From: a virus
IMG/VR virus record: IMGVR_UViG_3300042465_004152
Location: 1-39,789 of that record
DNA length: 39,789 nt
Strand: one strand, 5' to 3'
In this document: piece by piece, positions 1 to 39,789 of the stretch
How the letters are laid out: every line of letters starts with the position of its first letter
How positions within the stretch are numbered: position 1 is the stretch's first letter
Program-made: the position numbers and the translations under genes
The notes under the pieces: model-generated
Seen by the model: the letters and a program-made list of their open reading frames with translations, nothing else
The model's database searches: none
Told to the model about the DNA's origin: nothing

Positions 1-12
1 TGAGGCGAAGCT
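1..12. repeat. 12-bp terminal direct repeat, left copy
   Basis: The first 12 bases (TGAGGCGAAGCT) are identical to the last 12 of the window. A 12-bp match by chance at exactly the two ends is very unlikely. The simplest reading is a circular assembly with a short overlap, or a genome cut at a 12-nt cohesive end. The terminase small-subunit frame starts just downstream, which is where a cos site would be expected. Confidence 0.8.
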
Positions 13-22
13 CGTACCCCCT

Positions 23-736
23 TTGAACACGACCCCAGAAAATCCAGCCATGCGACACACAGGCCGCGAGGGGTGGCCTGAGTGGTGCAGCTCCATGGCT
101 CAGGCTGCTGCCGTCATGGGTATTCCCAAGGCGCGGCTGAAGGCCGTGAAGGAACGCGGGGGCGACGGCTTCGAGAACTCCCGCGTGAACCCTCGCCGCG
201 TAGCCGCGTGGATGGACGCGCAGGCCACGGAAATATGGGAGGCTCAGGAAGAGGTGGCCGACGACGTGCCGAAACCCAAGCGAGACCTAAAGGGGGAAAT
301 CGACGACCTAGACGAAATGCTCCGTCAGGTTGACCGGCTGGCCATGGACGCCTTCCGCACAGGCGGCGTACAAATCGGTCTTGAGCTGGCAGCGCAACGC
401 GGAAGCCTCGCCAAGCAACGCAACGACGCCATGGTGCAACTCCGTCGCCAGGGCCGCACCGAGGATGACAGCATACCGCGGAGTGAGTTTGAACGCCTTT
501 GCCGCGGTCTTGCCATCAACGCCGCTCACGGGCTGCAACGCATCACGGACGACGTGACACGGAAGTTGAAGGGCGTTTCCGATCCTGTGGAGATCCACGC
601 AATTCTCACCGACGCGATGGTTGCCGGTCCCTACCTGTCAGCGTTTGAACAAACCGCAGCAAGCGAAGTGGAGCACGGGCTGCCGGACTGGGCGGTGCGC
701 GCTCTCAGGTCTTCAATGGAAGGCATGGTCGAATGA
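23..736 (+). CDS. terS: Putative terminase small subunit (TerS)
   Basis: This is probably the DNA-recognition subunit of the packaging motor. The call rests mainly on position: it is the first gene and overlaps TerL by 4 nt (ATGA at 733). The 237 residues have an N-terminal segment (about 25-70) that could be a helix-turn-helix, with small residues and a PKARLKAVKERG-type helix. A charged, leucine-rich helix at about 90-145 is plausible for oligomerisation. I start at TTG 23, whose TTGA overlaps the stop of the frame that crosses the genome join; the same TTGA coupling occurs at the protease gene. ATG 50 is an alternative that removes nine residues. There is no good ribosome-binding site for either. 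No family motif is decisive. Confidence 0.65.
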   Translation: MNTTPENPAMRHTGREGWPEWCSSMAQAAAVMGIPKARLKAVKERGGDGFENSRVNPRRVAAWMDAQATEIWEAQEEVADDVPKPKRDLKGEIDDLDEMLRQVDRLAMDAFRTGGVQIGLELAAQRGSLAKQRNDAMVQLRRQGRTEDDSIPRSEFERLCRGLAINAAHGLQRITDDVTRKLKGVSDPVEIHAILTDAMVAGPYLSAFEQTAASEVEHGLPDWAVRALRSSMEGMVE

Positions 737-2514
737 AACGCTGGGCCGGCACGCTGACGCACGCGGAGCGGTTCATCGCCTTGGACGGCCGTCCATTCCG
801 CCGTGAAGATTGGCCCATGATGATCGAGCCTGCCGCCGCTCTTGATAGCGGCATGGGCAAGACAACGATCCTCATGATGCCGCCGCAACGTGGCAAGACG
901 CTCCTCGCCCAGCTTCGAGTTCTCCGCAATCTGGCGATCGAGCCACGTCGGCAACTCTGGTACAGCAAGACGGCGACTGATGCGCGGTCGGTATCAGACA
1001 CCAAGCTGAAGCCGCTCCTTGAATCTACGCCATCGGTCCAGTGGACGCGTTACACAGACCCGGACAAACGCGGGCGCAACATGATGTTCCGCTTCCACAA
1101 CGCGCCTCTTGAGATGCTTTCCGCTGACGTTGTAGCCCATCGCAATTCCCGCTCTGCGCGCGAGATCGTCATGGACGAAGCGTGGCAGTACCAACCTCGC
1201 GCCATCGCTGAAATCATGATGCGCGCCGACAGCTTCGACTTCCTGCGTCAGGCCGTGATTCCGACGACAGCACCGGACAAAGGCCATGACTTGGACGTGC
1301 TCTGGGAAACTTCCACGCGCCATGACTGGCAGATGGTTTGCCCACATTGCTCCTCCGTCTTCGTGCCGGATTGGTCGGATCGAATCCTTGAGTGGGACCG
1401 CATCACGGACGAGTCTGGACGGTATCAGGTGGAGCCGAGCGCGCAGACGTGCCGGATGATTCCTCCATGCTGCCAGGTGCCGATTCACTGGAGCCTAGAG
1501 ATTCAGCGGAAGATGAACGACCGAAGCCGCGGGGCAGGATACATCCAGCGCAACCCGACGCCGAACCCGTCCGTTGTCGGCTATCGCTTCAACAGCCTTG
1601 CAACCGACGACTGGCGGCAAGTGTGCGCTCTCTGGCTACAGGCGCAGAACGCGCTTCGCAACGGCGACTCTGAGTTGCTGCGCGAGTTCATCATTAAGCG
1701 CGCCATGCAGCCATACGACTCATCACGGCAAGCGCGTGTGATGGACAAGCCGATTGAGGTCGGACCCTACATCCTGGGCGCGCCGTGGCCCGATGAGGTA
1801 ATCGACAGCAACGGCAACCCGTGGCGATTCGCAACGATTGACGTTCAACGCAATCACTTCTGGGGAATTGTTAGACAATGGTCAGCGGATGGGCGCTCCA
1901 GGTTGCTGGCGCGTGCGAAGCTGTTGACGCGTCAGGAGGTGCAGCAGTTCTGCCAAGACCATGGCGTCCTTCACGGCCAGTGGATGGAGGAGCGGCTTTC
2001 ATTCGGCGAACTCGTGTTAACCGCGGACTCTCGCGTGTTCTTGGACTCCAAATATCACACGAGCGAAGTCTTGGAAATCTGCGCGCAATACGGGTTTCAC
2101 TGCGTCAATTCGTACAAGCGGAATGCGTTCAAGCACGCTGACGGAACTTGGCACATGCACGACGAGGGGAGGCTTCTGGACCCGTTCGCAGGCAAGAAGC
2201 ACGCAGGCCTGCCAAAGCGCGTGCGACAATGGTTCTTTGTCGCGGACGCCGCCAAGGATCGCATGGAAATCCTACGCTCTACAACAGGTCCGGACGACTT
2301 GCCAATGTGGACAGCCTCCGAAGATTGCGGCGACGAGTACAAGGCGCAGATGGCAGCGGAGGCGAAGGTGAAGGTCTTCGGCGCGGACAACGTGAGCTTC
2401 GAGTGGCGATGGAAGCGCATCCAATCGGACAACCATTACTTCGACTGTGAGACGATGCAGATTCTAGCTGCGACCATGGCTGGATTCCTCAACGCCGAAG
2501 CCGTCAACAAATAA
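733..2514 (+). CDS. terL: Terminase large subunit, lambda gpA-like
   Basis: This is the ATP-driven packaging motor and the nuclease that cuts concatemeric phage DNA. Its 593 residues carry an N-terminal ATPase with a Walker A-like PPQRGKT at 50-56 and a Walker B EIVMDEA at 144-150 (acidic pair D148/E149). A zinc-ribbon-like insertion contains C203, C206, C240, C246 and C247. The C-terminal RNase H-type nuclease shows FATIDVQ with D370, a LDSKYH motif near 437-442 and D571 in NHYFDCE. The layout matches the lambda gpA (phage terminase GpA) family in length and motif order. A second GMGKT at 40-44 precedes the main P-loop and is probably not the functional one. Translation is likely coupled to TerS through the ATGA overlap. 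Confidence 0.95.
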   Translation: MKRWAGTLTHAERFIALDGRPFRREDWPMMIEPAAALDSGMGKTTILMMPPQRGKTLLAQLRVLRNLAIEPRRQLWYSKTATDARSVSDTKLKPLLESTPSVQWTRYTDPDKRGRNMMFRFHNAPLEMLSADVVAHRNSRSAREIVMDEAWQYQPRAIAEIMMRADSFDFLRQAVIPTTAPDKGHDLDVLWETSTRHDWQMVCPHCSSVFVPDWSDRILEWDRITDESGRYQVEPSAQTCRMIPPCCQVPIHWSLEIQRKMNDRSRGAGYIQRNPTPNPSVVGYRFNSLATDDWRQVCALWLQAQNALRNGDSELLREFIIKRAMQPYDSSRQARVMDKPIEVGPYILGAPWPDEVIDSNGNPWRFATIDVQRNHFWGIVRQWSADGRSRLLARAKLLTRQEVQQFCQDHGVLHGQWMEERLSFGELVLTADSRVFLDSKYHTSEVLEICAQYGFHCVNSYKRNAFKHADGTWHMHDEGRLLDPFAGKKHAGLPKRVRQWFFVADAAKDRMEILRSTTGPDDLPMWTASEDCGDEYKAQMAAEAKVKVFGADNVSFEWRWKRIQSDNHYFDCETMQILAATMAGFLNAEAVNK

Positions 2515-2534
2515 CTTGCATCCAACACGCTTCG

Positions 2535-2552
2535 GTTAGGGTTGGCCCTAAC
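2535..2552 (+). promoter_or_regulatory. Hairpin just upstream of the gpW-like start
   Basis: GTTAGGG, the loop TTGG and CCCTAAC form a perfect 7-bp stem with a 4-nt loop in the 40-nt gap after terL. It ends two bases before ATG 2555. It contains the only purine-rich stretch ahead of that start, so it could hide the ribosome-binding region or weaken read-through. There is no U-tract, so it is not a standard terminator. Confidence 0.5.
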
Positions 2553-2554
2553 TG

Positions 2555-2824
2555 ATGGCGCAAACCGTTCAACACGGACCCTACTACGGCTTCACCGCTG
2601 CCGAGCTTGAAACAGAGCTTGAGCGGTACAAAGCCGCCGTGAAGAAGGCCACGCATGGCCCCGGCGGCATCCAGTCTGCGTCTATCAATGGCCGATCCTT
2701 CTCCTATGGCAACGGTCGCGGTTGGTCTTTGGAGGAGTGGCAAGCGGAGATTCAAGACGCGCAAGCGCAGGTAGATAGCTGCGTTACAGCAACCGCAACC
2801 TCAACCGTTTACGCCGCACGATGA
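2555..2824 (+). CDS. Head-tail joining protein, gpW-like
   Basis: This 89-residue protein sits between terL and the portal, the place of lambda gpW (head completion). The first ~65 residues fit that family: an early YYGFTAAELETEL helix, a second amphipathic region, an S-G-R-S-F-S-Y hairpin segment and a W-S-L-E-E-W helix. The C-terminal tail is polar. Its stop overlaps the portal start by 4 nt (ATGA at 2821). A small hairpin immediately upstream may control its translation. The assignment rests on size, position and a typical pattern rather than a catalytic motif. Confidence 0.7.
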   Translation: MAQTVQHGPYYGFTAAELETELERYKAAVKKATHGPGGIQSASINGRSFSYGNGRGWSLEEWQAEIQDAQAQVDSCVTATATSTVYAAR

Positions 2825-4374
2825 GCCGCCGTGCCGCCAAGCGTAATCGGGTTGTGATGGCGTCAACGGCTGATCTTGTGCCGCCCGCCGGCGGATCCTT
2901 TGGCGCTTCGACCGGCCTATATCCAGACCCGCAAGAGAGCGGGCAACGTGGCTGGCGTCCGACACTCAACAAAGACGCGACGGAGTTCCTGAAACAGCAT
3001 CGCCACGCCGCGATGATTTCCGACGGGCGCTATATCTACAGCGGCTCCGGGATGGTTTCAGGCGCGACCCGCAAGCTTGCCAACTACGTCGTTGGGGCTG
3101 CATGGGCTCCGCTTTACATGGGCGCAGACGACCGATTCCGAGCCTCCACCAAGCCGCTTCTGGCGCGCTGGGCCAACCTCTGCGATTTGCGTGGAGGCGT
3201 GTACGACTGGCGCATGGGGCTGCGCCTTGCGTCCATCTGCATGGATCGGGACGGCGACGTGTTTGCCATCAAACGCATCACGCCTGAGGGATCCCCGCGC
3301 ATTCAGTGGCTAGAGGCGCACCGGGTAGGAAGTCCGACGCTTGGCTACTCTGGCGTCCAAACGGTTCCAAAGACTCCGGAAACCGCAGGCTACGAAGGTC
3401 GCTTTGTGTCCGCTGGCGTCATCATGGACGATGACATGAAGCCGGTCGGGTACAACATCCTGCCGCCGTCTGCGGACCGTTACACGAATCACAAGTGGAA
3501 CATCTACCCCGCTTCGGATGTCGTTCACTTCTTCGATCCTGAATGGCATTCGCAGGCCCGTGGAATCCCGTCTGTGATTCGCGCCGTGCTTGATTGGTAC
3601 GACTTGGGCGAGACGCGCGAGGCTGAAAAGATCGGCATCAAGGCTCGCTCTTCAATCGCCTACATCGAAAAGAACGACGCCGGACGCGCTCCCGCTTCTG
3701 CCCTCGGCGGAGGCAATCGCAACACCAGCACGGAGCCGCAAACGCAGACCATTGCCCGCGGCTTGATTCGATACATTAAGGCGTCCGGAGAGATCACCAG
3801 TCTCGACAACAACAAGCCAGGCGAGGCGTGGCAAAGCTTCATGGAGTACATCACCCGCGGAGCATTCGCCGGGATGGACCTCCCTTATGAGTTTGCGTGG
3901 GACGCGTCCAAGCTCAACGGCACAAGCGTTCGCTCCATGGTTGGGCAGGTGCAGCGTGCTGTCGACAACCGCATTGCCGTCATGCACAAGCCGGCAGCCG
4001 CGCTTCTGCAATGGGCTGTCGCGGTCTACATGAGCCGCGGCTATATCCCGTTCGCGGAAGATTGGTGGAACTGGGATTTCAGCACGCCGCCGAAGTTCTC
4101 TGTGGACATCGGGCGCGACAGCCAGAACCGCCGCGAGGACTTCAACGTCGGAATCCGCACGCTTTCCGACATCGTTGGCGAAGATGGCGGAGACGTTGAA
4201 AGCCATTGCCGCGCAAGGGCTAGCGACTACCTGACGGCGCAGAAGGTGGCAGAAGAGATGAAGGTTCCATTCTCGGCCATTATCAATCCGTCCGGAACGT
4301 TTGGCGATACTGCCGACGCTGCGGTTTTGGAAGCCGCGCAAACAATCCAACAAACGCAGGAGGAGCAACCTTGA
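2821..4374 (+). CDS. Portal protein, lambda gpB family
   Basis: The portal forms the ring at the unique capsid vertex through which DNA enters and leaves, and it docks the terminase. At 517 residues it is close to lambda gpB. Family features include an early NYVVGAAWAPL segment, a DGDVFAIKR strand near residue 142, and YPASDVVHFFDPEW followed by ARGIPSV at about 229-247, a hallmark of this portal family. A clip/stem helix with NGTSVRSMVGQVQRAVDNR lies near 362-380. The start overlaps the upstream stop (ATGA) and the stop overlaps the protease start (TTGA), so head genes appear translationally coupled. Confidence 0.93.
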   Translation: MSRRAAKRNRVVMASTADLVPPAGGSFGASTGLYPDPQESGQRGWRPTLNKDATEFLKQHRHAAMISDGRYIYSGSGMVSGATRKLANYVVGAAWAPLYMGADDRFRASTKPLLARWANLCDLRGGVYDWRMGLRLASICMDRDGDVFAIKRITPEGSPRIQWLEAHRVGSPTLGYSGVQTVPKTPETAGYEGRFVSAGVIMDDDMKPVGYNILPPSADRYTNHKWNIYPASDVVHFFDPEWHSQARGIPSVIRAVLDWYDLGETREAEKIGIKARSSIAYIEKNDAGRAPASALGGGNRNTSTEPQTQTIARGLIRYIKASGEITSLDNNKPGEAWQSFMEYITRGAFAGMDLPYEFAWDASKLNGTSVRSMVGQVQRAVDNRIAVMHKPAAALLQWAVAVYMSRGYIPFAEDWWNWDFSTPPKFSVDIGRDSQNRREDFNVGIRTLSDIVGEDGGDVESHCRARASDYLTAQKVAEEMKVPFSAIINPSGTFGDTADAAVLEAAQTIQQTQEEQP

Positions 4375-5477
4375 ACCAATTCTATAACATCCGCGCAGCC
4401 GCCACCGAAGGCGCTCCAAACGAGGTTTTCATCTATGATGAAATCGGGTTCTGGGGCACCACGGCGCAGACGTTCCACAACGCGATTCAAGCGTTGAGCG
4501 GCAAGATCGTCGTTCGCATCAATAGCCCCGGCGGAAACGTGTTCGACGCCATCGCGATTCACTCGATGCTGTCGCGTTTGCCTGACGTGGAGACCGTCAC
4601 CGATGGGCTCGCCGCTTCCGCCGCTTCCGTGATCTTTGCCGCCGGCAAGGTGCGCAAGATGGCCAAGGCCGCGTTTGTCATGATCCACAATCCTTGGTCC
4701 TACACCCAAGGCAGCGCGGACGACATGCGCAAGGAAGCCGACATTTTGGAAGGCATCACCAACGCGCTCGTGAAGCTCTACAGGGGCTCCTCTTCCAAGT
4801 CAGAGGAGGAGTTGCGCGAGATGATGGACGAAGAGACTTGGATGGATGGCGACGCCGCGCTTGCCGCCGGCTTCGCAACCGAGGTCTTCGACGCTCCAGT
4901 CGCCAAGGCTAGCGTTCGCTCTGACCGCTACAGCCGCACCCCAAAATCACTTTTGGCACCGATGAACGGAGCCGAAAAAGCAGGAGACAACAGCACCATG
5001 AAGGAAAAGATTCTCGCCCTGTTGGGCGTTGAAGCTACAGCCCGCGAGACGTTCCTCGTGGGTGCCTTTGCCGCGCTCGGCGTGGACGATAAGGCAATCG
5101 AGAAAGCGCAGGCGTCCGGAGATCAGAACTTCCTCTCCGTCCACGTCGAGGCGCGAATCACCGACCTGAACAACAAGCTGGCCGCCGCGGAAGCGCGAGC
5201 CAACGCGCAGGAAGGAATCGCCAAGGCGTTTCTGGATACGGCAGGGGTGAAGACCACGCCCAAGGACGCCGCCGAGGCCAAGACGCTTTTCGCGTCCGCC
5301 ATCAAAACCGCAGCTTCCAAGGAGGCTGCCGAGATCCTCGCTTCGCAGGGTCAGACCAAGCCGGTCGACAATGCGCGAGCCGAGGCGAACACCAACCACT
5401 CTCCCGCTGCGGTCGGATTGGACCGCGTGGAGGCCGCGCTTCGCGCCCGTCGCGAGGCTGGCAACAGCAACAACTAA
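4371..5477 (+). CDS. ClpP-like head maturation protease with scaffold-like C-terminus
   Basis: This 368-residue protein probably processes prohead proteins. Residues ~15-175 are a ClpP/S49-type fold: SPGG at 52-55, the nucleophile motif GLAASAAS with probable catalytic S83, and MIHNP with probable catalytic H106. The third residue is not certain, though acidic residues near 158-161 or 174 are candidates. Residues ~210-368 are alanine-rich and helical like a scaffold, resembling the lambda C/Nu3 arrangement. The start is TTG 4371, preceded by a strong GGAGGAG at 4359-4365 and overlapping the portal stop as TTGA. An in-frame ATG at 4998 may start a separate scaffold. Confidence 0.9.
   Translation: MNQFYNIRAAATEGAPNEVFIYDEIGFWGTTAQTFHNAIQALSGKIVVRINSPGGNVFDAIAIHSMLSRLPDVETVTDGLAASAASVIFAAGKVRKMAKAAFVMIHNPWSYTQGSADDMRKEADILEGITNALVKLYRGSSSKSEEELREMMDEETWMDGDAALAAGFATEVFDAPVAKASVRSDRYSRTPKSLLAPMNGAEKAGDNSTMKEKILALLGVEATARETFLVGAFAALGVDDKAIEKAQASGDQNFLSVHVEARITDLNNKLAAAEARANAQEGIAKAFLDTAGVKTTPKDAAEAKTLFASAIKTAASKEAAEILASQGQTKPVDNARAEANTNHSPAAVGLDRVEAALRARREAGNSNN
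4998..5477 (+). CDS. Possible nested scaffold protein (Nu3-like internal start)
   Basis: An ATG at 4998 lies in frame inside the protease gene and has AGGAG at 4982-4986 upstream, although the spacing of about 11 nt is long. It would give a 159-residue protein identical to the protease C-terminal part. That part is rich in alanine, lysine and glutamate, predicted helical, and ends in a charged RARREAGNSNN tail. Lambda and relatives make their scaffold (Nu3) in this way. No separate scaffold gene is visible before the capsid gene, which supports the idea. This is inference from layout. Confidence 0.45.
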   Translation: MKEKILALLGVEATARETFLVGAFAALGVDDKAIEKAQASGDQNFLSVHVEARITDLNNKLAAAEARANAQEGIAKAFLDTAGVKTTPKDAAEAKTLFASAIKTAASKEAAEILASQGQTKPVDNARAEANTNHSPAAVGLDRVEAALRARREAGNSNN

Positions 5478-5489
5478 CAAAGGACAAGC

Positions 5490-6464
5490 ATGCCACTGCA
5501 TACAATGCTTGAGGCCGCGGCACTCCAGAAAAACGACGTTGCCGTCGGGCTCATTGAAGAGAATCTCCGGTTCGCTCCGGAGCTGTCGATCTTCCCTTCG
5601 CGGGTGATCGTCGGGACCAATTACGAAGCCGTCATTGCTTCGGGTGATCCCACTGTTGGATTTACCGCCGCCAACGACGGTCCCGCGCTGACTAAGACCA
5701 CGCTCCGCAAGGAGATGGTCACTTGCGGCATCTTCCGCGGTGCGGTTGAAATCGACCTCGCCGTCGAGCGCGCCTCGCAAGGCTCCGGGCTTCCGAGTCT
5801 TGAGTCCATCGAGTCCAGCCGCATTGCCCAGGGCGCGATGCGTTACATCGGCCGGCAGATTTTCTACGGCACAGCGTACGACGCGAAGGGCTTTGTTGGT
5901 CTGAAGGCGTTCACGCCTAAGACCGCAGCCGCTGGCTTGTCTGAGATCGTCGTGGACGCGACCGGCACCACCGCTGGAACCGCCACCTCCATCTATGCCG
6001 TGAAGTTCGGCATTCAGGACATTCACCTCGTGTTTGGCGCAAACCAGACCTTGGAGCTGTCCGAGTTCCGCGACCAGCAACTCACCAACTCCACGACCGG
6101 CGGCAAGTTCGCTGGGCGGGTTGCCGAGCTGACGGCCTATATCGGAATGCAGCGGATCAACATCAACAGCGTTGGCCGCATTCTCAACGTCACGGCGGAC
6201 TCCGGAAAGACTGCTAGCGACTCGCTTCTCTCGCAGTTGCTGGAGCGCTTCCCAACCGGCTTCACTCCGGACGCGTTCTTCATGAGCCGCCGGTCGCACG
6301 GGCAGCTTTCACGCTCCCGCCCGGTGACGATCTTCTCGCAGCCCGGCGTTGCGCCCGGGGCAAACAGTCGCACGCCGCCAATCTTTGCGACCAGCGTTCC
6401 GGACTACAACGGCATCCCTGTTGTCGTCACGGACTCCATCCTCAACACCGACGCCATCGAATAA
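5490..6464 (+). CDS. Major capsid protein (HK97-fold expected)
   Basis: This 324-residue protein builds the icosahedral shell. It follows the protease/scaffold gene after 12 nt and has an AAAGGAC ribosome-binding site before ATG 5490. Typical coat features are an N-terminal arm (LQKNDVAVGLIEE), a charged segment with TLRKEMVTCGIFRG, and an IFYGTAYDAKGFVGLKAF segment as in many HK97-fold coat proteins. A C-terminal domain ends in DYNGIPVVVTDSILNTD. The exact Pfam subfamily cannot be set from sequence alone; position, size and the protease upstream make the role secure. Confidence 0.88.
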   Translation: MPLHTMLEAAALQKNDVAVGLIEENLRFAPELSIFPSRVIVGTNYEAVIASGDPTVGFTAANDGPALTKTTLRKEMVTCGIFRGAVEIDLAVERASQGSGLPSLESIESSRIAQGAMRYIGRQIFYGTAYDAKGFVGLKAFTPKTAAAGLSEIVVDATGTTAGTATSIYAVKFGIQDIHLVFGANQTLELSEFRDQQLTNSTTGGKFAGRVAELTAYIGMQRININSVGRILNVTADSGKTASDSLLSQLLERFPTGFTPDAFFMSRRSHGQLSRSRPVTIFSQPGVAPGANSRTPPIFATSVPDYNGIPVVVTDSILNTDAIE

Positions 6465-6477
6465 GGAGACACCGACC

Positions 6478-6873
6478 ATGATTCATTCCGTTGAAGACGC
6501 TCTTCTGACAATCACGCGGGCTTTTCCCGCGCAGAACACCAACGCTAATTCCAGCGCCATTGACCTGCTCACGGCTTCGCCTGAGTGGGTGAGTCGGCAC
6601 ACGAATTTGCTGTTGAACGTGCCCGCCACCACCACGGCGACCGGGCAGACCATCACCATCACGTTCCAGGACTCGGCGGACAACTCCAGCTTTGCCGCCA
6701 TCACCGGGCTTTCGACCATCGTGCTTACGGGCGCGTCGAATGCCACGGCAGCCTTGGAGCGCGTTGTCGTGTTGCCGACTTATGTGCGGCGATACGTCCG
6801 CATGAACATCGCCATGAGCGCGACCACCGGCGACCAGACGGCGCTTTCCACGACGCTCAAGCTTCGCGCCTAA
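6478..6873 (+). CDS. Probable capsid cement/decoration protein
   Basis: This 131-residue protein directly follows the major capsid gene with a good AAGGAG site at 6464-6469 before ATG 6478. It is beta-rich, with SSAIDLLTASPEWV near the N-terminus, a central TGQTITITFQDSADNSSF strand pair, and YVRRYVRMNIAMSATTGDQ near the end. This pattern resembles small capsid-associated proteins of the Bbp16/cement type that stabilise the shell. It should be made in large amounts. The frame is open upstream inside the capsid gene, but the ribosome-binding site decides the start. The family call is moderate; a structural role is likely. Confidence 0.65.
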   Translation: MIHSVEDALLTITRAFPAQNTNANSSAIDLLTASPEWVSRHTNLLLNVPATTTATGQTITITFQDSADNSSFAAITGLSTIVLTGASNATAALERVVVLPTYVRRYVRMNIAMSATTGDQTALSTTLKLRA

Positions 6874-6885
6874 CAGGCAACGCAC

Positions 6886-6922
6886 GGGGTCGGCAGGTTT
6901 CATGGGTTTCCCTGCCGGCCCC
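6886..6922 (+). terminator. Strong GC-rich hairpin after the capsid genes
   Basis: Bases 6886-6897 pair with 6911-6922 in a 12-bp stem (11 Watson-Crick pairs and one G-T wobble) around a 13-nt loop. It lies 12 nt after the stop of the cement-like gene and 10 nt before the next start. There is no T-run after it, so it is not a classical Rho-independent terminator. It may act as an attenuator, or as an mRNA 3' end that protects the abundant capsid message. Confidence 0.6.
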
Positions 6923-6932
6923 ACTTCTCAAC

Positions 6933-7346
6933 ATGGGCACAAAGACAAGCAAGCTGACGTTGATGACTGCCGGTCAAGTTGACCCGGCGAACGATTACAT
7001 CCCCATCGTTGACGCGTCGGCAGGTCTCACCAAGCGCATCAAGATCGCGGACCTCACGGATACGGTAGAAAGCACCGAAAAACTCAAGGCTTGGACCTTG
7101 TCTGGAGCCTACAGCCTGACATCAGCGACAAGGGACGCCGACGATGTTGTGACCACGGCGACAGTTTCGTGGCCAGACGGGAGCACTGGGACGTTCACAA
7201 GAACCTCCAAAAACCCCGTGTTTCTGACGATTGACTCTTACACCATCACGCACACAGCAAGCGGCAAGACGATTACGCAGCCCACTGTCACTCGCAACGC
7301 AAGCGGATCAGTTACCATTCAGCCCGTCCTCACAATCACGGTATGA
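6933..7346 (+). CDS. Virion protein, tail-fibre-like N-terminal motif
   Basis: This 137-residue protein begins with KLTLMTAGQVDPANDYIPIV and continues DASAGLTKRIKIADL, a pattern common at the base of phage fibre and baseplate-spike proteins. The rest is beta-rich and threonine/serine-rich (residues ~55-137), with repeated short strands. The start is ATG 6933, just after the strong hairpin; no clear ribosome-binding site is visible and the frame is open further upstream. Its stop overlaps the esterase-fibre gene (ATGA at 7343), suggesting a joint structure. Function beyond 'fibre-associated' is not supported. Confidence 0.6.
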   Translation: MGTKTSKLTLMTAGQVDPANDYIPIVDASAGLTKRIKIADLTDTVESTEKLKAWTLSGAYSLTSATRDADDVVTTATVSWPDGSTGTFTRTSKNPVFLTIDSYTITHTASGKTITQPTVTRNASGSVTIQPVLTITV

Positions 7347-9679
7347 GCGTACTAAGCGCACCGGTCGATCCAGCAATCTCCCGCGGCATCCAGCGGCTTC
7401 CAGGCGCTGGCTTTGCGTGGTCCACTCAGATGCCGGGAGTCTCGCGGTTCCCGGCGCTGACGATTGCAAACACCCTGACTGGATGGGGATTCTACGCTGG
7501 CACAACTACCGCAGCTTTCGACCGGCTAACGATTCCATACTTCAGCAGCCAACCGGGTTACGCGCCCAACTCAATCCTCGTCCGCATTCGCGCCGTCAAT
7601 GTCAGCGGCGCGATACTGGCGACTGGAACGGGCGCTCTTGAATCAGACCTGAACGTCCAGCTATTCACTACGGTTCAGCTCAACGCCTCAATTCCTTCAG
7701 GCTCTGAAATCTTCGTCGAGTTCTTCACCAACGGGCGGACTCAATTCTACGACCTGACACTGATCGGCAGCGTTCCGGTTTTCGCTACTCCGACATTCCC
7801 GCAAACCCACCACTCGCTGGGAATCAATACGTCTTCACCGGCGTCATTGATTGCGTCCTCCAATCAGCGGCTTTTGCTGTTCTGGGGTTGGGCACCTGAC
7901 GGCGGGGCTAGTGTTGCGGAACTTAGCCCAAGGCTTGCCTCTCCAGTCTCGCGGCTTCTCAAACGACTTGGATCGTTCCAGCCGGGGCTCACGGAAACGG
8001 CGAGCGTTGGCGTGGCATCGTGGGCAAGCAACGTTGCCGGCTCCACGTTCTCCGGTCACGGGTCGTATATCGGGAATCAGACAACGGCCTTTGACTCTAT
8101 ATCCCTTCTTCTCTGGTCGTTCAATTCCAACAACGTCCCGCGCAGAGGCGTTGTCATCATTCGGCAAATGCCGACGGACGAAACGACATGGGGAACAACC
8201 AACCCAAGCACGTGGCCAATAATCGCTAGGTCAGAGGAAACTTGGCTTGGTTGCAGATTCCAGGAGTGGCGCGAAGTCACGTTTCAGCTAGACCGATCGG
8301 TCAGCGGTCACGTGTGGTTTGAGGTGACGACCGACGGCTTTGTAGGTCTGTCTGGAACGCTCGGCGGAACGGCAACCCCAACCATTGCCGCGCCTCCGAA
8401 ATCACATTACACGACAGGCGGCAGCCTTGGGATTCAACGCACTTGGCTTGATCACACTGTCCACCAGACGCTCTGGTGTCGCGTTGGCCTGTCAAACTAC
8501 CTGGGCGGATTGTTCGAGCCTTCGGCGGAATTCCGCAACCGCATCGCGTCCACGCTTTCGATAACCCCGACGGTTTCCATCAAACTCCCAACGAATGCGG
8601 CAAACATCCTGCCAGCGCTGGAAGGTCGGGAGTTGAACGTCTATCTGGACAACGTCATCTATGCCAGCGTCCCGCTGTCCAACCTGTCCGTCGTCGTTAC
8701 ATGCACGAAAGGCACGCAGTTTGAGGGCGTATGGCGCTATACTCCGACAAGCTCGGACGCCGGCACCACCACGTTGACGATCACCGTATGGACGCACGAC
8801 CACACGACGCAGTTGGCAACGGCGTCCTGCACGTTGAAGACCGTTGCTCTGACACACCCGACGACGGCCGTCTCGCGCAAGGTGCTGTTCATTGGCGACT
8901 CTACGTTTGCGGACCTTGGCGTCATTCCCGAAGTCGTGAACCTGTTTTCCAGCGACTCCAAGTATTCGCTGACACTGGTCGGCAGCAACCAGGGTAACGG
9001 GAATGATTCCGGGAGCACGTCGAGAGCCGTGGCAATGGAGGCAATCGGTGGGTGGAGCATTAACCGATTCTCGACCGACACGACCAGCGCGTGGACGCAA
9101 ATCAATGGAACGTCCCGCACTGGATCCCCGTTCCTCTTCTCTGGCAGCTTCAACTTCGCCAGCTATCTATCCGCTCAATCTATCACGCTCGGGTCTGGTG
9201 ATTGGGTCATCATCAATCACGGCATCAATGACGTGTTCAGCTTCCTCACGGACGCAACGGTGAACGCTGCGATAACAAACGCAGCCTCTCAACTCGCGTC
9301 GTGGATCACGTCGATAAAAGCAGCGGTTCCGGGAATCCGGATCGGCATTTGCATGACGATTCCGCCCACCGAATCGCAAGACGCGTTCGGAACCAACTAC
9401 CCCAATCTCCAGTGGCGCAAGCGGTACCTTCGCAATCTGCACCTTTGGCACACGCATTTACTGAGCGCATACGACTCCGTCATCGTGGGGCAAGTAACCC
9501 TTCTGCCCTACCACGCTCCAGTTGACACGGTGAACAATTTCCCGCTCACGTCTCGCGTTTTCAACGCCAGAAACTCTGGAACCTACATGCGGCAAACCAA
9601 CGCTGTTCACCCGATCAATACCGGATACTGGCAGCTAGCTGATTTCCTGCGCGGCTACCTGAAGGCAATCGAAGCCTGA
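7343..9679 (+). CDS. Tail fibre/tailspike with C-terminal SGNH esterase domain
   Basis: This 778-residue virion protein probably binds and trims surface glycans. Two beta-sandwich-like segments (about 25-145 and 215-340) resemble each other: both have a G-x-Y-x-GxxTTAFD segment and later a strand ending in SGxxxFxExxTxG, suggesting an internal duplication. A C-terminal SGNH/GDSL hydrolase starts near residue 510 with FIGDST (nucleophile S520), followed by HGIND at 626-630 with the GxND block. The last block reads NAVHP (N753, H756), where the usual Asp of DxxH is Asn. Such domains usually remove acetyl groups from sugars. The gene is coupled to the upstream gene by ATGA. Confidence 0.8.
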   Translation: MSVLSAPVDPAISRGIQRLPGAGFAWSTQMPGVSRFPALTIANTLTGWGFYAGTTTAAFDRLTIPYFSSQPGYAPNSILVRIRAVNVSGAILATGTGALESDLNVQLFTTVQLNASIPSGSEIFVEFFTNGRTQFYDLTLIGSVPVFATPTFPQTHHSLGINTSSPASLIASSNQRLLLFWGWAPDGGASVAELSPRLASPVSRLLKRLGSFQPGLTETASVGVASWASNVAGSTFSGHGSYIGNQTTAFDSISLLLWSFNSNNVPRRGVVIIRQMPTDETTWGTTNPSTWPIIARSEETWLGCRFQEWREVTFQLDRSVSGHVWFEVTTDGFVGLSGTLGGTATPTIAAPPKSHYTTGGSLGIQRTWLDHTVHQTLWCRVGLSNYLGGLFEPSAEFRNRIASTLSITPTVSIKLPTNAANILPALEGRELNVYLDNVIYASVPLSNLSVVVTCTKGTQFEGVWRYTPTSSDAGTTTLTITVWTHDHTTQLATASCTLKTVALTHPTTAVSRKVLFIGDSTFADLGVIPEVVNLFSSDSKYSLTLVGSNQGNGNDSGSTSRAVAMEAIGGWSINRFSTDTTSAWTQINGTSRTGSPFLFSGSFNFASYLSAQSITLGSGDWVIINHGINDVFSFLTDATVNAAITNAASQLASWITSIKAAVPGIRIGICMTIPPTESQDAFGTNYPNLQWRKRYLRNLHLWHTHLLSAYDSVIVGQVTLLPYHAPVDTVNNFPLTSRVFNARNSGTYMRQTNAVHPINTGYWQLADFLRGYLKAIEA

Positions 9680-9692
9680 GCAATCAAGCAAC

Positions 9693-9980
9693 ATGCCACC
9701 AACTACCATCGACGAAACGACGCGGGTCAATCTCCCGCTCAGGCTCCTATGGGGAATCCTTGGATCCGTTGCTCTGGGAGCCGTGTTTGCCACCGGCGTG
9801 TACCTCGAAACGAGAGGCGCAAGAAAAGACGTTGGTAAGCTGGACGCCAAACTTGAGGCCAAGATCAATGCGTTCGAGAAGAAATTTGAGGACCATGAGC
9901 GCAGGCTGATCAAGATTGAAGCCAAGGCAGGAATCGCCGGCGCAGGCAAGCAAACCGCAGAAGGATGGGGTAACCGATGA
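9693..9980 (+). CDS. Single-span membrane protein with coiled coil
   Basis: This 95-residue protein has a short polar N-terminus, one hydrophobic segment at about 16-38 (LLWGILGSVALGAVFATGVY) and a charged coiled-coil-like helix at 45-78 with heptad-like K/L/F spacing. This shape fits an inner-membrane spanin-like or accessory lysis protein, with the holin-like gene two genes downstream. It begins 13 nt after the fibre gene at ATG 9693 and ends in an ATGA overlap with the next gene. No family is recognised, and a tail-related role cannot be excluded. Confidence 0.55.
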   Translation: MPPTTIDETTRVNLPLRLLWGILGSVALGAVFATGVYLETRGARKDVGKLDAKLEAKINAFEKKFEDHERRLIKIEAKAGIAGAGKQTAEGWGNR

Positions 9981-10219
9981 GTCAAAACCTTACACCGTTG
10001 ACGGATGCTGAGTGGGATGAGAAGTGCGACCTCGAAGCGCACCCGTGCTGCGGCATCGCGCTGACGGAATCCCAGTCTGCGCGTCTGGACGCGCTGGCCA
10101 AACGGGCGAAAATCCCAAAGCCGCCACCACCCGGCACGCTGCCCCCTTCCGTTCGGATTCCCAAAATGAAGGAGATGCTTGCGAGTGATCCGGGCGTCCC
10201 AGGAGCACCAACCGCATGA
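9977..10219 (+). CDS. Small protein of unknown function
   Basis: I do not recognise this 80-residue protein. It has an acidic N-terminus with three cysteines (C17, C24, C25), a short helix (TESQSARLDALAKRAK) and a proline-rich stretch (PKPPPPGTLPP) near 48-58. There is no signal peptide or membrane segment. It overlaps the membrane protein upstream (ATGA) and the holin-like gene downstream (ATGA at 10216), so it is expressed with the presumed lysis genes. Confidence 0.6.
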   Translation: MSQNLTPLTDAEWDEKCDLEAHPCCGIALTESQSARLDALAKRAKIPKPPPPGTLPPSVRIPKMKEMLASDPGVPGAPTA

Positions 10220-10512
10220 ACGAACTAGACCACATCATTGAAGGTGGAAGCGTTGCCATCATCTGCATCGGATTCGGTCGAGCACTGAAAGGTATTCCCG
10301 CAATCCCAGATTGGACCATCCCTTTCGCCCTGGTCGCCGTTGGCATTGGGGCCACGTGCCTCCTAGATGGTCCATCAAGGGCGTCCGTTGTCAAAGGCGC
10401 GGTCTCCGGCTTCGGTGCCGTGTGGGGAAATCAGGCGTGGCGGCAAGCCAAGGTTGGCGCAGATACCATCTTCCTGAGGAAGGACAAGAATGCCGACAGT
10501 AACCACTCCTAA
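10216..10512 (+). CDS. Holin-like membrane protein
   Basis: This 98-residue protein has two hydrophobic segments, about 9-26 (GGSVAIICIGFGRALKGI) and 35-53 (IPFALVAVGIGATCLLDG). A glycine/alanine-rich amphipathic stretch (ASVVKGAVSGFGAVWG) and a charged tail follow. That layout fits phage holins whose second segment is followed by a 'G..G..A.G' region. If correct, it times membrane permeabilisation. No endolysin is recognisable nearby, so the lysis role is inferred from topology alone. Its last 23 nt overlap the next gene. Confidence 0.5.
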   Translation: MNELDHIIEGGSVAIICIGFGRALKGIPAIPDWTIPFALVAVGIGATCLLDGPSRASVVKGAVSGFGAVWGNQAWRQAKVGADTIFLRKDKNADSNHS

Positions 10513-10858
10513 CAGCAACACGCTGCTTGCGTGCCCAACGCTGGAAATCATCCGCGGAAGCGGATTCCAGATGCGCGTCGCGCTGCCCGCTGACGACCTG
10601 ATTTCGTGGGCGTCAAGCACCGGCTCCGGGCGCATCACGAAGGAGGACGGCACGGTTGCGTTCACGTTCGATCCCGGAAGTCTGACCGTCGAAACGGACG
10701 GCAGTGCAACCATGGTTTTCACGGCTGACGGAACGGACACCGCAACGCTGACGGCCAACATTCCGCATTTCGCAAGCTGGCGGATTACCACGTCCGGAAG
10801 CCTGCCATTTGAGACGAAAACTTTCCGCGTCGCCGTGTTCAATTCACCGATGTCATGA
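10490..10858 (+). CDS. Beta-rich probable virion protein
   Basis: This 122-residue protein has no recognised family. Its sequence alternates short strands with polar turns (ITKEDGTVAFTFDPGSLTV, then DGSATMVFTADGTDTATLTA), like immunoglobulin-like or baseplate-upper-type domains in fibre assemblies. It starts at ATG 10490 with a GAGGAAGGAC-type site upstream, inside the holin-like gene (23-nt overlap), and its stop overlaps the next fibre gene (ATGA). The context suggests it is part of a second fibre. Confidence 0.55.
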   Translation: MPTVTTPNSNTLLACPTLEIIRGSGFQMRVALPADDLISWASSTGSGRITKEDGTVAFTFDPGSLTVETDGSATMVFTADGTDTATLTANIPHFASWRITTSGSLPFETKTFRVAVFNSPMS

Positions 10859-11898
10859 ACGTATACGAATGCGCATTGGTAATCGCTGACGGCATTGCTG
10901 AAACGCATGCCGTGGGCGCGGCTATCGAATTGCAGGTGGAGCGCGTTATCGGGACTCAGACGGTAGGCGGGTCTGGCATTACGGACGGCGACAAGGGCGA
11001 CGTGACTGTAAGCGGTAGCGGTTCCGTCTGGACCGTTGACGCACGCGCAATCACGGCCGGAAAACTCTTCGAGGTTGGCGCAACCAAACTTCTGGGACGC
11101 CACACCGGGACGGCTGGCGATGTCCAAGAAATCAGCGTCGACGGCGGACTTGAGTTTCACGGCGGGCAGTTGCGACGAGCGGCGTTGACGGGGCCCGTCA
11201 CAACGTCCGCAGGCGGAAACGCGACAACGCTGGCGCAGAACGGAGCAGCGACAGGCAATTACTACAAGTGGGATGGAGCGAACTGGGTTCCAGCCGTCAT
11301 AAGCTATCTGGAGGACATCGAGGACATTCCGTCTACGTTCACGCCAGCCGCTCACACTCACACGCTTTCCAACCTAACTCAAAGCGGAGCAACGACCGGG
11401 CAGGTTGCGCAATGGAACGGGACGGCGTGGGTGCCGGTGACGGTTGGAGCCGGAAAAGTCCTTAACGTCTGGCGCAACACGTCCAGTGTCCCCGGCTCAA
11501 CGACGGCAACGATACCCCTAGACAACACCACGCCTCAAAGCAGCGAGGGAGCTGAAATAATTACCCTTGGGCCGTTCACGCCGTCCAGCGCGAGCAGTGT
11601 TATTCGGATTGACTTGGATATTCAGTTGGCGCTCAACCTGCAAAACACCGTTGGAGTTGCCCTGTTCTTCGACAGCGATGCTAACGCAACAGCGGCGCTT
11701 GCTCACAGTATCTCGCAGGGATTCGTGAACGCGTGTCATTTCACATTCTACGTTCCGTCGTGGACAGGAGCCAAGACAGCGAAAATCCGCGCAGGCAGCC
11801 AGTTCGTCACGCTGTACTGGAATCAAGCATCATCGACGCAGCTCTACAACGGCGCCCAGCAATACACCCTCTCGGCAACTGAACTGAGCTTGTCATGA
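10855..11898 (+). CDS. Tail fibre protein
   Basis: This 347-residue protein carries typical fibre-shaft motifs: GITDGDKGDVTVSGSGSVW near 40-58, FTPAAHTHTLSNLTQSGATT near 162-181, and a repeated YKWDGANWVP / AQWNGTAWVP pair around 139-147 and 185-193. The C-terminal ~140 residues form a beta-rich presumed receptor-binding knob. It follows a beta-rich partner and precedes an XkdW-like small protein; both neighbours overlap by 4 nt. It probably forms a trimeric side or tip fibre. The receptor cannot be read from the sequence. Confidence 0.75.
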   Translation: MNVYECALVIADGIAETHAVGAAIELQVERVIGTQTVGGSGITDGDKGDVTVSGSGSVWTVDARAITAGKLFEVGATKLLGRHTGTAGDVQEISVDGGLEFHGGQLRRAALTGPVTTSAGGNATTLAQNGAATGNYYKWDGANWVPAVISYLEDIEDIPSTFTPAAHTHTLSNLTQSGATTGQVAQWNGTAWVPVTVGAGKVLNVWRNTSSVPGSTTATIPLDNTTPQSSEGAEIITLGPFTPSSASSVIRIDLDIQLALNLQNTVGVALFFDSDANATAALAHSISQGFVNACHFTFYVPSWTGAKTAKIRAGSQFVTLYWNQASSTQLYNGAQQYTLSATELSLS

Positions 11899-12290
11899 GA
11901 ATCGAATCCGCAATTCACGTTCTTAGGCCCGGTGCCAAGTGGACCCTCAGAGGGCCTGACTACAGCGGTCTTGAATGGCAGGACCAATCGCAGAGCAGGC
12001 CGACGCGTGCTGAGGTTGAGTCAATGATGGCGCAACCGGAGCCGGTGCCGGTTCCGCAGGAAGTCCCCACGTGGGCGCTTCGCGAGGTGTGCATGACTCG
12101 CGGGCACACCGCGGCAATCGAAGCCGCGCTTGCCAATCTATCGGAGCCGCAGCGCACGATTGCCGGCAACCGATGGAACCACAAGCCGACGATCTCCAGA
12201 GCCTCCAGCCTGATTGCCGCGATGCAGGCAATTCTAGGTTGGACATCGGCTTACGTTGACGAACTGTTCGTTGAAGCTGCTACCAAATGA
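11895..12290 (+). CDS. XkdW-like fibre-associated protein
   Basis: This 131-residue protein begins with a hairpin region containing DYSGLEWQDQSQSRPTRAE, a pattern seen in XkdW-like proteins encoded next to tail fibre genes. The second half (about 55-131) is helical with conserved-looking tryptophans (W58, W97, W114). It directly follows the fibre gene (ATGA overlap) and may help fold, trimerise or attach it. The match is to a short N-terminal motif only. Confidence 0.55.
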   Translation: MRIESAIHVLRPGAKWTLRGPDYSGLEWQDQSQSRPTRAEVESMMAQPEPVPVPQEVPTWALREVCMTRGHTAAIEAALANLSEPQRTIAGNRWNHKPTISRASSLIAAMQAILGWTSAYVDELFVEAATK

Positions 12291-12667
12291 AAACCATCCA
12301 ACTCCTCATCCTCCTAGTTGGCCTATGCGCTGCACCCGTCGTCATGACCGGCTGCAAGGCGACGCCTCAACAGATCGCGTTCAACAGCACCGAGGGCGTC
12401 GTCAAGTCCGTCGACATCGCTCTAAAGGAGTGGTACCGTTGGCTGGTCGCCGAGGAGCGACGAGTTGCCGCGCTTCCGCCGATTGACCAAGGCAGCCAGC
12501 GAGCCGACCTGATTCGCAAGGACGGGCGGGTGCGTGAGGCTTACGGTAAATACCAAGCCGCCATGGCCGGTGTTGAGGTTGCCGCAATGGGCGCGGGTCA
12601 GATTCCTCCGGACGCTTCGCAAGCCGCTGCCGCACTTCTCAAGATCACCAAGGAACTCCAGAAATGA
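12287..12667 (+). CDS. Predicted lipoprotein
   Basis: This 126-residue protein has a lipoprotein signal: MKTIQ, a hydrophobic core (LLILLVGLCAAPVV) and lipobox MTGC with C23 as the likely lipidated cysteine. The mature part is ~104 residues, mainly helical and soluble. Phage lipoproteins near holins can be outer-membrane spanin subunits or superinfection-exclusion factors. It is longer and less proline-rich than a typical Rz1. It implies a host with bacterial lipoprotein processing, probably Gram-negative. It overlaps both neighbours by 4 nt. Confidence 0.7.
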   Translation: MKTIQLLILLVGLCAAPVVMTGCKATPQQIAFNSTEGVVKSVDIALKEWYRWLVAEERRVAALPPIDQGSQRADLIRKDGRVREAYGKYQAAMAGVEVAAMGAGQIPPDASQAAAALLKITKELQK

Positions 12668-12855
12668 GCACTGTCATCATCGTTGCCGAGTTGCTGTTGC
12701 GCTACGGGCCGGACGTTGCGCAGACCATTCAAAGCTGGATGTCGTCAGGCAAAACCCCAACCGCGTCGGAGTGGTCTGGACTGTTCGCCATCGCTCGCAA
12801 GTCTGCTGACGAATACCGCCGAGAGGCGGAGGCCGAGCTGGACCGCAAGCTGTGA
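12664..12855 (+). CDS. Small helical protein of unknown function
   Basis: This 63-residue protein has a moderately hydrophobic N-terminal helix (VIIVAELLLRYGPDVAQTI), a tryptophan-containing turn and a charged C-terminal helix. I do not recognise a family, and a membrane segment is not convincing because of internal charges. It lies between the lipoprotein and the neck genes and overlaps both (ATGA at 12664, GTGA at 12852). Confidence 0.55.
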   Translation: MSTVIIVAELLLRYGPDVAQTIQSWMSSGKTPTASEWSGLFAIARKSADEYRREAEAELDRKL

Positions 12856-13247
12856 GCGCATTTGACGACTTCATCGCAGAAGGCCAGGACCAAGCTCTGG
12901 ACGAGTTTGGCACCACCTTCCGCATTGTCGGCTTGGATCCCGCCGAGGAGTTGGTTGGCGTCTTGGACCGGCACAAGGACGCAACCAAGCCAGAGGTTGG
13001 CGGACTCATGCCTGACTTTGATGGCGTCATCTTCGCGCCTCGCGCTCAGTTCGACGGGACTGCATTGCTCACTGAGTCCGGCGAAGAGTTGGACTTGGAA
13101 CAGGGCGGAAGCCTCGACACTGAAACCGGCTACCGCATGCCAGCCATCGGCCAGCGGATTACATGCGACGGAAACCTCTACAGGGTGACCGAGCGCAGCA
13201 TGGATTCCACAGGCGTCACGTTCATCCTCCAATCCGTTGACCGATGA
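12852..13247 (+). CDS. Probable head-tail connector protein
   Basis: This 131-residue protein starts at GTG 12852 overlapping the previous stop (GTGA). The second half looks like a small beta-barrel neck protein: GQRITCDGNLYRVTERSMDS, then GVTFILQSVDR, as in gpFII-like/head-closure proteins that describe strands around 'DG..YRV'. It is followed by a minor tail/neck protein and a tail-completion-type gene, the usual order of the neck module. The exact protein class is uncertain. Confidence 0.6.
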   Translation: MSAFDDFIAEGQDQALDEFGTTFRIVGLDPAEELVGVLDRHKDATKPEVGGLMPDFDGVIFAPRAQFDGTALLTESGEELDLEQGGSLDTETGYRMPAIGQRITCDGNLYRVTERSMDSTGVTFILQSVDR

Positions 13248-14071
13248 TAAAGGCATACGTCGATCACGGCCATTGGTCTAGTCAGGTGCGCAAACTCTCG
13301 CGCATCATGGAACAGACGATGGAGGTGACGTTGCGCGGTCAGGCCAAACTTTTCGTGCGTGACGCAATCCGATTCACGCCTCCATTTGGTGACGCGCCCA
13401 TCACGGAGCCGTTCGCGACGCAGTTGGAGATCGGCAAGGAAGCGGTTTACAGGGATCGAAAGCGCGTCTTCCTAGAAGCCTCCAGCATGCGCGAGCTTTG
13501 CATTGGGCGCTTTGGCCGCGAGATAACGCGCCTTGTCGCGAACGGCAAAGCCGCGCAGGCAAACGAGCTTCTGCTCACCAAGCTGAAGCGCAAGACGGAC
13601 GGGTTGCAGATGTCCGCGCTAGGCATGACGTGGCAGGGCAAGCGCAACAAACGGGGCGCGGTTCCAAAGGGTAACAGGCCAACAATCCTGCATGACGGCG
13701 TTCTGCCGTCCTACAACCCTGCGTTGAATGGCCTAAAGACTCTGCCAGAGGATCCGGAGTTACGCCGAATCTTGGAACGCAAACTAGCCAGCGTCGGCGC
13801 GGCAAAATCTGGATGGGTGAAAGCTGCATCCGCACTCAAGCTGCCTATTCCACGTTGGATCAAGAAAGGTAAAGGCGCGAACTCTGGCACGTATCATGAA
13901 ACTGGCTCGCAAGATCGTTTTGGGGTAGAAGTCCGCAACAGCGTGCCGTTCATTCAGGCGTCAGGGCGCGAGTTGCGGATTGTCGAGCGCGCGTGGAAGA
14001 ACCGGCAGCGGAACATCCAGAAGCAGATCGAGGCCGCATTCAAGGCCGCAAAGAAGAAGGAAAACGCGTGA
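13244..14071 (+). CDS. Minor tail/neck protein, HK97 gp10 or gpZ-like
   Basis: This 275-residue basic protein starts with a helix and a TLRGQAKLFVRDAIRFTPPFG region (about 28-48), typical of HK97-gp10/lambda gpZ-like proteins. It ends with VPFIQASGRELRIVERAWKN and a lysine-rich tail. Such proteins join the completed head to the tail. A central insertion (about 105-185) rich in Arg and Lys makes it longer than the minimal gp10 family. It overlaps both neighbours (ATGA and GTGA). Confidence 0.65.
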   Translation: MIKAYVDHGHWSSQVRKLSRIMEQTMEVTLRGQAKLFVRDAIRFTPPFGDAPITEPFATQLEIGKEAVYRDRKRVFLEASSMRELCIGRFGREITRLVANGKAAQANELLLTKLKRKTDGLQMSALGMTWQGKRNKRGAVPKGNRPTILHDGVLPSYNPALNGLKTLPEDPELRRILERKLASVGAAKSGWVKAASALKLPIPRWIKKGKGANSGTYHETGSQDRFGVEVRNSVPFIQASGRELRIVERAWKNRQRNIQKQIEAAFKAAKKKENA

Positions 14072-14559
14072 TTGCCGAACAGCTCCAGAAAATGGTTCTA
14101 GCCTATCTGATCGCCTCCTATACGGCGAACGGGTGGAGCGTCGACGCGTTGACGGCCGGCGGCTACAACGTCAGCAGCGGCGAGACGCAAATCAGGTTCA
14201 CGCGTGGCGAGACTGGCGAGGAGAAGACGCTCCCGCTGATCATGGTTGAAGCGGAAGACGGGCAGGAGGATTACGAAACCGGAAACGAGTTCATCACGTT
14301 GTCTGTTTCCGTGGTTGTCGCGTCGGAAGATGCTGGCGCGTACACGCTCCTAAAAGACCAGACGGACACCGTGAAAGAGCTGTTGTGGTTCGACCACCCA
14401 AGCGAATTGCAGGACGCAATCAACGTGGCAACGGACGAGACTTTTGAATGTCTGATCATGGGCACAACGGACAGGACCGTTGAGTCTTCATTCGATGATC
14501 GGGCGAGGGTAAACAAACTTAGCCTGCGCCTATACTGCGCGGGATTGGAGAACGCGTAG
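14068..14559 (+). CDS. Probable tail terminator/completion protein
   Basis: This 163-residue protein starts at GTG 14068 overlapping the stop of the gene before (GTGA); the frame is open upstream but this overlap decides the start. It has mixed alpha/beta character with FITLSVSVVVASED and NKLSLRLYCAG strands. It lies between the gp10-like gene and the tail tube gene, the position of lambda gpU-type terminators that cap tail polymerisation. The call depends largely on gene order. Confidence 0.55.
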   Translation: MIAEQLQKMVLAYLIASYTANGWSVDALTAGGYNVSSGETQIRFTRGETGEEKTLPLIMVEAEDGQEDYETGNEFITLSVSVVVASEDAGAYTLLKDQTDTVKELLWFDHPSELQDAINVATDETFECLIMGTTDRTVESSFDDRARVNKLSLRLYCAGLENA

Positions 14560-14560
14560 T

Positions 14561-14974
14561 ATGCCAACATATCAAGGAATCGGCGTCGTCTGGGGAATCA
14601 GCACGACCAACCCAAGCGCGGGCGCTGGCGTGCTTCGCCAGACATCGCAGACCTACACCGAGGACGCGGAGGTAATTGAGCACCGCGACACTAGCGGCGA
14701 GGTTGTCGGGTTGACTCATTTCAACCAGACCAAGACTCTTGAACTCGACGTGTACCCGGCCGGCGCAACGCTGGCCCACGCGAAAGAAGCTTGCGAGGCA
14801 ATGCCAAACGTCGGCACAACCGTGACCCTTACCGACTCTGGCGATACCGACATTGCCGGCCCATATACCGTCATGAGCGCAGCCAAGAACAAGAGCACGT
14901 CGGACAAGGTGAGCTTTCGGTTGAGCCTGAAGAAGTACGCCGGATTTACACCTGGGGCCGGAATCACTACGTGA
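14561..14974 (+). CDS. Probable major tail tube protein
   Basis: This 137-residue beta-rich protein begins two nucleotides after the terminator-like gene. It has an EDAEVIEHRDTSGEVVGLT segment and alternating strands (TKTLELDVYPAG, GTTVTLTDSGDT, DKVSFRLSLKKY) like small tail-tube or sheath-initiator subunits that stack as hexameric rings. The next two genes look like a chaperone and a tape measure, which supports the role. Sequence alone does not prove the fold. Confidence 0.65.
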   Translation: MPTYQGIGVVWGISTTNPSAGAGVLRQTSQTYTEDAEVIEHRDTSGEVVGLTHFNQTKTLELDVYPAGATLAHAKEACEAMPNVGTTVTLTDSGDTDIAGPYTVMSAAKNKSTSDKVSFRLSLKKYAGFTPGAGITT

Positions 14975-15579
14975 CCGCCGCCGAACTCCATCGCCGTCTC
15001 ACGTTGCCGGACGTTTACCGCGTCCTCGGCATCCGCATGGCTACGTTTACCGTGGGCCATGCGCGGCTTTTGGATCGGCTGGAACTGTCAGAGATTGGCG
15101 ACGGCTCGCAGGCGCTCCTATTTGCGCTGTTGTGCCGATTCAAGACGGCGGCAGAGGCGGACAAGTGGCTTTGCTCACGCTTCCTTGAGTGGTCTTTGGT
15201 GCTTTGGACAAATCGCAAGCGGCGACTCCTTGCCAACCCCATCGAGGTCACCGCCGCCGTTGAGGCAATCCGCGACTACCTGGACGCGGCCACACTGGTG
15301 CCAGAGTACTACAGCAACCACAAAGACGAGAACGGCAAGGCTGTTGGTTCACCGTTCTACCAACACCTTCGCACCATCCTCATTTCCAAGCTGGGTTATT
15401 CGCCGCAATCCGTTGACGACACGCCATTCCTGCAAGCCATGTGGGACTACCTGTCGTACATGGAAGCTGAGGGGCATATCTCCATCAGTGAAGGCGTGAC
15501 GGATGACGAGTTGAAGCGCATGGAAGAGCACGGTAAGGAGCTTCTGGAGCGCGCCAAGAAAGGGGAATTCTCATGCTAG
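14971..15579 (+). CDS. Probable tail assembly chaperone
   Basis: This 202-residue, mostly helical protein starts at GTG 14971 overlapping the tube gene's stop (GTGA). It lies between the tail tube and tape-measure genes, where tail assembly chaperones (lambda gpG/gpGT) are encoded. I see no obvious slippery run giving a frameshift product; the gene ends in ATGCTAG overlapping the next start. Residues ~165-202 form a charged coiled-coil-like end. The role is by position. Confidence 0.5.
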   Translation: MTAAELHRRLTLPDVYRVLGIRMATFTVGHARLLDRLELSEIGDGSQALLFALLCRFKTAAEADKWLCSRFLEWSLVLWTNRKRRLLANPIEVTAAVEAIRDYLDAATLVPEYYSNHKDENGKAVGSPFYQHLRTILISKLGYSPQSVDDTPFLQAMWDYLSYMEAEGHISISEGVTDDELKRMEEHGKELLERAKKGEFSC

Positions 15580-16655
15580 GGATGGGGATCAAGTTCACGG
15601 CGGACGCGTCAGGCGTTCAACGTGCGGTTGCCGGTCTAGCAAAGCAGACCGAGAAGCAATTTGCCGGCATCGGCAACGAGCTGACTAAACGCATCGCTGG
15701 CGCGTTTGCCGCGGGCGCTGTTGTGTCTGCGGTTGGCAACTTCATCAGCTCCGTTCGCCAATCGGTGGACGAAATCAAAGACCTTTCGGACCAGCTCGAA
15801 ATCAGCACCGATGACGTCCAGCGGCTACAGAAAGCCGCGAATGACGCAGGCGTAAAGTTTGGCGTCATCACGACGGCGTTGCAGAAGATTGAAGCAAAGA
15901 AGGCGGAGGCGCTTTCTGGTGATCCGAAAGCCGCTGGCCTATTTGACGTGCTGGGAGCCAATCCCGGCGACTCCGCGCTTTCAATTCTTCAACGCGCAAC
16001 GGAAGAGTCATCTAAGAGCGTGGAGAAGAACGCGGCGGCGTTTGAGCTTCTTGGAAAGAAGGCTACCATTCTCAGGAACATTTTTACAGAGTTACACAAG
16101 CAGGGTCCGATCAAGCTCATTGATGAAGATCAAATCCAAAAGATTGATGAGGTAAACGCGGGCCTTGAAGAGGCTGCGCGCTATTCAAAGGCGGCAGCCG
16201 CTCCAGTCATGGAAAAAGGCCTTCGATTCTTGGGCGCTTTTGCCACCATGCTGAATCCGTCCAAGATGATGGACATAAACAGGCGCGCATTCGAGCGCAA
16301 AGACCTCGGGTTTCTTGGAAGGCTTGGGATGATCAATGCGGAGTTTTTTGGGGTGAAGGACACCGAAGGCGAAAAGACCGAACCTGCCGACCTGCAAGAA
16401 GCGCTCCGCAAGCGCCGAGGTGTAACCACGGTTCCACCTGCATCCGCAGCAGCAACCGTCCCCGCAACGTCGGCAATCTCCCTTGGCACGCAAGGCGACG
16501 CCCTTTCCCGTATCGGTCTATTCGTCGGCGGACGCCCAGAGGTTGGCGCGCTTCGGAACATCGAGGCCAACACGCGAGAGACTGCCCAAGGCATGCGCCA
16601 GCTTTTGAGCGCCATGCGTGAAACCCGCGACGCCATCCAATACCACAACGAGTAA
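15573..16655 (+). CDS. Short tape-measure-like protein
   Basis: This 360-residue protein resembles the beginning of tail tape measures: a DASGVQRAVAGLAKQTEKQF helix, a small hydrophobic segment (IAGAFAAGAVVSAVGNFISSV, about 40-60) and SVDEIKDLSDQLEISTDDVQ. Long helices follow, then a proline/alanine linker near 285-305. At the usual ~1.5 angstrom per residue it would set a tail of only about 50 nm, so the tail may be short, or this may be one of several internal tail proteins. Its start overlaps the upstream gene by 7 nt. Confidence 0.6.
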   Translation: MLGMGIKFTADASGVQRAVAGLAKQTEKQFAGIGNELTKRIAGAFAAGAVVSAVGNFISSVRQSVDEIKDLSDQLEISTDDVQRLQKAANDAGVKFGVITTALQKIEAKKAEALSGDPKAAGLFDVLGANPGDSALSILQRATEESSKSVEKNAAAFELLGKKATILRNIFTELHKQGPIKLIDEDQIQKIDEVNAGLEEAARYSKAAAAPVMEKGLRFLGAFATMLNPSKMMDINRRAFERKDLGFLGRLGMINAEFFGVKDTEGEKTEPADLQEALRKRRGVTTVPPASAAATVPATSAISLGTQGDALSRIGLFVGGRPEVGALRNIEANTRETAQGMRQLLSAMRETRDAIQYHNE

Positions 16656-17443
16656 TGGCACAGCATCAGGGCACATACGACAGCATCAGTCTACAGCCAG
16701 CGCAACGCTGGACGCCTCGCGGTGGCTTCGTCACCAACCCTAGGACGAAACTCCTAAACGCGTCCGTCGCGGCCTTCACCGCGTCGTTGCGTGCGAATGG
16801 ATACGCCTATGAGGTGGAGCCGCTTGGCGAGTCGCCTTATTCCATCGTCACGACGCTGGCTGTTGAACCTGACGCAACGGCGGACACGATCCTGAATGAC
16901 CTGTGGGAGCTGGATGGGAACGACCTAGAAAAGGACTACTGGAGCGCTCCAGCGGTCAACGCGTGGCTTGGAGCGTTGAACCTGACGCAGCGCGCAAACG
17001 TGCGCGCCATTTTCGAGCGATACGTGAGAGAAGGCGGGAAGGAGTCAGATTTCAAAAACGAAGTAGCGGAAGTGCTAGCCGGCGGCCCAGGTTCAGGACT
17101 AAGCGCGAGCGATGAGGCTATCGTTGATCTAATCGTCAGCGACCTTGCCGCAGGCACCCAGAGCTTCGCGGTCTCCGCCTACGTCCTCCGCCGATCCATC
17201 ACGGTCCCTGCCGGAACGACGATTGCGCCATCGTTCGCAAACGCTAACAAGATCTTCACTTCCGCGCAGCTGGTGTCAGTTGAAACCACGATACCGATAA
17301 ACCTCCGCGCAACGCTGCCAGATGGCTACTGGCAGAAAAAAACCCCATCAGCGAGCCAGCAGCCAGACGGGCGATGGGTCTATCGCGTGGAATACTGGTG
17401 GGCGGAGGAATACAGCACCATGCTCTATGAAACCGCGAGTTGA
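16655..17443 (+). CDS. Probable distal tail protein, unknown family
   Basis: This 262-residue protein follows the tape-measure-like gene with a TAATG overlap. The N-terminal half is mixed alpha/beta with many acidic residues (about 60-90). The C-terminal half has beta strands and a tryptophan-rich end (RWVYRVEYWWAEEYS, about 240-254). Its position after the tape measure suggests a distal tail or baseplate-hub role. No family is recognised. Confidence 0.6.
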   Translation: MAQHQGTYDSISLQPAQRWTPRGGFVTNPRTKLLNASVAAFTASLRANGYAYEVEPLGESPYSIVTTLAVEPDATADTILNDLWELDGNDLEKDYWSAPAVNAWLGALNLTQRANVRAIFERYVREGGKESDFKNEVAEVLAGGPGSGLSASDEAIVDLIVSDLAAGTQSFAVSAYVLRRSITVPAGTTIAPSFANANKIFTSAQLVSVETTIPINLRATLPDGYWQKKTPSASQQPDGRWVYRVEYWWAEEYSTMLYETAS

Positions 17444-17573
17444 CAACACACGCATGCGGAGGCTCCTGGCCAATCGCACACCGGGCACACTCACGCAACG
17501 AACGACGCGTGGAACATTTCAGAAGCCGCGGGTGACCGCGAAACAGTCGGATTCAACCCCGCGTTGGGGCTGA
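17427..17573 (+). CDS. Small Arg/Thr-rich protein
   Basis: A 48-codon frame begins at ATG 17427 inside the end of the previous gene and runs to 17573. The product is strongly basic (MKPRVDNTRMRRLLANR at the start, then TQRTTRGTFQKPR), with no hydrophobic segment. It fills an otherwise empty gap before the next good ribosome-binding site. No ribosome-binding site of its own is clear, so coding is plausible but unproven. Confidence 0.4.
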   Translation: MKPRVDNTRMRRLLANRTPGTLTQRTTRGTFQKPRVTAKQSDSTPRWG

Positions 17574-17591
17574 TAGAAACAAGGAGAACAT

Positions 17592-17978
17592 ATGGCAGAT
17601 GAAATTAGGGTGAGCATGAGTTTGCAGGTCGCCAAAGGTGGCGCAGCAATCGCGACCGGAACTCTTTCCGACGTGATCGACATGACCGGAGCGGACATGG
17701 CAACCGTCACGCAGTTTGTTTCAACAGCCGCAAACGACATTGAGGCGCTGGACGTTCCGGCGGACATTGCAGGTGACGTGTATCTTGTCATCAAGCACAA
17801 CGGCGCAAGCGGAACCTTGACCGTCTCCAAGGATAACGGAGGGCCGCCCGCTTCTCACGTTCTGTCCAAGCTGACCTCCGGAGAGTCTTGCTTTCTGACC
17901 CGCGTCCCATCCAGCACGCTTTACGTGGCCTCCTCTACAGCGGCAACCCCGATTCAATTCTGGATTGCTGAAGTGTGA
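17592..17978 (+). CDS. Small beta-rich virion protein
   Basis: This 128-residue protein has a strong AAGGAGA site 4-5 nt before ATG 17592, one of the best in the tail region, so it is probably abundant. It is beta-rich with repeated short strands (DEIRVSMSLQVAKGG, GDVYLVIKHNGASGTLTVS, TLYVASSTAATPIQFWIAEV), like minor tail-decoration or baseplate proteins. It overlaps the 1123-residue gene (GTGA). No family is recognised. Confidence 0.6.
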   Translation: MADEIRVSMSLQVAKGGAAIATGTLSDVIDMTGADMATVTQFVSTAANDIEALDVPADIAGDVYLVIKHNGASGTLTVSKDNGGPPASHVLSKLTSGESCFLTRVPSSTLYVASSTAATPIQFWIAEV

Positions 17979-20900
17979 TCTCGTTCCCGCGAGTTCCAGA
18001 AGTTGAGTCTGGCGACCCGGTAACATCCACACAGCTTGCAGGGTTGGCCGATGGCCTGAATGCGCGCCTCGCCTCCGGTCTTGGGGACGGGGCTTGGCGC
18101 GTTGCGTACTACTACCTCGCGTTGGCGCGGCAATTCCGCGTCATGGGCCAGACTGACGCCGAGTTCTTCCACTCGATCCAGATGCTCGACGAGCCGCTCA
18201 ACCTGCCGTTCGCCGGCAGCATCGGCGGCGTTTCCACTTCCAATCCGCTCGGTCTCTACGTCTACGGGCAAGGCTCATTCCCCGCCGAGGCTGACGCATA
18301 CGCCGTCCCGATGGCTACGGTAACGGACGCAGAGCAGGCATGGGAGTTGGCGAAACAGCAGCGGGGCGCGTTCAATCCAGCCACGGAAGAATGGAGTTCG
18401 CCCACGTTCGACGCCGCGCGCCACGCGTTCCGCATCGTCTACGGCGGAACGTCGATCTTCGGGAATGCCTACGGCGGATTCCAACCGACGCCGTTATTCC
18501 TCGGCGATTGCTTGGACCCTGACGCGTCGCCGAACTTCGAGATCTACTTCACCAACGTCGAGACCGAGGAGCGCCAGACGTTCGACGGCACGTGCCCCGA
18601 CGAGCCGACGCACATCGCAGGGATATGGCAAATGCCGCTCGCCTTTTGGGTCACCCTGAACGATGGGACGATGTTCTACTTTGACCGCGCCAAATGGATC
18701 GAAGGTCCATATGAATCAGGCGCAGCGTTGCGGAAAACGTACAGCGAGCACCTGCCGCGAGTGTTGAGCGCGTTTGCCGGCGAGTTCCGAGGCGATGAAG
18801 CACGGGTTGAGGGCGAGAACAAAGGCGGTCCTCGGTGGCTTGGTAAAGCCTTCGACATCGCCGCATTCCTCACGCGCCCCTACTACCTCGCACCCGCCCG
18901 CGGATACACCATCAATGACGAGGTGATCCCGCAGTACACGCAAGGCTCACGCTCTGGCGCTACGGTGTCCGGTGTCATCGGCTCGCACTTTGCGCAGAGC
19001 GGATGTTGGTTCTCGTGCGCCATCGTCCGCGTAACCGGCACCATTCAGGCGGCAACCGTCACGTTCACGAGCGCGGGCGTCGTCGTCGGCAAGGCTACCG
19101 TCGGAAGCCAATCCGGCAGCGCGCTGGCATTGTTCACCCAAGGCGCAGAGGACCTTGAGGTCTCCGTCTCGTCCGTGTCAGGCGCGAGCGTCACGGTGTC
19201 CTACGAGCTTGCGGAGACGTTCGCTTATCGCCCTGGCGTTCACGACCTCTGGACGCTCCTGCGCCTTGCTGGCGCAAACAGCGCATCCGACATTGACGGG
19301 TCCGGCCGAAGCGTCGCCAACGCCAACGAAATCTGGGAGGCGTACAGCACCCTAGGCGTCATTCCGAAACTCAGCGGAGACAACGAACTGCCGCCGATGG
19401 AAGACCGGCAGATCGACACGAACGCCGTCTTTGATAAGTTCCGACGGCTGTCTCGCGTTGTCCGATGCCTGCACCCGTCACAAGTCAAAGGCTACGCCGT
19501 CGTGGACGGCAAATCGGTCCTGTGGGTGAACCCGTTTTACCAAAGCATCGTCGAACTTCCGGAGTGCGACGTCCTGAAAGGCATTCGCGACGAGATCGAG
19601 CACGAAGCCCCGCGCCAAGGCTATACGAACGAGTGGTGCGCCTTCGCCCGCTTTGCCGCCTACCACCCTTCGCCAACCTCGCTCTGGTCGCAGGAGGGGT
19701 ACGCAGAGTATTGGAGCACGTCCGACCGTTGCGCGTTCTATGCGTCTTCGTTCACGAGCGCAGAACTCAAGCGGCACTTCAATGCCAACTTCCCCAGCGA
19801 CGTTGACAGCTTCCTCGCGCCCGAGGGCGCAACCGGATACCGCTACAGCAAGAACCTCAACACCGCCGCGCCCGTCGATGAGTTCTACAAGTCCTGCCGC
19901 ATCTATGAGCCTCCGTTGGAAATCGAATCCGCGGAGACCGTCGTTGTGGACGGCGAAACTCAGGTCAAGATTACGTTCGCCACGCGCTTCCACCATCACG
20001 AGACCGCGCCCGCGAGCATAGACCGCGACATCTCGACATGGGATCTTGCCGCGCTACTGACAGAGGCGCAGAACTACAGGACCGACGAAAACGCCATTCG
20101 CGAATACCTAGCTTGGAAGGATGACACGTCCCTAAATTGCGAGCGCACAGGGCCAGGGAATGCGGCTAGCGGCTCAAACGTGCAACTCCTGCCGGACAAC
20201 CCTTACGGCAGTTGTTTCCCTCACATCTGGCTCGTCCAGTTGCTCCCTAAGCCATACGACGACGGCAACGACACGGCCAGCAGGTCAGACACGCCAATCC
20301 GTCACGACGTCATGCTACAGGCGGAGACGTATATCCGCGCAATGTGCGAGGGGTACGTGGACGGTCAGACGAGCATAGACTACGGGTGCGCTGTTGGCGT
20401 TACCGCGGTCTTTGACTACACGTTCCAAAACCTCTGCTTCGACGCGTTCCAAGGCACTTCGATCACCACGATGCCAACCGTCGATACTGACGCACTTGGA
20501 CCTGACGACGTGCGCGAGGACTCACCTATAGGTTACGGGCCCCTCCCGACGGTGCGCCTTGCTGCCGAGACGTGGAACCAGTTTGCGAAGGCGGTGAACA
20601 AGCTGACCCGCGTGCGCGTGTCTCTGCCGTTCCAGTTTGAAACGCAACCCTACGACGAGACCAACGACCCAAAATACGTCGGAGCCGTTGCGGCGTTCGA
20701 TGGGAGCGCGTCCGATTGCTCCACGTCTGGCCTTGGCGGGTGGCGCGCACAGTTCGCGGGTGGTGGCGTTTCACCCACAACGATGACCAGCACCTGGGGA
20801 CCTGCGACCACGATGCAGGGCAGCAACCAAGTGAACTTCGCCTCCGGCTTCGCGTGCTCTGCGGGTGGAGCTGGGCCGCTCTACCTCGTGGAAAACACCG

Positions 20901-21346
20901 TTCACGAAGACGAGTACCGTTTCGAGCTGGTGGACCCTGACGCAATTGAGGCTATTCCGGAGACGTGGCGCGACATGCTCAACACCAACGGGGAAATGGT
21001 CTGGCGTCGGCAGTATCAGGAGCAGCGCGAGGAGCACACGGTTGTCCCGTATGCGGACGGCACGCTCTGCGCAGGGTTGCAAGGGTGGGAGGTTTCCGGC
21101 GGCAACGCGTGGAGGTTGGACACCTACGGGCCGAACAACGTGACGTGTGAAATCCTGCCGAACACGGGGCGGACGAAGATTCCCGCCATTGGGACTGCTG
21201 TCCTGTACGGCTCGCAGAATGGGGCGTCTAATTGCTCCACGCCAATCATCATCACGGACACGTACCAGCCTGTACTTGCTGACGAGTTCGGGGTGACAGG
21301 GACACTGATTCTGCGCGTGCCGTTTGAGGATGAGGTGGAGGAGTAG
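17975..21346 (+). CDS. Large cysteine-rich tail tip protein (1123 aa)
   Basis: This is the largest gene of the window and ends the late tail block, where host-specificity or central tip proteins are usually encoded. It starts at GTG 17975 (GTGA overlap). I recognise no known domain. It contains about 20 cysteines spread over the length, many in aromatic contexts (SGCWFSCAIV near 343-352, NEWCAFARF near 551, SDRCAFYAS near 585), which is unusual for a tail protein. The N-terminus is helical; the C-terminal third is beta- and glycine-rich. A structural, receptor-facing role is inferred from size and position. Confidence 0.6.
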   Translation: MISFPRVPEVESGDPVTSTQLAGLADGLNARLASGLGDGAWRVAYYYLALARQFRVMGQTDAEFFHSIQMLDEPLNLPFAGSIGGVSTSNPLGLYVYGQGSFPAEADAYAVPMATVTDAEQAWELAKQQRGAFNPATEEWSSPTFDAARHAFRIVYGGTSIFGNAYGGFQPTPLFLGDCLDPDASPNFEIYFTNVETEERQTFDGTCPDEPTHIAGIWQMPLAFWVTLNDGTMFYFDRAKWIEGPYESGAALRKTYSEHLPRVLSAFAGEFRGDEARVEGENKGGPRWLGKAFDIAAFLTRPYYLAPARGYTINDEVIPQYTQGSRSGATVSGVIGSHFAQSGCWFSCAIVRVTGTIQAATVTFTSAGVVVGKATVGSQSGSALALFTQGAEDLEVSVSSVSGASVTVSYELAETFAYRPGVHDLWTLLRLAGANSASDIDGSGRSVANANEIWEAYSTLGVIPKLSGDNELPPMEDRQIDTNAVFDKFRRLSRVVRCLHPSQVKGYAVVDGKSVLWVNPFYQSIVELPECDVLKGIRDEIEHEAPRQGYTNEWCAFARFAAYHPSPTSLWSQEGYAEYWSTSDRCAFYASSFTSAELKRHFNANFPSDVDSFLAPEGATGYRYSKNLNTAAPVDEFYKSCRIYEPPLEIESAETVVVDGETQVKITFATRFHHHETAPASIDRDISTWDLAALLTEAQNYRTDENAIREYLAWKDDTSLNCERTGPGNAASGSNVQLLPDNPYGSCFPHIWLVQLLPKPYDDGNDTASRSDTPIRHDVMLQAETYIRAMCEGYVDGQTSIDYGCAVGVTAVFDYTFQNLCFDAFQGTSITTMPTVDTDALGPDDVREDSPIGYGPLPTVRLAAETWNQFAKAVNKLTRVRVSLPFQFETQPYDETNDPKYVGAVAAFDGSASDCSTSGLGGWRAQFAGGGVSPTTMTSTWGPATTMQGSNQVNFASGFACSAGGAGPLYLVENTVHEDEYRFELVDPDAIEAIPETWRDMLNTNGEMVWRRQYQEQREEHTVVPYADGTLCAGLQGWEVSGGNAWRLDTYGPNNVTCEILPNTGRTKIPAIGTAVLYGSQNGASNCSTPIIITDTYQPVLADEFGVTGTLILRVPFEDEVEE

Positions 21347-21366
21347 AATTGTGTAGACAAATGCGC

Positions 21367-21391
21367 GGCATGCGGTAGGTTGTCGGCATGC
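21367..21391. repeat. Two GGCATGC copies around a start codon
   Basis: GGCATGC occurs at 21367-21373 and 21385-21391, 18 bp apart, and the second copy contains ATG 21388. Because GCATGC is self-complementary, the pair could also form a hairpin covering the start. It may be an operator or translational control site for the following three small genes, one of which looks like a ribbon-helix-helix regulator. Confidence 0.35.
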
Positions 21392-21603
21392 AAATTGAAA
21401 TTGCGGAAGTTGTAGCAGGTCTGGAATCCGAAAACGTCGGCCGTCTCACGGCGGTCTGGACTGTGCTGGCGTTTGAGCGTGCGGGCGGAGACGTGGCGTT
21501 GGCGCTGGAGAAGTGCCGTGAGCTTGGCTGCGAGCTTGGCCACAGGGCCATTGTCAGCCACATCCGAAAGCTGCCAGAGGGTCAACGCGGGTTTGTGTCC
21601 TGA
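21388..21603 (+). CDS. Small helical protein of unknown function
   Basis: This 71-residue protein has an acidic first helix (QIEIAEVVAGLESENVGRL), then FERAGGDVALALEKCRELGC and a basic helix (HRAIVSHIRKLPEGQR). The central part looks like a helix-turn-helix-like arrangement, but I would not name it. It is the first gene after the late block and is followed one base later by a ribbon-helix-helix-like gene. Possible regulatory repeats lie over its start. Confidence 0.5.
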   Translation: MQIEIAEVVAGLESENVGRLTAVWTVLAFERAGGDVALALEKCRELGCELGHRAIVSHIRKLPEGQRGFVS

Positions 21604-21604
21604 C

Positions 21605-21772
21605 ATGAAACCCGAAACCCGAGGCCGAAAAGCCGCGCACAACCACGGCAAACGCGCAAACTCCGCGCTCAACATGCGCGTACCTAGAGAGTTCCTTGCC
21701 CAGTGGAAACGCAAGGCGAAGGCGTCAAACAAGCCGCTTTCGGCGTGGGTTGTTCGCAAGCTCAACTCGTGA
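21605..21772 (+). CDS. Ribbon-helix-helix-like small DNA-binding protein
   Basis: This 55-residue basic protein has an N-terminal KPETRGRKAAHNHGKRANS tail and then LNMRVPREFLAQWKRKAKAS plus NKPLSAWVVRKLNS. That matches the strand-helix-helix pattern of CopG/Arc-type repressors: a beta strand with alternating polar residues, a helix, and 'S.W.' starting the second helix. It probably dimerises on an operator. It overlaps the next gene by 4 nt (GTGA). Confidence 0.55.
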   Translation: MKPETRGRKAAHNHGKRANSALNMRVPREFLAQWKRKAKASNKPLSAWVVRKLNS

Positions 21773-21978
21773 AACGCCTAGTCACATTCCACGGCAAGGT
21801 CATTGGCGCAAAGGTGACCCTGCCAACGCGCAAGCATCCCCCTACGCGCTCGCAATGCGAGGCGTGCGAGTGGTTCCACGCCCAGCGGTCCAAATGCGTT
21901 CACCCGAAGAACGGGCGGCCGTGCAACCCGGCGAGGGTGGAGCCGTGGGCGTGGGGGATGGCTTGTCCGGTGTCGTAG
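21769..21978 (+). CDS. Small Cys-rich protein, possible zinc binding
   Basis: This 69-residue protein starts at GTG 21769 overlapping the stop of the previous gene (GTGA). It has a CEACEWFH motif and further cysteines in SKCVHP and RPCNPAR, a four-cysteine arrangement that could bind zinc or iron-sulphur, and ends with ACPVS. Its last 137 nt are overlapped head-on by the 3' end of the minus-strand gene at 21842-22156. No family is named. Confidence 0.5.
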   Translation: MKRLVTFHGKVIGAKVTLPTRKHPPTRSQCEACEWFHAQRSKCVHPKNGRPCNPARVEPWAWGMACPVS

Positions 21979-22156
21979 CGTCACACCGCTCGCAAGTGTT
22001 CGCCTCCGTGTGATACGGGGCTAGGTGGTCGATGTACGAAACCCAGCCGCCGCACGTATCGCACACGAGGAGCGGCCAACATTCTTCGCCGTTGACCTCA
22101 AGCCAACCTTGAATGTGGGCTGGGATGCTCCCTGTTGGTTTGGTTGCCTTTTTCAT
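21842..22156 (-). CDS. Small zinc-finger-like protein, last gene of leftward cluster
   Basis: This 104-residue protein starts at 22156 with GAGGG upstream and overlaps the preceding gene by 4 nt. Residues ~30-62 hold CDTCGGW and CERC, a CxxC...CxxC zinc ribbon. The final ~40 residues are proline/threonine-rich low complexity and lie opposite the plus-strand gene ending at 21978, so the real protein may be functional mainly in its first 65 residues. Unknown role. Confidence 0.5.
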   Translation of the reverse strand: MKKATKPTGSIPAHIQGWLEVNGEECWPLLVCDTCGGWVSYIDHLAPYHTEANTCERCDATTPDKPSPTPTAPPSPGCTAARSSGERIWTAGRGTTRTPRIASA

Positions 22157-22353
22157 CCCTCACACCTTTCGCGAATGGCTTCGGCCAGGGTTGGGTTGTG
22201 GACCTGAATCATTTCAGCTCCCTCCACGATCCAAATGAAGTCCGCACCCTGAAATGTGCGCACCTCGTACGAGCCTGCGTCGATCTTGTACTGGATGGAT
22301 GGCTTGCCAGTTCGGACAGCCTCCGTCAGCTCCCCGATTGGGATTGGTTTCAT
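22153..22353 (-). CDS. Small protein of unknown function
   Basis: This 66-residue acidic protein (KPIPIGELTEAVRTGKPSIQ at the start, RTFQGADFIWIVEGAEMIQV in the middle) has mixed alpha/beta character and no membrane segment. AAAGGAAGA upstream is a good ribosome-binding site. Both ends overlap neighbouring leftward genes by 4 nt, so it is part of one operon with the DUF7448-like gene. Not recognised. Confidence 0.55.
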   Translation of the reverse strand: MKPIPIGELTEAVRTGKPSIQYKIDAGSYEVRTFQGADFIWIVEGAEMIQVHNPTLAEAIRERCEG

Positions 22354-22730
22354 CTTGGTTCTTCCTTTGTTCCTTGGGTTTCGTTGAAGTGGATCGAAAC
22401 GCTCTCAGAATAGTAGCCGTTGCTCTCCCCGAGAAAGACGATCTCGACGCGATTCCCGCCAGCCTCAATGAAGAACTTGGTGCGCGTCCAAGTGCACCCA
22501 TACTTACCGCCTCCGGATTCCAAGTCCTCCTCCGCAAGCGTTGCAACGCTACCGATCACGGATTCCAGATCGCCAACAATGGATTCCACGCTGACGCTCT
22601 CGCAACAGTCTTGGATGTGATGCAGTCGAAACGCTCCATTGTCTGTTTCGATGATCACAACTTTGCCACCGACGGATGCGTCGATTCGCTTGATGGTTTG
22701 GCCTGCTAGGCTGCCGAATAATGCTTCCAT
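22350..22730 (-). CDS. DUF7448-like phage protein
   Basis: This 126-residue protein shows the family's signature: an opening G-Q-T-I-x-x-I segment, FRLHHIQDCCESVSVESIVG near 53-72, AEEDLESGG, and a final VEIVFLGESNGYYSESVSI. The H-x-Q-D-C-C-E and S-N-G-Y-Y-S-E blocks are the recognisable parts of DUF7448, a small protein common in phages whose role is unknown. I start at ATG 22730, which has AAAGGAA five bases upstream; TTG 22754 overlapping the previous stop would add eight residues. Confidence 0.75.
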   Translation of the reverse strand: MEALFGSLAGQTIKRIDASVGGKVVIIETDNGAFRLHHIQDCCESVSVESIVGDLESVIGSVATLAEEDLESGGGKYGCTWTRTKFFIEAGGNRVEIVFLGESNGYYSESVSIHFNETQGTKEEPR

Positions 22731-22750
22731 GCTATTCCTTTGCTCCTTGG

Positions 22751-23164
22751 TCAATGCTCCGAAGCCACCCCGATCATCGGCAGCGGTTCAGGGATCGAAA
22801 TGTCGTAGGCTCGGCGCATGGCGTCGGCAAACTTCGCGTTGCGCAACTCCAGGTCCGTCGTCTCGATATGCGGCACCGTTGTCCCGTACCATTGCCAGCC
22901 TTCGGTGAACGTGTGGCCGACGGCGAGGAACATGCATTCCCTGGCAGGATTATCGACGCTCCCGTTTTCGTATGGGGCTTGCTCGAATCCGATAACGTGA
23001 GCGTCAACCCCGTCTGGCAGCTCGATGTTTCCGCGGTCTTCCCAGATGCGTCGGAACGTCGCGTCATCAATCGCGATGACGTTGTGGTTGTCGTCGGATT
23101 TGTACGCGCCCCTGCTGACGAGAATGCAGCCGAACCAGTGGTATGCGTGTCTTTGATTGCTCAT
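22751..23164 (-). CDS. Protein of unknown function
   Basis: This 137-residue acidic protein begins MSNQRHAYHWFGCILVSRGA and contains RNIWEDRGN-like helical and HVIGFEQAPYENGSVDNPA loop regions. I do not recognise a domain. I use ATG 23164; the frame stays open upstream to a TTG at 23287, but that would add 41 low-information residues with no ribosome-binding site. It lies between the Tad2-like gene and the DUF7448-like gene in a leftward cluster that looks like host-interaction cargo. Confidence 0.6.
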   Translation of the reverse strand: MSNQRHAYHWFGCILVSRGAYKSDDNHNVIAIDDATFRRIWEDRGNIELPDGVDAHVIGFEQAPYENGSVDNPARECMFLAVGHTFTEGWQWYGTTVPHIETTDLELRNAKFADAMRRAYDISIPEPLPMIGVASEH

Positions 23165-23430
23165 GAGATTGAAGCGCGAGAGGGATTTGATACCCACATT
23201 TCCCGGCAGGCCGGGGTCTTGATTAGAGGATCGCGCATTGTATCCCGCCGCGCCGTGAGGCCGATTACCGTTATTTCTGGGAGCCAACTCAATGCCGATT
23301 CACTACGGCAACCCTGGGTGATGGCTGGGCTCGGCTTTCTGCGCGGCGGGAAATTGAATGCTGCCGTCCCGGCTGATGGTCGTCCGCGTCCGAACGAAGC
23401 TCAGTAGTTCCGGCGCACCGGCAGCAAAAA
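23165..23430 (-). other. Gap between leftward genes
   Basis: This 266-nt stretch lies between the Tad2-like gene and the gene starting at 23164. On the minus strand it holds a TACAAT hexamer (forward 23237-23242) that resembles a -10 element but lacks a clear -35 partner. It also holds a CCCGGC/GCCGGG inverted repeat at 23202-23215. A 49-codon minus-strand frame that may or may not be coding is listed separately. Otherwise I see nothing definite. Confidence 0.4.
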
Positions 23431-23438
23431 TCAATCAC
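23289..23438 (-). CDS. Doubtful small Cys-containing frame
   Basis: A GTG at 23438 overlaps the end of the Tad2-like gene and opens a 49-codon frame whose product begins MIDFCCRCAGTTELRSDADD. The CCRC start hints at a zinc knuckle, but the rest is arginine-rich low-information sequence. The overlap style matches real genes in this phage. It could equally be a chance frame. Confidence 0.25.
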   Translation of the reverse strand: MIDFCCRCAGTTELRSDADDHQPGRQHSISRRAESRAQPSPRVAVVNRH

Positions 23439-23739
23439 GCAAAATCAGCCAGTCCTCAGCGAAGATGTCGGTTTGCGATGCAAGCCATCCGGTGAGCACC
23501 TTTCCGTCTGCGGTCTTCATTCGGATCGAGGGGAGGCAGTGCATTTCCTTTGATCCGTCCGGGTTGTTTTCGGCGAGCTGCTTGAGGTGAGGCTCCTTGC
23601 ACCAGTCGGCTGGTACCCGAGCTTCCGGGAGAAGCCAGAGGTACATGCCTTTCCCATTCCAGCCGCTACGGGTGACTTTCTTTCCTTCCCTCAGAGCGCG
23701 AATGGCGGATCCGAAGTCCACTTGATTGCTTGTTTCCAT
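23431..23739 (-). CDS. tad2: DUF2829 protein, Tad2 anti-Thoeris family
   Basis: This 102-residue protein matches the DUF2829 family almost throughout: VDFGSAIRALREGKKVTRSG followed by WNGKGMYLWL near 7-36, MKTADGKVLTGWLASQTDIF near 74-93, and a closing AEDWLIL. Family members called Tad2 form oligomers that sequester the cyclic ADP-ribose isomer signals of Thoeris and so block that defence; that this one does so is inference. A longer loop (about 40-70, with KEPHLKQLAENNPDGSKE) sits between the conserved blocks. It is the first gene of the leftward cluster, next to a divergent promoter region. ATG 23751 would add four residues. Confidence 0.85.
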   Translation of the reverse strand: METSNQVDFGSAIRALREGKKVTRSGWNGKGMYLWLLPEARVPADWCKEPHLKQLAENNPDGSKEMHCLPSIRMKTADGKVLTGWLASQTDIFAEDWLILRD

Positions 23740-23806
23740 ACGGACGCGCATACTGCCCACCCTGTTCCCTCTTGTCAACAGCGTTTCCGCGTGGCAACGT
23801 CCCGCC
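23740..23806. promoter_or_regulatory. Divergent promoter/operator region of the switch
   Basis: The 67-nt gap separates the leftward Tad2-like gene from the rightward XRE regulator. On the minus strand TTGACA (forward 23773-23778) is followed after 17 nt by CAGTAT (forward 23750-23755), which would place a start site close to ATG 23739. On the plus strand TTGCTT at 23726-23731 and CATACT at 23749-23754 are also 17 nt apart. The two candidates overlap, as expected for a switch where one regulator affects both directions. The -10 hexamers are imperfect. Confidence 0.4.
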
Positions 23807-24013
23807 ATGGGCGAATTGCAGAACAGGATTGCCGCAATCAAGCGGGCGATGCGGAAGACGAAACTCGGACAGAACGAAGTCGCAAGGCGCGCAGGCGTCG
23901 CGAAAAGCACCGTTTCACGCATCTTGAACGGCGAGCGTTCACCGAGTGCGAAGATTTTGTTCGCGTTGGAAGCCGTTGCATTGCGAGCGGTTGCGATGGT
24001 GTGTGAAAAATAG
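23807..24013 (+). CDS. XRE-family helix-turn-helix regulator (Cro/CI-like)
   Basis: This 68-residue protein is a compact five-helix XRE domain: helix 1 QNRIAAIKRAMRKTKLG, then NEVARRAGVAKSTVSRILNG (helix-turn-helix, about 23-42) and ERSPSAKILFALEAVALRAV. It has the size of Cro-like repressors and no C-terminal cleavage or oligomerisation domain like CI. It starts at ATG 23807 and faces the Tad2 operon, so it probably controls the divergent promoters. A full-length CI and an integrase are not seen. Confidence 0.8.
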   Translation: MGELQNRIAAIKRAMRKTKLGQNEVARRAGVAKSTVSRILNGERSPSAKILFALEAVALRAVAMVCEK

Positions 24014-24078
24014 GTGTTGCCAGATGGGAACGCTGAATGCATTGTCAGCACGTCAACGAAACGCACAACGAAAGACAC

Positions 24079-24277
24079 TATGAGCAAGACATACACCTAC
24101 GCCACCGACTGCGCATCCGGCACCTTGGTCGCTGCAAGCCTCATTGACGCATACTGCATGCTGGCCGTGAAAATCTCCCATGAGCAAATCGCGGATGGTG
24201 CAACTCTCTGGGTCGAGGACGATGAGACCGGAGACCGTTTGGTAATGGGGCGCGATGGATTGATGATTGCCGTTTGA
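24079..24277 (+). CDS. Small protein of unknown function
   Basis: This 65-residue protein starts at ATG 24079 (a GTG at 24014 in the same frame would add 22 residues but directly abuts the regulator's stop). It has an N-terminal SKTYTYATDCASGTLVAASL segment and an acidic LWVEDDETGDRLVMGRDG hairpin. It is not recognised and shows no membrane segment. It is the first gene downstream of the regulator in the rightward early region. Confidence 0.5.
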
Positions 24278-24319
24278 TTTCCCTGTTGCCAATCGTCAAC
24301 ACTTCGACATCATCACCCC

Positions 24320-24490
24320 ATGACACCTATCCCCCTTTACACCGGCCAAGCCGCCAAGGCTGCCCGTCTCGCCCTCGGTTGGCGTCGCGTAGCTTTGCGC
24401 GCTGTCATCCTTGACCGCGTGTCCGCTGACCACGCCGAGGCTGCCAATCTGTTCAGGTTGGCGCGGTCGATCTGGAGCGGTTCTGTTTAA
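24320..24490 (+). CDS. Small helical protein, 56 aa
   Basis: A 57-codon frame from ATG 24320 gives a basic, alanine/arginine-rich protein: YTGQAAKAARLALGWRRVA, then LRAVILDRVSADHAEAANLF and a final helix. The composition suggests a small helical DNA- or protein-binding peptide, possibly with a helix-turn-helix. There is no obvious ribosome-binding site. It is immediately followed by the candidate structured RNA. Confidence 0.45.
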   Translation: MTPIPLYTGQAAKAARLALGWRRVALRAVILDRVSADHAEAANLFRLARSIWSGSV

Positions 24491-24497
24491 CACTTTT

Positions 24498-24631
24498 CGC
24501 CGTCACCCGTAAGGACATAGGTGGTTGACTGAGCCCAACCTGTTGTTGGGCCTCATGGGGCGGGTGACGGCGTTCAATTTCCGCAACCTCGAAAACTGTG
24601 GAGGGGTTAGGGAGTGAGTAGGGGTTGCGGA
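24498..24631 (+). ncRNA. Candidate structured RNA with two long stem-loops
   Basis: This non-coding stretch (gap 24491-24645) holds two strong inverted repeats. In the first, 24498-24509 (CGCCGTCACCCG) pairs perfectly over 12 bp with 24561-24572. It encloses an inner hairpin, 24533-24539 with 24545-24551 (GCCCAAC/GTTGGGC, 5-nt loop). GGTTG at 24523-24527 could instead pair with CAACC at 24536-24540, giving an alternative fold. In the second, 24580-24590 pairs with 24621-24631 over 11 bp with one wobble and a 30-nt loop. A 20-codon frame from ATG 24555 (MGRVTAFNFRNLENCGGVRE) crosses the region. No T-run follows either stem. Confidence 0.5.
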
Positions 24632-24645
24632 TTACTTTCTGACAT

Positions 24646-24807
24646 ATGGACCAAGCATCACAACAATGGATCGTAGCGATGGGCGGGCTTGTGATCGTGA
24701 CAGCAGCCCTGGCTTGCCTCGCGGTCAACATGGCAATGAAACGCGCCGAGGCTTACCGAAAATCCGCGGAGTACTGGCGCAACCTCGCAAGGGGGCAGCA
24801 TGATTGA
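24646..24807 (+). CDS. Small single-span membrane protein, 53 aa
   Basis: A 54-codon frame at ATG 24646 directly follows the structured RNA region. The product has a hydrophobic segment at about 8-30 (WIVAMGGLVIVTAALACLAV) and a basic helical tail (KRAEAYRKSAEYWRNLARG) that should lie in the cytoplasm. Its end overlaps the next small membrane gene by 8 nt. The pair may act together. Function unknown. Confidence 0.55.
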   Translation: MDQASQQWIVAMGGLVIVTAALACLAVNMAMKRAEAYRKSAEYWRNLARGQHD

Positions 24808-24943
24808 GGTCTTGCAATGGCTGCTCTTCATCGGCGCAAACGCGCTGGTGATCTACGTCGCAACGCGTCGGGCTGAGAACGTCAGGCGCAATTCGTTCAA
24901 ACATCTTTTGCCCATCGGGGGCGCATTCAAACAGGTCAAATAA
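24800..24943 (+). CDS. Small membrane protein, 47 aa
   Basis: A 48-codon frame from ATG 24800 has AAGGGGG upstream. The product starts with a hydrophobic helix (VLQWLLFIGANALVIYVATR, about 4-23) followed by a basic tail with RRAENVRRNSFKHLLPIGGA. It overlaps the previous membrane gene by 8 nt and ends one base before the next gene's ATG. Function unknown. Confidence 0.55.
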   Translation: MIEVLQWLLFIGANALVIYVATRRAENVRRNSFKHLLPIGGAFKQVK

Positions 24944-24944
24944 C

Positions 24945-25529
24945 ATGAAACCATTCGATCAACTCACGGACGCCGAGGTGCTGAACCTCGACAACGAACA
25001 GCTCAACATTGCAATCCGATTGGAAGCCATCGAGCGTGGCGTCAAGCCGCCTCTCACGCTTCCAGAGGCGTTGCGGCAATCGGAATGGCGCGGATACGAA
25101 CGGCCCGCCGAGTTCATCCGCGTTTTCCGGTTTGCCGAATCCTACCATCGCTCTGCGTTTGGATGGCTGGACGAAGCCAAGGCTCTCGCCGCCATGGAGG
25201 GTGTCGTTCGCATTGAGGAAACCAGCTACGGAACTCCGAAAGCCAAGATCCAATCCGCGACTCCAACGATTGAAACTGTGTACGTTGGCGTCTCAAACGG
25301 AGAGCGAAAAGGTGCTAAGTTTGAAGAGTTCTTCGAGGACACCAAGGATTTTGACGCCATCGCAGACGAGTGCGTGTCCCGCGTCAGCGCGCTGCGCCAA
25401 GCGGCGTACGACAAGAGCGTGAACGATGCTCGAAAGGCGGAATACCTGCACCTGGCAAACGGAGACGAAACCATCGCCCGCGCATTCTGGGCGAAGACGC
25501 AGCCAGCGAGCATCGTGTGGCCCGAGTGA
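24945..25529 (+). CDS. Protein of unknown function upstream of RecT
   Basis: This 194-residue, acidic, mainly helical protein begins KPFDQLTDAEVLNLDNEQLN and continues IAIRLEAIERGVKPPLTLPE, a pattern common in phage proteins encoded beside recombination genes. A central beta segment (TIETVYVGVSNGERKGAKF) and a helical C-terminus follow. I see no catalytic motif. It is followed 17 nt later by the RecT/Bet gene. Confidence 0.6.
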   Translation: MKPFDQLTDAEVLNLDNEQLNIAIRLEAIERGVKPPLTLPEALRQSEWRGYERPAEFIRVFRFAESYHRSAFGWLDEAKALAAMEGVVRIEETSYGTPKAKIQSATPTIETVYVGVSNGERKGAKFEEFFEDTKDFDAIADECVSRVSALRQAAYDKSVNDARKAEYLHLANGDETIARAFWAKTQPASIVWPE

Positions 25530-25546
25530 TTTGGAGACCAAATAAC

Positions 25547-26386
25547 ATGTCAACCGAGAATCAAATTGCAGTCAGGCCGACGCTCATTGGCGAGATGGCG
25601 GCGCAGTACAACGTGGAGCCTGCTAAGTTCCTTGCGACGCTTAAGGCGACTGTGATGCCAAAGCGCTCCAGCGGGGAATCGCAGGTTTCCGACGAGGACC
25701 TTGCAGCGTTCTGCATGGTGGCGCACGAGTACGGACTGAACCCGTTCTTGCGCGAAATACACGCCTACCCAAACAAGGCTGGCGGCATTACAGCCGTTGT
25801 TGGAATTGACGGCTGGGCCAAGCTCGTGAACCGCAGGACGGACCTGGACGGGATCGAGTTCACGGCGCACGACGAGGACGGGAAGCCGCACAGCGTTACT
25901 TGCACGATCTACATCAAAAGTAGGTCCAAGCCGGTATCCGTAACCGAGTATTACTCAGAATGCCAGCGAGGAACGGAGCCGTGGCGAACAATGCCTCGGC
26001 GCATGCTGCGTCACAAGGCCCTGATTCAGGCGGCAAGGTACGCGTTTGGATTCTCCGGAATCCACGACGAGGACGAAGGCGTTGACATTGCGGAAGCCAA
26101 GCCGCGCACCGTCCGCAACGTGACGCCTGCGCCGGCGGAGATTGCGTTTGTGAAGCCGGAAGAGTTGGTAAATGGGGCGGATCAAACAAGGCCTGAAGTT
26201 TTGATGCCAACGCTTCAAGAGCAGGTCCGCGACGCGGTCAAAGATCGCGGCGTGAAATGGTCCGAGCTTGAGCCGATCCTCGTCGGTCGCGGCTACATCA
26301 AGCAGGGCGACAAGTTGAGCGCGTTGTCTGATGAGCATGCCGCCATCGTTCTCCAACTCCTGCCGCAGATGGGGGGTGCGAAGTGA
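25547..26386 (+). CDS. recT: RecT/Bet-family single-strand annealing protein
   Basis: This 279-residue recombinase binds and anneals single-stranded DNA during phage recombination and replication. Bet/RecT features are FCMVAHEYGLNPFLREIHAY near 56-75, ITAVVGIDGWAKLVNRRTDL near 81-100, and RTMPRRMLRHKALIQAARYA followed by FGFSGIHDEDEG near 147-177. The C-terminal ~80 residues are a linker plus a small helical domain. The start is ATG 25547 with GGAGACC upstream; the frame is open before it. A RecE-like nuclease lies three genes on, giving a two-component Red/RecET-type system. Confidence 0.93.
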   Translation: MSTENQIAVRPTLIGEMAAQYNVEPAKFLATLKATVMPKRSSGESQVSDEDLAAFCMVAHEYGLNPFLREIHAYPNKAGGITAVVGIDGWAKLVNRRTDLDGIEFTAHDEDGKPHSVTCTIYIKSRSKPVSVTEYYSECQRGTEPWRTMPRRMLRHKALIQAARYAFGFSGIHDEDEGVDIAEAKPRTVRNVTPAPAEIAFVKPEELVNGADQTRPEVLMPTLQEQVRDAVKDRGVKWSELEPILVGRGYIKQGDKLSALSDEHAAIVLQLLPQMGGAK

Positions 26387-27033
26387 ACATCACAGTTGGA
26401 TATTGGAAGACTCGCGATGGACGCAAGGCGCGGGTGTTGTGCGTGGATGCGCCTGGCGATTGGCCTGTGATTTCGTACTTAGATGACGGTGAGCCAAGGC
26501 ATGAAGTTATCGTTTCACACCATTTGGATGACGGCCGAATCTTCCTAACTCACGAATGCGCTGACGACCTTGTTTCTCCATGGATCGACGCGCCTGTCGT
26601 GGATTGGAGCAAGGAGCGGGACTGGGTGAAGGCGATTGCGATGGATCAGAGCGGATTGTGGTTCCGCTATGAAGAGCTTCCGGTCGCTGATTACGGATGT
26701 GGAACATGGGATTCCGATGGCCGTCGGGTCCAAAACATGCACCCCTCCGAATACCCAGCCTTTAGCGGCAACTGGAAGGACAGCTTGCGCATCAGGCCGG
26801 AAGGGGGGTGCGAAGTGAGTGCAATCAATGACGGTGGACCGGCGTTTCCGAATGTCCCATCTGATCCGGGTTACACGCAATGGGATCAAGGCATGTCCCT
26901 GCGCGACTGGTTTGCGGGGCAGGCGTTGGCTTCACGTGGTCTATACGGTGCAAATGTGAGGGAAAATGAGGTCGCGAAGGAATGCTACGCCATCGCCGAC
27001 GCCATGCTCAAAGCGCGAGGAGGTGCGTCGTGA
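26383..27033 (+). CDS. Two-part protein of unknown function
   Basis: This 216-residue protein starts at GTG 26383 overlapping the recT stop (GTGA). The N-terminal ~140 residues are beta-rich and acidic with many tryptophans (DWPVISYLDDGEPRHEV and others). The C-terminal part is a separate small domain, NDGGPAFPNVPSDPGYTQ followed by GMSLRDWFAGQALASRG and AIADAMLKAR, found on many phage proteins. A related domain occurs at 38638-38901. The halves may be a fusion. Function unknown. Confidence 0.6.
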   Translation: MNITVGYWKTRDGRKARVLCVDAPGDWPVISYLDDGEPRHEVIVSHHLDDGRIFLTHECADDLVSPWIDAPVVDWSKERDWVKAIAMDQSGLWFRYEELPVADYGCGTWDSDGRRVQNMHPSEYPAFSGNWKDSLRIRPEGGCEVSAINDGGPAFPNVPSDPGYTQWDQGMSLRDWFAGQALASRGLYGANVRENEVAKECYAIADAMLKARGGAS

Positions 27034-27338
27034 GCGCGCAAACCAAGGCTAAACTGGCAACCGTTGACGAACTCATGAAAACGCTCGTGCCATCATACCT
27101 AGACCCGGTTCCAACAAAGCGGACGCTCAAGGAGTGGTTCAAGCGCGCAAACATATCATTCCTGAAGGCTAATCCAAATGCTCGAAACGGAGGCGGAGTG
27201 GTGTGGTATTCAGTTGCGGAGGTTGAGCGCATGCTTCGACAGATGTCAGGAATGCAAGGCTTCGGTGACGCGAAAGCGATCAAGTCTGGCATTCGCACAG
27301 TGAATGAGGTGATGAGACAAGAAGGAGTCGAGTCATGA
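27030..27338 (+). CDS. Small DNA-binding-type protein
   Basis: This 102-residue basic protein starts at GTG 27030 after a strong GAGGAGGT site, overlapping the previous stop. Residues ~27-70 look like a winged-helix or excisionase-type domain: VPTKRTLKEWFKRANISFLK, then GGVVWYSVAEVERMLRQM, where the 'YSVAEVERML' part resembles a MerR/Xis recognition segment. It is flanked by the RecT and RecE-like genes. Confidence 0.55.
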   Translation: MSAQTKAKLATVDELMKTLVPSYLDPVPTKRTLKEWFKRANISFLKANPNARNGGGVVWYSVAEVERMLRQMSGMQGFGDAKAIKSGIRTVNEVMRQEGVES

Positions 27339-28195
27339 ACTCCGGTATCATCTACGACCTTCCAGCCGCCGACTACCACGCCGACCCGGCATGCTCCGCC
27401 TCCGCTCTGCGCGTGATCCACAACAAGACGCCGCATCATCTAGCGATGGAGCGGCGGAAGCCGAAGAGGCAGACGCGGGAGATGCTTTTGGGCACGCTGA
27501 TTCACGATGCTGTGTTGGAGCCTGAGAAGCCCAAGACGTGGCTTAGGACACCCAAGGAGATCATCGTTCCAGCGACCTACAAGCCATCCAAGAAAGACGG
27601 CCCGCAACCTGGAGACGTTGTGCCGTGGAATCTCCGGTACTCGTTCTGTCAGGATTGGCGCGACGAGGTGGAGCGTGGAGGCGTAACGCTTCTGACCGAC
27701 GACGAAGCCGACGAGATTCAACGAGCCGTTGAAGGCGTTGCTGCGAATCCAGAGGCCGTCGAGTTGCTAGCAAACACCAAGCGCGAGGTCTCGCTGTTCT
27801 GGTCGCTTGCCGGCGGAACGCGTTGCAAGGCGCGGCTGGATGCTCTGGGTGATCGCCGGATTCCAGACCTCAAGACAACGGATGACGCGTCCGAAGAAGG
27901 CTTCCAAAGGCATGCCATCAAGATGGGTTACCACCTTCAAGCCTCGTGGTACTGCGATGCGGCAACGCTGTTGACGGACACGGAATACACGTCGTTTTCG
28001 TTCATCGCGTACGAGCGCGAGAGCGGGCTTGTGAAGGTCCACCACGCGACGCCTAGCCTTCTGGAATACGGGCGGACGTGCTACAAGGCTGCGCTGGAGC
28101 GTTACGTGCGCTGCGAGCAATCGGGAGTTTGGGAGGGGTATGGTAACGCGTGCGAGTTCGACGTGCCGCGATGGGTGCGAAAGGGGGAGCAATGA
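27335..28195 (+). CDS. RecE-like PD-(D/E)XK exonuclease
   Basis: This 286-residue protein is probably the 5'-3' exonuclease partner of the RecT annealase. It fits the RecE-like/DUF3799 group: an opening YHADPACSASALRVI segment, GTLIHDAVLEP with H57 near 53-63, and the nuclease core KARLDA (D169) followed by RIPDLKTT (D178, K180). HLQASWYCDA with Q202 sits near 200-209. Motif spacing matches the lambda-exonuclease/RecB fold. It overlaps the upstream gene by ATGA. Confidence 0.88.
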   Translation: MNSGIIYDLPAADYHADPACSASALRVIHNKTPHHLAMERRKPKRQTREMLLGTLIHDAVLEPEKPKTWLRTPKEIIVPATYKPSKKDGPQPGDVVPWNLRYSFCQDWRDEVERGGVTLLTDDEADEIQRAVEGVAANPEAVELLANTKREVSLFWSLAGGTRCKARLDALGDRRIPDLKTTDDASEEGFQRHAIKMGYHLQASWYCDAATLLTDTEYTSFSFIAYERESGLVKVHHATPSLLEYGRTCYKAALERYVRCEQSGVWEGYGNACEFDVPRWVRKGEQ

Positions 28196-28524
28196 ACAAC
28201 CATATTGTTGATTCCAACAAAATGCCCGCTGATGGGTATTACAGCGCGCTGGTCCAACTGGACACGGGCGGAGAGGCGTTTCTTCCTGTAAGGGTTCGTG
28301 ATTGGAAGGTTTTCAAGGCAAACGGCGTCGAACTTAGGGCGGACGCGTGCTCGGATTTTCTTCCTCTGGCAGCGTGGAGCTATTGCGCGCATTGGCCCCA
28401 GTTTGCAGCCGATGAACTCGAAACCCTCCGCGCCGCCGTCCGCGCACTGCACGCGGAACTTCAAGGCGGGAGGTTCGCTGCGATTCCTGTGGGGGACATT
28501 CTGAGCGGAAAGGTGACGCTGTGA
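28192..28524 (+). CDS. Protein of unknown function
   Basis: This 110-residue protein begins MNNHIVDSNKMPADGYYSAL and has a central beta segment and a helical end (ADELETLRAAVRALHAELQ). It has no recognised family. The start at 28192 follows a GGGGGAG site and overlaps the exonuclease stop. It belongs to a run of small early genes. Confidence 0.55.
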   Translation: MNNHIVDSNKMPADGYYSALVQLDTGGEAFLPVRVRDWKVFKANGVELRADACSDFLPLAAWSYCAHWPQFAADELETLRAAVRALHAELQGGRFAAIPVGDILSGKVTL

Positions 28525-28805
28525 ACGACCATTTACCTGAGGCTGGGAAAATGGTCTGCCCGTTTTGCGGGGCGGAGAAGGAGACCGCAAAATGGTATCG
28601 CTGCGGATCTGGGGTAAGCGGGCACCGCGAGTTTGAATGCCTCGTCCGCGAACCAATCTGGCGCGAACTCACCACCCTCCGCACTGCCAACGCCGCGCTT
28701 GTCGAACAGGTGAAGCGACTGGAGCAGGCTGGTGACCGCATGGCAAACCCGGCGGCAACAATCGCCGATGTCCGCGCATGGCACGAGGCAAAGGAAGCGC
28801 GATGA
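28521..28805 (+). CDS. Zinc-finger-like small protein with coiled coil
   Basis: This 94-residue protein starts at GTG 28521 (GTGA overlap). VCPFCGAEKETAKWYRCGSG contains C13, C16 and C29, and C39 follows, a possible zinc ribbon. A heptad helix (LRTANAALVEQVKRLEQAG) then suggests dimerisation. The next gene has the same layout (CPHC and a coiled coil), so the two look like diverged relatives. Confidence 0.55.
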   Translation: MNDHLPEAGKMVCPFCGAEKETAKWYRCGSGVSGHREFECLVREPIWRELTTLRTANAALVEQVKRLEQAGDRMANPAATIADVRAWHEAKEAR

Positions 28806-29032
28806 AATGCCCACATTGCAACGCGCCCCAACGGCCGGACTACCTGCTGGAGTTCCAATGCGGAAGCCAGCGCCAGGTTCGCGGGGTCACCCGATCCGAC
28901 GAGTGCCACGGCAACGAAATCGCGCAGTTGAAGGCGAAGGTGAAGCGGTTGGAGGAGGTGTTCGGAAAAATGGAGCCTTACCTTCCTCTTCAGTTCGTTG
29001 CCGAATGGAACCAAGCCAAGGCCACCCCATGA
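28802..29032 (+). CDS. Zinc-finger-like small protein with coiled coil (second copy)
   Basis: This 76-residue protein starts with MKCPHCNAPQRPD and has further cysteines at about 23 and 39 (QCGSQR, DECHGNE), then a charged coiled-coil helix (EIAQLKAKVKRLEEVFGKM). It shares its plan with the preceding gene, suggesting an old duplication. It overlaps both neighbours by 4 nt. Function unknown. Confidence 0.55.
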   Translation: MKCPHCNAPQRPDYLLEFQCGSQRQVRGVTRSDECHGNEIAQLKAKVKRLEEVFGKMEPYLPLQFVAEWNQAKATP

Positions 29033-29247
29033 CCTACACAATATCATCCCAAGAGCGAACCGGAGAATTCCACCGCGTGCCGCTCAGGCGCGGGGAAGAC
29101 TCAAAGGACAACGCGATGGAGGCGGCGCGGTATTTCAGCACTCGGGCAACTCTTTGCGATGTGGTGGTCACGCAGGGCGCAAAGCACATCGCCACGTATC
29201 GCGACGGCAAAATCACCGTGTTGAACGGGAAGGAATACAAGCAATGA
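29029..29247 (+). CDS. Small protein of unknown function
   Basis: This 72-residue protein (MTYTISSQERTGEFHRVPLR at the start) has a helical centre and ends in a beta hairpin (KHIATYRDGKITVLNGKEY). There is no membrane segment or signal. The ATG at 29029 overlaps the previous stop, and the stop overlaps the next start. Unknown function. Confidence 0.5.
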   Translation: MTYTISSQERTGEFHRVPLRRGEDSKDNAMEAARYFSTRATLCDVVVTQGAKHIATYRDGKITVLNGKEYKQ

Positions 29248-29435
29248 GCGACACCCCAAGAACCGACGCAATCTACCCGCCCGAAATGCTGGACCGCGGC
29301 ATTGCAGAGCACGGCAGAAGCTGGGGATGGGGAGTCTTGAGCGACATGCGCAATCTGGCGCGTGAGTTGGAGTGTGAGCTTGCAGATGCGAACAGACGGA
29401 TTGAAGACCTGACAAAAGAAGACAACAGCGCGTAG
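29244..29435 (+). CDS. Small coiled-coil protein with phage-type N-terminus
   Basis: This 63-residue protein opens with SDTPRTDA and continues LSDMRNLARELECELADANR, an arrangement common in small early phage proteins that pair a short N-terminal motif with a coiled coil. It probably acts as a helical partner protein. A 59-nt gap without a convincing gene follows before the resolvase. Confidence 0.5.
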   Translation: MSDTPRTDAIYPPEMLDRGIAEHGRSWGWGVLSDMRNLARELECELADANRRIEDLTKEDNSA

Positions 29436-29494
29436 AACCTCAAGCGCATCGCGGAGGATGCAGATTTCGACAGACACACGGATAACAAGATCAC

Positions 29495-29935
29495 ATGAAA
29501 ACCATCATCGCAGTAGACCCAGGCAAAGGCGGCGGAATCGCCGTGCTAGATCAAGAAGGCGTCCACCTTCACAACATGCCCGAGAGCCTTGTGGACATAT
29601 ACGTGATGCTTCGCGAATACGGCGCGGCAAAGGTGATCTTGGAAGAGGTCCCGAAGTATTGCGGCGGCAAACGGCCTGAATCCACAACCTTCGTCCTCGC
29701 GCAGAATTTGGGCCGCATCGAAGGCGTGGTTACCGCCATTGGCTACCCGCTGGTCAGGGTGCATCCAAAGTCATGGCAGAAGACTTTCAGCATCAGCCGC
29801 GACAAGCAGAAGTCGGACGCGTGGAAGCGCAGGCTCAAGGCGCTGGCCTGCGAGCTGTTCCCGCACTTGGACGTGACGCTCAAGACCGCGGACGCGCTCC
29901 TTTTGTTGGAGCATGCGAGGAGGAACAACCTGTGA
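29495..29935 (+). CDS. RuvC-like Holliday-junction resolvase
   Basis: This 146-residue protein has the RuvC/RNase H-type layout: IIAVDPGKGGGIAVLD with D8, VILEEVPKYCGG with the E50/E51 pair, and TADALLLLEHARR with D133 near the C-terminus. The helix in between (PKSWQKTFSISRDKQKSDAW) contains basic residues likely to touch DNA. It should resolve branched DNA from recombination and replication. The start ATG 29495 is in a poor context. It overlaps the next gene (GTGA). Confidence 0.85.
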   Translation: MKTIIAVDPGKGGGIAVLDQEGVHLHNMPESLVDIYVMLREYGAAKVILEEVPKYCGGKRPESTTFVLAQNLGRIEGVVTAIGYPLVRVHPKSWQKTFSISRDKQKSDAWKRRLKALACELFPHLDVTLKTADALLLLEHARRNNL

Positions 29936-30084
29936 AACCGCTCCAACCACAAGAGTTCGACCTTAAGCCGTTCACGCAAGGCGAGCTTCGGCACATCCGC
30001 GAACGCGGCAACGAGATTTTGAAGCGCGGCAACACGCGCGCGCCGTCTGTCTGGACAAAGAAACGATTCAAGAAAACTGTATGA
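29932..30084 (+). CDS. Small basic protein, 50 aa
   Basis: A 51-codon frame from GTG 29932 has a strong GAGGAGG site upstream and overlaps the resolvase stop (GTGA). The product has a polar start and a basic end (FTQGELRHIRERGNEILKRG, TKKRFKKTV) and could bind nucleic acid. It overlaps the next gene by 4 nt. No family is recognised. Confidence 0.55.
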   Translation: MKPLQPQEFDLKPFTQGELRHIRERGNEILKRGNTRAPSVWTKKRFKKTV

Positions 30085-30512
30085 AAGAGATCACACTACA
30101 AGAGGCTGCGCTCGCTTGGGCGCAGGGGAAGAGGGTGGAGGCTGGTTCAACCGGAGGCGATGGGTGGATGCTTATTGATCCCGTTGGGGAATGTCGTGGC
30201 GACACTCATTCCCAATCGGTTTTTGGCTGGCGCAACGAATACCGATTCCGCCTCGCTCCCGAACCGCCCGCGAAGCGTTACCGCCCGTGGACGCCGGAGG
30301 AGGTGCCGGTGGGTGGACTCTTTCGCAAGAAGGGGTTTGCTGGCGTTTCGCTGATTCTGAGCAACGGGGCGTCTAGAGAGAGTGGCGTCTCTTACGTTTC
30401 AATTGACAACCAATTGGTCAAGGTCCGGTATCAAGATGCGCTCAGTCTTTACGAACACTCCATCGACGGGGGAAAAACATGGCTCCCCTGCGGAGTGGAG
30501 GTGGGAGCGTGA
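30081..30512 (+). CDS. Protein of unknown function before SSB
   Basis: This 143-residue protein begins KEITLQEAALAWAQGKRVEA, a pattern of small phage proteins with a short helix then a beta barrel (GWRNEYRFRLAPEPPAKRYR, EEVPVGGLFRKKG, SYVSIDNQLVKVRYQDA). The repeated beta segments resemble small nucleic-acid or sugar-binding folds, but I do not name one. It overlaps the SSB gene (GTGA). Confidence 0.55.
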   Translation: MKEITLQEAALAWAQGKRVEAGSTGGDGWMLIDPVGECRGDTHSQSVFGWRNEYRFRLAPEPPAKRYRPWTPEEVPVGGLFRKKGFAGVSLILSNGASRESGVSYVSIDNQLVKVRYQDALSLYEHSIDGGKTWLPCGVEVGA

Positions 30513-30955
30513 GCAATTTCAACAAGGTGTATCTGATGGGCAATCTCACCCGAGATCCCGAATTGCGATACACGCCGAAAGGCACCGCTGCGGCAAAGAT
30601 CGCAATGGCCATCAATCGCAAGTTCCAGGTCGACGGCGAGGCGCGGGAAGAGGTCACGTTCGTCGACATCGAAGTGTGGGGAAAGCAGGCGGAGACGATC
30701 GCGCAGCATTGCAAGAAGGGTCGCCCGCTGTTTGTTGAAGGCCGCCTAAAGCTGGATCAGTGGGACGATAAGACCACTGGCCAAAAGCGCAGCGCGCTAA
30801 AGGTGATGCTGGAACACTTCCAGTTCATTGGCGGGCGGCCGGCGGACACGGAAAGATCATCTGAGCCCCGCGTCGTCTCGCAAACCACGGCTCCCGCATC
30901 TGCGGAGTTCACCAAACCGACAGAGCAACCGCCAGAGGATGACGTACCGTTTTGA
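30509..30955 (+). CDS. ssb: Single-stranded DNA-binding protein
   Basis: This 148-residue SSB coats single-stranded DNA during replication and recombination. The OB-fold opens with NKVYLMGNLTRDPELRYTPK, continues with KIAMAINRKFQVDG and TFVDIEVWGKQAE, and has PLFVEGRLKLDQWDDK. A flexible tail ends in PPEDDVPF, the acidic tip that recruits partner proteins. Length and motif order match bacterial and phage SSBs. It starts at GTG 30509 within GTGGGAGCGTGA, overlapping the previous stop; the frame is open upstream. Confidence 0.95.
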   Translation: MSNFNKVYLMGNLTRDPELRYTPKGTAAAKIAMAINRKFQVDGEAREEVTFVDIEVWGKQAETIAQHCKKGRPLFVEGRLKLDQWDDKTTGQKRSALKVMLEHFQFIGGRPADTERSSEPRVVSQTTAPASAEFTKPTEQPPEDDVPF

Positions 30956-30958
30956 TAT

Positions 30959-31279
30959 ATGAGACCCAGAACACCAGACGAAATCCGCAAGGAAGCCGCA
31001 CGCCTCGCAAAGGAAGGCCATCGCGTCAAAGACATCGCCGCCGAGCTTGGCCTCAAACCTGACCACACGTCCCGCATCATTGGCCAGGAGATCGGCAACC
31101 GCTACCGCAACCGAAGTCGCGCAGGCGAGACCAGCAAGCCGAGGCCGGCGAGCCGTGAGGAGTTGGCGGACGTTGCGTTCAAGGCGGACATGTTGAGCGG
31201 AGGGGCTGAAAAGTTGGTTGCCTCGCTGCGCAAGAAAGGCGCCGGGATACGGTACAGCGGAGAGAGGAGGGCGGCGTGA
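30959..31279 (+). CDS. Helix-turn-helix protein
   Basis: This 106-residue basic protein has a clear helix-turn-helix at about 7-40: DEIRKEAARLAKEGHRVKDI and AAELGLKPDHTSRIIGQEIG, the shape of a resolvase/RpoD-type HTH. The rest is basic and flexible, then a short helix. It probably regulates early genes or binds the replication origin. It starts three bases after the SSB stop. Confidence 0.65.
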   Translation: MRPRTPDEIRKEAARLAKEGHRVKDIAAELGLKPDHTSRIIGQEIGNRYRNRSRAGETSKPRPASREELADVAFKADMLSGGAEKLVASLRKKGAGIRYSGERRAA

Positions 31280-31509
31280 TTGACATCCGCAAAGACTTAA
31301 AACGAGTGGTATCAGCCAACGCCGAGGAGGCGAAAAGCAGATGGGCGCATGAGCTGGCGATTGCGTTGCAAGGAATGGACGTTGAAGTCGTAACCACATT
31401 TCTTCCCGCCAACGAGCCCATGCGCCAAGTCTATCGCCGCGTCATCCGCTGGGCCAAGACGCAGACGACGGAGGATGTTGAGAGGGCGTTGAAGGAGGTG
31501 GGGTTGTGA
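31276..31509 (+). CDS. Small helical protein of unknown function
   Basis: This 77-residue protein starts at GTG 31276 after a GAGAGGAGG site. It has mostly helical segments (IRKDLKRVVSANAEEAKSRW, MRQVYRRVIRWAKTQTTEDV) and a short beta stretch (VEVVTTFLPANE). It shows no recognised motif. It overlaps both neighbours with 4-nt overlaps. Confidence 0.5.
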   Translation: MIDIRKDLKRVVSANAEEAKSRWAHELAIALQGMDVEVVTTFLPANEPMRQVYRRVIRWAKTQTTEDVERALKEVGL

Positions 31510-31703
31510 CATTCAAACACGAAACACGCGGGCAGGTAAGCGTCAGCGCAAGGCTGTCCGTCACAAAGGAAGGCAAAGAGTGGTGGGTGATTGATTTCGA
31601 TGGGCAAACTATGGTCCACAAATACCCCGAGATTCTGCATGTGATCTTTCGCGCAAAAATGAAGCGTGAGGGTTGGGAGGAGGTTTCATCATGGCGACAA
31701 TAA
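31506..31703 (+). CDS. Small basic protein of unknown function
   Basis: This 65-residue protein starts at GTG 31506 (GTGA overlap). It has a beta-rich middle (SVTKEGKEWWVIDFDGQTMV) and a basic end (FRAKMKREGWEEVSSWRQ). There is no known family. It overlaps the start of the two-HTH gene by 13 nt. Confidence 0.5.
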   Translation: MTFKHETRGQVSVSARLSVTKEGKEWWVIDFDGQTMVHKYPEILHVIFRAKMKREGWEEVSSWRQ

Positions 31704-32068
31704 CTGACCTCCCCTCTCGCGAATACCTCGCGCAGTTCATCCGAAAGCCGGAAGCCGTCGCGAAACGCGGCAAGCAAGGCGTCAGGCTTACGGATGAAAC
31801 AATCGGCAGGATTCGCCAACTCGCACGCGAAGGCCACAAGCCGGACGTGATTGCGGAAATGGTCGGACACCACGAGCGCAGCGTGCGCTATTACATCCGC
31901 AACGCGCCAAAGGCGATGCTGCGGAAAATCCCCTACGCCCAGAAGCGGAAGGCTGGAAGGCTGTTTCGGGCAGGGGCAACGGTGGCGGAGGTAGCGAAAT
32001 TCCTTGGGAGGAGTCGCGGGTCCGTCAGGTGGATTCGGAGGAGCATGGGGTTTGAGGGAAAGAAATAG
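31691..32068 (+). CDS. Protein with two helix-turn-helix segments
   Basis: This 125-residue basic protein holds two similar helix-turn-helix units: LTDETIGRIRQLAREGHKPD plus VIAEMVGHHERSVRYYIRN (about 32-70), and AGRLFRAGATVAEVAKFLGR followed by SRGSVRWIRR (about 87-117). Such tandem HTHs are seen in Hin/transposase-type and WhiA-like regulators. A strong GGAGGAGG site precedes ATG 31691. It lies directly before the helicase-methyltransferase. Confidence 0.6.
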   Translation: MATITDLPSREYLAQFIRKPEAVAKRGKQGVRLTDETIGRIRQLAREGHKPDVIAEMVGHHERSVRYYIRNAPKAMLRKIPYAQKRKAGRLFRAGATVAEVAKFLGRSRGSVRWIRRSMGFEGKK

Positions 32069-32070
32069 AC

Positions 32071-34260
32071 ATGGACTACAATCAATTCATAGACGGGAAG
32101 CGGAAGTCACACAAGGCGTGCGGATTTGATCCAGAGCCGTTCACTGTTCCGCTGTTCGACTGGCAGAAGTTGATCGTCGCGTGGGCTGTAAGGCTCGGGC
32201 GCGCCGCACTGTTCGAGGACTGCGGACTTGGGAAGACGGCGCAGCAACTTGAATGGGCTAGCCAAGTGTTTAGGAAGACAGGTAAGTCGGTTTTGATCCT
32301 AACCCCGCTTGCGGTAGCGGAGCAGACGGTTGCCGAGGCTTCCAAGTTTGGCGTGACGTGCTCCTTGGTTGAGTCTGAGGAACAGATCCAGAGCGCCGGC
32401 GTCTACGTGACCAACTATGAGAAGTTGGACGCCTTCTCTACGCACGAGTTCGCCGGCGTTGTCCTGGATGAATCCAGCATCCTGAAATCGTTCACGGGTA
32501 AGACGCGTCGAGAGTTGACCCGGCGATTCTCAACTACGCCGTATCGCCTTTGCTGCACCGCGACACCATCGCCAAACGATTATACGGAACTCGGGCAACA
32601 CGCGGAGTTCCTTGGGGTATGCACGCCCAATCAGATGCTTTGCACGTTCTTCATTAACGACACCTTCAACACTGGCGACTGGCGACTGAAGAAGCATGCC
32701 GAGGGTGAGTTTTGGAAATGGCTTGCGTCATGGGCTGCGTGCATCGCCAGGCCGTCGGATATTGGATTCAGTGACGACGGTTACGACCTGCCAAGGTTGG
32801 ATCTCAAGACTGTCATGGTGGACGTGGATGAAGCGGAAGGGAGAGGTGAAGACCTGTTCCGGATTGCCACACTGTCCGCGACAACCATGCACAAGGAGAT
32901 GAGGCTCACGTCAGACGCGAGAGCGTCAGCGGTTGCGGAAATGGTGAACCAATCGACCGAGCAGTGGGTTGTATGGTGCAATACCAACGACGAGGCGGAC
33001 GCGCTTTCTGAGAAAATTCCGGACGCTGTGGAGGTGCGCGGGTCGGATACAGCAAAGGCGAAGCGCGCAGCATTGCACGCCTTCCTCACCGGAACCGCTC
33101 GCGTGATCGTCACCAAGCCGTCAATCGCAGGATTCGGGCTCAACTGGCAGCACTGCAAGAACGTCGCCTTCGTCGGCCTGTCGTACTCGTTCGAGGACTT
33201 TTACCAAGCACTCAGGCGAACGTATCGGTTCGGCCAGAAGCGAGAGGTGAACGCCTATATCGTTCAAGCGAGGACCGAGGGCGCAATCATTCGATCCATT
33301 CAGACCAAGATGAAGCAACACGCGGACATGCAATCAAATATGAAGAAGGCAGCACTGGAACTTAGGTTGATCAAGAGCAAGGACGCCGTGGAAAAGACGG
33401 ACATCGACGTTTATAAGGGCGATGGGTGGGAGGTGCATCACGGGGATTGCGTCAGGGTGGCGAAGACCATCCCGGACCACTCCATCAGCATGTCCGTATT
33501 CTCTCCCCCATTCGCAGACCTGTTCACATACTCGTCAGACCTTCAGGATATGGGGAACTGCGAGAGCATGGACGAGTTCATGAAGCAGTTTGATTTCCTG
33601 ATCGCTGAAATCGCCAGAATTATGAAGCCTGGGCGCGAGGTATGCGTTCACTGCGTTGACCTGATCTCCACCAAGTGGAAGCATGGGCGCATCGAGCTTC
33701 AGGACTTCTCTGGCGCAATCGTGAGGGCGTTCTGGCGTCACGGGTTCCTGTTCCATTCGCGAATCACGATCTGGAAAAGCCCGGTTACTGAGATGCAGCG
33801 CACCAAGGCGCACGGACTGCTTTACAAGACGCTCTGCGCAGACTCGTCCGATTCACGCGTCGGAGTCCCGGACTATCTGCTTGTGTTTCGTGCTCCGGGA
33901 GAGTGTGTGGACCCCGTGACGAAGGATAGGTCCAAGTATCCCGTGGATTGGTGGCAGGAGGTGGCGAGTCCGGTCTGGATGACGGTTGACCAAGGGCGAG
34001 TGCTGAATGGCGAGGGCGCGAGGGATCACCGAGACGAGAGGCATATATGCCCGCTTCAACTGGACGTGATCGAAAGGGCTGTGGAGTTGTGGAGTAATCC
34101 CGGCGATCTGGTGTACAGCCCTTTCACAGGCATAGGTTCCGAGGGTTATGGCGCGGTCAACCTCGGCAGGAAGTTTATCGGGTCTGAGTTGAAGGAAAGC
34201 TACGTGGAGCAGGCGGTGGCGAATCTGCGGAACGCGAAGAGTCAGTTGAGCCTGTTTTGA
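32071..34260 (+). CDS. Fused SNF2-type helicase and DNA adenine/cytosine methyltransferase
   Basis: This 729-residue protein joins two enzymes. Residues ~25-430 are an SF2/SNF2-like helicase: GLGKTAQ (52-58), VVLDESS (130-136), CCTATPSPND (161-170) and the C-terminal motif QALRRTYRFGQKREV (379-393). Residues ~445-729 are a DNA amino-methyltransferase of the beta class, with motif IV SPPF at 478-481 first and the SAM-binding motif I PFTGIGS at 684-690 near the end. SPPF suggests N4-cytosine or N6-adenine methylation. No nuclease motif is seen, so this is not a full restriction system; it may modify or remodel phage DNA. It overlaps nothing and starts two bases after the HTH gene. Confidence 0.88.
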   Translation: MDYNQFIDGKRKSHKACGFDPEPFTVPLFDWQKLIVAWAVRLGRAALFEDCGLGKTAQQLEWASQVFRKTGKSVLILTPLAVAEQTVAEASKFGVTCSLVESEEQIQSAGVYVTNYEKLDAFSTHEFAGVVLDESSILKSFTGKTRRELTRRFSTTPYRLCCTATPSPNDYTELGQHAEFLGVCTPNQMLCTFFINDTFNTGDWRLKKHAEGEFWKWLASWAACIARPSDIGFSDDGYDLPRLDLKTVMVDVDEAEGRGEDLFRIATLSATTMHKEMRLTSDARASAVAEMVNQSTEQWVVWCNTNDEADALSEKIPDAVEVRGSDTAKAKRAALHAFLTGTARVIVTKPSIAGFGLNWQHCKNVAFVGLSYSFEDFYQALRRTYRFGQKREVNAYIVQARTEGAIIRSIQTKMKQHADMQSNMKKAALELRLIKSKDAVEKTDIDVYKGDGWEVHHGDCVRVAKTIPDHSISMSVFSPPFADLFTYSSDLQDMGNCESMDEFMKQFDFLIAEIARIMKPGREVCVHCVDLISTKWKHGRIELQDFSGAIVRAFWRHGFLFHSRITIWKSPVTEMQRTKAHGLLYKTLCADSSDSRVGVPDYLLVFRAPGECVDPVTKDRSKYPVDWWQEVASPVWMTVDQGRVLNGEGARDHRDERHICPLQLDVIERAVELWSNPGDLVYSPFTGIGSEGYGAVNLGRKFIGSELKESYVEQAVANLRNAKSQLSLF

Positions 34261-34464
34261 AAACTCCGGTTTGCACATTCTACCCGCGTAGATAGAAACG
34301 CGACGTCAGCGCAAGGTCCTGAGAAGCCGAGCGAAGACCAACGAAAACTGTAGAATGAACACTTTCCCCGCCCTGTGGCGCAAACCATCGCGTGCTGTTT
34401 TCGGGCACCCGCTGCCTTTTTGGCCGCGATTTCTCAGGCGTCACGGCGGCGGGATTTTTAATTC
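34261..34464 (+). other. Leader region, related to that at 35290-35487
   Basis: This 204-nt non-coding stretch follows the methyltransferase gene and precedes the PP-loop gene. It shares ordered blocks with 35290-35487: GGTTTGC.CATT, GTCAGCGCAAG (34305-34315), GAAAAC..AGAATGAA and CGCGTGCT.TTTCG, then ends at an ATG. It contains an inverted iteron pair, TCTAC and GTAGA (34279-34283 and 34288-34292). A weak hairpin (34404-34416) followed by five T residues could terminate the upstream operon. No open frame covers it. It may carry a promoter or a structured leader. Confidence 0.55.
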
Positions 34465-35226
34465 ATGAATCCAATCATTGTCGCCTTCGGCGGAGGCGCA
34501 AACTCCACGGCCATGCTGGTCGAGATGCACCGCAGAGCCATCCAGCCTGACCTCATCATGTTCGCCGACACCGGTGGAGAGCGTCCCGAAACCTACGACG
34601 CCGTTTCCATGGTGGACCTTTGGTGCCGTCGCCAATTCGGGATCGGTGTTGAGGTTGTTCGCAAGACCTACCAAGGGAAACCGGAGACGCTTGAGGAGAA
34701 CTGCCGGCGAATGCAGATGCTCCCGTCCATCGCCTACGGGTTCAAGTCGTGCTCCCTGAAGTACAAGGTGGATCCGCAGGACAAGTTTACGAACCATTGG
34801 AAGCCCGCGCTGGAATGCTGGGCGAGCGGCGGGAAATGCGTGAAGTGGATCGGCTACGACGCCAGCGAGGAACGTCGCGCAAAGATCCGCGATGACGCCA
34901 AGTACGTTTACCGCTACCCGCTTATCGAATGGGGCATTTACCGCGAGGACTGCGTTGCCATCTGCCAATCCGAGGGGCTGCCGTCCGCGAAATCATCCTG
35001 CTTCTTCTGCCCATCCATGAAGCGGCACGAGATCACCCAACTCGCCAAGGATCACCCTGACCTGATGCGCCGAGCATTGGATATGGAGGCGCGAGCAAAC
35101 CTAACGAGCATCGCGGGCCTTGGTCGGTCGTTCTCGTGGGCGTCATTCCTGCGCGGCGAGGCGGCACAGGCCCGCCTTTTTGAGGACCATGAGGTGCCGT
35201 GCGGGTGTTATGATGGTGGAGATTAA
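34465..35226 (+). CDS. PP-loop (PAPS-reductase-like) ATPase
   Basis: This 253-residue protein belongs to the PP-loop ATP-pyrophosphatase superfamily (PAPS reductase/DndC-like). The N-terminal loop reads AFGGGANSTA (7-16), a variant of SGGxDS/T, then FADTGGERPETYD. Conserved cysteines follow: SCSLKYKVDP near 94-103, SCFFCPSMKRHEI near 178-190, and CGC near the C-terminus. Such phage proteins may activate sulphur or nucleotides, for example for DNA or tRNA modification, but the substrate is unknown. It lies next to the helicase-methyltransferase, which suggests a joint role in DNA modification. Confidence 0.8.
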   Translation: MNPIIVAFGGGANSTAMLVEMHRRAIQPDLIMFADTGGERPETYDAVSMVDLWCRRQFGIGVEVVRKTYQGKPETLEENCRRMQMLPSIAYGFKSCSLKYKVDPQDKFTNHWKPALECWASGGKCVKWIGYDASEERRAKIRDDAKYVYRYPLIEWGIYREDCVAICQSEGLPSAKSSCFFCPSMKRHEITQLAKDHPDLMRRALDMEARANLTSIAGLGRSFSWASFLRGEAAQARLFEDHEVPCGCYDGGD

Positions 35227-35232
35227 ACCTTA

Positions 35233-35289
35233 AAGTAGATACCAAATATCTACTGGAGACGTTTGTAGATCACGGTAGATAGCTGTAGA
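35233..35289. repeat. Iteron cluster 1 (GTAGAT at 10-bp period)
   Basis: GTAGAT at 35235, a degenerate GGAGAC at 35255, GTAGAT at 35265 and 35275, and GTAGAC at 35285 are spaced in exact multiples of 10 bp. AGTAGATA and TATCTACT (35234-35254) form an inverted pair. By hand alignment 50 of 57 bases match cluster 2 at 35734-35790. One helical turn between sites puts all of them on one DNA face, as expected for an initiator-binding array. Confidence 0.8.
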
Positions 35290-35487
35290 CGCTCGAAAGT
35301 GGAAAGTTTGGTTTGCGCATTTTCAGACCAATAACTAGAAGCCGAAATGTCAGCGCAAGCCGTGGAAAGCGAGCGTTGGCCAAGGAAAACAGAGAATGAA
35401 AACGACACTTTACCCCCACCTGATACGGATTCGGCGCGTGCTCTGTTCGTGCCTTTCCACCCGCATCAGCGTGGGGCGTTTCATTTC
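35290..35487 (+). other. Leader region, related to that at 34261-34464
   Basis: This 198-nt non-coding stretch lies between iteron cluster 1 and the gene starting at 35488. Its blocks GGTTTGCGCATT (35310-35321), GTCAGCGCAAG (35349-35359), GAAAAC..AGAATGAA, CGCGTGCT and the final TTTCATG are shared with the leader at 34261-34464. A frame opening at ATG 35347 runs through it into the next gene, but the related leader has stop codons there, so coding is unlikely. A promoter or structured leader is possible. Confidence 0.5.
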
Positions 35488-35739
35488 ATGATCACAATCC
35501 CAAAACAGGACAAGACAACCATTTCACTCAACAGCGAAGGCCTCATTGCGATTGTGCAAGAGGACGACGCTGGTGAAACCCACACGGTTCTGGTGAATCC
35601 GCAAATGGCTGGAAGGCTTATCGAAGGAATCCAAGCCGCGGTTGAGGAGGTAAGATACGAGGCTGACCGCAAGTTTGAAGCCAGACTCTGCGTTGATGAA
35701 TCCGCAAAATCGCCTAAGCATAACAGCGCAAAGAAGTAG
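35488..35739 (+). CDS. Small protein beside the origin
   Basis: This 83-residue protein starts at ATG 35488, the point where the leader shared with the PP-loop gene ends; ATG 35347 is possible in the same frame but covers non-conserved leader. It has a beta-rich N-terminal half (TTISLNSEGLIAIVQEDDAG, THTVLVNPQMAGRLIEGIQA) and a basic lysine-rich end. It is enclosed by iteron clusters 1 and 2. It may be an origin-associated factor; no family is recognised. Confidence 0.55.
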   Translation: MITIPKQDKTTISLNSEGLIAIVQEDDAGETHTVLVNPQMAGRLIEGIQAAVEEVRYEADRKFEARLCVDESAKSPKHNSAKK

Positions 35740-35790
35740 ATATTAAATATCCACTGTAGATGTTTGTAGATCGCGGTGGATAGCTGTAGA
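35734..35790. repeat. Iteron cluster 2 (GTAGAT at 10-bp period)
   Basis: GTAGAT at 35736, 35756 and 35766, GTGGAT at 35776 and GTAGAG at 35786 follow the same 10-bp grid as cluster 1. The cluster overlaps the last codons of the small gene and ends 12 nt before the initiator gene's ATG 35802. It could serve as both an origin site and an operator for autoregulation of the initiator. Confidence 0.8.
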
Positions 35791-35801
35791 GTCACAAGGA
35801 A

Positions 35802-36668
35802 ATGAGCACAACCTTCACTAAGCTCTTCTCGTCCATCACCGAAAGCACCATTTGGGCGGAGCCTGATTCCGTTCGCATCGTCTGGATCACGATGCTTGCG
35901 ATGGCTGACCGTCACGGGCGCATCTGGGCGTCAATTCCCGGGCTAGCCAACCGCGCAAGGGTGTCTCTGTCAGCTTGCGAGGATGCGCTGGACCGATTCC
36001 AGAAGCCGGACAAGTACAGTCGCACGCCAGACCATGAAGGGCGCAGGGTTGAGCCTATCGATGGCGGGTGGAGGCTTCTGAATCATTCTAAGTATCGCGC
36101 CATCAGGGACGAAGAGAGCGCGTTGGAGGCAAAAAGGAAGTATGCAGCGAAGAAGCGATCAGAGGCGAAAGTAGAAAAAGTAGATCAGAGTAGATCGCCG
36201 TCGAACAAGGTGGAGTCGAGTAGAGACAATGCAGAGGCAGATTCAGAGGCAGAAGCAGATTCAAACATTACCCCCAAACCCCCAAGGGGGCAGCCTGTGG
36301 AACCTGAATCGTTCACCACCTTCTGGAACGCCTACCCAAAGAAGGTCGCCAAGCCGATGGCATTGAAATCATGGCTTCGCATCGCACCCAACGAAGACAC
36401 CGTTGCCCAAATCATTCAGGACGTAATCAAACGCAAAGCTTCAGAGGACTGGACCAAGGACCAAGGCAAGTACATCCCGAACCCTTCGACCTACCTGAAC
36501 AACCAACGATGGACCGACCTTTTTGAGATCCCTGAAACCAAAGAGACCTTGCACGCCAAACTGACGGCTCACCCAGCAAACCCCAAAGGAACCCAATGCA
36601 CCCACGCCACCGAAGAGGAGAAGGCCGAGTTCAAGCGGATGCTGGACCGATACAAGGCCATGCCATGA
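35802..36668 (+). CDS. Replication initiator (lambda O-like role)
   Basis: This 288-residue protein probably binds the origin and loads the DnaB-type helicase encoded next. The N-terminal ~95 residues look like a winged-helix DNA-binding domain (IWAEPDSVRIVWITMLAMAD, IWASIPGLANRARVS). A charged, flexible linker (about 110-165) contains the iteron-encoded KVEKVDQSRSPSNKVESSRD. The C-terminal part begins FTTFWNAYPKKVAKPMALKS, a motif common to phage replisome organisers. AAGGA precedes ATG 35802. It overlaps the helicase gene (ATGA). Iterons within the gene echo the lambda O/ori arrangement. Confidence 0.78.
   Translation: MSTTFTKLFSSITESTIWAEPDSVRIVWITMLAMADRHGRIWASIPGLANRARVSLSACEDALDRFQKPDKYSRTPDHEGRRVEPIDGGWRLLNHSKYRAIRDEESALEAKRKYAAKKRSEAKVEKVDQSRSPSNKVESSRDNAEADSEAEADSNITPKPPRGQPVEPESFTTFWNAYPKKVAKPMALKSWLRIAPNEDTVAQIIQDVIKRKASEDWTKDQGKYIPNPSTYLNNQRWTDLFEIPETKETLHAKLTAHPANPKGTQCTHATEEEKAEFKRMLDRYKAMP
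36171..36225. repeat. Iteron cluster 3 inside the initiator gene
   Basis: GTAGAA at 36171, GTAGAT at 36180 and 36190, degenerate GTCGAA at 36200, GTGGAG at 36210 and GTAGAG at 36220 lie within the linker-coding part of the initiator gene, almost all in 10-bp steps. A CCCCC/GGGGG inverted repeat (36279-36290) follows. Origin iterons inside the initiator gene are known from lambda O. Confidence 0.75.
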
Positions 36669-37999
36669 TTGACGGATTGCCGCCCCATGATCAGGAAGGT
36701 GAGCAAGGCATCCTCGGTTGCTCCCTGCTGGATCCGTCAGCATTGGATCAGGCGCGAGAGTTTGGCGTTGAGGAGGCTTGGTTCTACGACATGCGCCATC
36801 AAACGCTCTGGACGACGCTTTGCCGCTGCGCAGACAACGGGACAGGAATGGACCTGATTGCCTTTGGTGGAGCATTGAGGCGCGATGGATGCTTGGACGG
36901 CGTTGGAGGGCTCGCCTACATCAGCGAGATCATGGACGCGGTGCCAAGCGCGGCTAATCTCGCGTACTACCTCCCAATGGTGCGCGACAAGTTCAGGCTT
37001 CGGAAGCTGCTGACAGCCGCCACGGAGATCATTCAAGCCGTGCGAGAGAAGCCGGAGGACACGGAAACGGCCATTGCCGAAGCGGAAACGGCCATCCTAG
37101 GCGTCAGAGGCGAGTTTGGGGACCGAAGTGACACCACGGCTCGAAAAGTCGCCAGACAAGCCGTTGACGACGTTCAAGAGCGCATTTCAGGCAGCGAACA
37201 TGGATTGCCGGTTGGGTGGCGAATGCTGGACTGGGTGACAAGAGGCGGATTCCGCGCCGGGGAAATGATCGTGATCGCCGGCCGGCCCGCCACCGGCAAA
37301 ACCTCACTGGCAATGACCATGACGCGCCTCATTGCAGGCCGCGGGGTGCCGGTTGGGGTCATTAGCCTCGAAATGAGCGGTCGAGAGCTTGGCGCCCGGT
37401 TTTTGGCGCAGGAATCGCGGTTCTCGTGGGATCAGTTTGACCCACATCGCAAGCCGTCCGCTCAGGAGTTCCAGCGCATGACGACGGCAGCGGCGTCTTT
37501 CGGCCAGATGCCGATTGTGATTTTCGAGGGTTCGAGCATCAGCGTCGGAGGAATTGCAGCCAAGGCCAGGAGGTGGGTCAGGTCGCATGGAATCAAGCTG
37601 CTTGTGATCGACTACCTACAGCTCGTAAGCGGCAACCCGAAGGTTCAGCGACGGGAGCAGGTGGACGAGATCAGCGGAGGCATCAAGAGGCTTGCCAAGG
37701 AGCTTGCGCTACCAGTCATCGCGCTCGCCCAGTTGAGCCGTGACATCGAGAAGGACAAGGACCGCAAGCCACGACTGTCAGACCTGCGAGAGTCAGGAGC
37801 GATTGAGCAAGACGCCGACTTCGTGGGCATGCTCTACCGCGCAGGAAAGGCGACGGAGTTTGAGGACGACCCAGACATGATAGAGGTTAACTTGTACGTT
37901 GCGAAGTTCAGGCGCGGAACGTCCCAGATCGATGTCCCTTTCATGTTTCGCAAATCACTGACGGAGTTTACACCGATTGAGAAAGAGAGGCCGGAATGA
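36665..37999 (+). CDS. dnaB: DnaB-family replicative helicase
   Basis: This 444-residue hexameric helicase unwinds DNA at the fork. The N-terminal domain (about 8-150) is the usual helical dimer part with GILGCSLLDP. The RecA-like domain has Walker A GRPATGKT (206-213), ISLEMSGRELGARF, Walker B LLVIDYLQL with D316, the LAQLSRD segment near 354-360, and the arginine-finger region VAKFRRGTS. Length and motifs match DnaB. It overlaps the initiator gene by ATGA, so initiator and helicase are made together, as for lambda O and P. Confidence 0.95.
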   Translation: MIDGLPPHDQEGEQGILGCSLLDPSALDQAREFGVEEAWFYDMRHQTLWTTLCRCADNGTGMDLIAFGGALRRDGCLDGVGGLAYISEIMDAVPSAANLAYYLPMVRDKFRLRKLLTAATEIIQAVREKPEDTETAIAEAETAILGVRGEFGDRSDTTARKVARQAVDDVQERISGSEHGLPVGWRMLDWVTRGGFRAGEMIVIAGRPATGKTSLAMTMTRLIAGRGVPVGVISLEMSGRELGARFLAQESRFSWDQFDPHRKPSAQEFQRMTTAAASFGQMPIVIFEGSSISVGGIAAKARRWVRSHGIKLLVIDYLQLVSGNPKVQRREQVDEISGGIKRLAKELALPVIALAQLSRDIEKDKDRKPRLSDLRESGAIEQDADFVGMLYRAGKATEFEDDPDMIEVNLYVAKFRRGTSQIDVPFMFRKSLTEFTPIEKERPE

Positions 38000-38268
38000 A
38001 CATCAGAGAACGATTGAACGAAATCAGGGCGCACTTGGAGGCCATTGAGCGTGAGTTGAAACCTGACGCACCGATAGCGCCATGGCATGAGGCTCCAGAG
38101 TGGGCGATGTGGATTGCGACGGACTTTGATGGGATGCGCTTCTGGTTTCAATCGGAACCTTTTTCAAGTGAGGTGCGATGGCGCAATGCTGGAGGCCAAT
38201 CGCGGTACGCCGGTCATCAGAATGGTTGCGCGAACTGGCTGCAATCCAAGCAGAGGAGACCAGAATGA
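37996..38268 (+). CDS. Small protein of unknown function
   Basis: This 90-residue protein has an acidic coiled-coil-like helix (RERLNEIRAHLEAIERELK) and then a tryptophan-rich beta part (HEAPEWAMWIATDFDGMRFW). The pattern resembles small phage proteins that recognise their partner through a W-rich face, but no family is named. It overlaps the helicase stop and the next start by 4 nt. Confidence 0.5.
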   Translation: MNIRERLNEIRAHLEAIERELKPDAPIAPWHEAPEWAMWIATDFDGMRFWFQSEPFSSEVRWRNAGGQSRYAGHQNGCANWLQSKQRRPE

Positions 38269-38447
38269 GCCAAGCAGCGATATGGAGCGACGAGAAGTCC
38301 ACGCAGGAAGCCGTGGACAAGGCCGTGCACGAGCGCCAGGAGTTCGGTAAATGGTGGCGTGAATGGGCTACACCTAGGAACGCGGATCAAGCTTGGTTGC
38401 GTGAGATTGCTTTTGAAGCGTGGAAGGCTGGAAGGAGGACGAAATGA
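38265..38447 (+). CDS. Small helical protein, 60 aa
   Basis: This 60-residue, charged helical protein (TQEAVDKAVHERQEFGKWWR, ADQAWLREIAFEAWKAGRRT) has no membrane segment. It overlaps both neighbours by 4 nt. No family is recognised. Confidence 0.5.
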   Translation: MSQAAIWSDEKSTQEAVDKAVHERQEFGKWWREWATPRNADQAWLREIAFEAWKAGRRTK

Positions 38448-38641
38448 GATTCCAAAACAACAACTGGCCGCACGCACGCAAAGGCAATGGCGACATCGTT
38501 GCCGCGACGACCGGCACGCAGACGGGCAATCTATGGTTTGCCAAGTGCCTAGGACACGAAGCGTTCGGAAGCGACGAGCAACAAGCGTTGAGGGCGCTCA
38601 AAAACATGATGGTCAAACAAGGATGGAGGGTTGTGAAATGA
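38444..38641 (+). CDS. Small protein of unknown function
   Basis: This 65-residue protein starts at ATG 38444 after a strong GAAGGAGG site. It is basic, with mixed strands (DIVAATTGTQTGNLWFAKCL) and an end helix (DEQQALRALKNMMVKQGWRV). No family is recognised. It overlaps the next gene by 4 nt. Confidence 0.5.
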   Translation: MRFQNNNWPHARKGNGDIVAATTGTQTGNLWFAKCLGHEAFGSDEQQALRALKNMMVKQGWRVVK

Positions 38642-38901
38642 ACATTGATCAAATCGTGGGCAGGTTGCGGGAAACCGGATGTCACGTAGGCGAGGATGGC
38701 GAGAAGGCGTTACGTAAGGTGCTGGCGGAGGTTGGCGCGACGCAAGAAACAGCGCAGGGCGTGCCGTTGTGGGATTGGTACGCAGGGCAGGCGCTCAATG
38801 GAATCTTGGCTGGGCCTGACGCGGACCCGCATTGGGATTACACCGCGCTAGCGGTTGACCATGCAAACAAGATGATGAAGGCGAGAAAGGGGAGCCAATG
38901 A
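38638..38901 (+). CDS. Small protein sharing a domain with 26383-27033
   Basis: This 87-residue protein has a charged first half and then GVPLWDWYAGQALNGILAGP followed by AVDHANKMMKARKG, a domain like the C-terminus of the gene at 26383-27033 (GMSLRDWFAGQALASRG and AIADAMLKAR). Such duplicated C-terminal modules are common in phage early regions. Function unknown. Confidence 0.5.
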   Translation: MNIDQIVGRLRETGCHVGEDGEKALRKVLAEVGATQETAQGVPLWDWYAGQALNGILAGPDADPHWDYTALAVDHANKMMKARKGSQ

Positions 38902-39254
38902 CGGACCAAGAGATCAGCAGGGCAGTGGCGGAGAGTGTGGGGTGGACCGACGTGCATATGTACGAAGATGACGCAGGACCTCCAATTCATTGCGGATATC
39001 CTCCCAATTCCACCTATCTAGCGCGGGTTCCCGACTACTGCAACTCCTACGACGCCATCATGCCGCTGGTGAAGGCGCTAGATGGCACTCTAAAGATGAA
39101 GTTCATTCACGCACTTGGACTCGACGTGCTCAAGATTTGCCCACTCGCCGGAGACGTATGGATGGCGCAGGAATACGACTGCCACGCCATGCTCACCGCC
39201 GCCCCTCGCCAACTCTGCGAGGCATACCTTGCCGTGGGAGGGGCTGACGCGTGA
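38898..39254 (+). CDS. Phage ABA-sandwich-like protein
   Basis: This 118-residue protein begins DQEISRAVAESVGWTDVHMY and continues with ARVPDYCNSYDAIMPLVKAL near 43-62, like the 'IP(D/N)YCND..A' motif of the phage ABA-sandwich family. A helix with CHAMLTAAPRQLCEAYLAVG ends it. The family's role is unknown. It overlaps both neighbours by 4 nt. Confidence 0.6.
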   Translation: MTDQEISRAVAESVGWTDVHMYEDDAGPPIHCGYPPNSTYLARVPDYCNSYDAIMPLVKALDGTLKMKFIHALGLDVLKICPLAGDVWMAQEYDCHAMLTAAPRQLCEAYLAVGGADA

Positions 39255-39424
39255 ACGCTTACGAGGAGATGGAGAAGGTGAAGCGCATGCTCGACGTTGC
39301 ATATTGGGCAGCGGTGAAATCGCGTAATGTGCTCAAAACCGCACTGGAAGAAGCGCAGACTGCTTTGGATTGCATTGAACGCCAACAGGAGGATCTAAGC
39401 CGAAAGATGAGGGAACTGGAATGA
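39251..39424 (+). CDS. Small coiled-coil protein, 57 aa
   Basis: A 58-codon frame from GTG 39251 (GTGA overlap) encodes a fully helical, charged protein (AYEEMEKVKRMLDVAYWAAV, EEAQTALDCIERQQEDLSRK) with good heptads. There is no membrane segment. It overlaps the next gene by ATGA. Probably a partner or adaptor; no family. Confidence 0.55.
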   Translation: MNAYEEMEKVKRMLDVAYWAAVKSRNVLKTALEEAQTALDCIERQQEDLSRKMRELE

Positions 39425-39651
39425 GACAATCAAGACCACGAACAGACACGGCGTTGCGCACATTGACGCCTAGCCGTTGGCATATCCAAAAGCCGCAACC
39501 AATCACGCGAGAGGAGATTGCCGATCTATCGCAGAAGCTAACACCTGAAGAGTGCACAACCATCATGACCAAGGCGCGTCTAATGGGATGGGCATGGGGT
39601 GGAGAAAGCGTTGACACTCGGGATGGGGATTCAAAAGGGGGGAAAGCGTGA
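39421..39651 (+). CDS. Small protein of unknown function
   Basis: This 76-residue basic protein has a polar N-terminus and a helix near 30-60 (REEIADLSQKLTPEECTTIM). It has no recognised family. It overlaps the previous gene and, as GTGA at 39648, the frame that crosses the genome join. Confidence 0.5.
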   Translation: MRQSRPRTDTALRTLTPSRWHIQKPQPITREEIADLSQKLTPEECTTIMTKARLMGWAWGGESVDTRDGDSKGGKA

Positions 39652-39789
39652 ATGCGTCAAGCGCAATGTGGCGGAGTGGTGATGCAATGCGTTGCAATCG
39701 TGCGTTTGCATTGCAAATGCAATATTTCCACATGGTGGACCATGCGAAGGAATCTTTTTGCAGGGAAAAAGCCTGCATGAGGCGAAGCT
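39648..39789 (+). CDS. Small frame crossing the genome join (partial in window)
   Basis: A frame from GTG 39648, overlapping the previous stop as GTGA, stays open to the window's end. If the contig is closed by its 12-bp overlap, the frame continues through base 13 to a TGA at 24-26, giving about 50 residues ending EKACMRRSSYPL. It contains basic and aromatic residues (MQYFHMVDHAKESFCR). If real, it shows that the join is correct and that TerS (TTG 23) follows in a TTGA overlap. A competing frame from ATG 39652 is also open for 42 codons. Confidence 0.45.
   Translation, partial: MNASSAMWRSGDAMRCNRAFALQMQYFHMVDHAKESFCREKACMRRS
39683..39723. repeat. TGCAAT repeats next to the genome end
   Basis: TGCAAT occurs at 39683-39688, 39693-39698 and 39718-39723, and in reverse (ATTGCA) at 39710-39715. 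TTGCATT at 39706-39712 and AATGCAA at 39716-39722 form a 7-bp inverted repeat around GCA. A TGCAGG/CCTGCA hairpin (39759-39764 and 39772-39777) follows. Repeats like these, just upstream of terS and close to the genome end, could be terminase-binding sites of a cos region. They lie inside the small frame described above, so codon content is an alternative reason for the repeats. Confidence 0.45.
39778..39789. repeat. 12-bp terminal direct repeat, right copy
   Basis: The last 12 bases (TGAGGCGAAGCT) repeat the first 12 of the window. The open frame starting at 39648 reads through this copy into the window's start without interruption, which supports joining the ends. Confidence 0.8.

Follow-up and report, generated by a model that had tools for sequence, protein, structure and literature searches.

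A conserved, modular two-hairpin RNA structure at an early gene border of an uncultivated virus of bacteria

Introduction

What fills the 155-nt gap (24491–24645) between a 56-aa gene and two small membrane protein genes of an uncultivated virus of bacteria, and what might it do there? The window, by which we mean the whole stretch of DNA analysed, is a linear virus record of 39,789 bases. The initial annotation of this gap described an intergenic structured RNA, made up of a perfect 12-bp outer stem enclosing a 7-bp hairpin, and an 11-bp stem, with a GGTTG motif proposed to compete with the inner hairpin for the same CAACC and so give two mutually exclusive folds, and regarded the whole as a possible regulatory leader, non-coding RNA or attenuator. 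This interpretation is partly supported, with its core claim of a structured RNA backed by compensatory changes in related viruses and several of its functional suggestions losing ground.

Results

The gap is filled by two hairpins, H1 and H2, which together with three unpaired linkers lie on the plus strand, as do the genes on either side. Upstream, the 56-aa gene p24320 (24320–24490), present in five relatives and with no Pfam or PHROG match, ends in a TAA at 24488–24490, with the 7 nt of the 5′ linker CACTTTT (24491–24497) separating this codon from H1 (24498–24572). The two stems are correctly described base for base in the initial annotation, with the H1 outer arms CGCCGTCACCCG (24498–24509) and CGGGTGACGGCG (24561–24572) forming 12 Watson-Crick pairs around the 7-bp inner hairpin GCCCAAC-CTGTT-GTTGGGC (24533–24551; arms 24533–24539 and 24545–24551). 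Following the middle linker TTCAATT (24573–24579; CAATTT counting the next T), H2 (24580–24631) consists of an 11-bp stem (24580–24590 with 24621–24631), one pair of which is G-U, and a 30-nt G-rich loop. The 3′ linker TTACTTTCTGACAT (24632–24645), which holds no Shine-Dalgarno motif, reaches the ATG of a gene for a 53-aa small membrane protein with one hydrophobic segment (24646–24807), with a second gene for a 47-aa small membrane protein at 24800–24943. H1 is followed by TTCAATTTCC and H2 by TTACTTTC, neither of them a canonical U-tract, as had been noted.

The GGTTG motif is present at 24523–24527, however the alternative fold in which it pairs with CAACC has a pair probability of 0.003 and costs 1.7 kcal/mol in the window and 3.7 kcal/mol in the closest relative, L008. 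The motif is absent from the element of a third homologue, L025, and is not conserved outside L008. As the alternative pairing is both minor in the ensemble and not conserved, neither the mutually exclusive folds nor an attenuator is supported.

Folding energy of the gap gives z = −2.9 (z = −3.6 for the minus strand), with other 130-nt windows of the record reaching −4.7, and the gap is inconspicuous in the folding-energy scan. Since its energy is matched or beaten at many sites of the record, structure prediction alone is insufficient to justify the finding. Perfect inverted repeats with arms of at least 12 nt within 120 nt number two in the window, compared with 0.28 expected from shuffles, and the one that is not H1 lies inside an open reading frame. 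The significance of the element thus comes from comparative data, with thermodynamics only modestly beyond chance.

Relatives were sought with the RecT protein (PF03837) and the upstream 56-aa protein as queries, yielding five contigs with a matching early region (L008/L021/L033, L025, L006/L022, L007/L023, and L024/L036). The large terminase is 97–98% identical to that of the window in three of these five, indicating that the late region is common to these phages and the early region mosaic. Comparison of the DNA with annotated phage records returned no match. Several candidates were set aside, with L009, L010, L012, L013–L015, L017, L019, L020, L026, L027, and L029 being unrelated DNA-pattern matches in viral_contigs, and L030 (a Pseudomonadales MAG) a chance match with no other gene in common. 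Only a 194-aa gene is common to the window and the L002–L005 group (L004 has one more gene in common with it), and the scanned members of this group have no such element.

The order p24320, element, 53-aa membrane protein gene is found in the window, L008, and L025, with L008 carrying an extra 88-aa gene between p24320 and the element. The gene directly before H1 is therefore p24320 in the window and L025, the 88-aa gene in L008, and a 63-aa membrane protein gene in L006, L007, and L024. Despite these differing upstream genes, H1 starts about 5–8 nt past a stop codon; at 6/6 plus-strand loci, a stop codon coincides with the start of the 5′ linker or lies within a few bases of it. The hairpin chain of L006, L007, and L024 is longer and comprises four hairpins, to which L007 adds an insertion and L024 further units. 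These homologous hairpins come after a small membrane protein gene and have other genes behind them, which makes it doubtful that the element is a leader serving the downstream membrane protein genes specifically, as first suggested.

L008 retains the element in full, at 86% identity, with the flanking genes at about 81% and 75%. Eight stem substitutions distinguish it from the window, which break none of the 30 pairs and include two compensatory double changes; when eight substitutions were placed at random, all 30 pairs were spared in 169 of 200,000 trials. The H1 arms read CACCGGCACCCG/CGGGTGCCGGTG in L008, GCCGGCACCACC/GGTGGTGCCGGC in L006, L007, and L024, and GCCACCAACCCGA/TCGGGTTGGTGGC in L025. 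Aligned by hand on the flanking TTTT and linker (MAFFT misaligns the 3′ arms of the subtypes), six of the 12 H1 pairs change type across the window and five relatives, one of them occurring in three types, and none is broken. Swapping arms between loci leaves 7–10 pairs of 11–12, compared with all 11–13 in the native combinations. The initial annotation had looked to destroyed stems in related phages as evidence against a structured RNA; H1 proved intact at all six loci, whereas H2, kept in the window, L008, L006, and L024, is broken in L007 by a 3-nt deletion and a substitution in the 3′ arm. Whilst the comparison covers few loci, of which L006, L007, and L024 are not independent, their H1 stems being identical, paired bases of the related viruses have changed in concert, and the shape of the hairpins is probably kept by selection. 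Sequence is also retained in places, with CCAACCTGTTGTTGG of the H1 inner hairpin identical in L008 and L025, although the inner hairpins of L025 are arranged differently, placing this hairpin after H1 and not inside it as in the window.

Every forward frame of the gap in the window is interrupted by stop codons, and substitutions between the L006 and L024 elements fall 6/13/12 by codon position, compared with 8/4/18 and 10/9/19 in the flanking genes. A protein-coding gene, including the open frame of the L006, L007, and L024 versions, was rejected on this absence of codon-position bias. No match to the window or its relatives came near the covariance-model gathering threshold of any Rfam 15 family, and ARAGORN found no tRNA or tmRNA; the element is a structure without an Rfam family. 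When only the long helices of plus-strand elements are counted, G-U outnumber A-C steps by about 11 to 1 (hand count), as expected of RNA on that strand, whereas across all helices of all elements the two are even (25 to 22). Every module is oriented along the surrounding genes. Taken together, the non-coding, conservation, orientation, and G-U data point to a transcribed RNA without proving it.

The unpaired linkers have A[AC]UUU in common, with a purine at position −2 of the U-run in 22/25 linkers and an A in 19/25. For the window linkers alone, A occupies this position in 5/7, compared with a background of 14% (P about 0.001). RNase E cleaves at the consensus RN|WUU, and its sites are more frequent around stop codons (PMC5222698). 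The linkers, including CACTTTT, match this consensus in a single-stranded segment, although the motif is weak.

Two further modules of the same layout are found in the window. The second, on the minus strand (23243–23426) in the leftward early region adjoining the HTH gene, separates a leftward gene that ends at 23431 from the leftward gene that follows, and reads TGA, TTTTT, hairpin H1m (23426–23359), TTCAATT, and hairpin H2m (23351–23243), its linker being that of the H1/H2 module. H1m is conserved in L021 and L023. The branched H2m is conserved in L021, L022, L023, and L024 (five phages with the window), with four doubly changed pairs; H2m could be a separate RNA in its own right. The third module (34276–34453, plus strand) consists of a hairpin at 34276–34357, the linker AACACTTTC, and a hairpin at about 34367–34453, followed by ATTTTTAATTC and an ATG at 34465, and ends in a terminator-like GGCGGG-ATTTTT ahead of a PAPS-reductase-like gene. 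It is about 98% identical in L034 and L036, and the gene downstream of it in the window was not found in the examined part of L036. Each of the three modules follows a stop codon, precedes the next gene and is oriented as the genes are, at a point where neighbours get swapped. A whole-window scan for hairpins with TTT on both flanks returns four, namely H1, H2, H1m, and the first hairpin of the third module; this count is no excess over control flanks, and it is the positions that matter.

The surroundings of the modules hold other features. Near-palindromic 16-mers conserved in relatives, GTTGCCACGCGGAAAC (about 23784–23799, minus strand), GTTGCCAGATGGGAAC (24017–24032, plus strand), and GTTGCCAATCGTCAAC (24285–24302, plus strand), are likely operators of the HTH regulator (about 23808–24013). 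Strongly conserved non-coding leaders lie at 24020–24090 and 24278–24320, ahead of two small genes, with the gene behind the first leader (24080–24277) swapped for a different gene in each relative inspected. A single 729-aa protein at 32071–34260 is a fusion of a SNF2-type helicase and a DNA N4/N6 methylase, and 57-nt GTAGATA-rich direct repeats (35233–35289 and 35734–35790) flank a small gene and are possibly a replication origin or the ends of a mobile cassette.

In L008 and L024 the element adjoins tandem arrays, of five units in L008 (3700–4190; vipr gene at 4194–4778) and three units in L024 (6620–6940; vipr gene at 6944–7528). Each unit consists of degenerate YNNGG (NNGGC) pentamers, then a small hairpin, then a linker of the element's kind, and the gene next to these arrays matches SUSP1 Vipr (PDB 36pp_D, E = 2e-30; PHROG_4652). 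On the strength of these pentamer units and the neighbouring gene, the arrays are very probably vrRNA arrays of the VIPR system, the vrRNAs of which contain 9–16 tandem YNNGG repeats (PMC13142463). The modules of the window score at most 9/20 for such repeats, and nowhere in the window does a site reach 14, compared with 14–18 in the L008 and L024 arrays. No significant match to the vipr gene was found in the window (99–100% in L033 and L036), which, compared with L008, represents this site in empty form. VIPR targets predicted by the skip rule gave no match above background among the records examined.

Discussion

The element is a real, conserved, modular RNA structure, and its function can only be inferred. 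The reading we favour, plausible if somewhat short of probable, is a module that lies between cistrons of the rightward early mRNA of a lambda-like phage and serves in its processing and stabilisation. Short unpaired A[AC]UUU linkers lie between and on either side of the two long hairpins. They resemble cleavage sites of the RNase E type, and it is within them that the transcript would be cut. H1 would then protect the upstream message from exonucleases at its 3′ end, with H2 placed immediately 5′ of the downstream gene, such that the two sides of the element could be expressed and degraded independently. An independent border of this kind would tolerate gene swapping on both sides.

This processing reading is favoured by the RNase E-like linkers near stop codons and by the precedent of the E. 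coli gal operon, in which a 3′ end made by RNase E is trimmed back to a hairpin that blocks the exonuclease (PMC11925234). As at galE, a hairpin would lie beside an RNase E cleavage in a polycistronic message and is proposed to seal the upstream message, however the window element comprises two large hairpins and three linkers, is phage-borne, and occurs at three sites, with cleavage predicted from the motif. The broken H2 of L007, the weakness of RN|WUU, the even overall count of G-U and A-C steps, and the lack of an excess of TTT-flanked hairpins all count against it. Furthermore, the branched H2m, the conserved CTGTT loops, and the four hairpins of L006 exceed what simple barriers to exonucleases would need.

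We consider it unlikely that the element is a precursor of trans-acting small RNAs, with the linkers acting as processing sites from which H1 and H2 would be released as stable RNAs. The VIPR arrays of L008 and L024 have linkers of the same kind between their guide-RNA units, and in SUSP1 the VIPR RNAs occur as discrete ~100-nt transcripts (PMC13142463). The CCAACCTGTTGTTGG hairpin is conserved in the window, L008, and L025, as is the branched form of H2m in its relatives. These common linkers raise the small-RNA reading without establishing it. The VIPR system resembles the element in its structured phage RNAs and A[AC]UUU linkers between units, however a YNNGG repeat tract is missing from the window element, and a vipr gene from the window. 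Additionally, the rearrangement of hairpin content between relatives, as with CCAACCTGTTGTTGG in L025, speaks against this reading.

The presence of one two-hairpin module in each early operon, rightward and leftward, around a Cro/CI-like HTH gene is reminiscent of the put sites of HK022. These two sites, putL and putR, are about 70 nt each, form two stem-loops downstream of PL and PR, are similar to each other in sequence, and suppress termination without proteins through the β′ zinc-binding domain (PMC9378689). A put-like nascent RNA would remain on RNA polymerase and carry it past early-operon terminators, and H2m does lie close behind a putative leftward promoter in L022 and L024. However, the window modules are longer (135 and 184 nt) with larger hairpins, and by inspection the left and right copies are alike in flanks and linker only, their hairpin sequences differing. 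A third module far downstream, and chains of at least four hairpins in relatives, would not be expected. Because the copies are unlike in sequence and the modules too many, we regard put-like processive antitermination as quite unlikely.

A transcription terminator or attenuator between early genes is improbable, for whilst the hairpins are GC-rich and precede T-containing linkers, and the third module ends in GGCGGG-ATTTTT, no U-tract directly follows the H1 or H2 stem, an intrinsic terminator pattern scan calls neither hairpin, and the competing pairing is weak and not conserved. Equally improbable is a boundary acting at the level of DNA, in which a conserved stretch would promote homologous recombination between mosaic phages and the hairpins would be incidental. 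Genes are swapped on either side, RecT and exonuclease genes lie near the element, and boundary sequences, likewise conserved stretches between swapped genes, have been proposed at mosaic junctions (PMC3029335). Recombination requires sequence identity, yet here structure is conserved through compensated changes in the stems, and the orientation is always that of the genes. Finally, it is very improbable that modules of the H1/H2 type act in trans as phage RNAs that are produced and processed like the neighbouring VIPR guide RNAs and form an additional, undescribed component of inter-phage conflict loci.

The window thus contains an RNA element supported by compensatory change. Modules of this layout occupy three gene borders of a single phage, where accessory genes, such as the VIPR system of two relatives, come and go. 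Should the RNAs act in trans, they would represent a new part for loci of phage-phage conflict. If the processing model is true, it would account for how genes in mosaic early operons remain independent of their neighbours once a swap has taken place.
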